From Paeniglutamicibacter psychrophenolicus (GTDB lineage Bacteria > Actinomycetota > Actinomycetes > Actinomycetales > Micrococcaceae): a stretch of DNA of 64,000 nucleotides. The notes below the pieces were generated by a model, which searched no databases, was not told the DNA's origin, and saw only the letters and a list, made by a program, of their open reading frames with translations. The translations under genes and the position numbers were made by a program. The stretch's first letter is position 1. Every line of letters starts with the position of its first letter. Location: contig NZ_JAGIOE010000001.1 in NCBI RefSeq assembly GCF_017876575.1, positions 620,001 to 684,000 of the forward strand, read 5' to 3'. This document shows positions 1 through 64,000 of this stretch, in pieces.

Positions 1-1468
1 TGGATGGGCGGGGCCATGAACGCGTCGACACGGTCGCCAACGTGTAGTCGCTGTATGCAGTCCTTCTACGCATACCGACTGCAGAACATCGACGAGGCCG
101 ATCTGTGGATCCTTCTCCTGGCTTCCGGCTGCAAGTGATGGCAATGTCCGATGGGAAGGCACTCAGGGCCCATCCCCGGCACGCCCCGCACCTCATGCCG
201 GAAAGAGGCAGGGTGGGTTCCATCCGGGGCCTTACAGGCAGCTCCCAAGGACAATATTGCTGCCACCCAAGGACTATAGGCAGGCAGGCAAGCGCATTGT
301 TGGGCGAGGGAGCGATCGCGTCCAAGCGCTGCCAACGGCAAGCGACGAAGACCACTGACGAGACGAGATTGGCGGAGACGAGGAGCTGACGGCCATGCTT
401 CCGGAAAGCTGGTGCAGGGTATGTGGTTCCCGGACGACAGCGTGCCGGACGGGACTTGAGCCGGCAAGCCGCGTCGCGATGAACACCGGCGGGTTCACGA
501 AGCGGGGCAAAGGCCTTCTTCCCCCGGGTGCGTTCAGCATAGAGTCACCGGCAGTACCACTAAGACCGCGCCCACCTGGAATATCGGCCGAGGCAACGGG
601 GCTGGCCTCGGCCTCGGCCTTGAAAAGCGCTCTGATGGTCAGACTCCAGAGGAATGTCTTCCTGCGGGCCATTGGAGCCACTGGCTGCAATGTTGGGGGA
701 GCGGACTTCAACGGGACTTGAGCGGATGACGTCCCGAACGTGAGCCAATATATGGGCCTAGCTTTCCAAGCCGTCCAAGGACCAAAAGCTCGTCCGTGCA
801 GTGCTACGTACGAAACACGCAAGATGGGAATGGAGCATGAATCGATGTCAGGCTTCCGGACGCAACGAAGAACGTCTCTTGATGCGGGACCCATCCGGAC
901 GGGGGAGGGAACATCCGCCCGAGATCGCGCACCTCATGCACTGTCTCCGCGCAGGGATAACATGCACCGATGCCGGTTCCCCGGGACTGGATTCTTGGGT
1001 GCAGAAATTGAATGTCATCCTGCCACGGTGTTCAGCTGGGTTCCAGCGATTCGAGATCTTGCGCCCGGCCCGCGAGCACAAGAGGGAAGTCGAGCGCTTC
1101 GGCTCTCCATTCAGTTAATCAGGGACTACGGAGGGAACCCTTTGCACCCCGCATCTCGACGCAAAGGAATAGAGGATTTTCGCTTGGTCCAGTCCTCTTC
1201 GTGACCGGATCGGAGGTAGCTCGTGGCTGCAGAATTTCGAAGGAGCTGAACCGGAATCTGTGCGCTCTGGGCTTCCACTCACCGCGCCTCCGATTCCGCA
1301 AGGAAGCCGACGACGCTGGTTCTTCCCACAAGGGAAACGTTGGAATCGGAGGTGCGGCAGTGGGTACCTCAGCTCAGGAAGTCTCCCCACAGTGACCACC
1401 GACGGTTCGATTCGACTTCAGGCAATATTCATCGGGCGTGAATCAGCGTTCGAAATTTCGCCTGGGAA

Positions 1469-1484
1469 TGTTTCACGTGAAACG
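1469..1484. other. parS: parS centromere site 1 (one mismatch)
   Basis: Matches the 16-bp ParB-binding palindrome TGTTTCACGTGAAACA at 15 of 16 positions; the last base is G instead of A. It is the first of three sites spaced 88 and 80 bp apart. ParB nucleates here for origin segregation and condensin loading in most bacteria. Confidence 0.93.
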
Positions 1485-1556
1485 CGGGGGATGCCGAACC
1501 GGCCTCCCCTTGCCCTACGGCGACTGCCGCGGGGATCTCGAACGGGGGCCCGAAAG

Positions 1557-1572
1557 TGTTTCACGTGAAACA
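1557..1572. other. parS: parS centromere site 2 (perfect)
   Basis: Perfect 16-bp parS palindrome TGTTTCACGTGAAACA. It is not inside any convincing gene. Confidence 0.97.
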
Positions 1573-1636
1573 AGGAGGAGGCAGGGACCGGTGACCCGCG
1601 CGAGAGCGCTCACCTTTACTCAAGCTGCGGGGCGTT

Positions 1637-1652
1637 TGTTTCACGTGAAACA
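1637..1652. other. parS: parS centromere site 3 (perfect)
   Basis: Perfect 16-bp parS palindrome, third of the cluster. Three sites in 184 bp mark this as an origin-proximal segregation locus. parA and parB themselves are not in the window. Confidence 0.97.
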
Positions 1653-4611
1653 ACACGGAGTTTTCAAGGTCGTCGGCCTGAGCCGACCCCGATAGTCTCG
1701 GGGATCCTGGTCGGATCGTGCCATGGGCCTATCTCGACATTATCGAGGCTCAGGCAGGTCCATGCAGGCGGGCAGTGCGGCGGCAATGATGTGCAAGCAG
1801 GCGAGTGCCTGTGCCGAATCGGCTGATAGCTCCGGGTAGTTGCCTTGCACCCGCCGACACACCTCCGCAAGCGCAGGTCACTCTTGATGCCGCGGAAGCA
1901 CAGACCTGCCCGCCTGCTGCGCCGGATTGGCGTGATGGTCAACGGGGACAGCCGTGCCAGGTCTGAGTGGAGCTGGGTGCACGTCTACGACTGCACACAT
2001 ACGAGGCACAAGGGCGCCTTGTGGCGTCACGGGGAGACGGAGCATGAAGAGCGAGTCAGGAAATTGCGAAGTCTCGCGGCTGTTGATGGCCCCGCAAACA
2101 CGTCCCTCGAGAGCCGGAGAGTTCCCCACCGAACCTGGCGGCGCCGGACCAAATACGCGGTGTCTCGAACAGGCGGCGGAGCGACCACGTCACCAGTGGC
2201 CGCCCCTGCCGGCGGAGGCCGTAATCATCGGGATTGCATGCCCTCGCTCTGGTGGTGGAGATCGATTGCGCACTCTCAACCGGGCGGAGAACAGGGAACC
2301 AAGGGAGTCTGCTCAGTGGAATGGTTAAGAAGTTCACTGCCAGATCGGTCAGTCGGGGCCATGGGACAGGGAGCCTCGCCCAGCACCCATGGGCACAGGC
2401 AGGGCGAAGTCTGGATGCTGGAGCGGGCGCGGATCGGCAGTGGCCGCATTTCGGGCAAGTGCTCGCTGGTTTTCGTTGGGAACCACTGTTGTCTGGCGCG
2501 TGATCCAGGTCTGGCACTGAGCAAGCAGGGACGACGCCGAGAATGACGGTGCCCCCACAACTCCCAGACGAGTATTTGATCGGCCAGGGATCCGTAAAGG
2601 GCAAGAGGGAGAGCATCCCTGGAAGGGCGCAAATGACCCCTGGCGCAGCAGTAAAGGTACGAGGCGGCCACAGCTACTGTAGGCATCCGACGAATCCGTG
2701 ACGTGCATGCACCTGGCGTGGAAGAGAAGCATCCGCCAGCCCAGGCCCGTCCCTGGATGCCACGAAATTGTTGGCCGGGGGTGGAGAGCACTTTTCACTT
2801 GCCCGAGGCGTGGTTGCTGAGTGGACCCGCCAGGAAGCTGTTCCTCATGACTTTGAAACCCAAGGAACGTCGTTGCCGATCCGCCCCGATGCTTCATTGC
2901 TAAGCGATATCAGCCGAAGGGCTGGGCCCTACGATGGGACGGCAGTGGTCATTCCCACGCGAAGATCATGGATCGGCTCCTCCGCAACAAGTCGTGGATT
3001 GAACCAAGAACCTTCACCATGGGCGAGAAGGCCTGCCCGGACTTCTGTCGGATGGCTGGAACCCGGACGGGTCAACAGTTCCCTGCAGCTGAATATTTGC
3101 TGCTGTGGGGCCAGCAATATTGCCAGTGGTGACCATCCCGGGAAAACGCGAATATTCTCCATGGGAGCCACCAATGGCATGGCCGGGAGCCGCCTTGCCG
3201 TCGAGAGGTGGCCGCTGCCATGCCATGAGTCGGTCGGACCGGGGGCGGAACGATTGCCCGGGACAATCCGATCGGCGTTGCAAGGCCCCGGACCGGCATG
3301 GCCGGTTCAATCCTGCCGGCGCGGCGCCGCCGTTGCCGGGACCCGCCACCGGAATGTGCCTGCGCACGCTGCGTGGGCACATGTCACGCCGTCGCGGCCG
3401 GACGGTGTTCCGCCCGCAGCGCCCTCAGGCGGGCCGGTGCCCACGGTCCGGCCCCGGCGTCCACGACGACGCGGTCATGGGCCGGATCATCCACAACGCC
3501 CTCCGGATCGAGGCTGGAGGCTGCAACGTGCGTGTGAAGTTCGGCAGCGTTCAACATTGGTGGATCCGCCGGGGGCGGGTGGCTCCCATCCGGGCAGTTG
3601 CTGGCCCCCAACGGCAATATCGCTGGCTCCCAGGCACAATAATGGGTGGCCCCCAAAGCGTCGAATACTCACAGCGGAGGTTCCTGCTTCCAGCGGCAAT
3701 GTCCCCAAGGGGAAGCGCCATCAATACCCGCGAATATTCACTTAAGGAGACTCGACCTTTTCGAGTTCGGCCCCGCGACCAAGTGGGTGGCGACCGTCGC
3801 TCCATGAGCGAACCTGGACACAAATCATCCAGGTGCTTCGAGAACCTCGGATCATGTGGCAGCGGCCGATGATGGAAGTGCCTCTCGTGGCCGAGCCGTT
3901 CCAGTGATCCTGTAGCGGGACCCAGAAACCGGCAGCACCCGTGGTTGCTGTATGCCTCCGGCACCGCGCCGGCGTTGGTGAGCTTCCCGGAGATGATCTG
4001 CGGACCCGAAAACGTCGATTTTTGGCGACATGGGAGGCATGGAACAATCTGGGTGGTGATGGTCAGGGAGCCCACATTGGCACCGAGACCGTGGACCAGG
4101 CTTTGCCCTGGAAGGCGAAAGCAGCTGGCGAGGCAAGAGTGGGCCAGCCGCTCCCGGGGCCGACGCCTTGTCGGCTCTGGGGCATTCGACTCTGGGCGGG
4201 ACAGATGTTCGCGGAGGATGATTCCGTGAATCTCACTTGCAGCGGGTCGTCGACGGAAGCCGCGGACGTTGGCAAATCTGTTCCGAACCTCGTTTGGGAA
4301 CGAAGTGGAGCCAGCACGGCTGCAAGCGCAAACAGGTCCTTCGATTCGGTGCCCGCCCAAGTGGGCGTATCGAATACTCCAGATGCCGACCGTTTTCCCT
4401 TGTTCGGTGGATCCTCTGAAACCTTCCAACTGCAGAAGGGTCAACATCGTTCGGGGTCATAACTGCCCGGATCGTAGGTGAGAACAGGGAGAAACTGGAA
4501 TTTTTCGAAAGATCAATGATAAACAAGTGATATAGTTTGTTTTCAATTGTAGCTTGTCCCAGTGTCCATCGTTGGCTGCAACTGTCTCACCCTGGTGGGA
4601 GGTAGGGCCTT

Positions 4612-4654
4612 AAAAAGCTCGGTGCAGCCATCCCGAGGGAGTGGCTGCACCGAG
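4612..4654 (-). terminator. Intrinsic terminator of trxB-trxA
   Basis: Perfect 13-bp inverted repeat (arms 4618-4630 and 4642-4654, 11-nt loop). Read on the minus strand it is followed by a T run (CTTTTTAA). It lies 22 nt beyond the trxA stop codon. Confidence 0.9.
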
Positions 4655-4675
4655 TGGACAGAAAAGTCGCGGGCC

Positions 4676-4999
4676 TTACAGGTAAGCTGCGAATTCCTTT
4701 TCAAGGACCGGCTTCGGCTTGGCGCCGATCGAGGTGGCAACGTGCTCGCCGCCCTGGAAGACGTAGACGGCCGGGATGCTGGTGATGCCGTACTTGGCGG
4801 CGATCGCCGGGTTGTCGTCGACGTTGATCTTGACGACGTCGATCTTCTCGGCGTGCTCTGCGGCGATCTGCTCGAGGATCGGGGTCAGCTGGCGGCACGG
4901 TCCGCACCACTCTGCCCAGAAATCGACGATAACTGGCTTGGTGGCCTCGAGGACCTCGGCCTGGAAAGTTGCGTCGGTGACGTCTTTGGTCTGGCTCAT
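4676..4999 (-). CDS. trxA: Thioredoxin
   Basis: Cytoplasmic thiol-disulfide reductant of 107 residues, the normal length of the family. The active-site motif W-C-G-P-C is at residues 31-35 and the cis-proline loop (T-S-I-P-A) near residue 75. I take the ATG at 4999 as the start because GAAAGG lies 8 nt upstream; a GTG three codons earlier would sit on top of that ribosome binding site. It follows trxB by 49 nt on the same strand, so the two form a trxB-trxA operon in which the upstream gene encodes the enzyme that reduces this protein. A strong terminator follows. Identification is secure. Confidence 0.97.
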   Translation of the reverse strand: MSQTKDVTDATFQAEVLEATKPVIVDFWAEWCGPCRQLTPILEQIAAEHAEKIDVVKINVDDNPAIAAKYGITSIPAVYVFQGGEHVATSIGAKPKPVLEKEFAAYL

Positions 5000-5048
5000 G
5001 GCCTGCACCTTTCGTTAAGGATCTCTTCCCCGTTCTGGGGAAAGAAAA

Positions 5049-6032
5049 TTAGTTGGAGACTGAAACTGCGTTTGCGGTTGCTGCGGCTTCGACATCGGCA
5101 AGGTAGTGCTCGACGTCAAGGGCGGCGGCGCAGCCCGAACCGGCGGCCGTGATGGCCTGGCGGTAGGAGGCATCGATGACATCGCCCGCGGCGAAGACGC
5201 CCGGCAGGCTGGTCTTCGAGGTGCGGCCCTCGACGGCGATGGTGCCCTCGGCGGTCAGGTCCAGGACGTCCTTGACGAGGTCGGTGCGTGGGTCGTTGCC
5301 GATGGCCACGAACATTCCGGTGACCGGAACGTCCTGGCGGGCATCGGTCTTGAGGTTGCGCAGGGTCATGCCGGTGACCTTCTGCTCGCCGGTGATGCCG
5401 ACGACCTCGGAGTCCCAGATGAATTCGATCTTCGGGTGTGCCAGGGCGCGGTCGGCCATGATCTTGGAGGCGCGCAGGGTGTCGCGGCGGTGCACCACGG
5501 TGACCTTGGAGGCGAACTTGGTCAGGAAGAGGGCTTCCTCCATGGCGGAGTCGCCACCGCCGATGACGGCGATTTCCTGGTCGCGGAAGAAGAAGCCGTC
5601 GCAGGTCGCGCACCAGGAGACGCCGTGGCCGGCCAGGCGCTTCTCGTCGGGCAGGCCGATCTCGCGGTAGGCGGAGCCGGTGGAAAGGATCACGGCGTGG
5701 GCACGGTAAACGGTGCCGTCGCCCAGGGTGACGACCTTGACGTCCCCGGCCAGTTCGACGGCGGTGACGTCGTCAAAGAGTATCTCGGCGCCGAAGCGCT
5801 CGGCCTGCTTCTGCATGTTGTCCATCAGGTCCGGGCCCATGATGCCCTCGGGGAAGCCCGGGAAGTTTTCCACGTCGGTGGTGTTCATGAGCTCGCCGCC
5901 GGCGGTCACCGAACCGGCGATGACCAAGGGCTTCATGTTGGCACGTGCCGTGTAGACGGCAGCGGTGTAGCCCGCGGGGCCGGACCCGATGATGATGACG
6001 TTGCGGATGGCGTCTTGTGCTTCTGTGGCCAC
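5049..6032 (-). CDS. trxB: Thioredoxin-disulfide reductase (NADPH, FAD)
   Basis: Flavoenzyme of 327 residues passing electrons from NADPH to thioredoxin. The FAD-binding G-S-G-P-A-G is at residues 16-21, the redox-active C-A-T-C at 141-144, and the NADPH-binding G-G-G-D-S-A at about 158-163. The FAD-contacting G-D-V near the C-terminus is also present. The length matches the bacterial low-molecular-weight class. The start is GTG at 6032, with AAAGG 11 nt upstream. It is first of a two-gene operon with trxA. The order murJ/pseudokinase-trxB-trxA is conserved across actinobacteria near the replication origin. Confidence 0.97.
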   Translation of the reverse strand: MATEAQDAIRNVIIIGSGPAGYTAAVYTARANMKPLVIAGSVTAGGELMNTTDVENFPGFPEGIMGPDLMDNMQKQAERFGAEILFDDVTAVELAGDVKVVTLGDGTVYRAHAVILSTGSAYREIGLPDEKRLAGHGVSWCATCDGFFFRDQEIAVIGGGDSAMEEALFLTKFASKVTVVHRRDTLRASKIMADRALAHPKIEFIWDSEVVGITGEQKVTGMTLRNLKTDARQDVPVTGMFVAIGNDPRTDLVKDVLDLTAEGTIAVEGRTSKTSLPGVFAAGDVIDASYRQAITAAGSGCAAALDVEHYLADVEAAATANAVSVSN

Positions 6033-6141
6033 GGGTGCGTGAACCTTTCATGAGTGCGGTCTTGTTTCAAACACACCGCGGGGAAGAGGGGCTATGCGGC
6101 ATAACAGCGAATGCCTTGGTGGTATTCCCGGCCCTGTCCGG

Positions 6142-7716
6142 CTAGGAGACGCGGAACTCGCCGATCTGCAGTCCGTACGGGCGTGAGGCGTTGGCCCCCG
6201 ACGCGCGGCGCGGCAGCTCGGTGACGTTCAGGAACACGTATTGCCCCTGGGCGCTGGCGTCATCTTCGCCGCTGACCGGTACGGTGACCGTCGGACCCGT
6301 GAAGGAACCGCTGGAAACCATCTTGGCATCGGAAAGGTTGTTGGTCTTGCCCACGCGGATCTCGAAGGAACCGCCGGAGCCGTTGAGGCCCTCGAGCTGG
6401 ATCTCGGAGATGTCGGACTGCTTCTTCAGCTCCACGATGAACACCATGTTGGAGGCCAGGCCGCCGAACTGCGGGGACGTGTAGGAGTAGGACTTGTACA
6501 GGCTCGCCGGGTTGCCGTCGATGGCCTTGGCCAGCGTGTTGTCGGTGTCCGAGTTGAGGTCCTGGTTTCCGGGGACCAGGCGCGTGATGTCCGCGATCTT
6601 CGGCTTGACCGCCTCGGCGCTGGGGGACTGCGAGGTCTCCCCGCTGGCGCTGCCTGATTCGGTTGCGCTCTGCGTGGGGGTGCCGGTGGCCACGGGGGAG
6701 GGCTTGCCTCCGCCGAGGGTGTTGTAGGCGAAGACGACGGCCAGCACCAGGACGGCGCAGAGCAGGGCGCCGACCAGCAGGCGCGTGGTCTTCTTGCCGC
6801 CCTCGCCGGCTTCCTCGTCCTCGTATTCGTCGGCAAGCGGCTCCGAATAGGACTGGGCCGCCACCGGGAAGCTGGAGGGCACTCGCTGGCCCGATTCGTC
6901 GACGGTGATGCCGCGGGACTTCTGTGCCGCGGCCAGGGCGGCCGCCGAGGTCACCACGGGCTCCTCGGCGTGGTCCGGCTGCTCCATCCGGGTGACCTTG
7001 GGTGCGGGCTTGACGACGGGCGGAGCCGGGGGAGTGACGGGCGCTGCCATGGTGGCCGCGGGGGCCTCGGGGGAGGGGACAACCGGGGCCGCGGGCGACG
7101 GTGCCGAGGATGCGGGCACCGCGGGTGCCTGTTCGGTGCTCGAGCCCACCGTGGCGGGCGGCGCGACGGGCGCTGCCGCCGGGGGGACCTGCCTGCCGCG
7201 GGTGAAACGGCCCTTGATGTTGTTCAGCTTCTCGTTGAGGCTGATCTCCGGAAGCCTGTCCAGCATGGCCGGACGCTGCTCTTCCTGGGCGCGCTGGTCC
7301 TCGTAGTACTCGGCGTCGTCCTCGTAGCTCGCTGGCTCCGAGGAGCGGGACACGCCAAAGATCTCGGTGCCCAGGGTGTCGGTGTAGAACGGCTCGACGT
7401 ACGTCGAGTCGGCCTGGACCACCAGGTCAAGGAGGTCGGCCGGCTCCGCGAGGTTTGTCACCAGATAGGTGTTGCCCTCGGAAATGCCGAGGTCAAGGAC
7501 CTGCACCGCGGCGTAACGTTCACCGGTGGCGATTTCGCGCGCGCTCGTGGCCAGCTGCGAGGCATTGGCCGTTGAACCGACGAGTATGCTCACCGGACGG
7601 TTGAGCACCTGGTCGATGCCACTGAGTACCTGGTCTCCGTCTGCCGAGGTCAAGACCGATTCGGTCACCTGGTAGCGGCCGCCAAGCACGGCGCCAGCGT
7701 CGATGGGCTGCGACAC
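6142..7716 (-). CDS. Membrane pseudokinase-like protein with C-terminal sugar-binding-like domain, next to murJ
   Basis: 524 residues. Residues 1-125 resemble the N-lobe of Ser/Thr kinases (GGRYQVTESV, then strands), but the glycine loop is degenerate and I see no H-R-D or D-F-G motif, so it cannot be an active kinase. A Pro/Ala-rich acidic linker (about 175-305) leads to one transmembrane segment (about 312-331) and an outer Ser/Thr-rich stretch. The C-terminal beta domain (about 385-524) resembles the discoidin-like domain in mycobacterial Rv3910. In Mycobacterium, MurJ and such a pseudokinase are one polypeptide, and the phosphorylated pseudokinase recruits FhaA. Here it is a separate gene 143 nt downstream of murJ on the same strand. 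A role in controlling lipid II export is inference from that family. Confidence 0.75.
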   Translation of the reverse strand: MSQPIDAGAVLGGRYQVTESVLTSADGDQVLSGIDQVLNRPVSILVGSTANASQLATSAREIATGERYAAVQVLDLGISEGNTYLVTNLAEPADLLDLVVQADSTYVEPFYTDTLGTEIFGVSRSSEPASYEDDAEYYEDQRAQEEQRPAMLDRLPEISLNEKLNNIKGRFTRGRQVPPAAAPVAPPATVGSSTEQAPAVPASSAPSPAAPVVPSPEAPAATMAAPVTPPAPPVVKPAPKVTRMEQPDHAEEPVVTSAAALAAAQKSRGITVDESGQRVPSSFPVAAQSYSEPLADEYEDEEAGEGGKKTTRLLVGALLCAVLVLAVVFAYNTLGGGKPSPVATGTPTQSATESGSASGETSQSPSAEAVKPKIADITRLVPGNQDLNSDTDNTLAKAIDGNPASLYKSYSYTSPQFGGLASNMVFIVELKKQSDISEIQLEGLNGSGGSFEIRVGKTNNLSDAKMVSSGSFTGPTVTVPVSGEDDASAQGQYVFLNVTELPRRASGANASRPYGLQIGEFRVS

Positions 7717-7859
7717 GATTCCCTCCCGGGATTACTTTGCGTTGCCGGCACCCTCATGGGTGCCCCGTTCCATGTTACCGGGCCGGGGATGGGAATTCGT
7801 GAAGAGCAAGCCCGATGTCGCCGGTGCGGCGGGCACGCGAAGCCCGCTTGCGAAGGCAC

Positions 7860-9593
7860 CTAGCGCCGCAGCACAGGGATCCGGCGGGCCAGCGGGCCGA
7901 GGAAATTATCCAGCTCCTCGGAGCGGATCAGCCGCAGCAAGACGATGTAGACCACGGCCATGACGGAACCGACGACGGCAATCGAAATGATGGCCGAACC
8001 GATGGAACTCCATGCGAATCCCCAGCTGTATCCGCCCAGCAGCCACAGCACCCCGGCGCCCGCCATGCCCGAAAGGGCGGCCATCACACCGATCCGCACA
8101 TAGCTGTCGATCACCTGGGCGACGCCGTAGTCCCCGTAGCGGCGGACGACCAGAACGTGCGCGATCACCGCGGAGAGCACGTTGGTCGCCCCGTAGATCA
8201 GGGCCACGGCCCGGGCGATCTCCGTCGCAGGCAGGACCTGCACCGCACCGAAGGCCAGCACGACGCACAGCACGGCGATGACCGTTTGGATCAACATGGG
8301 CGTCTTGGTGTCCTCCTCGGCGAAGAAGACCCGGATCATGAAGAAGTGGATCGACTTGAACGGCAGCCCCAGCGTGGTGAGCAGCAGCAGCTGGCCGATG
8401 GCGGCGCCCTGCAGCATCGCGGTGGAGGAACTGCCGGCAAACAGCCGGCCCAGCGGCCCGGCGAGCACGATGAAGGCCACCGTGGCAAAGACGATCGGCA
8501 CGGCGGTTGTACGCAATCCGCGGGAGAGCAACGGTGCGATGTCCCCGCGGCGCTTCTCGTGGAAGGCCTTGGTGAATTCGTTGAAGAGCATCGTGGCCAG
8601 GGTGAGGGCAAAGATCGAGTGCGGCAGCACCGTGATCAGCTGGGAGGTGTTCAGCGCCTGCTCGCCGGGAATGTTGGCGCCGCCGAAGGGCATGCCCTCA
8701 CGGGCATTGGTGGCGGCGGAGACGAACTTCGAGTTCACCAGCGAGGCGATGTTGCCGACCATCATCGAGCCCAGGGTCCACGCGGCAAGCTTGCCCACGT
8801 GGCGCAGGCCCATGCCGCGCCAGGAAAAGTCCGGGCGCAGGTTCAGCCCGATGCGGCGCAGCGGCAGGAACAGGGCCAGGGCCTGGACGACGATGCCCAG
8901 GGTGGCTCCACCGGCCAGCAGGACCGTTTGGGAGCTCGTCCAGCCATCCAACTGGTCGTTCCCGCCGCCGTAGGAGCCAAAGAGGACGATGAACGTGCCG
9001 ATGGTGAGGATCTGCACCACGTTGTTGGCCACCGGTGACCACATGTAGGCGGTGAAGCGGTTGTGGGCGTTGAGCACCTGGCCGATGACCGCATAGACGC
9101 CGTAGAAGAAGATCTGCGGCAGGCACCAGTAGGCGAACGTGGTTCCCATGGCGATCATGGGTTCGGTCCAGTTGAGGGTCAGCACCTTGATCAGCGGCCC
9201 GGCCATGGAAACGAGCAGCACCGTGGCCAGGCCCATCACCACGATGGTGAGGGTCACCAGCTTGGAGGTGTACGCCGAACCGCGGTCGGAGGCCTTCGAG
9301 GCCTTGATGAGCTGGGGGACCAGCACCACGTTGAAGATGCCGCCGGCCAGCAGCATGAAGATGATCGTCGGGATGACATTCGCCTTCTCGAAGATGTCGG
9401 CCATCGTGGTGCTCGAGCCGATGGCAACGGCCAGCAGCGCGGTGCGGATGAATCCGAGAATGCGCGAGACCATGGTGCCCGAGGCCATCAGGGCATAGGC
9501 CTTGGACTGGCGTTGGGCCTGTTGCTCTGCCGGCGCGTGCGGGATCTTGGGTGGCGTGCCTGGGCGCGCGGGGTGCTTAGATACCTGGGACAT
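7860..9593 (-). CDS. murJ: Lipid II flippase, MviN/MurJ family
   Basis: 577 residues if started at ATG 9593; an in-frame ATG at 9638 would add 15 residues, and neither has a clear ribosome binding site. The protein begins with a short polar segment, then the family N-terminus (ALMASGTMVSRILGFIRTAL), followed by about 14 hydrophobic segments typical of MOP-superfamily flippases. It moves the peptidoglycan precursor lipid II across the membrane. The first codons overlap the end of the Nudix gene (9579), so the two are translationally coupled. Unlike Mycobacterium there is no fused kinase-like tail; that part is the separate downstream gene at 6142-7716. Confidence 0.95.
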   Translation of the reverse strand: MSQVSKHPARPGTPPKIPHAPAEQQAQRQSKAYALMASGTMVSRILGFIRTALLAVAIGSSTTMADIFEKANVIPTIIFMLLAGGIFNVVLVPQLIKASKASDRGSAYTSKLVTLTIVVMGLATVLLVSMAGPLIKVLTLNWTEPMIAMGTTFAYWCLPQIFFYGVYAVIGQVLNAHNRFTAYMWSPVANNVVQILTIGTFIVLFGSYGGGNDQLDGWTSSQTVLLAGGATLGIVVQALALFLPLRRIGLNLRPDFSWRGMGLRHVGKLAAWTLGSMMVGNIASLVNSKFVSAATNAREGMPFGGANIPGEQALNTSQLITVLPHSIFALTLATMLFNEFTKAFHEKRRGDIAPLLSRGLRTTAVPIVFATVAFIVLAGPLGRLFAGSSSTAMLQGAAIGQLLLLTTLGLPFKSIHFFMIRVFFAEEDTKTPMLIQTVIAVLCVVLAFGAVQVLPATEIARAVALIYGATNVLSAVIAHVLVVRRYGDYGVAQVIDSYVRIGVMAALSGMAGAGVLWLLGGYSWGFAWSSIGSAIISIAVVGSVMAVVYIVLLRLIRSEELDNFLGPLARRIPVLRR

Positions 9594-10122
9594 AGTTGGG
9601 GAGTACTTCGCGCGCAAGATCGGCGATGCGCCGCTCATTGGGGAAGGACAGGCGTTTGCCTAGATCGAGCAGGGGAACCCAGGCCACGTCCACGGCTTCG
9701 TGGTCGGGGTCGTTTTCAATGGTCAGTTCGCCGCCCGTGGCACGCAGCAGGAAATGGTGCACGGTCTTGTGGACGCGGTAGTTGGTGACGGTGAACCAGT
9801 AGTCGACAGAGCCAAGCGGTGCCAGGATGTCCCCGGCGATCCCGGTTTCTTCCTCGATCTCGCGCACCGCGGCCTCTTCGTTGGTTTCCACGCCCTCGGG
9901 GTGTCCCTTGGGCAGGCACCATTCGAGCCGTCCGCCGCGGTTGTAGCGGGCAATGATGGCCACCGGAAGGCTGGGAAGTGACGTGTCGATGACGACGCCG
10001 CCGGCCGAAACCTCTTCCACGGTGGGTAGCGGGTGGTGCCCGGGGCTCACCTGCGCCTGCGCATGCGCCATTGACGCAGTCAACGGCGTGCGCTTCGGGG
10101 CGCTGGGAACTGGATGAGCCAT
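9577..10122 (-). CDS. Nudix hydrolase
   Basis: 181 residues. The Nudix box is complete: G-H-P-E-G-V-E, seven residues, then R-E-I-E-E-E-T-G-I, at about residues 75-97. The fold binds divalent metal and hydrolyses nucleoside diphosphate derivatives; the substrate cannot be read from sequence. It corresponds in position to MutT4 (Rv3908) of Mycobacterium, divergent from pcnA and upstream of murJ. The start is ATG 10122; a GTG three codons earlier is possible. The stop codon overlaps the murJ start. In Mycobacterium another gene (Rv3909) lies between this gene and the flippase; it is missing here. Confidence 0.9.
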   Translation of the reverse strand: MAHPVPSAPKRTPLTASMAHAQAQVSPGHHPLPTVEEVSAGGVVIDTSLPSLPVAIIARYNRGGRLEWCLPKGHPEGVETNEEAAVREIEEETGIAGDILAPLGSVDYWFTVTNYRVHKTVHHFLLRATGGELTIENDPDHEAVDVAWVPLLDLGKRLSFPNERRIADLAREVLPNYVPGI

Positions 10123-10295
10123 GGCAACCACTCTATCGGTTCCGCGGCGCTTAGTGGCTTGCCCCGCCCGGCCTCCGCGTGTTATTCGTGTCTTCGTTAC
10201 GGGGCGGTGATGTTGGCGGCGTGTGGAAGCTAACGCCGAATTGAAGTGGCCGGGATCATGGCACTATCCAGAAAGTCTGGCACCCTTAAAGAACT

Positions 10296-11735
10296 ATGCA
10301 GCAACTACCGTCCCCCCAGGTTCTCACCGAACTATTGCCCCCCGTCATCTTTGAGCTGGGACAGCGATTCGTCGACTCCGGTTTTGAACTCTCCCTGGTG
10401 GGAGGCCCGGTGCGGGACCTCTTTCTCGGCAGGGTGTCCCCGGACCTGGACTTCACCACCAGCGCCTCCCCCGATGAAACCCTGGCCGTGGTGGCCGGGT
10501 GGGCGGATGCCACCTGGGAAGTGGGACGCGCCTTCGGCACCATCGCCCTGCGCAAGGACCAGCACACCATCGAGGTGACGACCTACCGGGCCGACGCGTA
10601 CGACCCGTCCTCGCGCAAGCCCATCGTGGCCTTCGGGGACAAGCTCGAAGACGATTTGTACCGCCGCGACTTCACCATGAACGCCATGGCCCTGCGCCTG
10701 CCGGACCTGGAACTGGTGGACCCCTACAACGGGGCCGTCGACCTGGCCGCCGGCGAGGTGCGCACGCCCGGGGCACCCTCGATGTCCTTCTCCGACGACC
10801 CGCTGCGCATGATGCGCGCGGCGCGTTTTGCCTCCCAGCTGGGGATCGATGTGGCTGCCGACGTGCGGGCCGCCATGTCGGAAATGGCCGAACGCATCAA
10901 GATCATCTCGGCCGAGCGGGTCAGGGACGAACTGGTCAAGCTCATCAACGGCGCTCACCCGCGCGCGGGCATCGACCTGCTGGTGGACACCGGGCTGGCC
11001 GACATCGTGCTCCCGGAGGTCTCCGCCCTGCGCCTGGAGATCGACGAGCACCACCGCCACAAGGACGTCTACCAGCATTCCCTGACGGTGCTCGAACAGG
11101 CCATGGAACTGGAAAGCGATGCCGACGGGCCGGTGCCCGGACCCGACTTCGTGCTGCGCTTCGCGGCCCTGATGCATGACATTGGCAAGCCGGCCACCCG
11201 CAAGTTCGAGCCCAACGGGGCCGTCAGCTTCCGCCACCACGACGTGGTCGGCGCCAAGCAGGTCAAGGCGCGCATGCGCGCCCTGCGCTTCGACAACGAC
11301 TCCATCAAGGCCGTTGCCCGGCTGGTGGAGCTGCACATGCGCTTCTACGGATACGGCGATGCCGGGTGGAGCGATTCGGCGGTGCGCCGCTACGTCCACG
11401 ATGCCGGGGACCTGCTGGAGCGCCTGCACCGGTTGACCCGTTCCGATGTCACCACCCGCAACCGCAAGAAGGCCGACCGACTCAGCTTCGCCTACGACGA
11501 TCTTGAGGCCCGCATCGTCGAGATCAGCGAGCAGGAGGAGATGGCGGCCGTTCGCCCGGACCTCAACGGTCAGCAGATCATGGAGCTGTTGGAGATCAAG
11601 CCCGGCCCGGTGGTGGGACGCGCCTACAACTTCCTGCTCGAACGCCGCCTGGACAACGGCCCGATCGACCGGGACGAAGCGGTATCCGTGCTTCGCGAGT
11701 GGTGGGCGCAGCAGCCGGAGTCAACCGAGCAGTAG
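10296..11735 (+). CDS. pcnA: CCA tRNA nucleotidyltransferase
   Basis: 479 residues. It adds or repairs the 3' CCA end of tRNAs using CTP and ATP. The class II nucleotidyltransferase head has GGPVRD (about residues 36-41) and the metal-binding DLDF, followed by the RRDFTMNAMAL motif (about 127-137). A C-terminal HD domain carries H-R-H-K-D, H-D-I-G-K and later metal ligands, as usual in actinobacterial enzymes annotated CCA-adding or poly(A) polymerase. It is divergent from the Nudix gene with about 170 nt between, the same arrangement as in Mycobacterium. I know of no actinobacterial poly(A) polymerase at this locus, so CCA addition is preferred. Confidence 0.95.
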   Translation: MQQLPSPQVLTELLPPVIFELGQRFVDSGFELSLVGGPVRDLFLGRVSPDLDFTTSASPDETLAVVAGWADATWEVGRAFGTIALRKDQHTIEVTTYRADAYDPSSRKPIVAFGDKLEDDLYRRDFTMNAMALRLPDLELVDPYNGAVDLAAGEVRTPGAPSMSFSDDPLRMMRAARFASQLGIDVAADVRAAMSEMAERIKIISAERVRDELVKLINGAHPRAGIDLLVDTGLADIVLPEVSALRLEIDEHHRHKDVYQHSLTVLEQAMELESDADGPVPGPDFVLRFAALMHDIGKPATRKFEPNGAVSFRHHDVVGAKQVKARMRALRFDNDSIKAVARLVELHMRFYGYGDAGWSDSAVRRYVHDAGDLLERLHRLTRSDVTTRNRKKADRLSFAYDDLEARIVEISEQEEMAAVRPDLNGQQIMELLEIKPGPVVGRAYNFLLERRLDNGPIDRDEAVSVLREWWAQQPESTEQ

Positions 11736-11954
11736 TCCAGGCAGGTCTTCGAAGGGCTTCGTATCGGCGTGTCGAAAGCAACACGCCGATATGGGGCCCT
11801 TTCCTTAAAGTTTTCCCAAATTGATGTGGCGCAATGTCGCATCGTTGTGTATCGTGGAACCTGTGATTGAGAAGTCTCAATGAGACATCGAGATCGAGTA
11901 GACAATATTGGCGCCAGATGTTTCTGGCATGTTCTTCCAGAAAAGGAGGTGGGA

Positions 11955-12062
11955 ATGATGATTAATTCAATGAATTTCGGCGGCTTCTATGTGCCCCGTC
12001 ATGGCTTCGGCGGCTTTACCGCTCGAGCAACTTCCCCTGCCTCCGGAATGGCGCCCTGCTAG
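11955..12062 (+). CDS. Small ORF 1 of a tiny-gene chain (35 aa)
   Basis: 35 codons, with the near-perfect Shine-Dalgarno AAAAGGAGGT at 11941-11950 placed 4 nt before the ATG at 11955 and 7 nt before the alternative ATG at 11958. The peptide contains two similar segments, F-G-G-F-Y-V-P-R-H and G-F-G-G-F-T-A-R, and ends M-A-P-C. I do not recognise the family. Upstream, at 11871-11884, a perfect palindrome (TTGAGA AG TCTCAA) could be an operator or promoter element. The strong ribosome binding site is the main argument that it is translated. It may be a leader peptide or a small protein in its own right. Confidence 0.5.
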   Translation: MMINSMNFGGFYVPRHGFGGFTARATSPASGMAPC

Positions 12063-12135
12063 TACTTCCCTAGCTTTTCAAAGTTCCCGAGGCTGATGAG
12101 TCATTAATCGACCAAATCCTTGAGGAACTTTCATC

Positions 12136-12282
12136 ATGTCTACCCAGATCTCTTCGATCACCACCCAGGCTGCTCGCTCCGCCGAACTCATATTCGCCGG
12201 ACCTGAAGCGCTGCATGCCCGCACCACTCGGCCGGCCGAACAGGCCGCCTTCCGCACCTCCAACAAGGTCGAGGGGAGGTAG
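12136..12282 (+). CDS. Small ORF 2 of a tiny-gene chain (48 aa)
   Basis: 48 codons from ATG 12136. A possible weak ribosome binding site, TGAGGAA, lies at 12121-12127. The peptide is hydrophilic to mildly amphipathic, opens M-S-T-Q-I-S-S-I-T-T-Q-A-A-R and ends K-V-E-G-R. I see no known motif. Its last codons (GAGGGGAGGTAG) contain the ribosome binding site of the next small ORF, whose start lies 5 nt after this stop. That is a classic translational-coupling arrangement and supports a real gene pair. Confidence 0.5.
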   Translation: MSTQISSITTQAARSAELIFAGPEALHARTTRPAEQAAFRTSNKVEGR

Positions 12283-12287
12283 CCACC

Positions 12288-12410
12288 GTGGCTGCAAAAA
12301 ACCGAAAGCCAAAGAACAAGGCTTGGCTTCAGACGCAGTTCAACCCGGACAACCGGGATCGTGAACTACGTAACCACCTTCCGATGGACATGGTCTTTCG
12401 CGTGCGGTGA
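12288..12410 (+). CDS. Small basic ORF 3 of a tiny-gene chain (40 aa)
   Basis: 40 codons from GTG 12288, with GGGGAGGT about 8 nt upstream inside the preceding ORF. The N-terminus is strongly basic (A-A-K-N-R-K-P-K-N-K) and is followed by a tract rich in N, D and R. No family recognised. A nucleic-acid-binding or regulatory peptide is possible, but that is only a guess from charge. A fourth frame of 22 codons (12480-12548, preceded by CAGGAG) runs through the terminator hairpin and is less convincing. Confidence 0.5.
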   Translation: MAAKNRKPKNKAWLQTQFNPDNRDRELRNHLPMDMVFRVR

Positions 12411-12505
12411 GTGAATTAGGATCGGGCATCCACAGCCGATCCGGAATTCAGCTCATTCACCGACACAGGAGCAAGACCCATGGAAACAACTGAAACCCAC
12501 AGTGC

Positions 12506-12534
12506 AAAGCCCGCCGGCTTCACCGGCGGGCTTT
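12506..12534. terminator. Bidirectional terminator hairpin
   Basis: Perfect 12-bp inverted repeat AAAGCCCGCCGG / CCGGCGGGCTTT with a 5-nt loop, sitting between the small-ORF chain and the convergent HAD gene whose stop is at 12540. Confidence 0.8.
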
Positions 12535-12539
12535 GCCGC

Positions 12540-13469
12540 TTAAACTGACGCTTCGCTTAGCTCCGTCGAGTTGATGACCATGCCCGGGTCCAGTTGCGCA
12601 CGCCAGTGGCGCAGGAACGCCAGCCCTGCATGGTCGTGGATGACCTCGTCGCCCAGGCCAAGATCCCCGGCCGTGAGCACAGGGTATGGTTTCCCGGCGG
12701 GAATGCCATCACCCGGGCGTACATCCACGTGGCTGACCTCGTGTCCGTGAGCAGCCAGCCAATCGGCCATGGCATAGTCCGTGCGCGAATCGCCGACGGT
12801 GAACCACGCTCCGGGCACAATCCCGTCGGCGGACAAGAGATTCAGCGCCCGCCTGGCACCGAGGTCCTTGCCCAGTGCCACCGACTCGATGTCCGTGGAG
12901 ATGATGGTTGGATCCACCCGGTATTCGATCCCGCTGTTGGCGTCCGGCAGGCTGACCTCGAGGCGCTCCACGCCAAGACCCAGGCGAATCATAGCTTCCA
13001 GGGCGGCCGCGTCGAAGTCCGCCTGGACGCGCCGGTACTCGGTGTTGTCGGCATCGATGTTTTGCTCGACGGAGACCATGGCGCGCTTGGTCTCGTCAAA
13101 GAACATGTGCGAGGCGAAGGAGGAAGCCACCAACTCCCGAATCTCATCCGAGTAGTGCCCTGGAACAGCGAGATCGTGGTCCACCTGCACCTCGCCGGCG
13201 CCTGTCGAATCGAAGGTGAACCAGGTGGCACCCTTTTCGCAGATCGCGTGGATCTTCAACGTCGATGGCATTCCCGCCGCGATCATGGGCGCCATCACCT
13301 GCTGCTTGATGAAATCATCCGATCGTCCCGTGTTGAAGACAACGGGAATTCCGGAGACTGCAAGATCCAGCAGCAGCCCAATGATTTCCGGGGCGACGTC
13401 GCGGGTCACTGGAGAGGCAATCGGTCCGTCGACATCGAGAAGCAAGGCAAATGGAGATGTTGTGGGCAT
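12540..13469 (-). CDS. HAD-superfamily phosphatase (Cof/MPGP-like)
   Basis: 309 residues from ATG 13469, which has GGAG 10 nt upstream; frames further upstream lack a ribosome binding site. HAD motifs are present in order: D-V-D-G-P near the N-terminus (nucleophile and acid/base Asp), N-T-G-R (motif II), a Lys in A-L-G-K-D (motif III) and G-D-S-R-T-D (motif IV). The large cap between motifs II and III fits the type II (Cof-like or mannosyl-3-phosphoglycerate phosphatase-like) group. It is a cytoplasmic, Mg-dependent enzyme; the substrate cannot be assigned. It is divergent from the lipoprotein gene at 13604. Confidence 0.8.
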   Translation of the reverse strand: MPTTSPFALLLDVDGPIASPVTRDVAPEIIGLLLDLAVSGIPVVFNTGRSDDFIKQQVMAPMIAAGMPSTLKIHAICEKGATWFTFDSTGAGEVQVDHDLAVPGHYSDEIRELVASSFASHMFFDETKRAMVSVEQNIDADNTEYRRVQADFDAAALEAMIRLGLGVERLEVSLPDANSGIEYRVDPTIISTDIESVALGKDLGARRALNLLSADGIVPGAWFTVGDSRTDYAMADWLAAHGHEVSHVDVRPGDGIPAGKPYPVLTAGDLGLGDEVIHDHAGLAFLRHWRAQLDPGMVINSTELSEASV

Positions 13470-13603
13470 GTGCCCCATTCTCCCACTGCCTTCTCCGGCC
13501 GCAGAATCCGGTCTTCTGACAACCGTCCCACGACGCTGGGAGGAGTTGTCCACAGATATTCTTTTCCTCACTTTTGGGCTTCAGGACTTTCTAGGATGGG
13601 GTC

Positions 13604-15136
13604 ATGGCAAAGATCAAACGGAGAATATCCGTGGCACTAGGAATATGCTGCGCAGGACTGTTTATTGCCTCCTGCACCCAGGGCGGGGATATCGAGAACC
13701 CCGGACAAGAAACCATTTCGGGGGCCGGGCTCCCGGTCGAGTCAGAGCCGGTGACGAGCTCCGGTATGCGAAGGACCCAGATCGTTGATCCGGTGTGGAG
13801 CATCAAGATCAAGGCCTTGGCCCAGCCGCAAACGGCCAATGGTGTTGTGGTCGTTCTGGCCCAGGGCAAGGATTCACCTGAACTGGTGGGACTAACCGAA
13901 TCCACGGGCAAACGTCTGTGGAATGCCCCGGCGGCGCGCGGAATGATCCCCACAGGCATGTCGATGGGGGTGGATCTTAGCAAGACCTCGAACGGCAAGG
14001 ACGTGGTGTTGCTGCTCAAGAAGTCCAAGCCCCGGGACGGTTGGGGCGGCACTGTCTGGGCCAAGCCGGTGGCCCTTGACATACAAACGGGGAAGTCCGT
14101 GTATGAGGGACCGGCGCAGGTGATCGAGTCGTTCCCCAGCCAATGCCCCGACGAAAAAGACATGTGTTACACATCGATCAACCCGTACACCAACGGTTCC
14201 CAACGGATGCGCGTCGACCTCTCCAAGGGGATCCAACGAACACTCATCCCGCACCATGAAGTCAAGGACACGATCTTCCCGATTTCCGGCGGGGAGCTGT
14301 ATGGACATTACCGAGGGAAGACGGCCCACCTCCTGAAGCTTGATGGGGACAACAAGTCGTGGGAGGTGCCACTGGCAAAAGCCATGGGAAAGAAATACTC
14401 CACTTCACGAGGATGGGACATCGACTACTCATCGGCATTAGGTGTCTACTCGGGGTCGATCGGGCAAAAGTTCACAACGAAGAAGGACAAGAACGGCAAG
14501 GTCGTCGCCCGGGACTGGGACTTTACCCAGGACAAGATGATCGGGCTCGACGCGGAGAACGGAAAGGTGCTGTGGAGCGCAACCGGCGCAAACAGGGCCT
14601 GTCTCGCGCCCATGGAAACGCACAACACGGTCCTTGAAAACGGGCGATCGTATCCTGTGCGATGTATCTATGAATCGGGGGCTGTGCACTTTGGCGCAGC
14701 AGACACCGGAAAGCTCGAGAACGAGCGAGTGCGGCTGGAAGGTTTTGATCCTGTCACAGGGAAGGTCATCTGGAAGACCCAGACCTACTCGCCAAAGCCA
14801 GAGGAGGACATCGAATTGGCCCAGGCTCCGGCCGACGGAGGTTCCACTCTGCTACTTAGCGTGGAAAAGAAGCCGACCATTCTCGATACCCGCACCGGGG
14901 AGACCATGGAGGCGGGCCCAGACGAACGTTTCCTGTGTTCCAAGTCGGCGCACTATGAGGAGCCGGAGGAGGCAAATGCCGGTACCCTGCTCTTTCCCTG
15001 TACGGCCAGTGGAAAGAAAGCCGTCGGAACCAGTGCAGGAGCCCTTGAAATGCTCAATCGCCAAGGGAAATATGCCGTGGTGGGATACGCCGATGCTGTC
15101 GCTGCCTACCCGGTGGAGCGACCAGCCGGAAGGTGA
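13604..15136 (+). CDS. Secreted lipoprotein with PQQ-like beta-propeller repeats
   Basis: 510 residues. The N-terminus K-I-K-R-R is followed by a hydrophobic stretch and the lipobox I-A-S-C (Cys24), so the mature protein should be anchored outside the membrane. The rest contains repeated blades of the type W-x-x-x-x plus G-K-V-L-W / G-K-R-L-W / G-K-V-I-W, resembling PQQ-like (quinoprotein) beta-propellers, here probably structural rather than enzymatic. Many actinobacterial genomes encode such lipoproteins of unknown role. The start codon is ATG 13604, preceded by GGATGGGGTC. No operon partner is evident. Confidence 0.75.
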   Translation: MAKIKRRISVALGICCAGLFIASCTQGGDIENPGQETISGAGLPVESEPVTSSGMRRTQIVDPVWSIKIKALAQPQTANGVVVVLAQGKDSPELVGLTESTGKRLWNAPAARGMIPTGMSMGVDLSKTSNGKDVVLLLKKSKPRDGWGGTVWAKPVALDIQTGKSVYEGPAQVIESFPSQCPDEKDMCYTSINPYTNGSQRMRVDLSKGIQRTLIPHHEVKDTIFPISGGELYGHYRGKTAHLLKLDGDNKSWEVPLAKAMGKKYSTSRGWDIDYSSALGVYSGSIGQKFTTKKDKNGKVVARDWDFTQDKMIGLDAENGKVLWSATGANRACLAPMETHNTVLENGRSYPVRCIYESGAVHFGAADTGKLENERVRLEGFDPVTGKVIWKTQTYSPKPEEDIELAQAPADGGSTLLLSVEKKPTILDTRTGETMEAGPDERFLCSKSAHYEEPEEANAGTLLFPCTASGKKAVGTSAGALEMLNRQGKYAVVGYADAVAAYPVERPAGR

Positions 15137-15282
15137 GGCACTCCGGTGGCGGGGGTGGGTTCGGCAAGCCGTGCCAGCGCCCGCCGCTCCCGCGGTGGTA
15201 GCTTGAAGGTGAATCAAGGAAAACCAAACGCCTTGGTCTTCCTCATCCCCCGAACACCGGGAATCCAGATAGGGGACACACG

Positions 15283-16968
15283 ATGACAGCGACGCCAGAA
15301 ACCGACATGAGTGATCTTGCGATTGCCTCGCGGGCGGTGCTCAAGCCAATTTCCGAGATAGCCGAGTCGGCGGGGATTCCGGAAGAAGCGGTTGAGGCCT
15401 ATGGCCGGTACAAGGCCAAGATTGATCCGGCACTCTTGACGGCACGCGGCGTGAAGCCAGGAAAAGTGGTCTTGGTCAGCGGCATTTCCCCGACCCCTGC
15501 CGGTGAAGGGAAATCCACCATGGTGGTGGGCCTGGGGGATGCGCTGGCCGCCAGCGGAACCAAGACCATGATTGCCCTGCGTGAACCGTCCCTGGGACCG
15601 ATCTTCGGCATGAAGGGCGGAGCCACCGGCGGAGGCTATTCCCAGGTCCTGCCCATGGATGAAATCAACATGCATTTCACCGGGGACTTCCACGCCATCA
15701 CCAGCGCCAACAACCTGTTGATGGCGTTGCTCGACAACCACCTGCACCAAGGCAATGCATTGGGCATTGACCCGCGACGCATCACGTTCAAGCGGGTCCT
15801 GGACATGAACGACCGCGCCCTGCGCAACATCGTCATCGGCCTTGGCGGCCCCACCGAGGGCGTCCCGCGCGAAACGGGATTCGAGATCACCGTGGCCTCG
15901 GAGGTCATGGCGGTCTTCTGCCTGGCCAACGGCCTCGAGGACCTGCGCGACCGCCTCGGACGCATGACCATCGGCTACACCTATGGCAAGGCCCCGGTCA
16001 CGGTCGATGACCTCGGCGCCGCCGGAGCCATGGCCATGCTGCTCAAGGACGCGATCAAGCCCAACCTTGTCCAGACCATGGCTGGCACTCCCGCCTTCAT
16101 CCACGGAGGCCCGTTCGCCAACATCGCGCACGGCTGCAACTCCGTAATAGCCACCAACACCGCACGCTCGCTGGCAGACATCGTAGTCACCGAGGCCGGC
16201 TTCGGCGCAGACCTTGGCGCCGAGAAGTTCATGGACATCAAGGCCCGCTATGCGGGCTGCAACCCCGACGCGGTCGTCCTGGTGGCCACCATCCGGGCGT
16301 TGAAGATGCACGGGGGAGTGGCTAAGGACGGCCTCAAGGAAGAAAACGTCGAAGCCGTGCGCCTGGGCATGGCAAACCTCGCCCGGCACGCCTCGAACAT
16401 CAAGAAGTTCGGGATCCAGCCGGTCATCGGCCTGAACAAGTTTGCCACCGACACCGACGGTGAACTCGCGGTTGTCACCGAGTGGGCCGCCGCGAACGGC
16501 ATCGAATGCGCCGTGGCCGATGTCTGGGGCCAAGGCGGTGCGGGGGCCGAGGACCTGGCCGCCGCCGTCCTGCGCGCCATCGAGGCACCGAACAACTTTG
16601 CCCCGCTCTACGACCTGGATCAGCCTGTCGAAAACAAGATCCTGACCGTGGTCCGCGAGATCTACGGAGGAGACGGCGTCGAGTACTCGGCCGGGGCCAA
16701 GCGGATGCTTGAGCAAATCCACGCCAACGGGTGGGACAACCTGCCGGTGTGCATGGCCAAGACCCAATACTCGTTCTCCGACGACCCCAAGCTCCTGGGC
16801 GCCCCCGAGGGATTCACGCTGCAGGTCCGGGACCTCATCCCCAAGACAGGTGCCGGCTTCATCGTGGCAATCACCGGTGCGATCATGACCATGCCGGGCC
16901 TTCCCAAAATCCCGGCCGCCATGCGCATGGACGTCGATGAAAACGGAAACGCAGTGGGCCTGTCATAG
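15283..16968 (+). CDS. fhs: Formate-tetrahydrofolate ligase
   Basis: 561 residues, close to the usual 555-560. It catalyses ATP-dependent formation of 10-formyl-tetrahydrofolate from formate, feeding purine and formyl-Met-tRNA synthesis. The P-loop T-P-A-G-E-G-K-S-T is at residues 71-79, and the family blocks [18 protein letters not shown] and [14 protein letters not shown] follow in order. The C-terminus ([10 protein letters not shown]) is also typical. It is monocistronic; a strong hairpin follows at 17023. Confidence 0.97.
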
Positions 16969-17022
16969 GGCGCCTGCAGCACAGGTACTGCGACGTGCCC
17001 CGAAACCGGCAAAAACGAGCTT

Positions 17023-17062
17023 AAATGCCGAAGCCACCACATACGTGGTGGCTTCGGCATTT
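17023..17062. terminator. Bidirectional terminator between fhs and ino1
   Basis: Perfect 18-bp inverted repeat starting AAATGCCGAAGCCACCAC with a 4-nt loop (ATAC), ending ATTT on the fhs side and serving both convergent genes. Confidence 0.93.
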
Positions 17063-17091
17063 GGCCCCCGGGAGCGCGGGGCGTGAAGTGC

Positions 17092-18177
17092 CTAGCGTTC
17101 GATGTCGCCGCGGATGAAGGCCTCGACCTTTTCCTTGGCGATGTCGTCGTTGAACTGCTCCGGCGGGGACTTCATGAAGTATGACGACGCCGAGACCAGC
17201 GGTCCGCCGATTCCGCGGTCAAGGGCGATCTTGGCGGCACGCACGGCGTCGATGATGACACCGGCGGAGTTCGGGGAATCCCACACCTCGAGCTTGTACT
17301 CCAGGGACACCGGGGCGTCGCCGAAGTTGCGGCCCTCAAGGCGGACGAAGGCCCACTTGCGGTCATCGAGCCAGGCGACGTAGTCGGACGGGCCGATGTG
17401 CACGTCGTCCGCTTCCAGCTTGGCCGAGGTGTTGGAGGTGACGGCCTGGGTCTTGGAGATCTTCTTGGATTCCAGGCGGTCGCGCTCAAGCATGTTCTTG
17501 AAGTCCATGTTGCCGCCGACGTTCAGCTGGTAGGTGCGGTCCAGGACCACGCCGCGGTCCTCGAACAGCTTGGCCATCACCCGGTGGGTGATGGTGGCGC
17601 CGATCTGGGACTTGATGTCGTCGCCCACGATCGGGACACCCGCAGCGGTGAACTTGTCGGCCCATTCCTTGGTTCCGGCAATGAACACCGGCAGGGCGTT
17701 GACAAAGCCCACGCCGGCGTCGATGCATGCCTGGGCGTAGAACTTGGCCGCCGCGTCGGATCCGACAGGCAGGTAGCAAACCAGCACGTCGACCTTGGCG
17801 TCCTTCAGGGCCGCAACCACGTCCACCGGCTCGGCGGAGGATTCGGTGATGGTCTCGCGGTAGTACTTGCCCAGGCCGTCAAGGGTGTGGCCGCGCTGCA
17901 CGGTGATGCCCGTGGTGGCAACGTCAGCGATCTTGATGGTGTTGTTCTCGGAAGCGAGGATGGCGTCGGCCAGATCCAGTCCGACCTTCTTCTCGTCCAC
18001 ATCGAAGGCCGCAACGAACTGCACGTCGTTGACGTGGTACTTGCCGAACTGGACATGCATCAGTCCGGGAACGGCGGCCTGCGGGTCCGCGTCACGGTAG
18101 TACTGGACACCCTGGACCAACGAGGTGGCGCAGTTGCCCACGCCAACGATTGCAACCCGAATCGGATTTTCCGACAC
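17092..18177 (-). CDS. ino1: myo-Inositol-1-phosphate synthase (actinobacterial type)
   Basis: 361 residues. It converts glucose-6-phosphate to inositol-3-phosphate (1L-myo-inositol-1-phosphate), the first step toward phosphatidylinositol, mycothiol and related actinobacterial metabolites. The N-terminal NAD-binding G-V-G-N-C-A is at about residues 11-16, and the core L-N-V-G-G-N-M-D-F motif and the K-I-S-K-T-Q block follow. The length is typical of the short bacterial enzymes (the eukaryotic one is about 530). The start is ATG 18177 with GGAG about 14 nt upstream. The glycopolymer cluster is on the same strand upstream, 130 nt away. Confidence 0.95.
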
Positions 18178-18307
18178 CTTTGTCTCCTCAAAATCTAAAA
18201 CTTCCAGGCAGGGGAAGACCCGCCGCCCGGCACACTTTCAATGCTAAGTGAGAAGCCGTGCCGGTTATTCCCCAGGGGGTTCCACGAGGGTGGGGAGGGG
18301 CCCCCGA

Positions 18308-19540
18308 TCAGGTCCGAGAGCCCCGTTCGCTCAGCCACCAACGCCGGATCCGCAACAGCATTGCCAATGCCGGACGGGGCAAGGTGGTGCGGACCCGCTG
18401 CCGGAAGGCGACCTCCTTCACCATTGCCAATTGCGCCTCTGACGTGGCCAATGTCTGGTTCGTGGCGCGCTGCGCGTAATGGGCCAGGGCCGAGGCGAAC
18501 TCCGGGCCGCGGCGGTGGAAGTAGTTCTCGCGCAACCACGCACGATTCGGGAAAGAAAAGTGCAACGAAGCCGCGTCATCTAGGGTTCCGAGCAGGCCCG
18601 AACCACGGAAAACCGAGTTGAGCATCGCATCATTGAGCCCGAAGTCGGTCAGGACCAGCACCGGCAACCCGCGGTCCACCGCCTCCAGGGCCGCGGTTGA
18701 GGAGACCGTCAGCAACGCGGAACCGGGAGCCAGCGATTTCTCCATGGGGCCCGTCACGAACTCCACATGCCCGTTCCCGATCTTCCCGGCGGCGACCAGC
18801 TCCTCCCACAGGCTGTCGTAGGGGTGGGCCTCGAGGTGGGTCTGGGGTTCCCCGGCCCGGGCACGGAGCTTGACCACGACCCGGACCGCCGGGTTCAGCC
18901 TCGCCACCTTCTCCAGGGCCAGCAGGATCTCCTGGCGCTCGGCACGCTGCACCGGGACCTTGGCCTGGGCCGCGAACACCACGGTGTCGATGGGGGATGG
19001 AGCCGGCTGCGGGAACCCCGCGGTCTTCAGGAACGGCAGCTTGGAGACCAAGACGTCGGGGCGGTGCCCGGTTTCCGCCTCCGCCAGTTGCAGGAACTCG
19101 CGGGCCTCGGCATGGGAATGCACGATGAACGCATCTCCGCTGCGCCGGTAGGCCCATCCCTTGGCGGTGGCCGGGTAGGCGACTCCGGGCAACGCCGAGA
19201 TCAGTGCGGAGGGGCGCACCGCATTGGCCCTCGAGCGCAGGAGCTTGGTGAAAAGCTCGCTGACCACCGGTCCGGTGGCCGCGGCAAAGATGATGTGCGC
19301 ATCCAGCGAGCGGTAATCCAGGGCTGCACGCGGCAGCACCGGGATCTGCACGTCCTGGAAGCAGGTGCCCGAGGTGGCGGCGGCAACCTGTTCGGGCGTC
19401 GGCGCGATGGGGGTGCGCACCAGCACCACGCGTCGGTCCCATTCCGGTCCCAGGGCATCGAGCGTGGTGCAGGCGAGCTTGAGGTAGGAATCCGAGTCGG
19501 CCACCGCAACGATGCTTGGCCTGGCAACGGGTGTGTTCAT
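18308..19540 (-). CDS. Putative glycosyltransferase, DUF6716-like
   Basis: 410 residues from ATG 19540, whose ATGA overlaps the stop of the preceding gene. The N-terminal half looks Rossmann-like (S-I-V-A-V-A-D-S-D-S-Y-L-K). The C-terminal half carries E-K-S-L-A-P-G-S-A-L-L-T-V-S-S-T-A-A-L-E-A, which resembles the nucleotide-sugar site of GT-B sialyltransferase-like enzymes, and a basic C-terminal tail. I recall this family (DUF6716, putative glycosyltransferase) occurring beside neuA/neuB in Micrococcaceae. It is the last gene of the nonulosonic-acid cluster. The donor is probably CMP-nonulosonic acid, by context only. Confidence 0.7.
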   Translation of the reverse strand: MNTPVARPSIVAVADSDSYLKLACTTLDALGPEWDRRVVLVRTPIAPTPEQVAAATSGTCFQDVQIPVLPRAALDYRSLDAHIIFAAATGPVVSELFTKLLRSRANAVRPSALISALPGVAYPATAKGWAYRRSGDAFIVHSHAEAREFLQLAEAETGHRPDVLVSKLPFLKTAGFPQPAPSPIDTVVFAAQAKVPVQRAERQEILLALEKVARLNPAVRVVVKLRARAGEPQTHLEAHPYDSLWEELVAAGKIGNGHVEFVTGPMEKSLAPGSALLTVSSTAALEAVDRGLPVLVLTDFGLNDAMLNSVFRGSGLLGTLDDAASLHFSFPNRAWLRENYFHRRGPEFASALAHYAQRATNQTLATSEAQLAMVKEVAFRQRVRTTLPRPALAMLLRIRRWWLSERGSRT

Positions 19541-20565
19541 GTGGGCAGCAGCTCCAGGGACGAGGACAAGTGGGAACGAAGTTCTTCCGTGGCGGCGGGC
19601 GTCCACCAGGCACCGGGAACCTGCTTGCCGATGATCCGCACGCCCGATCCGCCCAGCAGCAGCCGCAACGAGGGCAGTGCGGTGGAGGGCAGGGCGCGGA
19701 CCAATTGGCCGCGGCGCAGGGCGCGCAGGCGCATCTCGATCGGGATGGTGTGCTCGCGCACCGCGATCTTCTGGTGCGTGGCCAGCAGGCCCAGGAATTC
19801 CGGGGATTCGCGGCGGTGCGGGAAGTAGGCGACCGGCCCGTCGAGGGTCAGCGAATGCAGCCAGCGGAAGTACGGGTCCGGGTGGATCAGCCCGTCGGCG
19901 GCCATCGCGGAGCCGACCACCACGGTGGGTTCGGCGATCCGCTCGGCCACCGGCTGGGTGTTCAGCCACTCGAAGCGGTGCGATTCCAGGTGCCCGCCAA
20001 GCTCGCGGAACCTGCGCGCCACCTCCGGCTCCACCGGCAAGGCGGTGAAGACCAGAAGCCGAGAGGCCCGGGCCAGGGCGCGCAGCCGGTACCAGCTGGC
20101 AATCCCCAGCGCGCGGCGCGCCGCGTTGGGGTTGGAGCGCGGGCGCACCAGCGCTGTCGGTTCGCTGGCCACCAGCGCCCGGATGAGCCCGAGCGTGGCC
20201 AGCCCGTCGTCGATGACCACGATTTCCTGCACCGCGATGTGGCCCAGCAGTGCGCGCTGGACCCGGCCCGAGTACGCGTCCCCGGTCACCCAGCGCCGCG
20301 CGCCGGCCGATCCCGGGGCCGGGGGCACCTGTGTGGGGGGCGCGAACTCCACGCCCGCCGGTGCCCGGGCCATCAGCGTGGCCAGCGTGGCATCCAGCGT
20401 CGTGGTGCCCCCGCGCGGGTGGATGCGGCTGGAAGTGCCCAGCAGCCCGGCGCCGTGCGCCTCGATCGCGGAAAGCAGCTGCAGCGGGGACTCGACCCAG
20501 ACCTCGGCGTGGCCGAAGCGGGGTCGGGCCACGCCGGAATCCGCCCGGTACTCAGCGGGAGGCAC
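19537..20565 (-). CDS. Sialyltransferase-like glycosyltransferase
   Basis: 342 residues from GTG 20565. AGGAGGGGG lies 6 nt upstream, which decides against longer frames. It overlaps the previous gene by 14 nt and the next by 4 nt. The signature V-E-S-P-L-Q-L-L-S-A-I-E-A near the N-terminus, then E-I-V-V-I-D-D-G-L-A-T-L and Y-F-P-H-R-R-E-S, match the layout of bacterial GT52-type and polysialyltransferase enzymes (S-P-L-Q, D-D-G, Y-x-P-H-x-x-E). No signal peptide; it probably acts at the cytoplasmic membrane face during polymer assembly. The acceptor is unknown. Confidence 0.75.
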   Translation of the reverse strand: MPPAEYRADSGVARPRFGHAEVWVESPLQLLSAIEAHGAGLLGTSSRIHPRGGTTTLDATLATLMARAPAGVEFAPPTQVPPAPGSAGARRWVTGDAYSGRVQRALLGHIAVQEIVVIDDGLATLGLIRALVASEPTALVRPRSNPNAARRALGIASWYRLRALARASRLLVFTALPVEPEVARRFRELGGHLESHRFEWLNTQPVAERIAEPTVVVGSAMAADGLIHPDPYFRWLHSLTLDGPVAYFPHRRESPEFLGLLATHQKIAVREHTIPIEMRLRALRRGQLVRALPSTALPSLRLLLGGSGVRIIGKQVPGAWWTPAATEELRSHLSSSLELLPT

Positions 20566-21907
20566 GGGAGGCCCCCTCCTGCAGCGTGCGTGCCAGGCGC
20601 TGCAGCGAGCGGGTCCCGACGCGCAGCGCGCGGCGCTGCAGCCGGCGGCCCCAGTGGCGGCGGCGCCGCGGGTGCGCCCAGTGCGGGGGAAGATCCAGTG
20701 CGGCCAGCCGCCGACGCTTGAAGTGGGCGCCGAAGCGCGAGTAGTTCGCCTCCAGGAACGCCGCGGCCTCCCCGCGCAGTCCGGGCAGGTTCTCGTATTG
20801 CATGCAGTAGGCGACCGCGCGCAACAGGGGCGTGAGCTCGTCGTTCGGCCCCGCTTCCGCGGGCGTTTGGAGCTTCTGGACGAGCAGGGCATCGACGATC
20901 GAGACCGGGATGCGGTTGGAGTTCTGGTAGGGGCCCAGTTCCTGCAGCAGCTCCGCGGTGCCCACGGCGATCACCGGGGTGCCGAGCATGTACCTGGCGC
21001 TGAGCAGGGCGGTGGAGAAGCAGGAGATGACCACCAGCGGCTTCATGAGCGTGATGACGGTTTCGGCCAGCAGGTCGGTGTCCAGGATCTCGAAGCCCAG
21101 GCCCAGGGATTCGGCGCGGGCCCGCAGCTGCAGCGCTGCCGTGGGCCCCGAGCTCGGGTGCGGCTTGAACACCACGGACGAGGCCCCGGCGTCGCGGGCG
21201 GCCAGCAGCATCCGGTGGTGCAGCTCGAGTTCGGCGGCGGCATCGAGGATTCCCAGCGAGCCGAGGTACTGGCCCACCACCAGGGCGGCGCCGGGGGGCA
21301 GGTCCAGCTCGGCAGGATCCAGGCCCGCTGCAAGTTCGGCAAAGACGGCGGCCAGCGACTCGAGGCCCAGGACCTTGCGTTGCACCGGGGCCTCGAGCAG
21401 CAGCATGGGCTCGAGGCCCGGGACCAGGTCGATGTGGATGGTCTCGCGCAGGCGCTGGAGCATCTGCATCGACTGCTTGTTGCGGGTGGGGCCGTAGGAC
21501 ATCAGTCCGTCCGAGTGCACCGAGATCGGGGCGTCGAAGAAGATCCGGGCCATTGCCTGGGCTGGGTTCACCTGGATGGATTCGAGCACCAGGGACACCC
21601 GCTCCTCGCCGAGGTTCCAGCGGTGGCGCAACAACTTCTCGAAGAGCGGCAGCTCCTCGTTCCGGGGGTTGAATTGCCCGGGGCGGCGCGGCCACAGCAG
21701 CTCGCCGAGGTCCACCACGTCGTCGAAGCGCGCGGCCAGCGCATCGAACCCCGGGTTCTCGCGCAGCGGGGTGGTGATTTCTGGCATCTGGCTGCCGTTG
21801 GCCAGCACCAGGACGCGGCGGTCGGCGTCCGGGAGCAGGCCCGCATCGACCATCGCTGCCAGCGAAACGACCTGGAAGTAGGCGGAGGCCTGGATAAGTT
21901 GGATCAT
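20552..21907 (-). CDS. Polysialyltransferase-family glycosyltransferase
   Basis: 451 residues. Features of the alpha-2,8-polysialyltransferase (POLYST-like) family are H-S-D-G-L-M-S-Y-G-P-T-R-N in the middle, V-V-F-K-P-H-P-S (the K-x-H-P nucleotide-binding motif) and I-S-C-F-S-T-A-L-L-S-A-R near the CMP site. The C-terminal 60 residues are very rich in Arg and could bind membrane phospholipid or polymer. The ATG overlaps the GT2 stop by 4 nt. It probably polymerises or adds an acidic nine-carbon sugar; which sugar is not determined by the sequence. Confidence 0.78.
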   Translation of the reverse strand: MIQLIQASAYFQVVSLAAMVDAGLLPDADRRVLVLANGSQMPEITTPLRENPGFDALAARFDDVVDLGELLWPRRPGQFNPRNEELPLFEKLLRHRWNLGEERVSLVLESIQVNPAQAMARIFFDAPISVHSDGLMSYGPTRNKQSMQMLQRLRETIHIDLVPGLEPMLLLEAPVQRKVLGLESLAAVFAELAAGLDPAELDLPPGAALVVGQYLGSLGILDAAAELELHHRMLLAARDAGASSVVFKPHPSSGPTAALQLRARAESLGLGFEILDTDLLAETVITLMKPLVVISCFSTALLSARYMLGTPVIAVGTAELLQELGPYQNSNRIPVSIVDALLVQKLQTPAEAGPNDELTPLLRAVAYCMQYENLPGLRGEAAAFLEANYSRFGAHFKRRRLAALDLPPHWAHPRRRRHWGRRLQRRALRVGTRSLQRLARTLQEGASRASR

Positions 21908-22929
21908 TTGCTTCTCCCCTTGGCCGCGGCCGAAGGCAGCAGGCCGGTCAATGTCTTGCGGCGCTTGGCGTCGATTTGGGCCAACCCGTCATCCAGCAGC
22001 GGCGCGGGTATGACTGCGAGCCGCTCCGCAATGCCCTCGCGCAGAGACCGGCGCAGGGCGGGAGGGAACTGGGCAGACCGCCCCAGGTGGTGGCAGGAAA
22101 TGGCGATGAACTGGCGCAACGCCTTGGGCCCGTGGGCCTCGTGCGCCGGGTCGCCCAGCACCATGTCCAGGATTCCGGCGAAGGCGTCAAGGAAGTCCAG
22201 CTGGCGGTCGTCGAAGACCTGTGTGAGCGAGCCGGGCAGCCCGCGGCGGTAGAAGATCCCGTGGGCGTTGAGCACCGCGTAGCTTTTCGCCTTCAGGGCG
22301 AGCTCCCAGAACCAGGGCCGGTCCTCGCAGGTGCGCAGCTCCTCGTTGAACCGTGGCGCGGCGGAGCTCAGCATCTCGGCGCGGTACATGCCCGCCCAGA
22401 CCAGCGGATAGTCGATCATGGTCGCGGTGTGGATGGGCGAGATGTCGTCGGTCGGGTCCAACACGACGTTTCGGTTCGCCTGCGGGGCCCGGTACAGGGT
22501 CCGGTTCCCGCCGGTCACGCGCACGTGGTCGCAGCGCACGTAGTCCACGTCCAGTTCCTCAAGCCCGTCGGCCAGCTGGGCCAGGTGGTTGGGGGCAAAC
22601 CAGTCATCGGGATCCAGGAACACCACGAATTCGCCGCTGGCGTTTTCCAGCCCGGTGTTGCGGGCCGCGGAGACTCCGCGGTTTGCCGGGTGGGTGATGA
22701 TCCGCAGCCCCGGAAGCCCGGAGGCGAACTGGCCGGCGATTGCCGCGGTGGCATCGGTGGAGGCGTCATCGATGACCAGGACCTCGAGCTCCCGGGCGCC
22801 CAGCCGTTGGCGGGCCAGCGAGGCCAGGGTGTCGCCAATGAAGTCCTGTTGGTTCATGGCCGGGACGATGACGCTGATGCGTCCGGGGATGCGGGCCTTG
22901 GCGGAGGGACGTTCGGATGTGGAAGGCAT
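21904..22929 (-). CDS. Family 2 glycosyltransferase
   Basis: 341 residues from ATG 22929; a GTG at 22986 is in frame but lies only 4 nt past a long hairpin and is less likely. GT-A fold motifs are S-V-I-V-P-A-M-N at the N-terminus, V-I-D-D-A-S-T-D-A-T, and the metal-binding F-L-D-P-D-D-W-F. The C-terminal half (L-P-G-S-L-T-Q-V-F-D-D-R-Q, then helices) resembles GT2 enzymes of capsule and teichoic-acid-like loci. It presumably transfers the sugar that alternates with, or primes, the nonulosonic acid polymer. Confidence 0.85.
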   Translation of the reverse strand: MPSTSERPSAKARIPGRISVIVPAMNQQDFIGDTLASLARQRLGARELEVLVIDDASTDATAAIAGQFASGLPGLRIITHPANRGVSAARNTGLENASGEFVVFLDPDDWFAPNHLAQLADGLEELDVDYVRCDHVRVTGGNRTLYRAPQANRNVVLDPTDDISPIHTATMIDYPLVWAGMYRAEMLSSAAPRFNEELRTCEDRPWFWELALKAKSYAVLNAHGIFYRRGLPGSLTQVFDDRQLDFLDAFAGILDMVLGDPAHEAHGPKALRQFIAISCHHLGRSAQFPPALRRSLREGIAERLAVIPAPLLDDGLAQIDAKRRKTLTGLLPSAAAKGRSK

Positions 22930-22989
22930 GGGGATCTCGGGGTGGTCCTTAAGTCTGGAAAAGCTGGTTGGCGGCGCGGGGGCCACCTA

Positions 22990-23032
22990 GCCCCGTGGGG
23001 TGCCCGCCCCAAAGGCGGACACCCCACGGGGC
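22990..23032. terminator. Long hairpin between neuB and the GT2 gene
   Basis: Inverted repeat of about 19 bp per arm (GCCCCGTGGGGTG on the outer part, CCGCC/GGCGG inside, small loop). It lies 26 nt after the neuB stop within the same-strand cluster. No clear T run follows on the minus strand, so it may attenuate or stabilise rather than fully terminate. Confidence 0.7.
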
Positions 23033-23057
23033 TGATGCTATGCGGAAAGGCTGCGGA

Positions 23058-23951
23058 TCAGGCGTCGACGCGGCGCAGGCGGGACAGCGGTGCCAGCTCG
23101 CCCGGGAAGACCTTCTTGACGCCGTCGCCCATGGCTTCCTCGAGGATGTGGATGTCGCGGATCAGTGCCTCGAAGCCCTTGGGCTCCAGTGAGGAGGCCT
23201 GGTCCGAGCCCCACATGGTGCGGTCCAGGGTGATGTGGCGCTCGACGGTGACGGCGCCAAGGGCGACGGCGGCCAGCGAGATCTGCAGGCCGCGCTCGTG
23301 GCCCGAGTAGCCGACCGGCACCTGGTAGCGCTCCTGCAGCGTGGTGATCATGCGCAGGTTGGCCTCTTCGGGAGGCAGCGGGTAGGTGGAGGTTGCGTGC
23401 ATCATGACCAGGTTGGAAGTGCCGAGGGTTTCCACGGCCTTGTCGATCTGTTCGATGGTGGACATGCCGGTGGAGAGGATGATCGGCTTGCCGGTCTGTG
23501 CCAGGGCCTGCAGCAGCTCGATGTCGGTGACCGAGGCGGAGGCGACCTTGTGGGTCACCGCGCCCTGCTCTTCCATGAACTCGACCGAGGGGACGTCCCA
23601 CGGGGAGGCGAAGGCGTGCAGGCCCTGCGCGGCGGCGTAGCGGATCAGTTCCTTGTACTGGGCTGCATCGAACTCGACGCGGTAGCGGTAGTCCATGTAG
23701 GTCATGTCGCCCCACGGGGTGGAGCGGATCTTGTCGCGCATGTCCATCGGGGTGGAGATCTCCGGGGTGCGCTTCTGGAACTTCACGGCGTTGGCGCCGG
23801 CCTTGGCGGAGACGTCGATGAGCTGCTTGGCGATTTCCATGTCGCCGTTGTGGTTGATGCCGATCTCGCCGATGACGTAGACCTGCTGGCCGGTGCCCAG
23901 CAGCTGCTCGCCGATGGCGACGGGTGCGGTTTCAGTGGTGGTGATAGTCAT
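23058..23951 (-). CDS. neuB: N-acetylneuraminate synthase-type enzyme (NeuB), lacking SAF domain
   Basis: 297 residues. It condenses phosphoenolpyruvate with a six-carbon sugar (ManNAc, ManNAc-6-P, Man-6-P or a relative) to give a nine-carbon nonulosonic acid. The TIM-barrel motifs are all present: G-E-I-G-I-N-H-N-G-D, V-K-F-Q-K-R, A-S-P-W-D, G-Y-S-G-H-E-R-G and E-R-H-I-T-L-D-R-T-M-W-G-S-D. The usual C-terminal SAF (antifreeze-like) domain, which in classical NeuB reaches over into the partner's active site, is missing; the chain ends about 45-50 residues early. It lies 87 nt downstream of the CMP-sugar synthetase gene. Confidence 0.9.
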   Translation of the reverse strand: MTITTTETAPVAIGEQLLGTGQQVYVIGEIGINHNGDMEIAKQLIDVSAKAGANAVKFQKRTPEISTPMDMRDKIRSTPWGDMTYMDYRYRVEFDAAQYKELIRYAAAQGLHAFASPWDVPSVEFMEEQGAVTHKVASASVTDIELLQALAQTGKPIILSTGMSTIEQIDKAVETLGTSNLVMMHATSTYPLPPEEANLRMITTLQERYQVPVGYSGHERGLQISLAAVALGAVTVERHITLDRTMWGSDQASSLEPKGFEALIRDIHILEEAMGDGVKKVFPGELAPLSRLRRVDA

Positions 23952-24038
23952 GGGGACATGCCTTTCATGTGTTGCCGGACCGTTCGGGGAATCGATGGGT
24001 GAAGGTCTCGGTGAGGATTGGTGGAAAACTGTGGGGGC

Positions 24039-25268
24039 CTAGTGGGCCAGGGATGGTTCCAGTGGCCCGGAGGTCGGGGCGGATGCCGCCACGGTGCTTG
24101 GGACGGTGATTCCGGCCAGGATGAGGTCGGCTGCTTCGCGGACCGCGCCGTGTCCGCCGTTGGTGGAAAGCCGGTGCCGGGCCGCTGCATGGACCGAGTC
24201 GCGGGCGTCGGCCACGGTCAGCGGCCAGCCGACCTGGCTCATGGCGTCAAGGTCGTTCACGTCGTTGCCCAGGTAGGCGACGCGTGCCGGGTCCAGGCCG
24301 TGCCCGGCGATCCATTGGTTCAGCACGGTGGCCTTGTCCGCCACGGCCTGGGCGACGTCCACGCCGAGCTTGGCGGCCCGGGCGGTGACCACGGGGTTGG
24401 TTTCGGTGGAAAGGATCAGCAGGTGGATTCCTGCCTTCTTCAGCAGCGAGATGCCCATGCCGTCGGAACGGGAGACCCGCACCGCCTCGGTGCCGTCCTC
24501 GCTGAGGTAGGCGGTGTCTTCGGTGTGGACGCCGTCGAAGTCGGTGACCAGTGCGTCCACGTCGATCCCGGCGGCGGGCGTGTTGCCTGAAAGCCGCCAG
24601 CGGGCCAATTCCAGGTCCGCCTCGGTGTCGATGTCGATGCCGTGCTCCTCGGGGACCCGGGCCAGGGCCAAGGACCCGAAGAAGCGATGCTCCGCCTCCA
24701 GGAACCCGGCGGTGTCCATGACGTAGAACGCCCCGGTTTCGCGGAAGCGCGGCTCGCGGTCCTGTCGGCGCGGACGCCGGGCGGCGTCGTGGCCGCTGGC
24801 ATGGGCGGCGCCGGTCTCGTCGCAGCTCCAGTGGAACCCGTGGTCCGGGACCACCGCGAAGCTCACGTCCGCCGCTCCGCTGGCGACCGTGGTGATGGCC
24901 TCCTGCAGGTCCGCCGGGTCGATGACCGGCGAGGTGCATTGGATGAAGACGGTGATTTGGGGGAGTACGTCCAGGGTGCCCAGGGCGTGCAACAACACCG
25001 ATTCGCTGCTTGCGGTATCACCGGCGATATCTGCCGGGCGGTCGATGACTGTTGCACCGTGGGCCAGGGCCTCGGCCTTGATCTCCGGGTGGTCCGTGCT
25101 GACCACGACGTCGAGAACTGACGGCGTGGCAAATGCGGATTCAATGGCCCGTGCCAACAAGGTTTGGCCGCCGATCCTGCGCAGGTTTTTTAGCTTGATC
25201 CCCTTCGATCCTCCACGTGCCGGGATGATGACCAGGGTCTTTGCTTCACTGTTCGTGCTCACAACCAA
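24039..25268 (-). CDS. neuA: Fused CMP-nonulosonate cytidylyltransferase and HAD phosphatase
   Basis: 409 residues (TTG 25268, or GTG 25262). The N-terminal half is a CMP-sialate/CMP-KDO synthetase: I-I-P-A-R-G-G-S-K-G-I, K-N-L, the S-T-D-H strand, Q-C-T-S-P and R-E-T-G-A-F-Y. The C-terminal half (from about residue 235) is a KdsC-like HAD phosphatase: V-T-D-F-D-G-V (motif I), L-S-T-E (motif II region), a conserved Lys and G-N-D-V-N-D. Such fusions exist where the synthase makes a 9-phosphate that must be dephosphorylated before activation. First gene of the cluster. No UDP-GlcNAc 2-epimerase gene is seen in this window. Confidence 0.88.
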   Translation of the reverse strand: MVVSTNSEAKTLVIIPARGGSKGIKLKNLRRIGGQTLLARAIESAFATPSVLDVVVSTDHPEIKAEALAHGATVIDRPADIAGDTASSESVLLHALGTLDVLPQITVFIQCTSPVIDPADLQEAITTVASGAADVSFAVVPDHGFHWSCDETGAAHASGHDAARRPRRQDREPRFRETGAFYVMDTAGFLEAEHRFFGSLALARVPEEHGIDIDTEADLELARWRLSGNTPAAGIDVDALVTDFDGVHTEDTAYLSEDGTEAVRVSRSDGMGISLLKKAGIHLLILSTETNPVVTARAAKLGVDVAQAVADKATVLNQWIAGHGLDPARVAYLGNDVNDLDAMSQVGWPLTVADARDSVHAAARHRLSTNGGHGAVREAADLILAGITVPSTVAASAPTSGPLEPSLAH

Positions 25269-25571
25269 AGACGCTATCGGCGCGAATCAACCAGCTGGCC
25301 GCATTTAGGTTAACGGCAGGCGACAACTGCAAGGCCAGTGGGCGGCAGGCGAACCGAGCTGTGCCGATACATGTAAGGGGGGTACGCGAGACGGCGCAGC
25401 GGGTAAGGCCCTTTGCTCTAAAGGCCCAAGGTGGTCGCGCCCTGGAAGACCCCCGTGTTGCGGTCAAAAGATTCATGAACGGAATGTTGGGTGACTCTCC
25501 CGACTGACGGAAATCAGTGATCCGGATTCCGGTGATGGTTCGAGGGCTGGTCTATGGGTTGCCCCGCAAGG
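25269..25571. other. Intergenic region, neuA upstream / abi upstream
   Basis: About 300 nt between divergent genes. I see no gene. It should hold the promoter of the nonulosonic-acid cluster on the minus strand, but no clear -10/-35 pair stands out. Confidence 0.5.
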
Positions 25572-25577
25572 TATAGT
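25572..25577 (+). promoter_or_regulatory. Probable -10 element upstream of abi leader RNA
   Basis: TATAGT matches the sigma-70-type -10 consensus closely. No good -35 hexamer is seen 16-18 nt upstream. Transcription would start near 25584, just before the structured leader. Confidence 0.55.
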
Positions 25578-25583
25578 TTTAGA

Positions 25584-25629
25584 CATAAGACACCGCCCTC
25601 CTCTGACTTTTGTCACGGGGGCGGTTTTC
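25584..25629 (+). ncRNA. Structured leader RNA upstream of the Abi_2 gene
   Basis: The transcript from the TATAGT box would fold into a two-tier hairpin: ACCGCCC pairs with GGGCGGT (7 bp) and an inner T-G-A-C / G-T-C-A stem closes a TTTT loop, followed at once by TTTTC. This is terminator-like and ends only about 15 nt before the abi start codon. I recall a conserved RNA motif described upstream of abiF-type genes; whether this belongs to it must be checked with a covariance model. It could act as an RNA regulator or antitoxin of the Abi protein, or as an attenuator. Confidence 0.6.
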
Positions 25630-25643
25630 ATTTGGGGGACCGG

Positions 25644-26672
25644 TTGGCGGAGTACGACAAGAAGTTTTTGGATTTTGGTGAGCTGATTGCCAACATGAAG
25701 AAATTCGGCCTGGCTACCGGTACCGACGAGGAGGCGCTGGAGTTTCTTCGCACCCACGGCTACTTTCGTTCTGGCGGCTATCGGTATGTTTTTCGGGAGA
25801 TGCTGCCACTCACCGAGCAAGTGAGTGAGCTGCGGCAGTTTAGGTCGGACAGCTACATGGACGGCTCGAACTTGAAAGACGTCGCCAAGCTCCTTGACTA
25901 CGAGGTGAAGCTCCGTGAAGTAATGCTCAAGGGCCTGTTGGATTTTGAAGTCCGGCTACGAGGTGCCATGGCGCATGTCCTTGCCAAGCGAGATGTTTTT
26001 GGGCACCTATCCGAAGCTAGTTTGAACGAGGCAGTCTGCAACCAGCAGGCAAACATGAGCAGTCAGGCTACTAAATTCGAACTTTGGGTCGAGACTTGTA
26101 ACAAAGCGATTGAGCAGGCGAAATCGGAAGACTACATCCACCATCATTTAATGAAGTACGGTCCTCCGATTCCGGTTTGGGCGCTGCTTGAAGTACTGAG
26201 TTTTGGCAATTTGCCCTACCTGTTCGACCTTTTGAAACGTGACGATCAGCTTGCCGTAGCGCGGCTCTTTGGTGTGAAACAAGCACACCCATTCTCTGCC
26301 TGGATACGGTCCCTAATTGACTTGCGCAATTTGTGTGCGCATGGAGGCCGTGTATTCAATAGAGCTATGAAACGAAAGGTTGCCTTCAACCAATCGGCAA
26401 TCGAGCCCTTGCTATTGGGCCACCTCAGTAATCAGGCTGCGGATGCTCAATGGCTGGCCCTTCATTCGAACAAGTTGTATCCACTCGCTGCCGTTCTTGC
26501 ATATATGTTGCGTTGCCACCCCGGAAAAGCGCAGTGGCCGCTTACGTTCAGAACCCAGTCCAAGAAATTGCCTGGCTTCGTCCTCTCGCCGGACGCGAAA
26601 CCATTGCTCACTCTGGAGCACAACATGGGATTTCCTCCAGGGTGGTCGGACTTGCCGTTATGGAGTGCTTAG
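25644..26672 (+). CDS. Abi_2 (AbiD/AbiF) family abortive-infection protein
   Basis: 342 residues from TTG 25644, chosen because GGGGGA lies about 6 nt upstream. The protein has the family N-terminus (helix, L-R-T-H-G-Y-F-R-S-G-G-Y-R-Y) and the HEPN-type motif R-N-L-C-A-H-G-G-R-V-F near residue 235, the R-x(4-6)-H signature of HEPN ribonucleases. AbiD/AbiF proteins of lactococci block phage by abortive infection. The gene has visibly lower GC than its neighbours and no operon partner, both consistent with transfer. The structured leader RNA immediately upstream is a likely partner. It is complete, with no frameshift. Confidence 0.88.
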   Translation: MAEYDKKFLDFGELIANMKKFGLATGTDEEALEFLRTHGYFRSGGYRYVFREMLPLTEQVSELRQFRSDSYMDGSNLKDVAKLLDYEVKLREVMLKGLLDFEVRLRGAMAHVLAKRDVFGHLSEASLNEAVCNQQANMSSQATKFELWVETCNKAIEQAKSEDYIHHHLMKYGPPIPVWALLEVLSFGNLPYLFDLLKRDDQLAVARLFGVKQAHPFSAWIRSLIDLRNLCAHGGRVFNRAMKRKVAFNQSAIEPLLLGHLSNQAADAQWLALHSNKLYPLAAVLAYMLRCHPGKAQWPLTFRTQSKKLPGFVLSPDAKPLLTLEHNMGFPPGWSDLPLWSA

Positions 26673-26832
26673 CAGCGGGAACAAGGCTCGTCGACCCAAC
26701 GAGGCTGTGACTCCAGAAGCTGTCATGGAATAGCGTGGTGGTGAATCGCGTAATTGTTATGTGCGCAGGCTTGGGATCCCGCGCCGTACCTATGATGGAA
26801 GAACCGAATGATCGTCGACAGCAAGGAAAAAC

Positions 26833-27285
26833 GTGAGCGACAAAGTGCTGGCAGACCCTCTGGCCTTGGAGAACCAGGTCTGTTTTGCCCTGTCGCTGGC
26901 CTCGCGCAGCGTGATTGCTGCCTACCGGCCGGTCCTTGAACCGCTGGGCCTGACCCACCCGCAGTACCTGGTCATGCTGACCCTGTGGGAACACGAACCG
27001 CTGTCGATCAAGGAGCTGAGCGCACTGCTCCACCTGGACCCCGGGACACTTTCGCCGCTGGTCAAGCGGATCGAGACGCTGGGATACGTGAAACGCAGCC
27101 GCAGCGCCGCGGACGAGCGGATCCTGCAGGTCATCCTGACCGAGAAGGGCAGGGCCGCGCGCGAGCTGGCCCTCGAGATCCCCAAGGAGATGATGCAGCG
27201 CCTGGACATCGACCTCGAGGAACTCAATGCGCTCCACGGAACCATGAAGAAGCTCATTGACGCCGCCACGAGGTCCCAGCACTAG
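26833..27285 (+). CDS. ohrR: OhrR-type MarR family regulator
   Basis: 150 residues from GTG 26833. The N-terminus L-E-N-Q-V-C-F-A-L-S matches the peroxide-sensing segment of OhrR proteins. Cys17 is the only cysteine, so this would be the one-Cys type; Tyr31 and Tyr45 may serve as the tyrosines that contact the oxidised cysteine. The winged helix follows (S-I-K-E-L-S-A-L-L-H-L-D-P-G-T-L-S-P-L-V-K-R), then the wing D-E-R. Such proteins repress organic-hydroperoxide resistance genes. No ohr gene is adjacent; the next genes are a small unknown protein and a UvrA-like ATPase. Confidence 0.85.
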   Translation: MSDKVLADPLALENQVCFALSLASRSVIAAYRPVLEPLGLTHPQYLVMLTLWEHEPLSIKELSALLHLDPGTLSPLVKRIETLGYVKRSRSAADERILQVILTEKGRAARELALEIPKEMMQRLDIDLEELNALHGTMKKLIDAATRSQH

Positions 27286-27323
27286 GCCCCTTGTTTTGCC
27301 AGGGCCGGGACCCGGCCAATTAG

Positions 27324-27335
27324 TTGGTGCACCAA
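27324..27335. promoter_or_regulatory. Candidate operator palindrome (TTGGTGCACCAA)
   Basis: Perfect 12-bp palindrome in the AT-richer stretch between ohrR and the 77-residue gene. Its position fits a MarR-family operator controlling the downstream gene. It differs from the published Bacillus OhrR box (TACAATT-rich), though TACAATTG occurs 11 nt further on. Confidence 0.4.
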
Positions 27336-27429
27336 TCATTCGAATACAATTGAAGGTGACAGCCGCACGTCCGCGGAGAATCCGTCACGCAGCAGCAGAC
27401 CGGATCCCCACAGAAAGAGACTGAAAACC

Positions 27430-27663
27430 ATGAGCGACAAGAGACTGCCCATCGTCAAGGACACCACCGGGCTGAGCCTCGTCTACCGCGCCTTGTGGCG
27501 CCTGCAGTTCGTGGGGTTCTTCTTCTTCGGTCCGGCCGAGCTTCCCCCGCACCGCGACCCGAAGGAAAAGCTGAAGCGCGAGCGTGCCCGGAAGGTCCTT
27601 GCTGCGCACGAAGCTGCCGGAACCCAGGCGCCCGACGAGGTCATCGCCACCGCCAACCGCTGA
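27430..27663 (+). CDS. Small conserved-looking protein of unknown function (77 aa)
   Basis: 77 residues. There is a hydrophobic and aromatic patch in the middle (W-R-L-Q-F-V-G-F-F-F-F-G-P-A) and a charged helical C-terminal half (K-E-K-L-K-R-E-R-A-R-K-V-L-A-A-H). No family recognised. A purine-rich AGAAAGAGA lies upstream of the ATG. Its position 145 nt downstream of the OhrR-like regulator, behind a palindrome, suggests co-regulation. Confidence 0.65.
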   Translation: MSDKRLPIVKDTTGLSLVYRALWRLQFVGFFFFGPAELPPHRDPKEKLKRERARKVLAAHEAAGTQAPDEVIATANR

Positions 27664-27740
27664 TCCGCTACAACGCACGGTGGATCCCGCCGGGCGGCCC
27701 CTTGATGTCCTCCCCGGGAGCCGGGGAAACAGCACCCAAG

Positions 27741-30128
<2,388 letters not shown>

Positions 30129-30131
30129 CAT

Positions 30132-30473
30132 TTCTCCATTTGCCGCCGGTTCCGCATCGCCGGAACCCCCGGAGCCTACATTAGTGCCCCGGGTGCTGGA
30201 GGGCTTCTTGGAAACCGCTCGGTTTCCCATTCCCTTGCATGGCGTCATTTTCCTCTAATTGCGATTGCACTGACTGTCAGAGGGCGTCTGCACTGCGCTG
30301 GTGCGCCCGTAAGGGGAACCTTCAGTGGGACACCCTTGGTCCGGCCGAACTTGACACTCGGTGTGCGAGCGGTCTCGTGCCCACATGGAGTATTGAAATC
30401 AGCTGCAGCGATGATCCAAAAAAGAACACACGTCGTCATTCCTTGAAAACGCAGTTTCCGCGAAATCCAGCGT
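30132..30473. other. Intergenic region upstream of the UvrA-like gene
   Basis: About 340 nt with no convincing gene on either strand. It should carry the promoter of the UvrA-like gene; no clear element stands out. Confidence 0.45.
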
Positions 30474-30752
30474 CTACAAGCCCGTCACGGAATAGCTTCG
30501 CTTGATACCTGCCGTCGCGCGTCTCCACTCGCTAGCATTTACTCGCGTTTGGTGGAGCGCGAAGGAATCAGCATTCTGAAAACACTCGGCGACGTCCCAT
30601 ACCTGTGGATTGTCAGTCTGGTTCACCTCGAAAGAAATGCAACCAGGTTCGGCACGCGTCAATTCAATATGCCGAGGTAGAAACTCTGTAACGACTGCGA
30701 TCTCTTCGTCATTTTGGCATATCAATTGCCCGGTCAGATTGATGCTGTTCAT
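30474..30752 (-). CDS. ABM-fold (antibiotic biosynthesis monooxygenase-like) small protein
   Basis: 92 residues from ATG 30752. The order of elements fits the ABM dimeric alpha-beta barrel: L-T-G-Q-L-I-C (strand), H-I-E-L-T-R-A-E-P-G-C-I-S-F-E-V (helix then strand), V-W-D-V-A-E-C-F (strand), then a helix with H-Q-T-R-V. Such proteins are quinone- or heme-modifying monooxygenases or detoxifying enzymes; the substrate is unknown. No good ribosome binding site precedes the start. GC is lower than the surroundings. Confidence 0.6.
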   Translation of the reverse strand: MNSINLTGQLICQNDEEIAVVTEFLPRHIELTRAEPGCISFEVNQTDNPQVWDVAECFQNADSFALHQTRVNASEWRRATAGIKRSYSVTGL

Positions 30753-30956
30753 AATGAGGATCGTGCCACAGGCAGGTATGGAGCCGTAATGAAGACAGCG
30801 CCCGCAAGCCGAACCCCCAACGGAACTGTCGCTGACGGCCCATAGGCGAAACAAACAACCACCTCAGATCCCGTGGTGGATACTGGGTGCCGTCCCTTGC
30901 CTAGCGCTCAGGCAGGTTGGAGGCAAAAGGAGTAAGCGAAACGACTGATGCTCTGG

Positions 30957-31259
30957 TTATGGCTTGGGCAAAACTTCTTCGTAGACCATCTCATAGAGTC
31001 CAGGAGTGCCCTTGAAATCGACCATGGGAGCCAATTCGGCCCGGAAGGCGTCCGAAGTGACAGCCCGGCGCCAGGCGTCTTCATCACGCCATTCGGCACT
31101 ATTAATGAACGCAAACGTGCCGACGTTGCCGGTCTGGCGGAAAAGCTGGGTGCCGTAGTAGCCGTCTGCTTCTTGCAGGACGGCAGTCAGTTTGTGCCAA
31201 CCTGCGAGGAATTCGTCTTCTCGTCCCTGTGGAATCTCGAAGCAGTGAATCAATTTCAT
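30957..31259 (-). CDS. ABM-domain protein
   Basis: 100 residues from ATG 31259, with AAAGGAAA 5 nt upstream. The motif W-H-K-L-T-A-V-L-Q-E-A-D-G-Y-Y-G-T-Q-L-F-R and A-F-I-N-S-A-E-W-R-D-E-D-A-W-R are typical of the antibiotic-biosynthesis-monooxygenase fold (helix ending in a P/D-G-F/Y turn, then E/N-x-W). It probably acts as a homodimer on a small aromatic or quinone substrate. It is a second ABM gene within 0.5 kb on the same strand, but too different from the first to be a recent duplicate. Confidence 0.72.
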   Translation of the reverse strand: MKLIHCFEIPQGREDEFLAGWHKLTAVLQEADGYYGTQLFRQTGNVGTFAFINSAEWRDEDAWRRAVTSDAFRAELAPMVDFKGTPGLYEMVYEEVLPKP

Positions 31260-31439
31260 GGGATTTCCTTTCCTGGACAACATTGACTGCAACGTGAAGG
31301 CGCTGGGTGTGTATTCCCAAGTATTGGTTCTCCAACGCCGAGAACTCCTCGCAGGCCAGAAATCAAGCACCGCCAGGAATTCCCGTAAGCCGGTCGTTCA
31401 CCCGAACATGCGCGGGGGCTAAACGCTACACGTAAATCC

Positions 31440-31600
31440 ATGACCGGGCTCCTGACCGGGTACGTGCGCGTATCCACCGATGGCCGGGACGTGACTTCGC
31501 AGACGAACGTCTTTCGCTCCCTTGGGTGCCACCGGAGAAGGCTTTCGCCGACCAGGGCCTCAGCGGTGCAAGCAGGGGGAGGGCCGTTCCACCGTCCACA
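31440..31600 (+). pseudogene. Serine recombinase (resolvase) N-terminal remnant, frameshifted
   Basis: The first frame gives L-T-G-Y-V-R-V-S-T-D-G-R-D-V-T-S-Q-T-N, the catalytic N-terminal block of Tn3-type resolvases including the nucleophile serine. Near 31525 the homology jumps frame to V-P-P-E-K-A-F-A-D-Q-G-L-S-G-A-S-R-G-R, which continues the same family block. The rest (helix-turn-helix end) is missing. It is a dead fragment of a mobile-element recombinase, about 50 codons of a protein usually near 190. Confidence 0.85.
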
Positions 31601-31723
31601 GGGCCGAAAAGCGCACGGGAGAGATTGCCGGTTGGGCCCGCGTTCAATTTTCTTGGCGCAATAATGCAGTCGGGCTCTGACATTCAGTACAGCCGCATTC
31701 GGAAAACGACGCCCGGTGTCCGC

Positions 31724-31768
31724 GGTACTTCGGCCCCGACTCAAATGCGCACCCGGGGCCGAAGTACC
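31724..31768. repeat. 14-bp perfect inverted repeat upstream of the ABC exporter
   Basis: Arms GGTACTTCGGCCCC and GGGGCCGAAGTACC separated by 17 nt, ending 90 nt before the ABC gene start. It could be an upstream terminator, an operator, or a leftover end of the element that carried the resolvase. Confidence 0.7.
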
Positions 31769-31858
31769 CTTGTGGGCCGCTGCGGGCGCGACTAGGTTCG
31801 GAATATGTCCGGTTCCGCAAACCACCGCGTGGCCAAGTCCCGGCCCAGGAGGGGTGGC

Positions 31859-33598
31859 GTGAACATGCTGCTGCGCCTGCTGCGTGTCCACCTGGCGCCC
31901 TACCGGAACCTGCTCATTGCCGTGGGCCTGTTCCAGGCCGCGCAGTCCATCGCCTCGCTCTACCTGCCCAGCCTGGTGGCGGACATCATCGACAACGGCG
32001 TGGCCGTGGGCAATGTGCAGCACATCCTGTCCACCGGCATGATCATGCTGGGGATCACGCTGGTGCAGGTGGCCTGCGCGATCGCCGCCGTCTACTTCGG
32101 GGCCAGGACAGCGATGTCGCTGGGCCGGGACCTGCGCGGGGCAATCTTCCACAAGGTCTCCGGGTTCTCCGAGCGAGAGGTCTCGAATTTCGGGGCACCG
32201 TCGCTGATCACCCGCACCACCAACGACGTGCAGCAGGTCCAGATGGTCGTGCTGATGACCTGCACGCTCTTCGTCGCCGCCCCGATCCTCGCCGTGGGCG
32301 GGGTCGTCATGGCCATGCAGCAGGACCTGGGCCTGTCGTGGCTGATGGCGGTTTCCGTGCCGGTGCTGCTGGTTGCCGTCGGGCTGGTCATCTCCCGCAT
32401 GGTCCCGCTGTTCCGGCTCATGCAAAAACGCATCGATGTGGTGAACCGGGTGCTGCGCGAGCAACTGACCGGCATCCGGGTGATCCGCGCCTTCGTGCGC
32501 GAGGAGGACGAAAAAGCCCGCTTTGCGGCGGCCAACCGGGAACTGACCGACGTGTCGCTGGGGGCCGGGCGGCTGCTGGCGCTGATGTTCCCCATCGTGA
32601 TGATGGTGCTGAACGTTTCCAGCGTCGCGGTGATCTGGTTCGGCGGGCTGCGCGTGGCCTCGGGCGAGATGCAGGTCGGGGCGCTGGTCGCCTACCTCAG
32701 CTACCTGCTGCAGATCCTGATGGCCGTCATGATGGCCACCTTCATGGGGATGATGCTGCCGCGTGCCGCGGTCAGCGCGGACCGGATCGGCGAGGTGCTT
32801 GAGACCGAGTCCTCGGTCAAGGCCGCCGATCCGGCCGTGGGCACGCTGCGGGAAACCGGGACAGTGGAATTTTCCGGGGTGTCCTTCTCCTACCCGGGCG
32901 CCGAGCAGCCGGTGCTGCACGACCTCGAATTCTCGGCGGTCCGCGGCCGGGTCACCGCCATCATCGGTTCCACGGGCTCGGGCAAGAGCACCCTGGTGAA
33001 CCTGGTGCCGCGGCTCTTCGACGCCACCGCGGGAAGGGTGTTGGTGGACGGGGTCAACGTCAGGGACCTGGAACCCGACCTGCTCTGGAGTAGGATCGGG
33101 CTCATCCCGCAAAAGCCCTACCTCTTTGCCGGCACGGTCGCCTCCAACCTGCGCTACGGCAAGCCCGATGCCACCGACGAGGAACTGTGGGAGGCCCTGG
33201 ACATCGCCCAGGGGCGCGACTTCGTCGCGGCCATGGAAGGCGGCCTGGAAGCGGCGATCGCCCAGGGTGGCACCAACGTCTCCGGCGGCCAGCGCCAGCG
33301 CCTGGCCATCGCCCGCGCGCTGGTGAAGGACCCGGAAATATACATCTTCGACGACTCGTTCTCCGCCCTGGATTCCTCCACCGACGCCCGGCTGCGCCTG
33401 GCGCTGAAGAAGCACAGGTCGCGGGCGACGATGCTCATCGTGGCGCAGCGCGTGGCCACCATCCGGGACGCCGCGGCGATCATCGTGCTGGAGGGCGGGC
33501 ACGTCGTGGGCCACGGCACCCACGCGGAACTGCTGGAAATTTGCCCGACCTACGTGGAAATCGTTGAGTCGCAACTCACCGCGCAGGAGGCATCATGA
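31859..33598 (+). CDS. ABC exporter half, degenerate ATPase site
   Basis: 579 residues from GTG 31859, placed by AGGAGGGG 4-6 nt upstream (ATG 31865 also fits). Six transmembrane helices in the first 300 residues, then the nucleotide-binding domain: Walker A G-S-T-G-S-G-K-S-T, signature V-S-G-G-Q-R-Q-R, Walker B I-Y-I-F-D-D-S-F-S-A-L-D. The catalytic glutamate after Walker B is Asp, the hallmark of the non-hydrolysing site in heterodimeric type IV exporters such as TM287/288. The stop overlaps the start of the second half by 4 nt. Substrate unknown; exporters of this class pump drugs, lipids or peptides. Confidence 0.93.
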   Translation: MNMLLRLLRVHLAPYRNLLIAVGLFQAAQSIASLYLPSLVADIIDNGVAVGNVQHILSTGMIMLGITLVQVACAIAAVYFGARTAMSLGRDLRGAIFHKVSGFSEREVSNFGAPSLITRTTNDVQQVQMVVLMTCTLFVAAPILAVGGVVMAMQQDLGLSWLMAVSVPVLLVAVGLVISRMVPLFRLMQKRIDVVNRVLREQLTGIRVIRAFVREEDEKARFAAANRELTDVSLGAGRLLALMFPIVMMVLNVSSVAVIWFGGLRVASGEMQVGALVAYLSYLLQILMAVMMATFMGMMLPRAAVSADRIGEVLETESSVKAADPAVGTLRETGTVEFSGVSFSYPGAEQPVLHDLEFSAVRGRVTAIIGSTGSGKSTLVNLVPRLFDATAGRVLVDGVNVRDLEPDLLWSRIGLIPQKPYLFAGTVASNLRYGKPDATDEELWEALDIAQGRDFVAAMEGGLEAAIAQGGTNVSGGQRQRLAIARALVKDPEIYIFDDSFSALDSSTDARLRLALKKHRSRATMLIVAQRVATIRDAAAIIVLEGGHVVGHGTHAELLEICPTYVEIVESQLTAQEAS

Positions 33599-35568
33599 GC
33601 GAGTCGACGGGCAAGAAGGCCACCGCCGAACGCATGCCCGGCCCGCCACCGGGCCGCGGACCGCGCTTCGGCCCGTCCATGCCAGCGGAAAAGGCCATGA
33701 ACTTCCTCCCCTCGGCGAAGAAGCTGCTGCGCCGGCTGGCACCCCACCGCCTGGGCTTGGCCGCGGTGCTTGTCCTGGGTGTGCTCAGCGTCGGTTTCAG
33801 CGTGCTGGGGCCCAAGCTTTTGGGCCAGGGCACCAACCTGATCTTCGAGGGCGTGATCTCCGCAAAGCTTCCGGCGTCTCTCACCCAGGACCAGGTCATC
33901 GAGGGGTTGCGTGCCAGGGGGGACAACTCGCAGGCCGACCTGCTCTCCGGGATGCACCTGACCCCGGGTGTTGGCGTGGACCTGCATGCGCTGGGGCTGG
34001 TGCTGCTCGGGGTGCTGGCGCTCTATGTCTTCTCCTCGTTGCTGGCCTGGCTGCAGGCCTACGTGCTCAACGAGGTGGTGCAGGGGACGATGTACCGGCT
34101 GCGCCAGGACGTGGAGGAGAAGATCAACCGGCTGCCGCTGGGCTACTACGACAAGATGCAGCGCGGGGAGCTGCTCTCCCGGGTCACCAACGACATCGAC
34201 AACGTCGCCCAGTCGCTGCAGCAGACCTTCAGCCAGATGGTGACCTCGCTGCTGACCGTCGTCGGCGTGCTGGTGATGATGCTGCTGGTCTCGCCGATCC
34301 TGACGGTGGTCGCCGCGGTGACCATCCCGCTGACCATCGTGATCACCGCGCAGGTGGCCAAGCGCTCGCAAAAGATGTTCGTCGCCCAGTGGAAGCACAC
34401 CGGCGAACTGAATGCCGACATCGAGGAGAACTACACCGGCCACGCGCTGGTGAAGGTCTTTGGCCGGCAGCGCGAGACCAACGCGGTCTTCGACGCGAAG
34501 AACGACCAGCTCTACAAGGCCAGCTTCGGCGCCCAGTTCGTCTCCGGGATCATCCAGCCCTCGATGATGTTCGTCGGGAACCTGATATACGTGGCCATCG
34601 CCGTGATCGGCGGGATGTTCGTGGCATCGGGCTCGATGAGGCTGGGGGACGTGCAGGCGTTCCTGCAGTACTCGCGCCAGTTCACCCAGCCGCTGACGCA
34701 GCTGGGCAGCATGGCCAACCTGGTCCAGTCGGGCATCGCCTCGGCCGAGCGCGTCTTCGACCTGCTTGAGGCGAAGGAGCAGTCCGCGGACCTGGTGCCC
34801 GCCCAAAGCCCGGGTCCGGGCGCCGGGAAGCTGGTCTTCGAGGACGTGTCCTTCAGCTACAGTCCCGAGGTCCCGCTCATCGAACGCGTCTCGCTGGTTG
34901 CCGAGCCGGGCCACACCATCGCCATCGTCGGGCACACCGGGGCCGGGAAGACCACGCTGGTGAACCTGATCATGCGCTTCTACGAGCTGGATTCCGGGCG
35001 CATCACCCTGGACGGGACGGACATCGCGAACATGACCCGCGATGACCTGCGCCGGCGCATGGGCATGGTGCTGCAGGACACCTGGCTCTTTGGCGGCACG
35101 ATCCGCGAGAACATCGCCTACGGCAGGCCCTCGGCCACCGAGGAAGAGATCATCGACGCGGCCACCGCGACCTACGTGGACAGGTTCGTGCGCTCGCTGC
35201 CCGATGGCTACGACACGGTGCTCGCCGACGAGGCCGAGAACGTCAGCGCGGGGGAGCGGCAGCTGATCACCATCGCCCGCGCGTTCCTTGCCGCCCCCAG
35301 CGTGCTGATCCTGGACGAGGCCACCAGTTCGGTGGACACCCGCACCGAGGTGCTGGTGCAGCAGGCCATGGCCGTGCTGCGCAGCGACCGGACCAGCTTC
35401 GTGATCGCCCACCGGCTTTCCACGATCCGCGACGCGGACCTGATCCTGGTGATGGACGCCGGGCGGATCGTCGAACAGGGTTCCCACGCCGAGTTGCTGG
35501 CGGCCGGCGGTGCCTACTTCGAGCTCTACAACGCGCAATTCGCGCTGCCCGTCGACGAGGGGATCTAG
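33595..35568 (+). CDS. ABC exporter half, catalytic ATPase site
   Basis: 657 residues. An extended N-terminus (about 45 residues, Pro/Gly-rich) precedes six transmembrane helices, with an unusually long extracytoplasmic loop (about residues 80-130) after the first. The ATPase domain has Walker A G-H-T-G-A-G-K-T-T, a variant signature V-S-A-G-E-R-Q (Ala for Gly), and canonical Walker B V-L-I-L-D-E-A-T-S-S-V-D. It pairs with the degenerate half encoded just upstream; the two are translationally coupled by ATGA. A 39-bp palindrome follows the stop codon. Confidence 0.93.
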   Translation: MSESTGKKATAERMPGPPPGRGPRFGPSMPAEKAMNFLPSAKKLLRRLAPHRLGLAAVLVLGVLSVGFSVLGPKLLGQGTNLIFEGVISAKLPASLTQDQVIEGLRARGDNSQADLLSGMHLTPGVGVDLHALGLVLLGVLALYVFSSLLAWLQAYVLNEVVQGTMYRLRQDVEEKINRLPLGYYDKMQRGELLSRVTNDIDNVAQSLQQTFSQMVTSLLTVVGVLVMMLLVSPILTVVAAVTIPLTIVITAQVAKRSQKMFVAQWKHTGELNADIEENYTGHALVKVFGRQRETNAVFDAKNDQLYKASFGAQFVSGIIQPSMMFVGNLIYVAIAVIGGMFVASGSMRLGDVQAFLQYSRQFTQPLTQLGSMANLVQSGIASAERVFDLLEAKEQSADLVPAQSPGPGAGKLVFEDVSFSYSPEVPLIERVSLVAEPGHTIAIVGHTGAGKTTLVNLIMRFYELDSGRITLDGTDIANMTRDDLRRRMGMVLQDTWLFGGTIRENIAYGRPSATEEEIIDAATATYVDRFVRSLPDGYDTVLADEAENVSAGERQLITIARAFLAAPSVLILDEATSSVDTRTEVLVQQAMAVLRSDRTSFVIAHRLSTIRDADLILVMDAGRIVEQGSHAELLAAGGAYFELYNAQFALPVDEGI

Positions 35569-35593
35569 GTTCCGGCCGCGAAGACCCGCGGGA

Positions 35594-35632
35594 GTTCTCA
35601 ATTGTCCAGACGGCGTCTGGACAATTGAGAAC
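35594..35632. terminator. 39-bp perfect palindrome after the ABC operon
   Basis: Two 19-nt arms (GTTCTCAATTGTCCAGACG and its exact reverse complement) around a single G. It begins 25 nt past the stop codon. A hairpin with so small a loop would transcribe as a terminator-like structure, but no T run follows; it could equally be a recombinase or protein-binding site. Half of its core (ATTGTCCA) reappears at 35655-35662. Confidence 0.6.
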
Positions 35633-35963
35633 GCAGCCCCGCTCTCCGACACCGATTGTCCAAAAATTCATGCCAGCTAGTCGAAAGTCAGGGTCTATCA
35701 GGAAGTAGCTCATGTCCGCTGTGCCCATTGCGACCCGAGGGCCGGCTCCCTCGGCGGGGTGACGGATACGGTTTTATTTGCGGGCCTGTTGGATTGACTG
35801 CGTTGAATTTGTGCGAGCAGTCAGATGCATATACCAAGACGCACATGGCGCACCCTGACAAGAAAGCCCGGTGGGATTTGAATCCCGGCTGGCCCCCGGG
35901 TGGCACTGTTCCTTGCGTGGAGGCGTTCGTGCCGGAGCATGTGACTCATCCGCGCGAGAGCTC
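35633..35963. other. Intergenic region downstream of the ABC exporter
   Basis: About 330 nt before the convergent vapC stop. No convincing gene. A short stretch near 35870-35895 superficially resembles a tRNA T-arm but no full tRNA can be folded. Confidence 0.4.
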
Positions 35964-36335
35964 TCAAGGCCCTTTGCGGTAGGCGACACCCAATTCTCGG
36001 CACGCCGCGATCAGACGTTTGTCGCGTGTCCAAAGTTGGGACCCGCCAACCAACGAAACGGAACCAAGCAAGTGGCAGTCAACCGCGCTGAGGCCGCGGC
36101 CCCAGAGGTGTTGAGCGTTAATGAGCGTCATCACTTCAGTATGATCAAGCACCGGGAACTGGTGCAGGCCCTGCAGTAATTCCAGCACTACAGCGCGTTG
36201 CTTGATCGACCCGAGCCCCAGCTCTTCGATCACATACGGATGGCATCCGACCTCGTCGTCAGCGAGCAACGCGGCGAGGTCATGCTCAAGTGAATGCAGG
36301 TGATCGATCCAAATCGAAGTGTCGACCAGGATCAC
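35964..36335 (-). CDS. vapC: VapC-type PIN-domain ribonuclease toxin
   Basis: 123 residues from GTG 36335, which overlaps the vapB stop codon (GTGA). PIN-domain features: M-I-L-V-D-T-S-I-W-I-D at the N-terminus with catalytic Asp5, a conserved Glu in V-I-E-E-L, and C-terminal acids in L-S-A-V-D-C-H-L-L and W-T-R-D-K-R-L. VapC toxins cleave tRNA or rRNA when their antitoxin is degraded. Lower GC than neighbours and proximity to a resolvase remnant suggest an accessory module. The pair looks complete. Confidence 0.93.
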   Translation of the reverse strand: MILVDTSIWIDHLHSLEHDLAALLADDEVGCHPYVIEELGLGSIKQRAVVLELLQGLHQFPVLDHTEVMTLINAQHLWGRGLSAVDCHLLGSVSLVGGSQLWTRDKRLIAACRELGVAYRKGP

Positions 36336-36529
36336 GCTGCGTCTTCTCGCCGCCGCGGGGCCGCAGTCGCGGAGCTGTCGGTGCCACCAAGCTTTGCGAG
36401 ACGTCTGGCGCTCTCGACGCGAATCAATGTCGTTAGACCATTCCGCAACAGAGTTGACCTCTCGGTAACACCTGTCAGTTCGCTCGCTCGTGCCAGAAGC
36501 CCGTCATCGATGTTGACTGTAGTTCTCAT
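36332..36529 (-). CDS. vapB: VapB-type ribbon-helix-helix antitoxin
   Basis: 65 residues. The N-terminal R-T-T-V-N-I-D-D strand and helix (L-L-A-R-A-S-E-L-T-G) form a ribbon-helix-helix of the VapB class; the C-terminal half (A-R-R-L-A-K-L-G-G) should wrap around the toxin. GGAGG lies about 4 nt upstream of the ATG. First gene of the operon, it overlaps vapC by 4 nt, the usual order for autoregulated toxin-antitoxin pairs. Confidence 0.9.
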   Translation of the reverse strand: MRTTVNIDDGLLARASELTGVTERSTLLRNGLTTLIRVESARRLAKLGGTDSSATAAPRRREDAA

Positions 36530-36543
36530 CAGAACCTCCTCGA

Positions 36544-36571
36544 GACATCAATTTTAGCATCAAAGGATGTC
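36544..36571. promoter_or_regulatory. Candidate vapBC operator
   Basis: Inverted repeat GACATC / GATGTC with a 16-nt AT-rich spacer, 15 nt upstream of vapB. This is where a VapBC complex would be expected to bind for autoregulation; the -10 region probably lies in the spacer (TTTTAGCAT). Confidence 0.5.
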
Positions 36572-36961
36572 GAATTGTGGGTCTGGAGCCGTCGGTTAAT
36601 CTAGAAAAGCGACGAGGAGAAGTCGAAATTTCGTGAGATTCGGTTCCACGCCAATCGGGGCGGGCAGCGTGCACGGCGGCCCGGGTGCTCGCGATCTCGG
36701 TACGTGTCAAACGCATGCCGTCAGCCAGACGCGCGCTCCCGTGACCGTGTGCGTCAGCTTGCGGAGACGAGTGGAAGAGCGTGGAATCCTTCCCGATTGC
36801 GGACGGGGTCACCGATGCGCGGGTGGACGTGAAGGGGCAATGGCCCGAGACCCGGGTGAGGGTCTCTTTCCGGCATCCCTACTATCCAGGTGGCCGGCTT
36901 CGGCGCTCGCTGAGGGTGTTCGACAGGCGGGCCGCATCACGATCCACGAGTGCGCCGGCAT
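36572..36961. other. Intergenic region upstream of vapB
   Basis: About 390 nt. Open frames exist on both strands but none has a recognisable family or good ribosome binding site. It may contain decayed sequence. Confidence 0.4.
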
Positions 36962-37273
36962 TCACCTGATGGAGGACCTGGACACCAACGACCTTCCAGA
37001 CATTGGAGAGGTGCACGGAGGCATGCTGGAGATCTGGGGCGCAGAAACGTCTTTGCTGCCGGTGGGCCTGACCGCCAGCGCCAGGAAACCAAAGCCGTCC
37101 TGCCGGGCCTGTTCCCACTCCAGCTCAACGTCTTGTCCCGGTTTCAGCGACGCGAATCCGGGCGTATCGACGGCACTGTAATGCACCCAGCACCCGCCGG
37201 GGGTTTGCGCCGAGTCGACAACACCCCATCCCTCTTCGTCGGACCAGTTGCGGACCCTTCCCGGTGTTCCCAT
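36962..37273 (-). CDS. Cold-shock-like (CSD) domain protein
   Basis: 103 residues from ATG 37273 (no clear ribosome binding site; an earlier in-frame start cannot be excluded). Residues 5-70 follow the cold-shock pattern: G-R-V-R-N-W-S-D-E-E-G-W-G-V-V-D, then W-V-H-Y-S-A-V, then G-Q-D-V-E-L-E-W-E and G-F-L-A-L-A-V-R. The RNP1 aromatic positions (G-W-G-V) are partly kept. A Ser-rich tail of about 30 residues is unlike CspA proteins. It probably binds single-stranded nucleic acid; divergent from the M20 gene. Confidence 0.7.
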   Translation of the reverse strand: MGTPGRVRNWSDEEGWGVVDSAQTPGGCWVHYSAVDTPGFASLKPGQDVELEWEQARQDGFGFLALAVRPTGSKDVSAPQISSMPPCTSPMSGRSLVSRSSIR

Positions 37274-37474
37274 GCACTTGATGCTATGGCATGGGCCCGG
37301 GAGGGCAACGGATCGGCAAGGGGCAACGGGAGTTTGCTGGGTCCGACTCCCAGGCCCCCGGGAGTCCTGGGGGAGCCTGTCGAACTTCTTGGTGGCATTT
37401 CCGGCACGGCGATATGGTTGTGGGGCTTCATCCTTGGCCGCCGATGCGCCCACAGCAGCAACAATGAGGACACC

Positions 37475-38677
37475 ATGACCAGCCCTGATTCGACAAGATC
37501 GAACGAAACCACTCTTCACCAGCGGATTTCCGAGGGGATCACTCGGCACCGGGAGCGCGTGCTGGCCTTGGCGCAGGACATCCACGCCAACCCGGAACTG
37601 TCCTTCGAAGAACACCGGGCATCCGCATCCATTGCCGAGCTATTGGCAGAAGTCGGGTTCGAGGTCGAGCGCGGGACCAGCGGCCTGCCGACCGCCTTCA
37701 GCGCGAGCATCGGCAGCGGCGACCTGACGGTGGCCCTCTGCGTGGAATACGATGCCCTGCCCGGCGTCGGACATGCCTGCGGCCACAACCTGATCGCCGG
37801 TGCATCGGTCGCCGCTGCCCTGGCCCTGGCCCCGCTGGCCGACGAGCTGGGCGTCACGCTCAAGGCCATCGGCACCCCGGCCGAGGAACACGGTGGAGGC
37901 AAGGCGCTGATGCTTCAACGCGGTGCCTTCGACGGCGTGGGCGTGGCCCTGATGGTGCACCCGGTGCAGGACGGCACTTCCTACAACCCCGCCGGCACCT
38001 CCGCCCAGGCGGTGGGCCGCTACCGGGCGATCTTCACCGGTAAGGCCTCGCATGCCGCGGCCGCCCCGCACCTGGGGATCAACGCCGGGGATGCCGCGAC
38101 CCTCGCGCAGGTCGCGATGGGGCTGCTGCGCCAGCAGATCCCCACCGACCACCGCATGGCCTCCTTCATCGCCGAGGGCGGGGTGGCCACCAACATCATC
38201 CCCGAACGCACCGTGGTCGAATTCGAGTGCCGCGCCTTCACGCTGCCGGAATACGAGGCGCTGCTGGTGCGGGTGCGCAACTGCTTCGAGGGGGCCGCGC
38301 TGGCCACCGGAACGCAGCTGGAATTCGAGGAAACCGAGCCGCTGTACGAGCCGCTGCTGCAGGACGACGCGTTGGCCGCGCACTGGACCGCGGCCATGGA
38401 GTCCCTCGGCAAGGACGTCACCCCGGCGGCAGGGTTGGCCGGCGGGTCCACTGACATGGGCAACATCTCCCAGGTCATCCCGTCGCTGCACCCGTGGCTC
38501 TCGATCCCCGGCGCCGATTTCTCCATCCACTCGCACGCCTTCACCGCGCTGGCCGACACCGAGCAGGCCTACTCGGTGATGTTCGAGGCGGCCGTCGCGC
38601 TGGCCCGGACCGTGGCCGGTGCCGCGACCACTGCGGATGAGCGCGAGCGTTTCCGCGCGGCCGCCTACCGCCGCTAG
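37475..38677 (+). CDS. M20 family amidohydrolase/peptidase
   Basis: 400 residues from ATG 37475 (TGAGGA about 5 nt upstream). The zinc ligands of the M20D-like group are visible: [24 protein letters not shown] and, late in the chain, H-S-H-A-F. The dimerisation domain lies about residues 180-300 with [10 protein letters not shown]. The nearest characterised relatives are aminobenzoyl-glutamate hydrolases and N-acyl-amino-acid amidohydrolases. Cytoplasmic, no signal peptide. No operon partner. Confidence 0.9.
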
Positions 38678-38750
38678 ATCCCGCCGGATTCGCCCCGGGG
38701 CTACGTCGTGGTGTCGATCAAATCCTGCGGTTGCCCTCGTGTTGGCCGTT

Positions 38751-39431
38751 TCAGCCCAGTGTGGGCAGGTGCGAGAGCAACTCCTGCGCCGCGGCGGCGG
38801 GGTCGTCCGCCTCGGTGATGGCGCGGACCACCACGATGCGCGAGGCCCCGGCAGCAACGACCTGTTCCACGTTGCCCAAATCGATCCCGCCGATGGCGAA
38901 CCACGGCTTGTCCGTGCCCAGGGACGCGGCGTGCTCCACCATTTCCAGGCCGACCGCCGCACGCCCGGGCTTGGTCGGGGTGGCCCACAGCGGGCCGACG
39001 CAGAAGTAGTCGGTGTTTGCATCGGAGGCCGCCGCGGAAATCTGGACCGGATCGTGGCTGGAGAGCCCGACGATGACCGACGGGCCCACCAGGGACCTTG
39101 CGGCGGGCAGCGGCAGGTCCTTCTGGCCCACGTGGAACACCGGTGCGCCGGAGAGCAGCGCCAAATCCGCACGGTCGTTGACCGAGAAAAGCTTCCCGGC
39201 ATCCGTCGCAACCTCGCGCAGCACACCAAGCAATTCCAGCTCCTGCGCGGCATCCAGGGACTTGTCCCGCAGCTGGATGACGTCCACCCCGCCGGCATAG
39301 GCGGCGGCCAGGAAATCGGCGAAATCCCCGCGTTCCTTCCGTGCATCCGTGCACAGGTACAGGCGGGCGGTTCCGATGCCCGGGGCGGTTAAGACGGATG
39401 CGGTGTCATCTGTGGCGGTGATGTGGCTCAT
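38751..39431 (-). CDS. thiE: Thiamine phosphate synthase
   Basis: 226 residues from ATG 39431 (GGGGA just upstream). It couples hydroxymethylpyrimidine-PP and thiazole phosphate to thiamine phosphate. Motifs: [30 protein letters not shown] and the phosphate-binding A-I-G-G-I (family G-G-I). It is divergent from thiO, sharing a roughly 145-nt intergenic region that holds the TPP riboswitch; the switch itself is on the plus strand and so does not act on thiE. Confidence 0.96.
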
Positions 39432-39452
39432 ATCCCCTAGACTAGCTTCTGT

Positions 39453-39567
39453 ACCGCGGGAGCCAGGAATGCTGGCTGAGAGGGCGCCGATTGCGCCGAC
39501 CGACAGACGCCACCCGAACACCAGGGGGGCGTGGAACCTGATCCGGCTAATACCGGCGTAGGGAAGG
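39453..39567 (+). promoter_or_regulatory. TPP (THI-box) riboswitch
   Basis: Contains the conserved blocks of the thiamine pyrophosphate riboswitch in order: GCGGGAGCC, GCTGGCTGAGAGGGCGCC, GCGCCGACCGACAGA, then GAACCTGATCCGG, CTAATACCGGCGTAGGGA. It ends at the ribosome binding site (GGGAAGGAG) of thiO, 10 nt before the ATG, so ligand binding would most simply block translation initiation of thiO. Confidence 0.97.
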
Positions 39568-39575
39568 AGACCTCG

Positions 39576-40816
39576 ATGTCGTGCACCGTGCCCGACCCCC
39601 TGAATGCCCACGACTTGTCCGCCGACGTTGCCGTCATCGGCGGTGGAATCATCGGACTGGGCATCGCCCTGGAAGCCCAGCGTGCCGGGCATCGTGTCAC
39701 GCTCATCGACCCGGCCCCCGGAATCGGTGCGACCTTCGCCGCCGCGGGCATGCTGGCCCCGGTCAGCGAGCTGCACTACCAGGAAGAAAACCTGCTTCCG
39801 TTGACCCTGGCCTCCGCGGCGCTCTGGCCCGGCTTCATCCAGGCACTGGCCGACGACGGGTACCCGGAGACCGGGTTCCGCTCCACTCCCACGCTGGCCC
39901 TGGGCGCGGATGCCGCGGACCGCACGGCGCTTGCCGACCTGCGCGAGGCCCAAACCCGCCAGGGGCTCGACGTGGCGCCACTGACCATCCGCGAGGCCCG
40001 GAAACGCGAACCGCTGCTCTCCCCGAACCTCGGCGCCGCCCACCTGATCACCCATGACCACCAGGTCGACCCCAGGGCCGTGGCAGCGTCCATCGAAGCC
40101 CGCCTGGTCGCCGCCGCCGGGGCGGAGGGCCGGGGCCGGGACCACACCGTGGTGCGCGTCCGGGCCACCGCGCTGCTGCATGAGGACCCGGCCGACACCC
40201 GGTCGCGGATCTGCGGGGTGCTGCTGGATGACGGGCGGAGCGTCCGCGCCCGCGAGGTCGTCATCGCCAACGGATTGGGTGCCGCAGGCCTTGGCGCCCT
40301 GCCCGAGGGGCTGGTGCTGCCGCTGCGCCCGGTGCATGGGGACATCCTGCGGTTGCGCGTCCCCGAGCACCTGCGACCCCTGTGCACCGCCACGCTGCGC
40401 GGGGTGGTCCGCGGGCTGCCGGTCTACGTGGTTCCGCGCAACGACGGCACCGTGGTCATCGGCGCCAGCTCCCGCGAGGACGGCTCGGCCGGGGTCAATG
40501 CCGGATCGGTGCACCAGCTGCTGCGCGACGCCCAGGTGCTGCTGCCCGCTGTCGCCGAACTCGAACTCATCGAAACCACCGCCCGCGCCCGCCCCGGGAC
40601 CCCGGACAACGCGCCGCTGCTGGGCCGCGTTGCGGCAAGCGACGGAACCGGGATACCCGGGCTGCTCATCGCCACCGGCTTCTTCCGCCACGGCGTGCTG
40701 CTGGCCCCCATAGCCGCCCGCATCACCACCCAATTGCTGGCAGGTGTGCACGATCCCGCCTGGGACCGCTTCCGCCCCGACCGCTTCTCGCCCGCACTGC
40801 AACCCCAGGAGATTCC

Positions 40817-40820
<4 letters not shown>
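39576..40820 (+). CDS. thiO: Glycine oxidase ThiO
   Basis: 414 residues from ATG 39576. FAD-dependent oxidation of glycine to iminoglycine for the thiazole moiety of thiamine. The N-terminal dinucleotide fold reads [12 protein letters not shown] with a basic/Thr second strand; the C-terminal block [13 protein letters not shown] is the DAO-family FAD-contacting motif. First gene behind the TPP riboswitch. The stop overlaps the thiS start (ATGA). Confidence 0.95.
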
Positions 40821-41904
<1,084 letters not shown>

Positions 41905-41929
41905 GAACCGGAACTCGAAGGAGCACACC

Positions 41930-42589
41930 ATGCCCGCAAAAGACGTTCTGACCACGGAACAAGTCCACGCCAACCTCACCGCGCTGCCGCAGTGGCGCTA
42001 CGGCATGGGCGCGCTGCGCACCGCGCTGAAGTGCGAGTCCTCGGCCTCGGCGCTGGCGTTGTTCGCCACCATCGGGGCCCTGGCACAGGAAGCCAACCAC
42101 CACCCCGACGTCGACTGGCGATACAATACGTTGTTCATCACGCTGACCTCGCACGACGCCGGCAGCAAGGTGACCGCGCGCGACGCGGCACTGGCCCGTT
42201 CGATTTCGGCCGAGGCGACCAGCGCGGGTGCCATCGCGAAGCCCGAGCTCCTGCACACCGTGGAAATCGCCATCGACACCGACGATGTGGATGCCATTTC
42301 GGAGTCCTGGCGCCTGGCCCTGGGCTACAAGCGGCAGGAAGACGGCAGCATCACCGATCCCTTCGGGCGCGGGCCGGGCATCTGGTTCCAGGAGACCGCC
42401 ACGCCCAATGCCAACCGCCTACACCTGGACATCACGGTGCCCTTCAGCGAAAGCGCGTCGATCCTCGACGGGCTGGAAGCCACCGGGGCGAGCCTCGACC
42501 ATGGGGCGGCACCCAGGTTCGTGGTGGCCACCGATGCCCAAGGAAACCGCTTCTGCGTCTGCACGGAAAAGGGCCGCGAAGCCTACTGA
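41930..42589 (+). CDS. Pterin-4a-carbinolamine dehydratase fused to glyoxalase-like domain
   Basis: 219 residues from ATG 41930 (GAAGGAG 6 nt upstream). Residues 1-100 are a PCD/DCoH domain: L-T-A-L-P-Q-W-R, E-A-N-H-H-P-D-V-D-W-R-Y-N and L-T-S-H-D-A-G with the active-site histidines. Residues 105-219 resemble a single glyoxalase/VOC-like module (H-T-V-E-I-A-I-D-T-D-D, G-I-W-F-Q-E, R-L-H-L-D-I-T-V-P, V-V-A-T-D-A-Q-G-N-R-F-C-V). This fusion is known in actinobacteria, but its role is unclear because the host need not have pterin-dependent hydroxylases. It sits 25 nt after thiG. Confidence 0.85.
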   Translation: MPAKDVLTTEQVHANLTALPQWRYGMGALRTALKCESSASALALFATIGALAQEANHHPDVDWRYNTLFITLTSHDAGSKVTARDAALARSISAEATSAGAIAKPELLHTVEIAIDTDDVDAISESWRLALGYKRQEDGSITDPFGRGPGIWFQETATPNANRLHLDITVPFSESASILDGLEATGASLDHGAAPRFVVATDAQGNRFCVCTEKGREAY

Positions 42590-42731
42590 CGGCTGCATTG
42601 CCGTTTCGGACAGAGCTGGTTATCCATTGATGTCCACCAAATTGGTCATTGGCAACGATGGTCGATACCTTTCCGTGCCCAAATGAAAATACAATTCACA
42701 TCGCTAACAATGTCCAGCAAGGTAGGTCCCA

Positions 42732-43928
42732 TTGACACAAGCTCTTGTCGAAAACAGCATTTTTCCGTTGCCGCCGTTGGTGGAACCGGGACCGGCGCTT
42801 ACCAACGAGGAGCTGGAACGTTACTCCCGCCATGCCCTCATGCCCCAGATCGGGCTGGAGGGACAGCGCCGGCTGCGCAACGCGAGGGTGCTGGTCATCG
42901 GTGCCGGCGGACTGGGATCGCCCGCGTTGCTGTACCTGGCGGCAGCCGGCGTGGGAACGCTGGGAGTCATCGACGACGACACGGTGGAACTGAGCAACCT
43001 CCAGCGGCAGGTCATCCACGGGGTCAAAGACATTGGACGCACCAAGCTGGACTCGGCCCGCGACTCGATTACCGAGCTCAACCCGGGGGTGGACGTCGTG
43101 CTGCACCCGGTGCGCCTGGACTCCACCAACGCACTGGAGATCTTCGCCGGCTACGACGTGATCCTGGACGGCGCGGACAATTTCGCCACGCGCTACCTCG
43201 TCAACGACGCCGCGGCACTGCTGGGCAAACCCTATGTGTGGGGATCCATCCTGCGCTTTGACGGGCAGGTGAGCGTCTTTTGGGCCAAGCACGGCCCGAA
43301 CTACCGCGACCTCTACCCGGAACCGCCGGCCGCGGGCACGGTTCCGTCCTGCGCCGAGGGCGGGGTCTTCGGAATGCTGTGCGCCTCGATCGGGGCAATC
43401 ATGGTCACCGAGGCAGTCAAGCTCATCACCGGGGTCGGTGAAACGTTGCTGGGCAGGCTGTTGGTCTTCGACGCGCTAACTTCGCGCTGGCGCGAGCTGG
43501 GCATCACCAAGGACCCGGAGGCGGAGCCGATCACCGAACTGGTCGACTACGAGATCTTCTGCGGGCTCGGCGCAAGCGAAGCCGAAGCGGCCACGGACAA
43601 TGCCCTGGTCTCCGTTGACGGACTGGCCGAACGACTGGGCAGACGGGATTCGGGGGAGGAGGACTTCGTGCTGCTCGACGTGCGCGAGCCTGTCGAGTTC
43701 GAGATCGCGCGCATCGAAGGGTCCGTGTTGGTTCCGCTGGCCGGCATCAAGGACGGGACCGCGCTGGATCGGATCCCGCGGAATGTGCCACTGGTGGTGC
43801 ACTGCAAGTCAGGCGTGCGTTCGGGGCAGGCGCTCGAAGCCTTGGCCGCGGCGGGCTATACCGACGTGGTGCACCTGGATGGCGGGATCGATGCCTGGCT
43901 GAAGGCTGAAACCCGGGTGCGAAGCTAG
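42732..43928 (+). CDS. moeZ: ThiF/MoeB-type adenylyltransferase with rhodanese domain
   Basis: 398 residues from TTG 42732 (AAGGTAGG about 8 nt upstream). Residues about 20-270 are the E1-like domain: R-Y-S-R-H, G-A-G-G-L-G-S-P, D-D-D-T-V-E-L-S-N-L-Q-R-Q, D-N-F-A-T-R. Residues about 295-395 are a rhodanese domain with D-V-R-E-P and the active loop H-C-K-S-G-V-R-S (Cys). MoeZ/MoeB-rhodanese proteins activate and sulfurate ThiS, MoaD and CysO. Placement after thiO-S-G fits ThiS activation, though a separate promoter is likely. Confidence 0.92.
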   Translation: MTQALVENSIFPLPPLVEPGPALTNEELERYSRHALMPQIGLEGQRRLRNARVLVIGAGGLGSPALLYLAAAGVGTLGVIDDDTVELSNLQRQVIHGVKDIGRTKLDSARDSITELNPGVDVVLHPVRLDSTNALEIFAGYDVILDGADNFATRYLVNDAAALLGKPYVWGSILRFDGQVSVFWAKHGPNYRDLYPEPPAAGTVPSCAEGGVFGMLCASIGAIMVTEAVKLITGVGETLLGRLLVFDALTSRWRELGITKDPEAEPITELVDYEIFCGLGASEAEAATDNALVSVDGLAERLGRRDSGEEDFVLLDVREPVEFEIARIEGSVLVPLAGIKDGTALDRIPRNVPLVVHCKSGVRSGQALEALAAAGYTDVVHLDGGIDAWLKAETRVRS

Positions 43929-44197
43929 GCCGATTCCAGCTCGGCGCGCAGCACCGCAATGTGGTCGGTGATCTTGCGTTGTTCGCCCTGCGCCCACCGC
44001 CGGGCCTGCATATCAAGCACGGCACGGGCCTCCATCTCCCCGACGCCCAGGAGCTTCTCCACCGCGGCGCATGCTTCTTCGTGGGTTTCGGCTGGTGCAA
44101 TGGCGGCGAACACCTCCTCGCGCCTGTCGAAGGCTTGCACGATGGCTTCAAGGATCTGCAGCTCGGCGCGGGTCTTGTCGTGCGGGTCCGGTTCCAT
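43925..44197 (-). CDS. Small protein resembling the GyrA/ParC coiled-coil region
   Basis: 90 residues from ATG 44197. The chain L-E-I/L-Q-I-L-E-A-I-V-Q-A-F-D-R-R-E-E-V-F-A, then A-A-V-E-K-L-L-G-V-G-E-M-E-A-R-A-V-L-D-M-Q-A-R-R-W, closely follows the coiled-coil/gate segment of GyrA (I-L-E-G-L-L-I-A-L-D then L-S-E-I-Q-A-Q-A-I-L-D-M-R-L-Q-R-L). The winged-helix and catalytic tyrosine parts are absent, so it cannot cleave DNA. Its stop overlaps the moeZ stop on the other strand. Confidence 0.75.
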   Translation of the reverse strand: MEPDPHDKTRAELQILEAIVQAFDRREEVFAAIAPAETHEEACAAVEKLLGVGEMEARAVLDMQARRWAQGEQRKITDHIAVLRAELESA

Positions 44198-44302
44198 GTC
44201 GCCATCATGCCATGGGCCTGGCGCACCCACGTTCCCCTGGTGCCGCGCTGCGGGTGGCACCAGGGGGCGTCGGGAAGGCCGGCTATCCGCGCGTGGCGCG
44301 GT

Positions 44303-45346
44303 TCAGGCCAGCGTTGCCGCGTCGATGACGAAGCGGTAGTGGACATCCGAGGCGAGAACGCGCTCGTAGGCCTTGTTGATGTCCTCGGCCGCGATGACCT
44401 CCACCTCGGCGGCGATCCGGTGCTCGGCGCAGAAGTCAAGCATCTCCTGGGTCTCGCGGATGCCGCCGATCATCGACCCGGCAAACGAGCGTCGGCCCAT
44501 GATCAGCGAAAACACGTTGACCGGCAGCGGCTCGGCCGGGGCACCGACGTTGACCAGGGTGCCGTCAAGAGTCAGCAGCTGCAGGAAGGCGCTGATGTCG
44601 ATGCCGGCGCTGACGGTATTGACGATCAGGTCGAAGGATCCGGCGAGCACCTCGAACGTTTCGGGGTTTTCCGTGGCGAAGTAGTTCACGGCCCCGAGCT
44701 TCAGGCCGTCTTCCTGCTTCTTGAGCGTCCGCGACAGCACGGTGACCTCCGCGCCCATGGCGTGGGCGATCTTGACCGCCATGTGCCCCAGCCCGCCGAG
44801 CCCGACCACCGCGACCTTCTTGCCCGGGCCCGCACCCCAGTGGCGCAGCGGGGAGTATGTGGTGATCCCGGCGCACAGCAGCGGCGCGGCGACGTCGAGG
44901 TCGAGGGCCGCGGGGATGTTCACCACGAAGTCCTCGTTCACCACCACGGTCGTGGCGTAGCCGCCCTGGGTGATGGTTCCGTCGACGTCCGTGGCGCCAT
45001 AGGTGCCGATGTTGCCCCTCAGGCAGTACTGCTCCTCGCCGGCCATGCAGTGGACGCACTCGCGGCAGGAATTGACCATGCAGCCAACGCCCACGCGGTC
45101 GCCCACGGCGTGACGGGTGACCGAGGAGCCGACCTCGGTGACGATCCCGGCGATCTCGTGCCCCGGAACCAGCGGGTACTGCTGTGGGCCCCATTCCCCG
45201 CGCACGGTATGGATGTCCGAATGGCAGATCCCTGAGAACTTGATACTGATCAGCACATCGTGCTCCCCGACCTCGCGGCGGTCGATGCGGGTGGGGACGA
45301 GGTCTTCCGTGGCGGACGGTGCGGCGTAGGCATTGACTTGAAGCAT
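44303..45346 (-). CDS. Zinc-dependent NAD(P) alcohol dehydrogenase (CAD/YahK-like)
   Basis: 347 residues. Catalytic zinc ligands in G-I-C-H-S-D-I-H and G-H-E-I-A-G; structural zinc cysteines in C-R-E-C-V-H-C then C-L. The Rossmann motif G-L-G-G-L-G-H-M is followed by V-L-S-R-T, where the S-R pattern after the second strand suggests preference for NADP(H). It resembles cinnamyl-alcohol/aldehyde reductases such as YahK and mycobacterial AdhC. Divergent from the IclR gene with 356 nt between. Confidence 0.93.
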
Positions 45347-45702
45347 GGTTCTCCGTATTGCGATAGGAAGTTTTTCACTGCGGGACGGATCCGGTGCGGG
45401 CCCGTGCGTACCTGCCGCGTGGCGGCGATGGCGGCACGGTCCCCCGTGGGCACCGCGTGGTGCGTCGAAGCGTCCCAGTCAATCAAACCACCACGGGGAC
45501 GGCCGAGGGAGGCCCTGTTGATACATGTACCGACAGGGCATCCCTGGGTGCTCCAGCGATGCCGGTCGTTGTTGCCATCTGCAACAACGACGCGGGAGAA
45601 ACCAGGCGACGCAGGCCCCGCGGGCGGGCCGGGGAAAGTGGGTATCGAGACCCGAGGCAAGGTGATTGGACGCGCCCGGTCCGATGGTCTAGCGTCAAAT
45701 TC
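45347..45702. other. Intergenic region between adh and the IclR gene
   Basis: 356 nt with no gene I can support. Apart from the palindrome at 45567-45589 it contains TTGATACATGTACC near 45518 and several short GC-rich repeats. Divergent promoters are expected here. Confidence 0.5.
45567..45589. promoter_or_regulatory. Candidate IclR-family operator
   Basis: Perfect 9-bp arms CGTTGTTGC and GCAACAACG around CATCT, 114 nt upstream of the IclR start. Size and symmetry fit a dimeric winged-helix regulator, here most simply the adjacent IclR protein. Confidence 0.5.
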
Positions 45703-46506
45703 ATGTCGAAGGCCGAAGCATCAACGAAAAACCAGAACCCGCTGCTCGTGCTGGGCAAGATCAGCGCAATCCTTGATTCATTCTCGCTTCGCCAGCCGGT
45801 CCTTACGCTCTCGGACATTCGGGAAACCACCGGGATGCCCACCTCCACGGTGCAACGCCTGGTGGCGAACCTGGTCGGGCAGGGATTCCTGGACCGGGAC
45901 GGCGATGCCTTCCGCATCGGCATGAAAATGGCCTACTGGGCCGCCCCGGCCACGCGCGGCAAGGAAATCCTTGACGTGATCAACCCGCTGCTGGCGGACC
46001 TCCGGGACACCACGGGCGAAACCGCCTGCCTGTTCCGCGCCGAGCAACAGTTCCGGGTCTGCGTGGGAATGGCCGAAACCAGGCATGCGCTGCGCCGTGA
46101 AATGCACCTCGGAAAGCTTGCGCCGCTTCATGCCGGATCCGCCGGGCGGGTGCTCCTGGCGTGGAACCCCGACCTGCTGGGCACGGTGCTTGATGCCCCG
46201 CTGGAGCACTTCACCGACGCGACCATCACCAGCACCGAGGATCTTCGCGACGCGATTTCCCGCACGCGCGCCGACGGTTTTGCGATCACCACCGGGGAAC
46301 GGGAAAGCGGCGCCTCGGGCCTCTCCGCCCCGGTGTTCGACGCGGCGGCGGGGCTCGTCGCGGCGGTGACCATCAGCGGCCCGACGATGCGCATGCCCCG
46401 CTCCGTGTGCGAGGGGTGGATCGAGCCGCTGCTGGAGACCGCGGAGCGCATGACCCGGCTCATCGGCGGACGATTCCCCGGGGAAGCCGTGGCCTCGCGC
46501 AGCTAG
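45703..46506 (+). CDS. IclR-family transcriptional regulator
   Basis: 267 residues from ATG 45703. N-terminal winged helix (L-T-L-S-D-I-R-E-T-T-G-M-P-T-S-T-V-Q-R-L-V) and C-terminal ligand-binding domain with L-G-K-L-A-P-L-H-A-G-S-A-G-R and G-A-S-G-L-S-A-P-V-F-D, the characteristic IclR pocket signature. Such proteins sense small organic acids (glyoxylate, aromatic acids). It converges on the glycerate kinase gene with overlapping ends and is therefore a natural candidate regulator of the hydroxyacid operon or of the divergent dehydrogenase. Confidence 0.92.
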   Translation: MSKAEASTKNQNPLLVLGKISAILDSFSLRQPVLTLSDIRETTGMPTSTVQRLVANLVGQGFLDRDGDAFRIGMKMAYWAAPATRGKEILDVINPLLADLRDTTGETACLFRAEQQFRVCVGMAETRHALRREMHLGKLAPLHAGSAGRVLLAWNPDLLGTVLDAPLEHFTDATITSTEDLRDAISRTRADGFAITTGERESGASGLSAPVFDAAAGLVAAVTISGPTMRMPRSVCEGWIEPLLETAERMTRLIGGRFPGEAVASRS

Positions 46507-47489
46507 ATGGGCGGCTGCGGCAGCGCGGCCTGGACCTGAAAACCGGCCCTGGCCATGTCCTCCGGCGCGGAGGCCACCAGCACATCGGCAAAGAGATCAC
46601 GGGCCGCACCCAGGTCCTCGCCGAGCGATCCCACCACGGCAAAGACCGGCAGGTGGGGTGCAAGCGCAGCCACGCGCTTCAGGATCACCGAGATGATCTT
46701 CCCGCCCATGCTTTGCCCGTCGAGCCGGCCCTCGCCCACCACCACGGCGGTGGCCCGGGCCAGATGCGTGTCGAAATCCACCGCGTCGAGGACGAACTCC
46801 GCCCCGGAGACGAGCTCGGCGCCGTAGTGCGCCCACATCCCTCCGGCAAAGCCGCCCGCAGCCCCGGTCCCCGGCGTCCCCGACGGGTCGCGGGGGAAGG
46901 AGCTCGCCTGCTGCCTCAGTCTTTCGGCCAGCAGCTCCACGATGGCCGGGCCCGCGCCCTTTTGCGGGCCGAAGATCCGCGCGGCATCCAGGAACCCGGT
47001 GGTGACATCCGAGAGCACGGTGATTTCCGCGCCGCGCAGGCCACCGGAATCCTCGATGGCGCGTACGGCGCCGGTCCCGCCGTCGGTCGTGGCCGATCCG
47101 CCTGCCGCCACCAGGATGCGCCGGGCGCCGCGGGCCACGGCCTCGGCGACCAGTTGGCCGGTGCCGTAGGTGTCGGCTGTGAACGGGTCGCGGTTCCCAC
47201 CGTGGGGGACATGAAGCCCGGAGGCCTGCGCCAGCTCGACCACGGCGGTGGACCCGGCCAGGCCCAGGGTTGCGGTGACCGGTTCTCCCCAGGGGTTGCG
47301 GACCCGGACCTGGACCGGCATCGTGTCGAGTCCCGCGCACAGCGCGTCGAAGGTTCCCTCGCCGCCGTCGGCCACCGGGATTTCCAGCGCCGTCCCGCCG
47401 GCTCGCCGCACGCCGGCGGCGATGTGCCCGGCCACCTCAGACGCGCTGAAGGTTCCCTTGAAGCTGTCCGGGACGATGAGCACGCTCAT
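46503..47489 (-). CDS. Glycerate kinase (GarK/GlxK family)
   Basis: 328 residues, slightly shorter than E. coli GarK. V-P-D-S-F-K-G-T-F-S-A at the N-terminus (family A-P-D-S-F-K-G), P-V-A-D-G-G-E-G-T, G-G-S-A-T-T-D-G-G-T-G and the Asp-rich V-V-G-E-G-R-L-D motif identify the family, whose E. coli members make 2-phosphoglycerate. Last gene of the five-gene operon, overlapping the dehydrogenase gene by 4 nt. It implies that the pathway delivers glycerate. Confidence 0.93.
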   Translation of the reverse strand: MSVLIVPDSFKGTFSASEVAGHIAAGVRRAGGTALEIPVADGGEGTFDALCAGLDTMPVQVRVRNPWGEPVTATLGLAGSTAVVELAQASGLHVPHGGNRDPFTADTYGTGQLVAEAVARGARRILVAAGGSATTDGGTGAVRAIEDSGGLRGAEITVLSDVTTGFLDAARIFGPQKGAGPAIVELLAERLRQQASSFPRDPSGTPGTGAAGGFAGGMWAHYGAELVSGAEFVLDAVDFDTHLARATAVVVGEGRLDGQSMGGKIISVILKRVAALAPHLPVFAVVGSLGEDLGAARDLFADVLVASAPEDMARAGFQVQAALPQPPI

Positions 47490-48475
47490 GCGTAGACCTC
47501 CGGGTTCACCGGGTGCGCGGGAACCTGGCCGGAGGCCATGGCGATGGCGTTCAGGGCGCTCAGCCGGGCCATTTCGGCGCGCACCGGAACCGTCGCGCTG
47601 CCCACGTGCGGCAACAGCACGGTGTTGGGCAGCTGCGCCAGTCCGGCGGCCAGCAGCGGCTCGTTCTCAAACACGTCCAGTCCGGCCCCGGCGATCCGGC
47701 CCGTGGACAGGGCCGCCACCAGCGCCTCCTCATCGACGATGGGGCCGCGGGCCGTGTTGATGAGGATGGCCGAGGGCTTCATCCGCCCCAGCACGTCCGC
47801 GTCCACCAGGTGGTGCGTGTCGGCGTTCAGCGGAACATGCAGGGACAGGTAGTCGCTGGAGGCCACCAGCTCGGACCAGGGAACCTGGCGCACCTTGCCG
47901 GCGAACTCGCCCAGCTCTTCCCGGCCGACAACCCGGTCCCCGGGTGGGCGCGGGGCAAAGAGGATTTCCATGCCGAATCCCAGCGCCCGCCGGGCCGTGG
48001 CCCGGGCAATGCGCCCAAACCCGGCCAGTCCCAGGGTCTTTCCGGAGACGTCGGAGCCGAGCATCAGCTCCGGTTCCCAGCCGGTGAAGCGTCCCTCGCG
48101 GACCAGCCGGTCCGCCTCGATTACGCGCCGCGCGGTGCCCAGCACCAGCAGCATGGCGATGTCGGCGGTGGCGTCGGTGAGCACCCCGGGGGTGTTGGCC
48201 ACCGCAATCCCGTGCTTGGTGGCCGCCGAAACGTCAATGTTGTTGTAGCCGACCGCGTAGTTGGAGATTCCCTTGACCCGGGCCCGGGCCAGCAGCGGCC
48301 CGTCGATCCTGTCGCGCAGCTGGGTGAGCACCACGTCAAAGTCCCCGCTCGCGCACAGTGCGTCGAGTTCCTCGTAGCCGGGAGGTGCCGCAAGCACGGT
48401 GATTTCCCCGGCGGCGGCCAGCAGTTCCCGTGCGGGATGCGGGAGGTCGGTGGTGAGCAGGATCCGTGCCCCCAC
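47486..48475 (-). CDS. D-2-hydroxyacid dehydrogenase (glyoxylate/hydroxypyruvate reductase-like)
   Basis: 329 residues from GTG 48475, whose G is the last base of the upstream gene's TAG. NAD-binding G-L-A-G-F-G-R-I-A, catalytic Arg in N-T-A-R-G-P-I-V-D, Glu in D-V-F-E-N-E-P and His in L-P-H-V-G-S-A-T are in place. Closest in appearance to hyperthermophile glyoxylate reductase and GhrB-type enzymes, which reduce glyoxylate and hydroxypyruvate. Together with the adjacent glycerate kinase this suggests hydroxypyruvate to D-glycerate to 2-phosphoglycerate. Confidence 0.9.
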   Translation of the reverse strand: MGARILLTTDLPHPARELLAAAGEITVLAAPPGYEELDALCASGDFDVVLTQLRDRIDGPLLARARVKGISNYAVGYNNIDVSAATKHGIAVANTPGVLTDATADIAMLLVLGTARRVIEADRLVREGRFTGWEPELMLGSDVSGKTLGLAGFGRIARATARRALGFGMEILFAPRPPGDRVVGREELGEFAGKVRQVPWSELVASSDYLSLHVPLNADTHHLVDADVLGRMKPSAILINTARGPIVDEEALVAALSTGRIAGAGLDVFENEPLLAAGLAQLPNTVLLPHVGSATVPVRAEMARLSALNAIAMASGQVPAHPVNPEVYA

Positions 48476-49437
48476 TACAACGCCTCCTCGCACGAGGGGA
48501 CCCGGTCCGAGGCGATGACCCAGTCGAATGCGGCGGCCTTGGACCGCGCGCCCTGGGCCGACTTCGAGCGGTTGGGTTCGCCAAGTTCCTCCAGGAGGTC
48601 CTCGGAGAGTTCCACCAGCCCGGCGAAGGCGCGCGGGTCCAGCCATGCGGGGCGGGTGGCGAAGAGGATGTCCTCGCTGGAGGTGTTTCCGCTGGCCCCG
48701 GGGGCGAACGGGCAGCCGCCCAGCCCGCCCAGGGCCCCGTCCACGACCCCGGCTCCGGCGCCGATGGCGGCGAGCGTATTGGCCACGCCCAGGCCCCAGG
48801 TGTCGTGGCCGTGGTAGACGATGCGCCTCTCCGGGGTTTCGTCGCGCACGCGGGAGATCAGGCTTGCCACCTGCGCGGGGACGGCCTGGCCCAGGGTGTC
48901 GCAGATGACGATGTCGCAGGTGCCCTCGGCGCGCGGGTCGTTGGCGATGTCCAGGACCCGCTGCTCGGGCACCTGCCCGTCGAACGGGCAGGTGAAGGAC
49001 GTGGCGATGCACAGCTGGATGCGGCCGTCCACGGCCCGCGCGTACTCGATGGCCTGCGGCAGGGCGGCGAGGCTGGCCTCGGTGCTGCGCCCGATGTTCG
49101 CCTGGTTGTGGGCATCGGAGGCCGAGAGGCAGTACTGGAAGTTGCGGATGCCTGCCGCCGCGGCCTTCGCGACGTGTCCGGGGGTAGCCACCCAGATCCA
49201 GCACCTGGCCAGTTCCTCGGCCGTGAGCTGAGCGGCGACCTCCAGGGTGTTGGCCATGGTGGGGACCAGATCCGCTCGCGCCATGGAGCCCAGCTCGATC
49301 TCCGGCACGCCCAAGCGGATCAGCTCGCGCACCGTGGCGACCTTGCGTTCGGTGGACAGCAGCTTGCCGGTCAGCTGCAGGCCGTCGCGCAGGGTCACGT
49401 CGCGCAGCACGGCGCGGGGTTCAAGGGTGTGGTTCAT
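48475..49437 (-). CDS. HMG-CoA-lyase-like (HMGL/DRE-TIM) enzyme
   Basis: 320 residues. L-R-D-V-T-L-R-D-G-L-Q at the N-terminus, Y-H-G-H-D-T-W-G-L-G-V-A-N (metal-binding H-x-H) and the active-site loop G-L-G-G-C-P-F-A-P-G-A-S-G-N all match hydroxymethylglutaryl-CoA lyase, including the catalytic cysteine. The specificity segment F-V-S-P-K-W-V-P is replaced by L-G-S-M-A-R-A-D-L-V-P, so the substrate may be another 3-hydroxyacyl-CoA. No leucine-degradation genes are nearby. It presumably cleaves the CoA ester made by the adjacent CoA-transferase. Confidence 0.88.
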   Translation of the reverse strand: MNHTLEPRAVLRDVTLRDGLQLTGKLLSTERKVATVRELIRLGVPEIELGSMARADLVPTMANTLEVAAQLTAEELARCWIWVATPGHVAKAAAAGIRNFQYCLSASDAHNQANIGRSTEASLAALPQAIEYARAVDGRIQLCIATSFTCPFDGQVPEQRVLDIANDPRAEGTCDIVICDTLGQAVPAQVASLISRVRDETPERRIVYHGHDTWGLGVANTLAAIGAGAGVVDGALGGLGGCPFAPGASGNTSSEDILFATRPAWLDPRAFAGLVELSEDLLEELGEPNRSKSAQGARSKAAAFDWVIASDRVPSCEEAL

Positions 49438-50678
49438 GCCGGGGTCCTCTCGGGGTTTGATGCCTTGGCGATTTCGTCAGCGTCCATGCCCAGCAGGCCG
49501 CCGAGCACTTCACGGGTGTGTTCGCCGAGGTCAGGGCCGAGGGTTCGGATCGGCAGCGAGGTGCCGCCGATGACCGGGACGATGCCGGGGAACCCGACGC
49601 CCTGAAGGATCTCCTCGCCCGTGGAGACGTCGAAGGACTGGATCATGTTGCGGGCGGCATATTGCGGTTCGTTGACGATGTCCTCGGCGGTGTAGATGGG
49701 CCCGGCCGGGACGCCGGCGGCGTCGAGCAATTCGAGGGCCTGCTGCGAGGGCAGCGTCGCGGTCCACACGCCGATTGCAGCGTCGAGTTCGATGCGCCGT
49801 TCCCAGCGCTCGGCGTTGGACTGCAGGGTCGGGTCGTTGCCCAGGTCCGGGCGTCCGATGGTCTCCATGTAACGGCGGAAGATCGCATCCCCGTTGCCGG
49901 CAACCACAATGCTGGCACCGTCCTTGCAGACGTAGGCGTTGGACGGGGCGATCCCTTCCATGCGGCCGCCCACGCGGCTGCGCTTGTCTCCGTAGGCCCC
50001 GAGGTCGGGGATGAGCGATTCCATCATGGAGAACATGGCTTCGTGCAGGGCCACATCGATGACGCGTTCGCCCAGCGGCACCTTCGCGGCGGTGCCGCGG
50101 CGGGTTTCGCGCTGGAACAGTGCCATGACCGAGCCAAAGGCGGCGTACAGCCCGGCGATGGAGTCGCCGATCGATACGCCGACGCGGACCGGGGCGCGGT
50201 CGGGGTCCCCGACGAGGTTGCGGAATCCGCTGAAGGCCTCGGCGACGGCCGCGAATCCGGGGCGTTCGGAGAGCGGCCCGGTCTGCCCGAAGGCGGAGAT
50301 CCGGGTGATCACCAGGTCGGGGTTCGCTTCGTTGAGGACCTCGGGTCCAAGACCCCACTTCTCCAGGGTTCCGGGGCGGAAGTTTTCCAGCAGGATGTCG
50401 CACTGCTTGACCAGTTCCAGGACGGCCGCACGCCCGGCGTCGCTGCGCAAATCGAGCACCACCGACTTCTTGTTGCGGTTGATCGTGCGGTACAGCATCG
50501 AGACGCTGCCCTTCTTCAGCCGCCAGTTGCGCAGCTCGTCGCCGGTTCCAGGGCGCTCGATCTTGATGACCTCGGCGCCGAAATCGGCGAGCAGGCGGCC
50601 TGCGGTCGGGGCGGCAATGTAGTTGCCGAGTTCCAGGACGCGTACTCCTGCCAGGGGGGCAATAACTTTTTCAGGCAA
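49434..50678 (-). CDS. Class III (CaiB/BaiF) CoA-transferase
   Basis: 414 residues. V-L-E-L-G-N-Y-I-A-A-P at the N-terminus, R-N-K-K-S-V-V-L-D-L, D-I-L-L-E-N-F-R-P-G, and the catalytic aspartate in G-D-S-I-A-G-L-Y-A identify the family. Such enzymes move CoA between organic acids (oxalate, mesaconate, itaconate, benzylsuccinate and others). It overlaps the lyase gene by 4 nt, so the two should act consecutively: activation, then C-C cleavage. The acceptor acid is not evident. Confidence 0.93.
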   Translation of the reverse strand: MPEKVIAPLAGVRVLELGNYIAAPTAGRLLADFGAEVIKIERPGTGDELRNWRLKKGSVSMLYRTINRNKKSVVLDLRSDAGRAAVLELVKQCDILLENFRPGTLEKWGLGPEVLNEANPDLVITRISAFGQTGPLSERPGFAAVAEAFSGFRNLVGDPDRAPVRVGVSIGDSIAGLYAAFGSVMALFQRETRRGTAAKVPLGERVIDVALHEAMFSMMESLIPDLGAYGDKRSRVGGRMEGIAPSNAYVCKDGASIVVAGNGDAIFRRYMETIGRPDLGNDPTLQSNAERWERRIELDAAIGVWTATLPSQQALELLDAAGVPAGPIYTAEDIVNEPQYAARNMIQSFDVSTGEEILQGVGFPGIVPVIGGTSLPIRTLGPDLGEHTREVLGGLLGMDADEIAKASNPERTPA

Positions 50679-50705
50679 TGGGGGACTTCCTTGGGTTTGC
50701 GGAGG

Positions 50706-52151
50706 CTAGATGAAGATGGACAGGACCAGGACAACCAGCATGGCCACGACCGAGGCTACGGAGACCCCGAAGGTGACCGTCTTCAGTGCACCGCGGACGG
50801 TTTGGCCCAGCAGGGACTGCAGGAGCCAGAAGGTGTTGGAGGTGACATGGACCATGAATAGCGAGCCGGCTCCGGCGGCCAGCGCGATGAGCACCGGGTC
50901 GATTCCCAGGGCCGGTGCGATCGGTGCGAGCAGGCCCGCCGCGGTGATGGCGGACAGGGTCACCGAACCGACGGCGATGTGAAGGATGGCGGCGATGCCC
51001 CAGACCACAAGCAACGGAGCCACGGGGCTGGCGGTGAAGAATTTGCCCAGGATATCGCCCAGGCCCGCGGCTGCGACGGTTGCGGCGAGGGATCCGCCCA
51101 CACCGGTGAGCAACAGGATTTGGCCGCTTTCCTTGAATCCAGAGGCAATGGCGTTCTCCACGCTCTTCTGCCCCACTGTGTAGCGGCCCACCAGCGTGGT
51201 TCCGATCAAGCCGATCAGCAGCGCAACGACCGGATCGCCCACGAGCTTCAGGGGCGCGATCTCAAGGCCAAGGATTTCGACCACGGCACCGGTGGCAATG
51301 AGCGCCAGGGACAGCAGCAAGGGGGTGAAAAGCAGCAGCAGCGGTGCTTCGCGGCCCTCGGGCTCGGCGACGGCCACGGATCCGGGCGCCACCTGCGGCA
51401 GTGTGCCGCCGGATGCCGTTTCCACAGCAGTGGAAGAAACGCCGTAGGCTGCCGGTCCATGGGCATCGCTGGAGCTGGCCTGCGGAAAGTCTTCTTCTTC
51501 GAAGAGGTTTTGCTCATCGCGGTCGGATTTCCAGAATCCACGCTTGAACAGGAACGTCATGATGGCAATGGAAATAATGATCGTGGGCACGACGACAAGG
51601 AACCCGAAGATCAGCATTTTTCCAAGGGGGACCCCGAGCAGGCCGGCCAGGGCCAGAGAAGCTACGCCGGGAACCATGAAGACGATGCCGCACTCCAGCG
51701 CGATGGCCATGGCCGCGGCCATGCGGGCCGTGCCGAGCTTGCCGATTTTCGGAGCCATGCGTCGGGCCAGCGGCGCGGAGATGACCAGCAGCACGTCAAG
51801 GAAGATCGACTGCAGCGCAGTGCCGATGGCCAGGGCCATGGTGTAGGGAAGGGCCTTGGGGCCGAATACGCGAAGAAGGTGCTCCACGAGGCGTCTGATG
51901 GCTCCCGTCTCATTCAGGATCGAGCCCATCAGGACACCGAATGCGATCAGTAGTCCGACCTCGACCATGATCTCGCCGAAGCCGCCGGTGATGGTTTCGA
52001 TGGTCTTGGTGATGCCCAGTCCCGTCGATAGGCCCAGGTACAGGGAACCGAGAACCAGGGCGATGACGGGATTGACCTTGAATCTAACGATCAGCAGCAC
52101 GGTGGCCAGGACGGCCACCGCGGTGTTGATCAGAATCGCAGTTTCTGACAT
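50706..52151 (-). CDS. GntP-family permease
   Basis: 481 residues with about 12-14 hydrophobic segments and the family blocks L-I-A-F-G-V-L-M-G-S-I-L and T-G-V-G-G-S-L-A-A-T-V. A cytoplasmic hydrophilic loop (about residues 208-262) contains an acidic stretch (F-E-E-E-D-F). GntP proteins import gluconate, glycerate-like and other small hydroxy acids by proton symport. First gene of the operon, 27 nt upstream of the CoA-transferase, so the operon starts with uptake of its substrate. Confidence 0.92.
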   Translation of the reverse strand: MSETAILINTAVAVLATVLLIVRFKVNPVIALVLGSLYLGLSTGLGITKTIETITGGFGEIMVEVGLLIAFGVLMGSILNETGAIRRLVEHLLRVFGPKALPYTMALAIGTALQSIFLDVLLVISAPLARRMAPKIGKLGTARMAAAMAIALECGIVFMVPGVASLALAGLLGVPLGKMLIFGFLVVVPTIIISIAIMTFLFKRGFWKSDRDEQNLFEEEDFPQASSSDAHGPAAYGVSSTAVETASGGTLPQVAPGSVAVAEPEGREAPLLLLFTPLLLSLALIATGAVVEILGLEIAPLKLVGDPVVALLIGLIGTTLVGRYTVGQKSVENAIASGFKESGQILLLTGVGGSLAATVAAAGLGDILGKFFTASPVAPLLVVWGIAAILHIAVGSVTLSAITAAGLLAPIAPALGIDPVLIALAAGAGSLFMVHVTSNTFWLLQSLLGQTVRGALKTVTFGVSVASVVAMLVVLVLSIFI

Positions 52152-52557
52152 GAGTTGATCCGATCGTAAAGGAGGGAGGAATCTGCCTTGATGGTGAGCT
52201 GCACCACTTCGCTCAACTCATAGTATGGGTTGAAGCTCACTATGTAAACAAATGAAATTGAATTGATCGCAGGACCGGACAAGGTGAAGACGGTTCTGGG
52301 GCCGAGCCGCCGCTTGATTCGTGCCGCCAGCAATCCGTGGACCCGGGACCCGTATGTTGGTGTGGGCCGCTGCATGCGGGCGGCGTTCCCATGTTCCTTG
52401 CCTCATCGGTGATAGCCAATGCGTCACAGACAACTGTCGGGCCGCCCGTCTAGAATGTCTTAGGCGCCGGGACATACCCTGCATGAATCCGGCGCAACGA
52501 GGCAGGCACTCAAGGAAGATTGCCGGCCCCTGCGCTACCCCCTCCAGGAGATCCCCC
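52152..52557. other. Intergenic region between the GntP operon and panD
   Basis: About 400 nt with divergent promoters. AT-rich around 52215-52265. It contains the inverted repeat listed at 52214-52232. No gene seen. Confidence 0.5.
52214..52232. promoter_or_regulatory. Candidate operator upstream of the GntP operon
   Basis: CAACTCA / TGGGTTG with one mismatch around TAGTA, 63 nt upstream of the permease start, in an AT-rich promoter region. Possible binding site for an IclR- or GntR-type regulator. Confidence 0.35.
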
Positions 52558-52980
52558 ATGCAGCGAACCATGTTCAAGTCCAAGATCCACCGTGCCACGG
52601 TCACCCATGCGGACCTGCACTACGTCGGCTCCATCACCATCGACGCGGACCTGCTCGACGCCGCGGACATCCTGCCCGGCGAGCTGGTCTCGATCGTCGA
52701 TGTCACCAACGGTGCCCGGCTGGAAACCTACACGATCGCCGGCGAACGCGGATCGGGAGTCATCGGCATCAACGGCGCCGCGGCCCACCTGGTCGACGTG
52801 GGAGACCTGGTCATCATCATCACCTATGCCTCCATGACCAACGCCGAGGCCCGCGCCTACAAGCCGGCCGTGGTGCACGTGGACGAGAACAACGCCATCC
52901 GCGCGCTGGGAACCAACCCGGCCGAAGCGCTTGCCGACGGCCTGGAAACCCCGCCGTTCGCCATCTTCGCCGACGCCTGA
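52558..52980 (+). CDS. panD: Aspartate 1-decarboxylase (pyruvoyl)
   Basis: 140 residues from ATG 52558 (AGGAG 7 nt upstream). It makes beta-alanine for pantothenate. The self-cleavage site G24-S25 lies in H-Y-V-G-S-I-T-I-D, giving the pyruvoyl group; [11 protein letters not shown] and the I-N-G-A-A-A-H block are conserved. Full length. No other pan gene is adjacent. Confidence 0.96.
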
Positions 52981-53028
52981 GAAGCGCCCCGGTCGTTCCC
53001 GTGACGTGAATGGCGGCATGATGGAACC

Positions 53029-54717
53029 ATGGAGAATACTGCCGCGCACCCCTGGACCAAGAACTACCAGCCGGGGGTCCCGGCCGAGATCGAGCTGCCC
53101 ACCGAATCGCTGAGCGCGATGTTCGAGCGCTCGGTCGCCGAGGCAGGGGACAGCCCCGCCACCGAATTCTTCGGCCGGCGCACCAGCTACCGCGAACTCG
53201 GCGAGCAGGTGGAACGCGCCGCCGAGGGCCTGCGCAAGCTTGGGGTTCGCGTCGGAGACAGGGTCGCGCTGATCCTGCCCAACTGCCCGCAGCACGTCAT
53301 TGCGTTCTACGCGGTGCTGCGCCTGGGCGCGGTGGTCGTTGAACACAACCCGTTGTATACCTCCCGCGAATTGCGCCACCAATTCGAGGACCATCAGGCC
53401 CGCATCGTCATCGCCTGGGACAAGGCAGCCGATTCCGTGCGCCAGTTCCCGAAGGACGTGCGCATCGACACCGTCATCTCGGTAAACCTGCTCGAGGCGT
53501 TGCCGACCGTGAAGCGCCTGGCCCTGAACCTGCCAGTGAAAAAGCTGCGCGCATCCAAGGCCGCATTGACCGCGGCGGCACCGGGGACCATGCCCTGGAA
53601 GGATCTGCTCAAGGCCGAGCGGCTCGATGCCGCCCACCCGCGCCCGGGCGTGGAGGACCTGGCGGTCATCCAATACACCTCCGGAACCACGGGCAATCCC
53701 AAGGGCGCCATGCTCACCCACTACAACCTGTACGCCAACGCGCTGCAGGGCGAGGCCTGGATGGCCGGGGCCCGGGAACGCAAGGAAATCCTCTACGCGA
53801 TCCTCCCGATGTTCCACGCCTTCGGCATGACCCTGTACCTGACCTTCGGGGTGAAGAAGCAGGGCCTGCTGGTGCTCTTCCCGAAGTTCGACCCGGACCT
53901 GGTGCTGGAGGCCATGAAGAAGTCCCCGGCCACCGTGTACTGCGCGGTGCCACCGATCTACGAGCGCACCGCCATGGCCGCCAAGGAGAAGGGCGTCTCG
54001 CTGCGCTCGGCCAAGTACTGCATCTCCGGGGCCATGAACCTGCCCGATTCCGTGGTCGAGCTCTGGGAATCGGTGTCCGGCGGGCTGCTGGTCGAGGGCT
54101 ACGGGATGACCGAATCCTCCCCGGTGGCCCTGGGCAACCCGTTCCATCCGACCCGGCGCACCGGCACCATCGGGGTGCCGTTCCCCTCGACGTTGATGAA
54201 GGTCGTTGACCTGGATGATCCGTCTCTCGAGGTGGCCCAGGGCGAACCCGGCGAGCTGCTGCTCAAGGGCCCGCAGGTGTTCTCCGGGTACTGGAACAAC
54301 CCGGAGGAAACCGCCAAGACGCTCACCACGGACGGATGGCTGCGCACCGGGGACGTGGTGACGGTCGATGCCGACGGCTTCGCCACGATCGTGGACCGCG
54401 CCAAGGAACTGATCATCACCGGCGGCTTCAACGTCTCGCCCACCGAGGTCGAATCCGTGCTGCGCGCCCACCCGGATGTGAAGGACGCCGCGGTGTTCGG
54501 CAACGCGCTGGAACGCGGCGGGGAGATGGTGGTGGCCGCGGTGGAGCTGGAGCCCGGCACTGCGCTGGACGAGGACGCGCTGCGCGAGCACTGCCGCTCC
54601 CAGCTGGCCGGCTACAAGGTGCCCAAGCGGATCGTGGCCATTGAGGACCTGCCCCGCTCGATGCTCGGCAAGATCCTGCGCAAGCAGGTCCGGGAGCAGG
54701 TCAACCCGGACCTGTAG
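53029..54717 (+). CDS. fadD: Long-chain fatty-acid-CoA ligase
   Basis: 562 residues. Adenylate-forming motifs: Y-T-S-G-T-T-G-N-P-K-G (P-loop-like A3), G-Y-G-M-T-E-S-S-P (A5), G-W-L-R-T-G-D (A7), D-R-A-K-E-L-I-I-T-G-G-F-N (A8) and the C-terminal lysine in S-M-L-G-K-I-L-R. Chain-length preference cannot be read. Starts 48 nt after panD, same strand, and a composite terminator follows at 54733. Confidence 0.95.
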   Translation: MENTAAHPWTKNYQPGVPAEIELPTESLSAMFERSVAEAGDSPATEFFGRRTSYRELGEQVERAAEGLRKLGVRVGDRVALILPNCPQHVIAFYAVLRLGAVVVEHNPLYTSRELRHQFEDHQARIVIAWDKAADSVRQFPKDVRIDTVISVNLLEALPTVKRLALNLPVKKLRASKAALTAAAPGTMPWKDLLKAERLDAAHPRPGVEDLAVIQYTSGTTGNPKGAMLTHYNLYANALQGEAWMAGARERKEILYAILPMFHAFGMTLYLTFGVKKQGLLVLFPKFDPDLVLEAMKKSPATVYCAVPPIYERTAMAAKEKGVSLRSAKYCISGAMNLPDSVVELWESVSGGLLVEGYGMTESSPVALGNPFHPTRRTGTIGVPFPSTLMKVVDLDDPSLEVAQGEPGELLLKGPQVFSGYWNNPEETAKTLTTDGWLRTGDVVTVDADGFATIVDRAKELIITGGFNVSPTEVESVLRAHPDVKDAAVFGNALERGGEMVVAAVELEPGTALDEDALREHCRSQLAGYKVPKRIVAIEDLPRSMLGKILRKQVREQVNPDL

Positions 54718-54732
54718 GACCCCGCGCGAAAA

Positions 54733-54770
54733 CCCCGGAGGGATGCGGCCGGTGCCGCAACCCTCCCGGG
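54733..54770. terminator. Terminator between fadD and the phosphatase pseudogene
   Basis: Composite hairpin: GGAGGG / CCCTCC outer stem and perfect TGCGGC / GCCGCA inner stem with a CGGT loop, located between convergent genes; a T-rich tail (TTCGTTTGTTTG) lies on the fadD side. Confidence 0.8.
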
Positions 54771-54788
54771 CTTCGTTTGTTTGAAGGC

Positions 54789-56690
54789 CTACTTGGTGGC
54801 GGTGCCGTCGGCGCCGACCGAGATGCCCACGACGTCGTCGTAGACGCGGCGTTCGGTATTCACCAACTTGTAGTCCTTGTCCAGCACCGGGAAGAGGTAG
54901 ACCGGGCTGAGCGTGATCTCGGCCCCCGAACCCTTCCGGGCGATGTCGATCTGCAGGTGCCCGTAGTGCAGGCCCCCGTCAACCAGCTGCGGGGTGCCGG
55001 TCCCGTCGGTGGCCCAGGTCTCGGGCTGGTTTGCCGCGGCGGACCACTTCGAGTGGGTGTTGAAGCGCAGCGGCTCGTACTTGCCTTCGGCGTTCTTCAC
55101 CAGCTGCTCGCCGCGCAGCCCGTCGGAGGCGGCGCCGACGTCATAGGAGTGGAAGCCCTGTCCGTCTCCGTCCCCGTCGACCCAGGAGCGCTCGAACATC
55201 TCGTCGTGTCCCGAGATCACCGCGGCAACCCCGTGCTTCTCAAAGAGCGGCGAGTATGCGCGCATCGCCGTGCCGGACTGGTTGTCGGCGTATTCATGGT
55301 TCGGCGGGGTGCCGTGCACGCCCGAGGAGTAAGCGGCATGGTGGAACTGCACGATGACGATCTGTCCCTGCTCGCGGGCCTCGGCCAACTGCTTTTCCGC
55401 CCACTTCCACTGCTTGCCGCCGACGGTCATGTTCGGCAGATCCGAATCCTTGGCGGTGGTGCCCTCGAAGAGAGCGGTGTAGGCCTTGTCGTAGTCCGCG
55501 TCGGTGAACTCGCCCTGGGTGTCGGTGGAGAGGTTCTGAGCGGTGAGGTTGCTGTCGTCTCCGGAGAAGGGTTCTCCTGACAGCGTCCCGGTCGTGGTGT
55601 TCTCGTCCGGTTCACCGTTGGTCGAATCCAGGGTCAGCACGGTGACGGGACCGTGGTCGACGCGGTAGTAAGAGCCCTGGGTGGCAGGGTTGGCGGCGTC
55701 ACCGTCGTTGTCGAAGTAGGAGAGGTATTTGTTCCGCGAGATGACCGCGGGGGACTGGTCCGCCGGCGTGCCGTAACCGCCGTTGATCGCCGCATAGGTC
55801 TCCCAGTTGCCCAGCGCCGTGACCAACGGGACGTTCGAGGCCAGGTCGCCGTGCTCGCCGGCGAAGTAGCCGAAGAATTCGTCCCAGGCTGGCTGGTATC
55901 CGGCGCCCTGGACCAGGTCCCCGGCGATGAGCATCAAATCCGGGTCGGCGGCCTCGATGGCCGCCATGTTTTGGCGCATCGCGGTGTCCTGGCTGAGCGG
56001 GTAGCGCAGCGTGAAATCGCCGTAGCGGGTGGTGGAGCCGAACTTCTGTGCCCAGGCCGAACCGGCTCCGGGGCGCTGCTCGGAATCTTCCGTGTATCCG
56101 TTGGCCGTGTTCAGGTCCCATTCGCGATGCTCGGTGCGGCCCATGGGCTCGGTCTCGGAATCGGAGAACGCGATCAGCCGCAGGTCCTCCCACTAATCGG
56201 CATCCGGGGCGGTGGAGAAGCTGGCTTCGTGGAGTTTGCCGCCCTGGTTGACGGTGTAGTTGTAGTCCTTGCTGGCCTTCAGCCCCGTGACGGTGAGCGT
56301 GTGCTTGTAGTTGGAGTTTGCCTTGAGCCAGGAGCCCTTCACCAATCCGGCGATGGACTGGTCAAGTTCCTTCTGCGTGTATTCCATCAGTGGCAGGTAC
56401 TCGGGAACGGAAACCAGCTTGAGCTGGTTTCCGGATCCGCGGCCCTTGCCGTTGCCGATGCCCGGACCGGTGACGGTCAGGGTTCCCGGGTCGGCGGTTT
56501 CGCTGATCCAGCTGATGGTCATGGTGTCCGACTTGGGGTTTTGCAGGTACGGCAGAACGCGGAAACCGGGCTGGGCGTCACGGGCGCCGATTGCGGTGCT
56601 CGCTGGCGCGGGAGCGGCGCCGGCGGGTGCGGCCAGCAACGGTCCGGCCAGAACGGCAAGGGCCAGGGCAGCGGACAGGGACTTCTTCAT
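54789..56690 (-). pseudogene. Secreted metallophosphatase (purple acid phosphatase-like), in-frame amber
   Basis: One frame runs from ATG 56690 to the stop at 54789 except for a single TAG at 56193-56195 (codon 166). The N-terminal part has a signal peptide (K-K-S-L-S-A-A-L-A, cut near A-P-A-G-A-A-P-A) and a fibronectin-III-like domain ending F-S-T-A-P-D-A-D. After the TAG come D-L-R-L-I-A-F-S-D-S-E-T, D-P-D-L-M-L-I-A-G-D-L, G-N-W-E-T, Q-F-H-H-A-A-Y and I-S-G-H-D-E, the calcineurin-like metal ligands. Without readthrough only the FN3 part is made. It could be a true nonsense mutation or a sequencing error. Confidence 0.85.
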
Positions 56691-56921
56691 GTGGTGCCTC
56701 ACGGTGCGGTGGTGGGATGGCGCTGCCGGGAGAGCGGCACGCGCCCTTATCTTCCACGACGGGAGCCAACCGCTGGTGGCCCACAGGTGTACGGAAGGTT
56801 GCCGGGCGGTGCCGCCCACGAAGCATCCGGAGGGTTCCCGTGGCGTTGTGCACCCCTTGCGGAGCAGCCTGTGCGGACATAGGTTTGGAGAAGTCATGGC
56901 CATTTTCTTGGGGGAGAAGCT

Positions 56922-58193
56922 TTGGATCACTATGAGTTCTTGGGGATTGGGCGTTCCGCATCGCCCAATCAGATCAACGCTGCCGCAAGGTTGGCGATCT
57001 GGCGCAATCGAAGCGACGCCCAGCTGACCGAACGGATCATGGGTGCCTGGTACATCGTGGGGGATCCGGACAGGCGCTTCGATTACGACTTCTGGTTGCT
57101 GACCAACCCGTCGCCGGGCGAATCGTACCCGCCGGTCGAACGGGGTGCTGCCACCCGAGACGTTCCCGAACCCGAGGTGCCGCCTGCAGTACCCGAGGTA
57201 CCTGCGGCAGCTACGGCTGCACCGCCGCGCCGGGTGACGGGCCCGTTGCCGCCCGAACGGGTGGCAGGCAATCCGGCCCGGCAGCTGCGCGAGGCCGAAC
57301 CCGAGCCGCCAGCAACGCCCGGGCCCACGGACGGCGGGTCGGTCCCGCCGCGAGTGGCACCGGCCGCACCGGCGCCGCGATTCGACCCGGAACGGTTGTC
57401 CTGGTGGGAAGAAACCCTGGGCAGCGAGGAAAGGATCGGGCGGGGCCACAACCTGCTGCGCCTGCTCGTGGTCCTGGGGCTCGTGGCCGGGGTGCTGGGA
57501 TCCATGCTTGTGCTGGTTGCCGCCCCGGCTCCCATCGCGTTGGTGCCCATCGGGCTGTGCGGGGCCGGACTGGTGGCGGTCAGTCGCTTCTGGCCTTACG
57601 CGGCGACGCGGCGTGCGGTCGACCAACACGTGTTTGGCGTGGGCGGCGGGGCGCTGTCCAACGGCTGGAGCCGGTTCAGGAAGGAAAACATTGCCAAGGG
57701 CGTGATCGGGGAGCGGCGCACCGCGCTGGCGCTTGAATCGCTGTTGCGCATCCCGGGAACCCGGATCTTCCACGGGCTCCGCTTTCCGGGCAGCAGCGTC
57801 GCCGACATCGACCATGCGGTGGTCAACGGGGACCGGGTGCTGTTCATTGACTCAAAGTTCTGGAAGCCCGGGGAGTACCGGTGGCTGGAAGCCGACAAGC
57901 TCGGATACGTACGTGGACGACGAGTCGACCGGCGGGACATCCACATGGACCACGTGCAGCGCCACCCCATGACGGCCAACGCCGCGGCAGAGGTCGGCTG
58001 CCACGTGCTGATCCACTCCAATGACGAGGGCGCGATAACGTTCACCGCCGGGGCGCACATTTCCCCGACGGGGATCCCGGCAACCGGAGTCCAGGACGGG
58101 ATCGAGATGATCGGGCGCTGGCTGTTGCAGGGGCAAAAATGCGGGTTGGTCGACCGCTACGTGATGGCCCGGATGATCGCACTGCTGAAGTAG
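56922..58193 (+). CDS. Membrane protein with J-like N-terminus and NERD nuclease-like domain
   Basis: 423 residues from TTG 56922, chosen by GGGGGAG 5 nt upstream. Residues 1-60 look like a DnaJ J-domain (D-H-Y-E-F-L-G-I-G-R-S-A-S, later D-P-D-R-R-F-D-Y-D) but without the HPD tripeptide, so chaperone stimulation is unlikely. A Pro-rich linker (70-155) and two transmembrane helices (about 178-199, 203-221) follow. Residues about 258-390 are a NERD domain with G-E-R-R-T and the nuclease-like core D-I-D-H, V-L-F-I-D-S-K. NERD is a predicted endonuclease-related fold. Role unknown. Confidence 0.78.
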   Translation: MDHYEFLGIGRSASPNQINAAARLAIWRNRSDAQLTERIMGAWYIVGDPDRRFDYDFWLLTNPSPGESYPPVERGAATRDVPEPEVPPAVPEVPAAATAAPPRRVTGPLPPERVAGNPARQLREAEPEPPATPGPTDGGSVPPRVAPAAPAPRFDPERLSWWEETLGSEERIGRGHNLLRLLVVLGLVAGVLGSMLVLVAAPAPIALVPIGLCGAGLVAVSRFWPYAATRRAVDQHVFGVGGGALSNGWSRFRKENIAKGVIGERRTALALESLLRIPGTRIFHGLRFPGSSVADIDHAVVNGDRVLFIDSKFWKPGEYRWLEADKLGYVRGRRVDRRDIHMDHVQRHPMTANAAAEVGCHVLIHSNDEGAITFTAGAHISPTGIPATGVQDGIEMIGRWLLQGQKCGLVDRYVMARMIALLK

Positions 58194-58204
58194 ATGTTAA
58201 AGCG

Positions 58205-58243
58205 GTTCGGGCCGGATGCCGCAGTGCGGCATCCGGCCCGAAC
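58205..58243. terminator. Bidirectional terminator
   Basis: Perfect 18-bp inverted repeat (arm GTTCGGGCCGGATGCCGC) with an AGT loop between the convergent NERD gene and the secreted protein gene; the downstream tail is not T-rich. Confidence 0.88.
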
Positions 58244-58254
58244 GAAGGTGGCTA

Positions 58255-58791
58255 CTATGCCGCAGCGTGCGTCAGGACCTGGACCTGGTCGGCAAAGCTG
58301 ACGGACAGTGCCGACTCTCCTCCGGTGACGGTGGTGTCCTGGCTGCCTTCGACGAACGACCACGGGCCATTGGGGCAGGATCCCAGCTTCGGCCCGTCGG
58401 ACTCGGTCACGGAACTCGATCCCTCGGCAAGACCGGTGAGCAGGAATCTGGTGACCTTGTTTTGCGGGTTGGTGCGGGCCTCGTAGAGCAGCTCGCCGGT
58501 GGTGTCGGCCAGGACGACATGTTCGCGGTCCTGGAACTTCCCGTTCTTCGAGTTGAAGCACGACCAGGTCGTGGTCGACGTGGTTTTCGCGGTCAAGGCG
58601 AATGACACGCCCTCGTGGTTGGCCTGCAGGTCGTGGTCGTTCCAGCCGAACGCGTCCTGCACGTCGCCCTTGCCGACGAATCCGACGCCGGTGGACGGAT
58701 CCACCGTCCAGTCGGCCGATGCCGGGGCAGCGACAAACAAGGCCGCTGCAGTGAATCCGGACATGGCAAATAGAGCCATGGATTTCTTCAT
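58255..58791 (-). CDS. Secreted protein of unknown function (178 aa)
   Basis: 178 residues from ATG 58791 (GGGGGAAA 4 nt upstream). K-K-S-M-A-L-F-A-M-S-G-F-T-A-A-A plus V-A-A-P-A-S-A-D is a clear signal peptide with cleavage after A-S-A. The mature part is beta-rich with two cysteines (W-S-C-F-N and L-G-S-C-P-N) that could form a disulfide. I do not recognise the family. Probably extracellular. Confidence 0.8.
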   Translation of the reverse strand: MKKSMALFAMSGFTAAALFVAAPASADWTVDPSTGVGFVGKGDVQDAFGWNDHDLQANHEGVSFALTAKTTSTTTWSCFNSKNGKFQDREHVVLADTTGELLYEARTNPQNKVTRFLLTGLAEGSSSVTESDGPKLGSCPNGPWSFVEGSQDTTVTGGESALSVSFADQVQVLTHAAA

Positions 58792-58894
58792 GGTTTCCCC
58801 CAAGATTAAGTTGTTTCCCCAGTAACGCGACCAAAAATGGCCGCTGAGTTGGACATTAGCAGAGAGGCTTCGAGCATGTAAAGGGACGGCTTCC

Positions 58895-59425
58895 TTGGGC
58901 GGGAAAGTGGCCGCACTGGTTCCCTGCGCGGGACAGACAGCTGCGACGAACGCGGCCAGGCTTGGCCGCAAACACCGACACTTCGACGCGCGATGCGCAG
59001 CGGGAGGACCACGGAAACGGGCTACACGCAGCATCACCGTTTCGCTGGCATGGAAGGAAGCTGTGGCCAAAACGAAGGATGCCTTGGGTCGACAGGGTTT
59101 CGGGGCGTTGACCGAGATTGACGTGCATGCGGTCTTGGGGGCGAACATCTGCCCGGAATCGGCCGACAGGATCGGTCGCTACCTGGTTTTGGGTGCATGG
59201 AATCCGCATCTTGCCAATCGGGGGCTCCTGACCGAACCCATGTTCGGGGCACGGTTGCCCTTGAACGGCGTCATCCGTCGGGCAGCGGACTCGACCGAAA
59301 CCACCACCGAGACCATCGACGCGCAGCTGCTGGCCCGGATCAGTGGCAACCCGGCCATCCGCGAGGTCGCGACCGACGCGGACACCCGCTTGAAGGCGGC
59401 GCTGGAGCGGCTGCGCGGCACCTGA
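58895..59425 (+). CDS. DUF302-family protein with uncertain start
   Basis: The core (from about codon 50) reads V-S-L-A-W-K-E-A-V-A-K-T-K-D-A-L and G-F-G-A-L-T-E-I-D-V-H-A-V-L-G, then Y-L-V-L-G-A-W-N-P-H-L-A, the pattern of DUF302 proteins, whose function is unknown (metal or heme binding has been suggested). No ATG precedes the core in frame; the best start is TTG 58895 with AAAGGGA about 8 nt upstream, giving a 50-residue N-terminal extension that looks unlike the family. The true start may be lost or altered. Confidence 0.7.
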   Translation: MGGKVAALVPCAGQTAATNAARLGRKHRHFDARCAAGGPRKRATRSITVSLAWKEAVAKTKDALGRQGFGALTEIDVHAVLGANICPESADRIGRYLVLGAWNPHLANRGLLTEPMFGARLPLNGVIRRAADSTETTTETIDAQLLARISGNPAIREVATDADTRLKAALERLRGT

Positions 59426-59514
59426 CGGGTTATGTTGCGCAGGAGGGTTTCGGCCATTGAACGCGGGCCCTCCGGGCCCTACCCTGTAGGTGTCACGCGT
59501 GAGGGGAGTACACC

Positions 59515-60177
59515 ATGAAGCGCTCGTTGGCCGTGCTTGCGGTCTTGGCATTGGTGCCGCTGGGGGTCGGTCCGGCGACTGCGGCGCCGAACATCTACCA
59601 TGTGATTTCCTCCACGCATGGGGGTGCGTATGTGGCCGTGGAGGACGGCTGTGAACTGACGGAGGTATTTCTCTCCTCGAGCACCGGCATGTTTGCCTCG
59701 CAGCCGGGACCTGTCAACAAGCAAGGCCTGACAGATGTCGCCGTGCGCATCTCCGACACCTGCGCAGAACCGGCAGCAGCCGCCGGCGGCGGCGGGGGAA
59801 TCATGTTCGAGGCCAGGAGCATGGCCGAACTGGTGGCAGACCCGAGGCTGCGCAACGCCTCGGTGTCAACCACCATGGAGGGCACGGACTCCGACGGCAA
59901 TCCGGTCACCATGAAACTGGACGCTGCCTGGATCGGGACCGGCGAGCTGGAGCACACCGTCATCAGCAACCCGGACCACTTCCCGGAGGGCAACGTCGTC
60001 GCGGTCGACAACAACCTGCGCCGCGATGCGGTCGCCGACATCAGCGTCAAGGTCGCTGGACGCTCGGTGTCGGGAACCGATCCGGCTGCCAGCCTGGAAC
60101 TGGTCAAGGCGAACTGCGTGGAGGTGGCCCGGCCGGGCGTCGAGGGCTTCTTCCCCTGCTTCGGTTTCCCCGGCTGA
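59515..60177 (+). CDS. Secreted protein of unknown function (220 aa)
   Basis: 220 residues from ATG 59515 (GAGGGGAG 6 nt upstream). The signal peptide K-R-S-L-A-V-L-A-V-L-A-L-V-P ends near A-T-A-A-P. The mature chain has three or four cysteines, a poly-Gly stretch (A-A-G-G-G-G-G) around residue 93 and alternating beta-type segments. No family recognised. It starts 90 nt after the DUF302 gene. Confidence 0.8.
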   Translation: MKRSLAVLAVLALVPLGVGPATAAPNIYHVISSTHGGAYVAVEDGCELTEVFLSSSTGMFASQPGPVNKQGLTDVAVRISDTCAEPAAAAGGGGGIMFEARSMAELVADPRLRNASVSTTMEGTDSDGNPVTMKLDAAWIGTGELEHTVISNPDHFPEGNVVAVDNNLRRDAVADISVKVAGRSVSGTDPAASLELVKANCVEVARPGVEGFFPCFGFPG

Positions 60178-60193
60178 CCTTGATGCGCGGCTG

Positions 60194-61177
60194 CTACAGC
60201 TGCGGCACGCAGGCCCCGGTGCCCAGCAGAGCCAGCCCGGCACGGTCCCCGTCAGCCAGCGTCGTCAGGTTGTTTCCGTCGCCGTACATCAGCTGGCTCG
60301 GGTCCTCCACGTGTGCCAGCCCCACCACATGGCCGAGCTCGTGCATGATGACCGCGCGGACCAAGGTGGCGCCGCCGGGGTATGCGAGGAACCGGGACAT
60401 GTCTGGTGCATCCAGCATCACCTGGCCGGCCACGTAGACCACCGGATGCCCGGGGGTGTGGGCGTAGTCGCTGCCGCCCAGCCCGCCCACGTCCCCGGCG
60501 AGGCGGGGTGTTTCGGCAGGGTTCGACCACACGATCAGAAGCGGTGCCCAACGCTTGCCGTAGCGCTGGGGCTGGTACCGTTCGCGTTCCCCGCTTGGCC
60601 CTTCGGTGGTGGGCCCGTCGTAGATGAAGCGCAACCCGGTGGCGGCGGAAATCTCGCCGACCGCCTGGTGGATCAGGGTCTCGCCGCCAACGGGGGAGTC
60701 CTCCGCGCGGATGACGTAGCGTATGGGTCGGCAGGGATCGTAGGCGACGAAGGTCTGGCCGGGGTCCGGGGACTCCTGCAGCCGGAATGACCCGGACCCG
60801 GTTCCGGCTGGCGGCGTGCCCAAAGGCGCGGCAGCCGCATCGACGCCGCGCGGCGGCACGGTGGATGAGGGAACCATCGGGATCAGCGCAGGCATGACGT
60901 AGCGCTCGAGCAATACCGGGCTGTAGTAGAGGCCCACCAGCAGGGCAATGACCACGCCCAGGTTCCAGCCGCGGCGTGGAAGCCGTCGGCGCCGGCGGAA
61001 CGAGCTGCGTGCGGTCCTTCGCAGCGGAACGACCCGGGTCACGGGTTCCCGCGCCTCCGCCCGGTGTGCAGCCTCGTCAAGCGCCCATTGCGGAACCCGG
61101 CCGCTGGGTGCGCGCAGCGGTTGCCCGCCCCGGTTCCCGAATTCGGGTTCCTGGCTCCATGGTTTTTGATGCGGCAT
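60194..61177 (-). CDS. Membrane-anchored matrixin-like metalloprotease
   Basis: 327 residues from ATG 61177 (GGGGGAAG just upstream). A basic cytoplasmic N-terminus (R-R-R-R-R-L-P-R-R) precedes one transmembrane segment (about residues 77-95). The external domain ends with H-E-L-G-H-V-V-G-L-A-H-V, the full zinc-binding H-E-x-x-H-x-x-G-x-x-H of matrixins, followed by a Met (Q-L-M-Y) suitable as the Met-turn. It should be an active extracellular peptidase tethered to the membrane. Substrate unknown. Confidence 0.88.
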   Translation of the reverse strand: MPHQKPWSQEPEFGNRGGQPLRAPSGRVPQWALDEAAHRAEAREPVTRVVPLRRTARSSFRRRRRLPRRGWNLGVVIALLVGLYYSPVLLERYVMPALIPMVPSSTVPPRGVDAAAAPLGTPPAGTGSGSFRLQESPDPGQTFVAYDPCRPIRYVIRAEDSPVGGETLIHQAVGEISAATGLRFIYDGPTTEGPSGERERYQPQRYGKRWAPLLIVWSNPAETPRLAGDVGGLGGSDYAHTPGHPVVYVAGQVMLDAPDMSRFLAYPGGATLVRAVIMHELGHVVGLAHVEDPSQLMYGDGNNLTTLADGDRAGLALLGTGACVPQL

Positions 61178-61250
61178 TCTTCCCCCAAAGATTGTGCCAG
61201 TGCGGGTCCCCAATCCCACATGGCCCAGCTTAGGCCAGGGCGCAACAAAG

Positions 61251-61279
61251 GGGGCGGAAAAGCAGTGCTTTTCCGCCCC
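61251..61279. terminator. Terminator downstream of the Clp ATPase gene
   Basis: Perfect 13-bp inverted repeat (GGGGCGGAAAAGC arm, AGT loop) 13 nt past the Clp stop, followed on the minus strand by CTTTGTTG. Confidence 0.88.
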
Positions 61280-61291
61280 TCAGGGGTTTTG

Positions 61292-63853
<2,562 letters not shown>

Positions 63854-63871
63854 GTTTCCTCCTATGGATAC

Positions 63872-63892
63872 TTGAGTGTCATTGACTCAAGT
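63872..63892. promoter_or_regulatory. HAIR operator (HspR-binding site)
   Basis: CTTGAGT, seven nt, ACTCAAG: exact match to the HspR-associated inverted repeat that controls dnaK and clpB in actinobacteria. It is 19 nt upstream of the Clp ATPase start codon, so heat shock should relieve repression. Confidence 0.95.
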
Positions 63893-64000
63893 TAACGCTG
63901 TTGCCAACAGGTTATTCCCGAGCACCTTCCCTCTCGGGTCGTGTTCGCCGACGGCGAGATGGAGCGACGGCCCGCGGGGTGTGGCGCTATTCACTGCCGG

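What the first reader, a model, noticed from the sequence alone, without database searches (positions are those of the whole stretch)
18308..25268. Nonulosonic-acid glycopolymer cluster, possibly for Kdn-type teichulosonic acid
The cluster joins CMP-sugar synthetase fused to a HAD phosphatase, NeuB, GT2 and three sialyltransferase-like enzymes. No UDP-GlcNAc 2-epimerase is present here. A phosphatase fused to the activating enzyme fits a 9-phosphate intermediate, as in Kdn made from mannose-6-phosphate. Kdn-containing teichulosonic acids have been reported from walls of Arthrobacter-type actinobacteria; the genes for them are poorly known. This may be such a locus.
Basis: partly seen in the sequence, partly recalled or inferred. 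Interest (0 to 1): 0.75.

Follow-up and report, generated by a model that had tools for sequence, protein, structure and literature searches.

The report
Kdn wall-polymer (teichulosonic acid) gene cluster
This bacterium carries a compact six-gene operon that most likely makes the sugar Kdn and builds it into a phosphate-free wall polymer; its gene set appears to match one already linked to such a polymer in Streptomyces, so it is a well-supported new case of a known system rather than a new kind.

Summary
A six-gene minus-strand operon at 18308-25268 encodes a CMP-nonulosonate synthetase fused to a HAD phosphatase, NeuB, GT2, a PF07388 polysialyltransferase-family enzyme, an ORF without Pfam match, and DUF6716. 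Only one of the three "sialyltransferases" is shown to be such. The genome, near Paeniglutamicibacter, has no neuC; its only PF02350 protein is WecB. Kdn from mannose-6-phosphate is the best reading: NeuB lacks the SAF domain that in Neisseria positions the N-acetyl group; the HAD keeps its catalytic residues and the Glu and Lys of the Bacteroides Kdn-9-phosphate phosphatase in 59 of 64 related loci; none of 55 genomes with this NeuB has a NeuC over cut-off. It is a new member of a known kind. Fresh points: SAF-less NeuB as a possible Kdn-9-P marker, near-strict GT2/polyST co-occurrence, ORF5-DUF6716 fusions in Brevibacterium. No chemistry exists here, and a NanE leaves a Neu5Ac route open.

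The parts
24039..25262 (-). NeuA-HAD: CMP-nonulosonate (proposed CMP-Kdn) synthetase fused in frame to a KdsC/Kdn-9-P-phosphatase-type HAD domain (HAD about 24042-24581); start GTG 25262 (TTG 25268 also possible)
   Evidence: PF02348 6.7e-22; KdsC-type HAD models below cut-off; PDB 3mmz 1e-42; DxD, Lys, Asp and the Glu/Lys pair intact
23058..23951 (-). NeuB: nonulosonate synthase, 297 aa, catalytic barrel only, no C-terminal SAF/antifreeze domain; proposed Kdn-9-P synthase
   Evidence: PF03102 4.3e-78 and no SAF match; only NeuB of the genome; SAF-less branch
21904..22929 (-). GT2 glycosyltransferase, proposed to add the hexose of the repeat
   Evidence: PF00535 1.7e-34; stop overlaps the start of the next gene
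20552..21907 (-). PF07388 polysialyltransferase-family enzyme, proposed Kdn transferase of the chain
   Evidence: PF07388 1.2e-25; only member in the genome; found with GT2 in 48 of 48 full-flank loci that have it
19537..20532 (-). ORF5, no Pfam match; invariant DDG and HRR motifs; candidate glycosyltransferase; probable SCO4882 homologue
   Evidence: alignment of 39 sequences; no PDB match better than E 0.2
18308..19540 (-). DUF6716 putative glycosyltransferase, ATG overlapping the ORF5 stop
   Evidence: PF20471 1.2e-117; fused to ORF5 in two Brevibacterium loci

Best explanation
A Kdn biosynthesis and polymerisation operon. NeuB condenses mannose-6-phosphate (from the genome's ManA) with PEP to Kdn-9-phosphate. 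The HAD half of the fused protein removes the phosphate and the cytidylyltransferase half makes CMP-Kdn. The GT2 and the PF07388 enzyme then alternate hexose and Kdn to build a phosphate-free acidic chain; DUF6716 and ORF5 probably act as a pair on the linker, first residues or a side branch. An LCP ligase encoded elsewhere would attach the chain to peptidoglycan as a teichulosonic acid. Shown by sequence: the gene set, domains, intact catalytic residues, absence of neuC, shared gene content with the Streptomyces-like loci. Inferred: substrates, sugar identity, linkages, the roles of ORF5 and DUF6716, export and wall attachment.
For: Six-gene operon with overlapping starts. Own genome: one NeuB, no NeuC, a ManA and three LCP domains; its NanE sits in a catabolic-looking set with a DHDPS-family (lyase-type) gene, a ROK kinase and an ABC transporter. 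NeuC over cut-off in 0 of 55 genomes with this NeuB (56% identity or more) against 4 of 25 with only the other NeuB type, all four beside that NeuB. Strong NanE (over 150 bits) in 21 of the 55, and in 1 of 9 Streptomyces-like ones. NeuB lacks the SAF domain whose Arg314 helps place the N-acetyl group in the meningococcal enzyme (PMC6795526 passages); SAF-less NeuBs lie on one side of a branch, SH-aLRT 95. The HAD keeps DxD, Lys and Asp plus the Glu and Lys that match E56 and K67 of the Bacteroides Kdn-9-P phosphatase, the positions that are Ala in PDB 4hgq and 4hgr: 59 of 64 loci have all six. All six genes in 46 of 59 full-flank loci, among them six loci of five Streptomyces-like genomes, and in Nonomuraea. 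Order fits the names published for SCO4877-4882 in the teichulosonic-acid region.
Against: No chemistry or enzymology on this organism. NCBIfam HAD scores slightly favour KdsC over the Kdn-9-P phosphatase model, both far under cut-off (93.6 of 208, 88.6 of 180 bits). Of 64 loci three have no HAD and one a degenerate HAD; two of the three are both copies in one Streptomyces-like genome, G499. SAF loss is not required for Kdn: Serratia makes Kdn with a longer NeuB bearing an extra isomerase domain (PMC9000132 passages). The own genome and 6 of the 7 other genomes of its genus searched do hold a strong NanE, which could supply ManNAc-6-P. No exporter or linkage gene lies in the operon. One published table puts 'sialic acid synthase' against SCO4880, where my order would put NeuA at SCO4880 and NeuB at SCO4881.
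Confidence: 0.75

Rival explanations
1. Kdn is made as proposed, but the polymer is a loose capsule or exopolysaccharide, not a wall-bound teichulosonic acid.
For: PF07388 enzymes are known mainly from capsules (recalled); Kdn capsules exist in Serratia; no linkage gene in the operon.
Against: What appears to be the same gene set lies in the S. coelicolor region assigned to a wall polymer; three LCP domains in the genome; no capsule exporter in the operon (the rest of the genome was not searched for one).
Confidence: 0.13
2. N-acetylneuraminic acid by the 9-phosphate route: NanE supplies ManNAc-6-P, NeuB makes Neu5Ac-9-P, the HAD removes the phosphate.
For: A strong NanE is present here and in 6 of the 7 other genomes of the genus searched; the HAD fits any 9-phosphate; NeuB scores higher on the Neu5Ac than on the Pse model, both under cut-off (253.1 of 399.65; 213.8 of 340.25).
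Against: NanE lies among catabolic-type genes; a strong NanE is missing in 34 of 55 genomes with this NeuB (one of them, G142, shows NanE pieces); no SAF domain to read the N-acetyl group.
Confidence: 0.07
3. Another nonulosonic acid (legionaminic or pseudaminic type).
For: Of all NCBIfam models the fused protein scores best on PseF, under cut-off (109.4 of 205.7 bits).
Against: No PseB over cut-off in the genome (best 39.9 of 407.75 bits); no aminotransferase or acetyltransferase in the operon. PseC, PseG and Leg genes were not searched.
Confidence: 0.05

Closest known systems
Streptomyces coelicolor teichulosonic-acid region (SCO4873-SCO4882, of which SCO4877-4882)
   Same: Same six protein types in five Streptomyces-like genomes, where polyST-GT2 is divergent from DUF6716-NeuA-NeuB-ORF5. 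Published names fit: SCO4878 GT2, 4879 hypothetical, 4880 transferase, 4881 polysaccharide-related. Planobispora genes assigned to SCO4878, 4877, 4879, 4882 have consecutive tags, in the order GT2-polyST-DUF6716-ORF5 that I see in Nonomuraea.
   Different: Here all six run in one direction. Protein identities to the Streptomyces-like loci are 27-61%. Acyltransferase and sulfotransferase genes follow polyST in one Streptomyces-like locus; here the neighbours are ino1 and Abi_2.
Bacteroides thetaiotaomicron CMP-Kdn pathway (Kdn-9-P synthase, phosphatase, CMP-Kdn synthetase)
   Same: Same three proposed steps from mannose-6-phosphate (PMC6200933 passages); HAD shares the Glu and Lys mutated in 4hgq/4hgr.
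   Different: Phosphatase fused to the CMP-sugar synthetase here; a separate 164-residue chain there (3e81).
Vertebrate CMP-sialate synthetase, with C-terminal HAD-like domain (PDB 3ewi; mouse origin and domain order recalled)
   Same: Cytidylyltransferase followed by a KdsC-like HAD; hits to both halves.
   Different: 3ewi reads NID where this one keeps the nucleophile in DFD, and has Arg where this one has the Glu.

Membership tests
Teichulosonic-acid biosynthesis locus (S. coelicolor type) | NeuA/NeuB plus GT2, PF07388, DUF6716 and ORF5 homologues together | tested here: met
   all six within 7 kb; 46 of 59 full-flank related loci have all six
Teichulosonic-acid biosynthesis locus (S. coelicolor type) | Direct orthology to the named SCO4877-4882 genes | tested here: inconclusive
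   compared with unnamed Streptomyces-like genomes only; one has a HAD 113 of 119 identical to PDB 3mmz, recalled as Streptomyces avermitilis; SCO sequences not found in the collections used
Teichulosonic-acid biosynthesis locus (S. coelicolor type) | Kdn polymer covalently in the wall | not testable with these tools
   needs wall chemistry
Kdn-9-phosphate pathway | HAD with catalytic DxD, Lys, Asp and the Glu/Lys pair of the Bacteroides enzyme | tested here: met
   59 of 64 loci. That E56 and K67 set specificity is recalled; the Ala variants are seen
Kdn-9-phosphate pathway | NeuB uses mannose-6-phosphate | not testable with these tools
   needs enzyme assay; the SAF-less state is only consistent
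NeuC-dependent Neu5Ac pathway | Hydrolysing UDP-GlcNAc 2-epimerase (NeuC) in the genome | tested here: not met
   only WecB; NeuC over cut-off in 0 of 55 genomes with this NeuB
PF07388 polysialyltransferase family | Match over curated cut-off | tested here: met
   20552-21907: 91.2 bits, cut-off 23.3
Sialyltransferase for ORF5 and DUF6716 | Detectable profile similarity to a sialyltransferase family | tested here: inconclusive
   ORF5 against polyST E 0.005 over 112 columns, no better than ORF5 against GT2 (0.004 over 9 columns); DUF6716 against polyST 0.41. PF07922 gave no match in 396 genomes but the control also rang nowhere

The most novel reading that the evidence does not exclude
A SAF-less NeuB together with a HAD carrying the Glu/Lys pair marks a dedicated Kdn-9-phosphate pathway spread far beyond actinobacteria, so Kdn would be a common bacterial surface sugar hidden under the name 'N-acetylneuraminate synthase'. 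For it: of 11 loci L099-L109 (Chloroflexota, Omnitrophota, Doudnabacteria, KSB1, Pseudomonadota) 10 keep all six residues and one has a Gln for the catalytic Lys. Against: of the further SAF-less loci L110-L123, L125 and L133, five carry all six, six show another pattern and five have no HAD hit.
Probability: 0.4. Interest if true: 0.62.

Novelty: new member of a known kind. Interest (0 to 1): 0.42.

Why it matters
It extends what looks like a known Streptomyces wall-polymer gene set to Paeniglutamicibacter, Glutamicibacter, Arthrobacter, Brevibacterium and others, non-filamentous hosts in which the polymer, and the two uncharacterised proteins ORF5 and DUF6716, can be tested. It also offers a sequence signature that may tell Kdn loci from Neu5Ac loci, which the NCBIfam models did not separate here.

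Tried and rejected
Neu5Ac with NeuC: rejected, no NeuC. Pseudaminic acid: no PseB over cut-off. ORF5 as a GT52 enzyme: not testable, PF07922 rang nowhere, controls included; PDB profile searches of ORF5 and DUF6716 gave nothing better than E 0.2 and 0.54. The ORF5-polyST profile match looked promising: it beats 10 shuffled and 1 reversed polyST profile, but ORF5 against GT2 scores as well. Plasmid searches gave one relative with all six genes, a Nonomuraea record of 11.85 Mb filed as a plasmid. Promoter scan found nothing. No tRNA at 12000-34000.

Counts. One search replaces for actinobacterial loci: those had left out L040, L041, L043 and L045 by mistake (60 loci, 55 full flanks, 55 with the HAD residues, 42 with all six genes). 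One search uses 64 loci (41 named, 23 unnamed, NeuB identity 56-98%), five duplicates dropped after a blastn check, and L127 and L148 (second fragment in one genome) left out; 59 have 6 kb on both sides. L049/L050 and L138/L139 are pairs from one genome each. GT2 hits of 45-76 bits (L049, L051, L053, L057, L140) were counted as absent. Among the five cut loci L094 has a GT2 but no polyST in the part held, and L071 has ORF5 but no DUF6716. Searches used 80 genomes: own, 36 and 25 of the 63 matching (G066 left out), and 18 of the 79 matching. In the tree SAF was judged by length (340 aa or more), with L050 and L137 set by hand to SAF-less because their extra length is N-terminal; Pfam was run for SAF on the window protein alone.
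Full report
What is there. The region 18308-25268 is a minus-strand operon of six genes: a cytidylyltransferase fused to a HAD phosphatase, NeuB, a GT2, a PF07388 polysialyltransferase-family enzyme, an ORF without Pfam match (ORF5), and DUF6716. GT2 and polyST overlap by stop and start, as do ORF5 and DUF6716. Five of the six show a coding-type GC3 bias, and all six have homologues in many genomes. Named relatives of NeuB at 94-98% identity are Arthrobacter sp. AQ5-05, C2 and MYb227 and Paeniglutamicibacter species.

Which sugar. The genome has one NeuB and one PF02350 epimerase, WecB by NCBIfam; so no NeuC. Among 80 genomes taken, NeuC passes its cut-off in 0 of 55 with this NeuB and in 4 of 25 with only the other NeuB type, each beside that NeuB. 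A NanE is present, next to a DHDPS-family (lyase-type) gene, a ROK kinase and an ABC transporter, a catabolic-looking set. A strong NanE is found in 21 of the 55, in 7 of the 8 of the window's own genus and in 1 of 9 Streptomyces-like ones; so NanE cannot be the general source, but it could be one here. A mannose-6-phosphate isomerase is present.

NeuB. It ends after the barrel. In one search relatives of 44% identity or more run 0-27 residues past the match (four are cut by contig ends); lower down, L122 and L133 run 9 and 7, L136 matches only in part, and the other nine run 60-79. In a quick tree of 58 sequences the 50 SAF-less ones sit on one side of a branch (SH-aLRT 95), and 26 actinobacterial ones, Streptomyces-like included, form a group (95), though two other loci of the same phylum (L141, L142) fall outside it; several branches are long. 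In the meningococcal enzyme Arg314 of the SAF domain is thought to place the N-acetyl group, while the human enzyme also takes mannose-6-phosphate (PMC6795526, passages). Loss of the domain fits a substrate without N-acetyl but does not prove it; Serratia makes Kdn with a longer NeuB (PMC9000132, passages).

HAD. DxD, Lys and Asp are intact, and so are a Glu and a Lys that match E56 and K67 of the Bacteroides Kdn-9-P phosphatase; those positions are Ala in PDB 4hgq (Glu) and 4hgr (both) (the match to E56 and K67 was made by eye, as one search does not print that alignment). The comparators printed, 3mn1 (named probable yrbI), 2p9j and 3n1u, have neither; 3mmz has both; 3ewi has the Lys only. 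Of 64 loci 59 have all six residues, L144 has the four that the match covers, L051 is degenerate, and L090, L138 and L139 have no HAD. NCBIfam models do not decide between KdsC and Kdn-9-P phosphatase.

Which polymer. Of 59 full-flank loci 46 have all six genes; GT2 and polyST are both present in 48 and both absent in 11; ORF5 occurs in 50, each time with DUF6716 (the five cut loci include one GT2 without polyST). Two Brevibacterium loci have ORF5 and DUF6716 as one open frame of 743 and 727 aa. In Streptomyces-like genomes (unnamed, 6-10 Mb) polyST-GT2 is divergent from DUF6716-NeuA-NeuB-ORF5. One of them has a HAD 113 of 119 identical to PDB 3mmz, which I recall as from Streptomyces avermitilis. 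This order fits names published for SCO4877-4882 (PMC2267785 and PMC8269224, passages), except that the second paper sets 'sialic acid synthase' against SCO4880 rather than 4881. PMC13011467 (passages) calls SCO4873-4882 the PhoP-controlled teichulosonic-acid cluster, citing Ostash 2014, which is not held. The S. coelicolor polymer is described as galactose and Kdn, phosphate-free (PMC11481543, PMC7831098, passages).

Hence the mechanism: mannose-6-P to Kdn-9-P to Kdn to CMP-Kdn, then alternating transfer by GT2 and polyST, with ORF5 and DUF6716 as a coupled pair of unknown exact role, and LCP attachment (three LCP domains). The enzymatic steps are inferred from families; none is shown in this organism.

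Novelty. The kind is known; I found no description of it for this host group in the searches, in a library that lacks most subscription journals.

Noticed in passing
window 25345-26772 (gene 25554-26672, +): An AbiD/Abi_2 abortive-infection gene (PF07751 4.1e-37; PADLOC AbiD 2e-43), 52% GC against 65% for the window, lies in a stretch with no blastn match in the seven close relatives compared and no tblastn match of the gene in 64 loci. About 80 bp before the operon start are conserved with the nearest relatives.
   Followed up: partly
L095:14725-16953 and L096:13329-15509: ORF5 and DUF6716 homologues fused in one frame in two Brevibacterium species; L095 has a second, separate DUF6716 just upstream.
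   Followed up: partly
own genome C1:4315872-4317412 (L153, L156): An LCP wall-ligase domain lies about 0.6 kb before the ManA domain whose enzyme would supply mannose-6-phosphate.
   Followed up: no
L151:7597-9806: Acyltransferase (PF01757) and sulfotransferase (PF13469) genes follow polyST in a Streptomyces-like locus, possible tailoring enzymes of the polymer.
   Followed up: no
window 17092-18177: Inositol-3-phosphate synthase of the mycothiol type sits just after the operon, and this neighbourhood is kept in most Micrococcaceae loci looked at.
   Followed up: no
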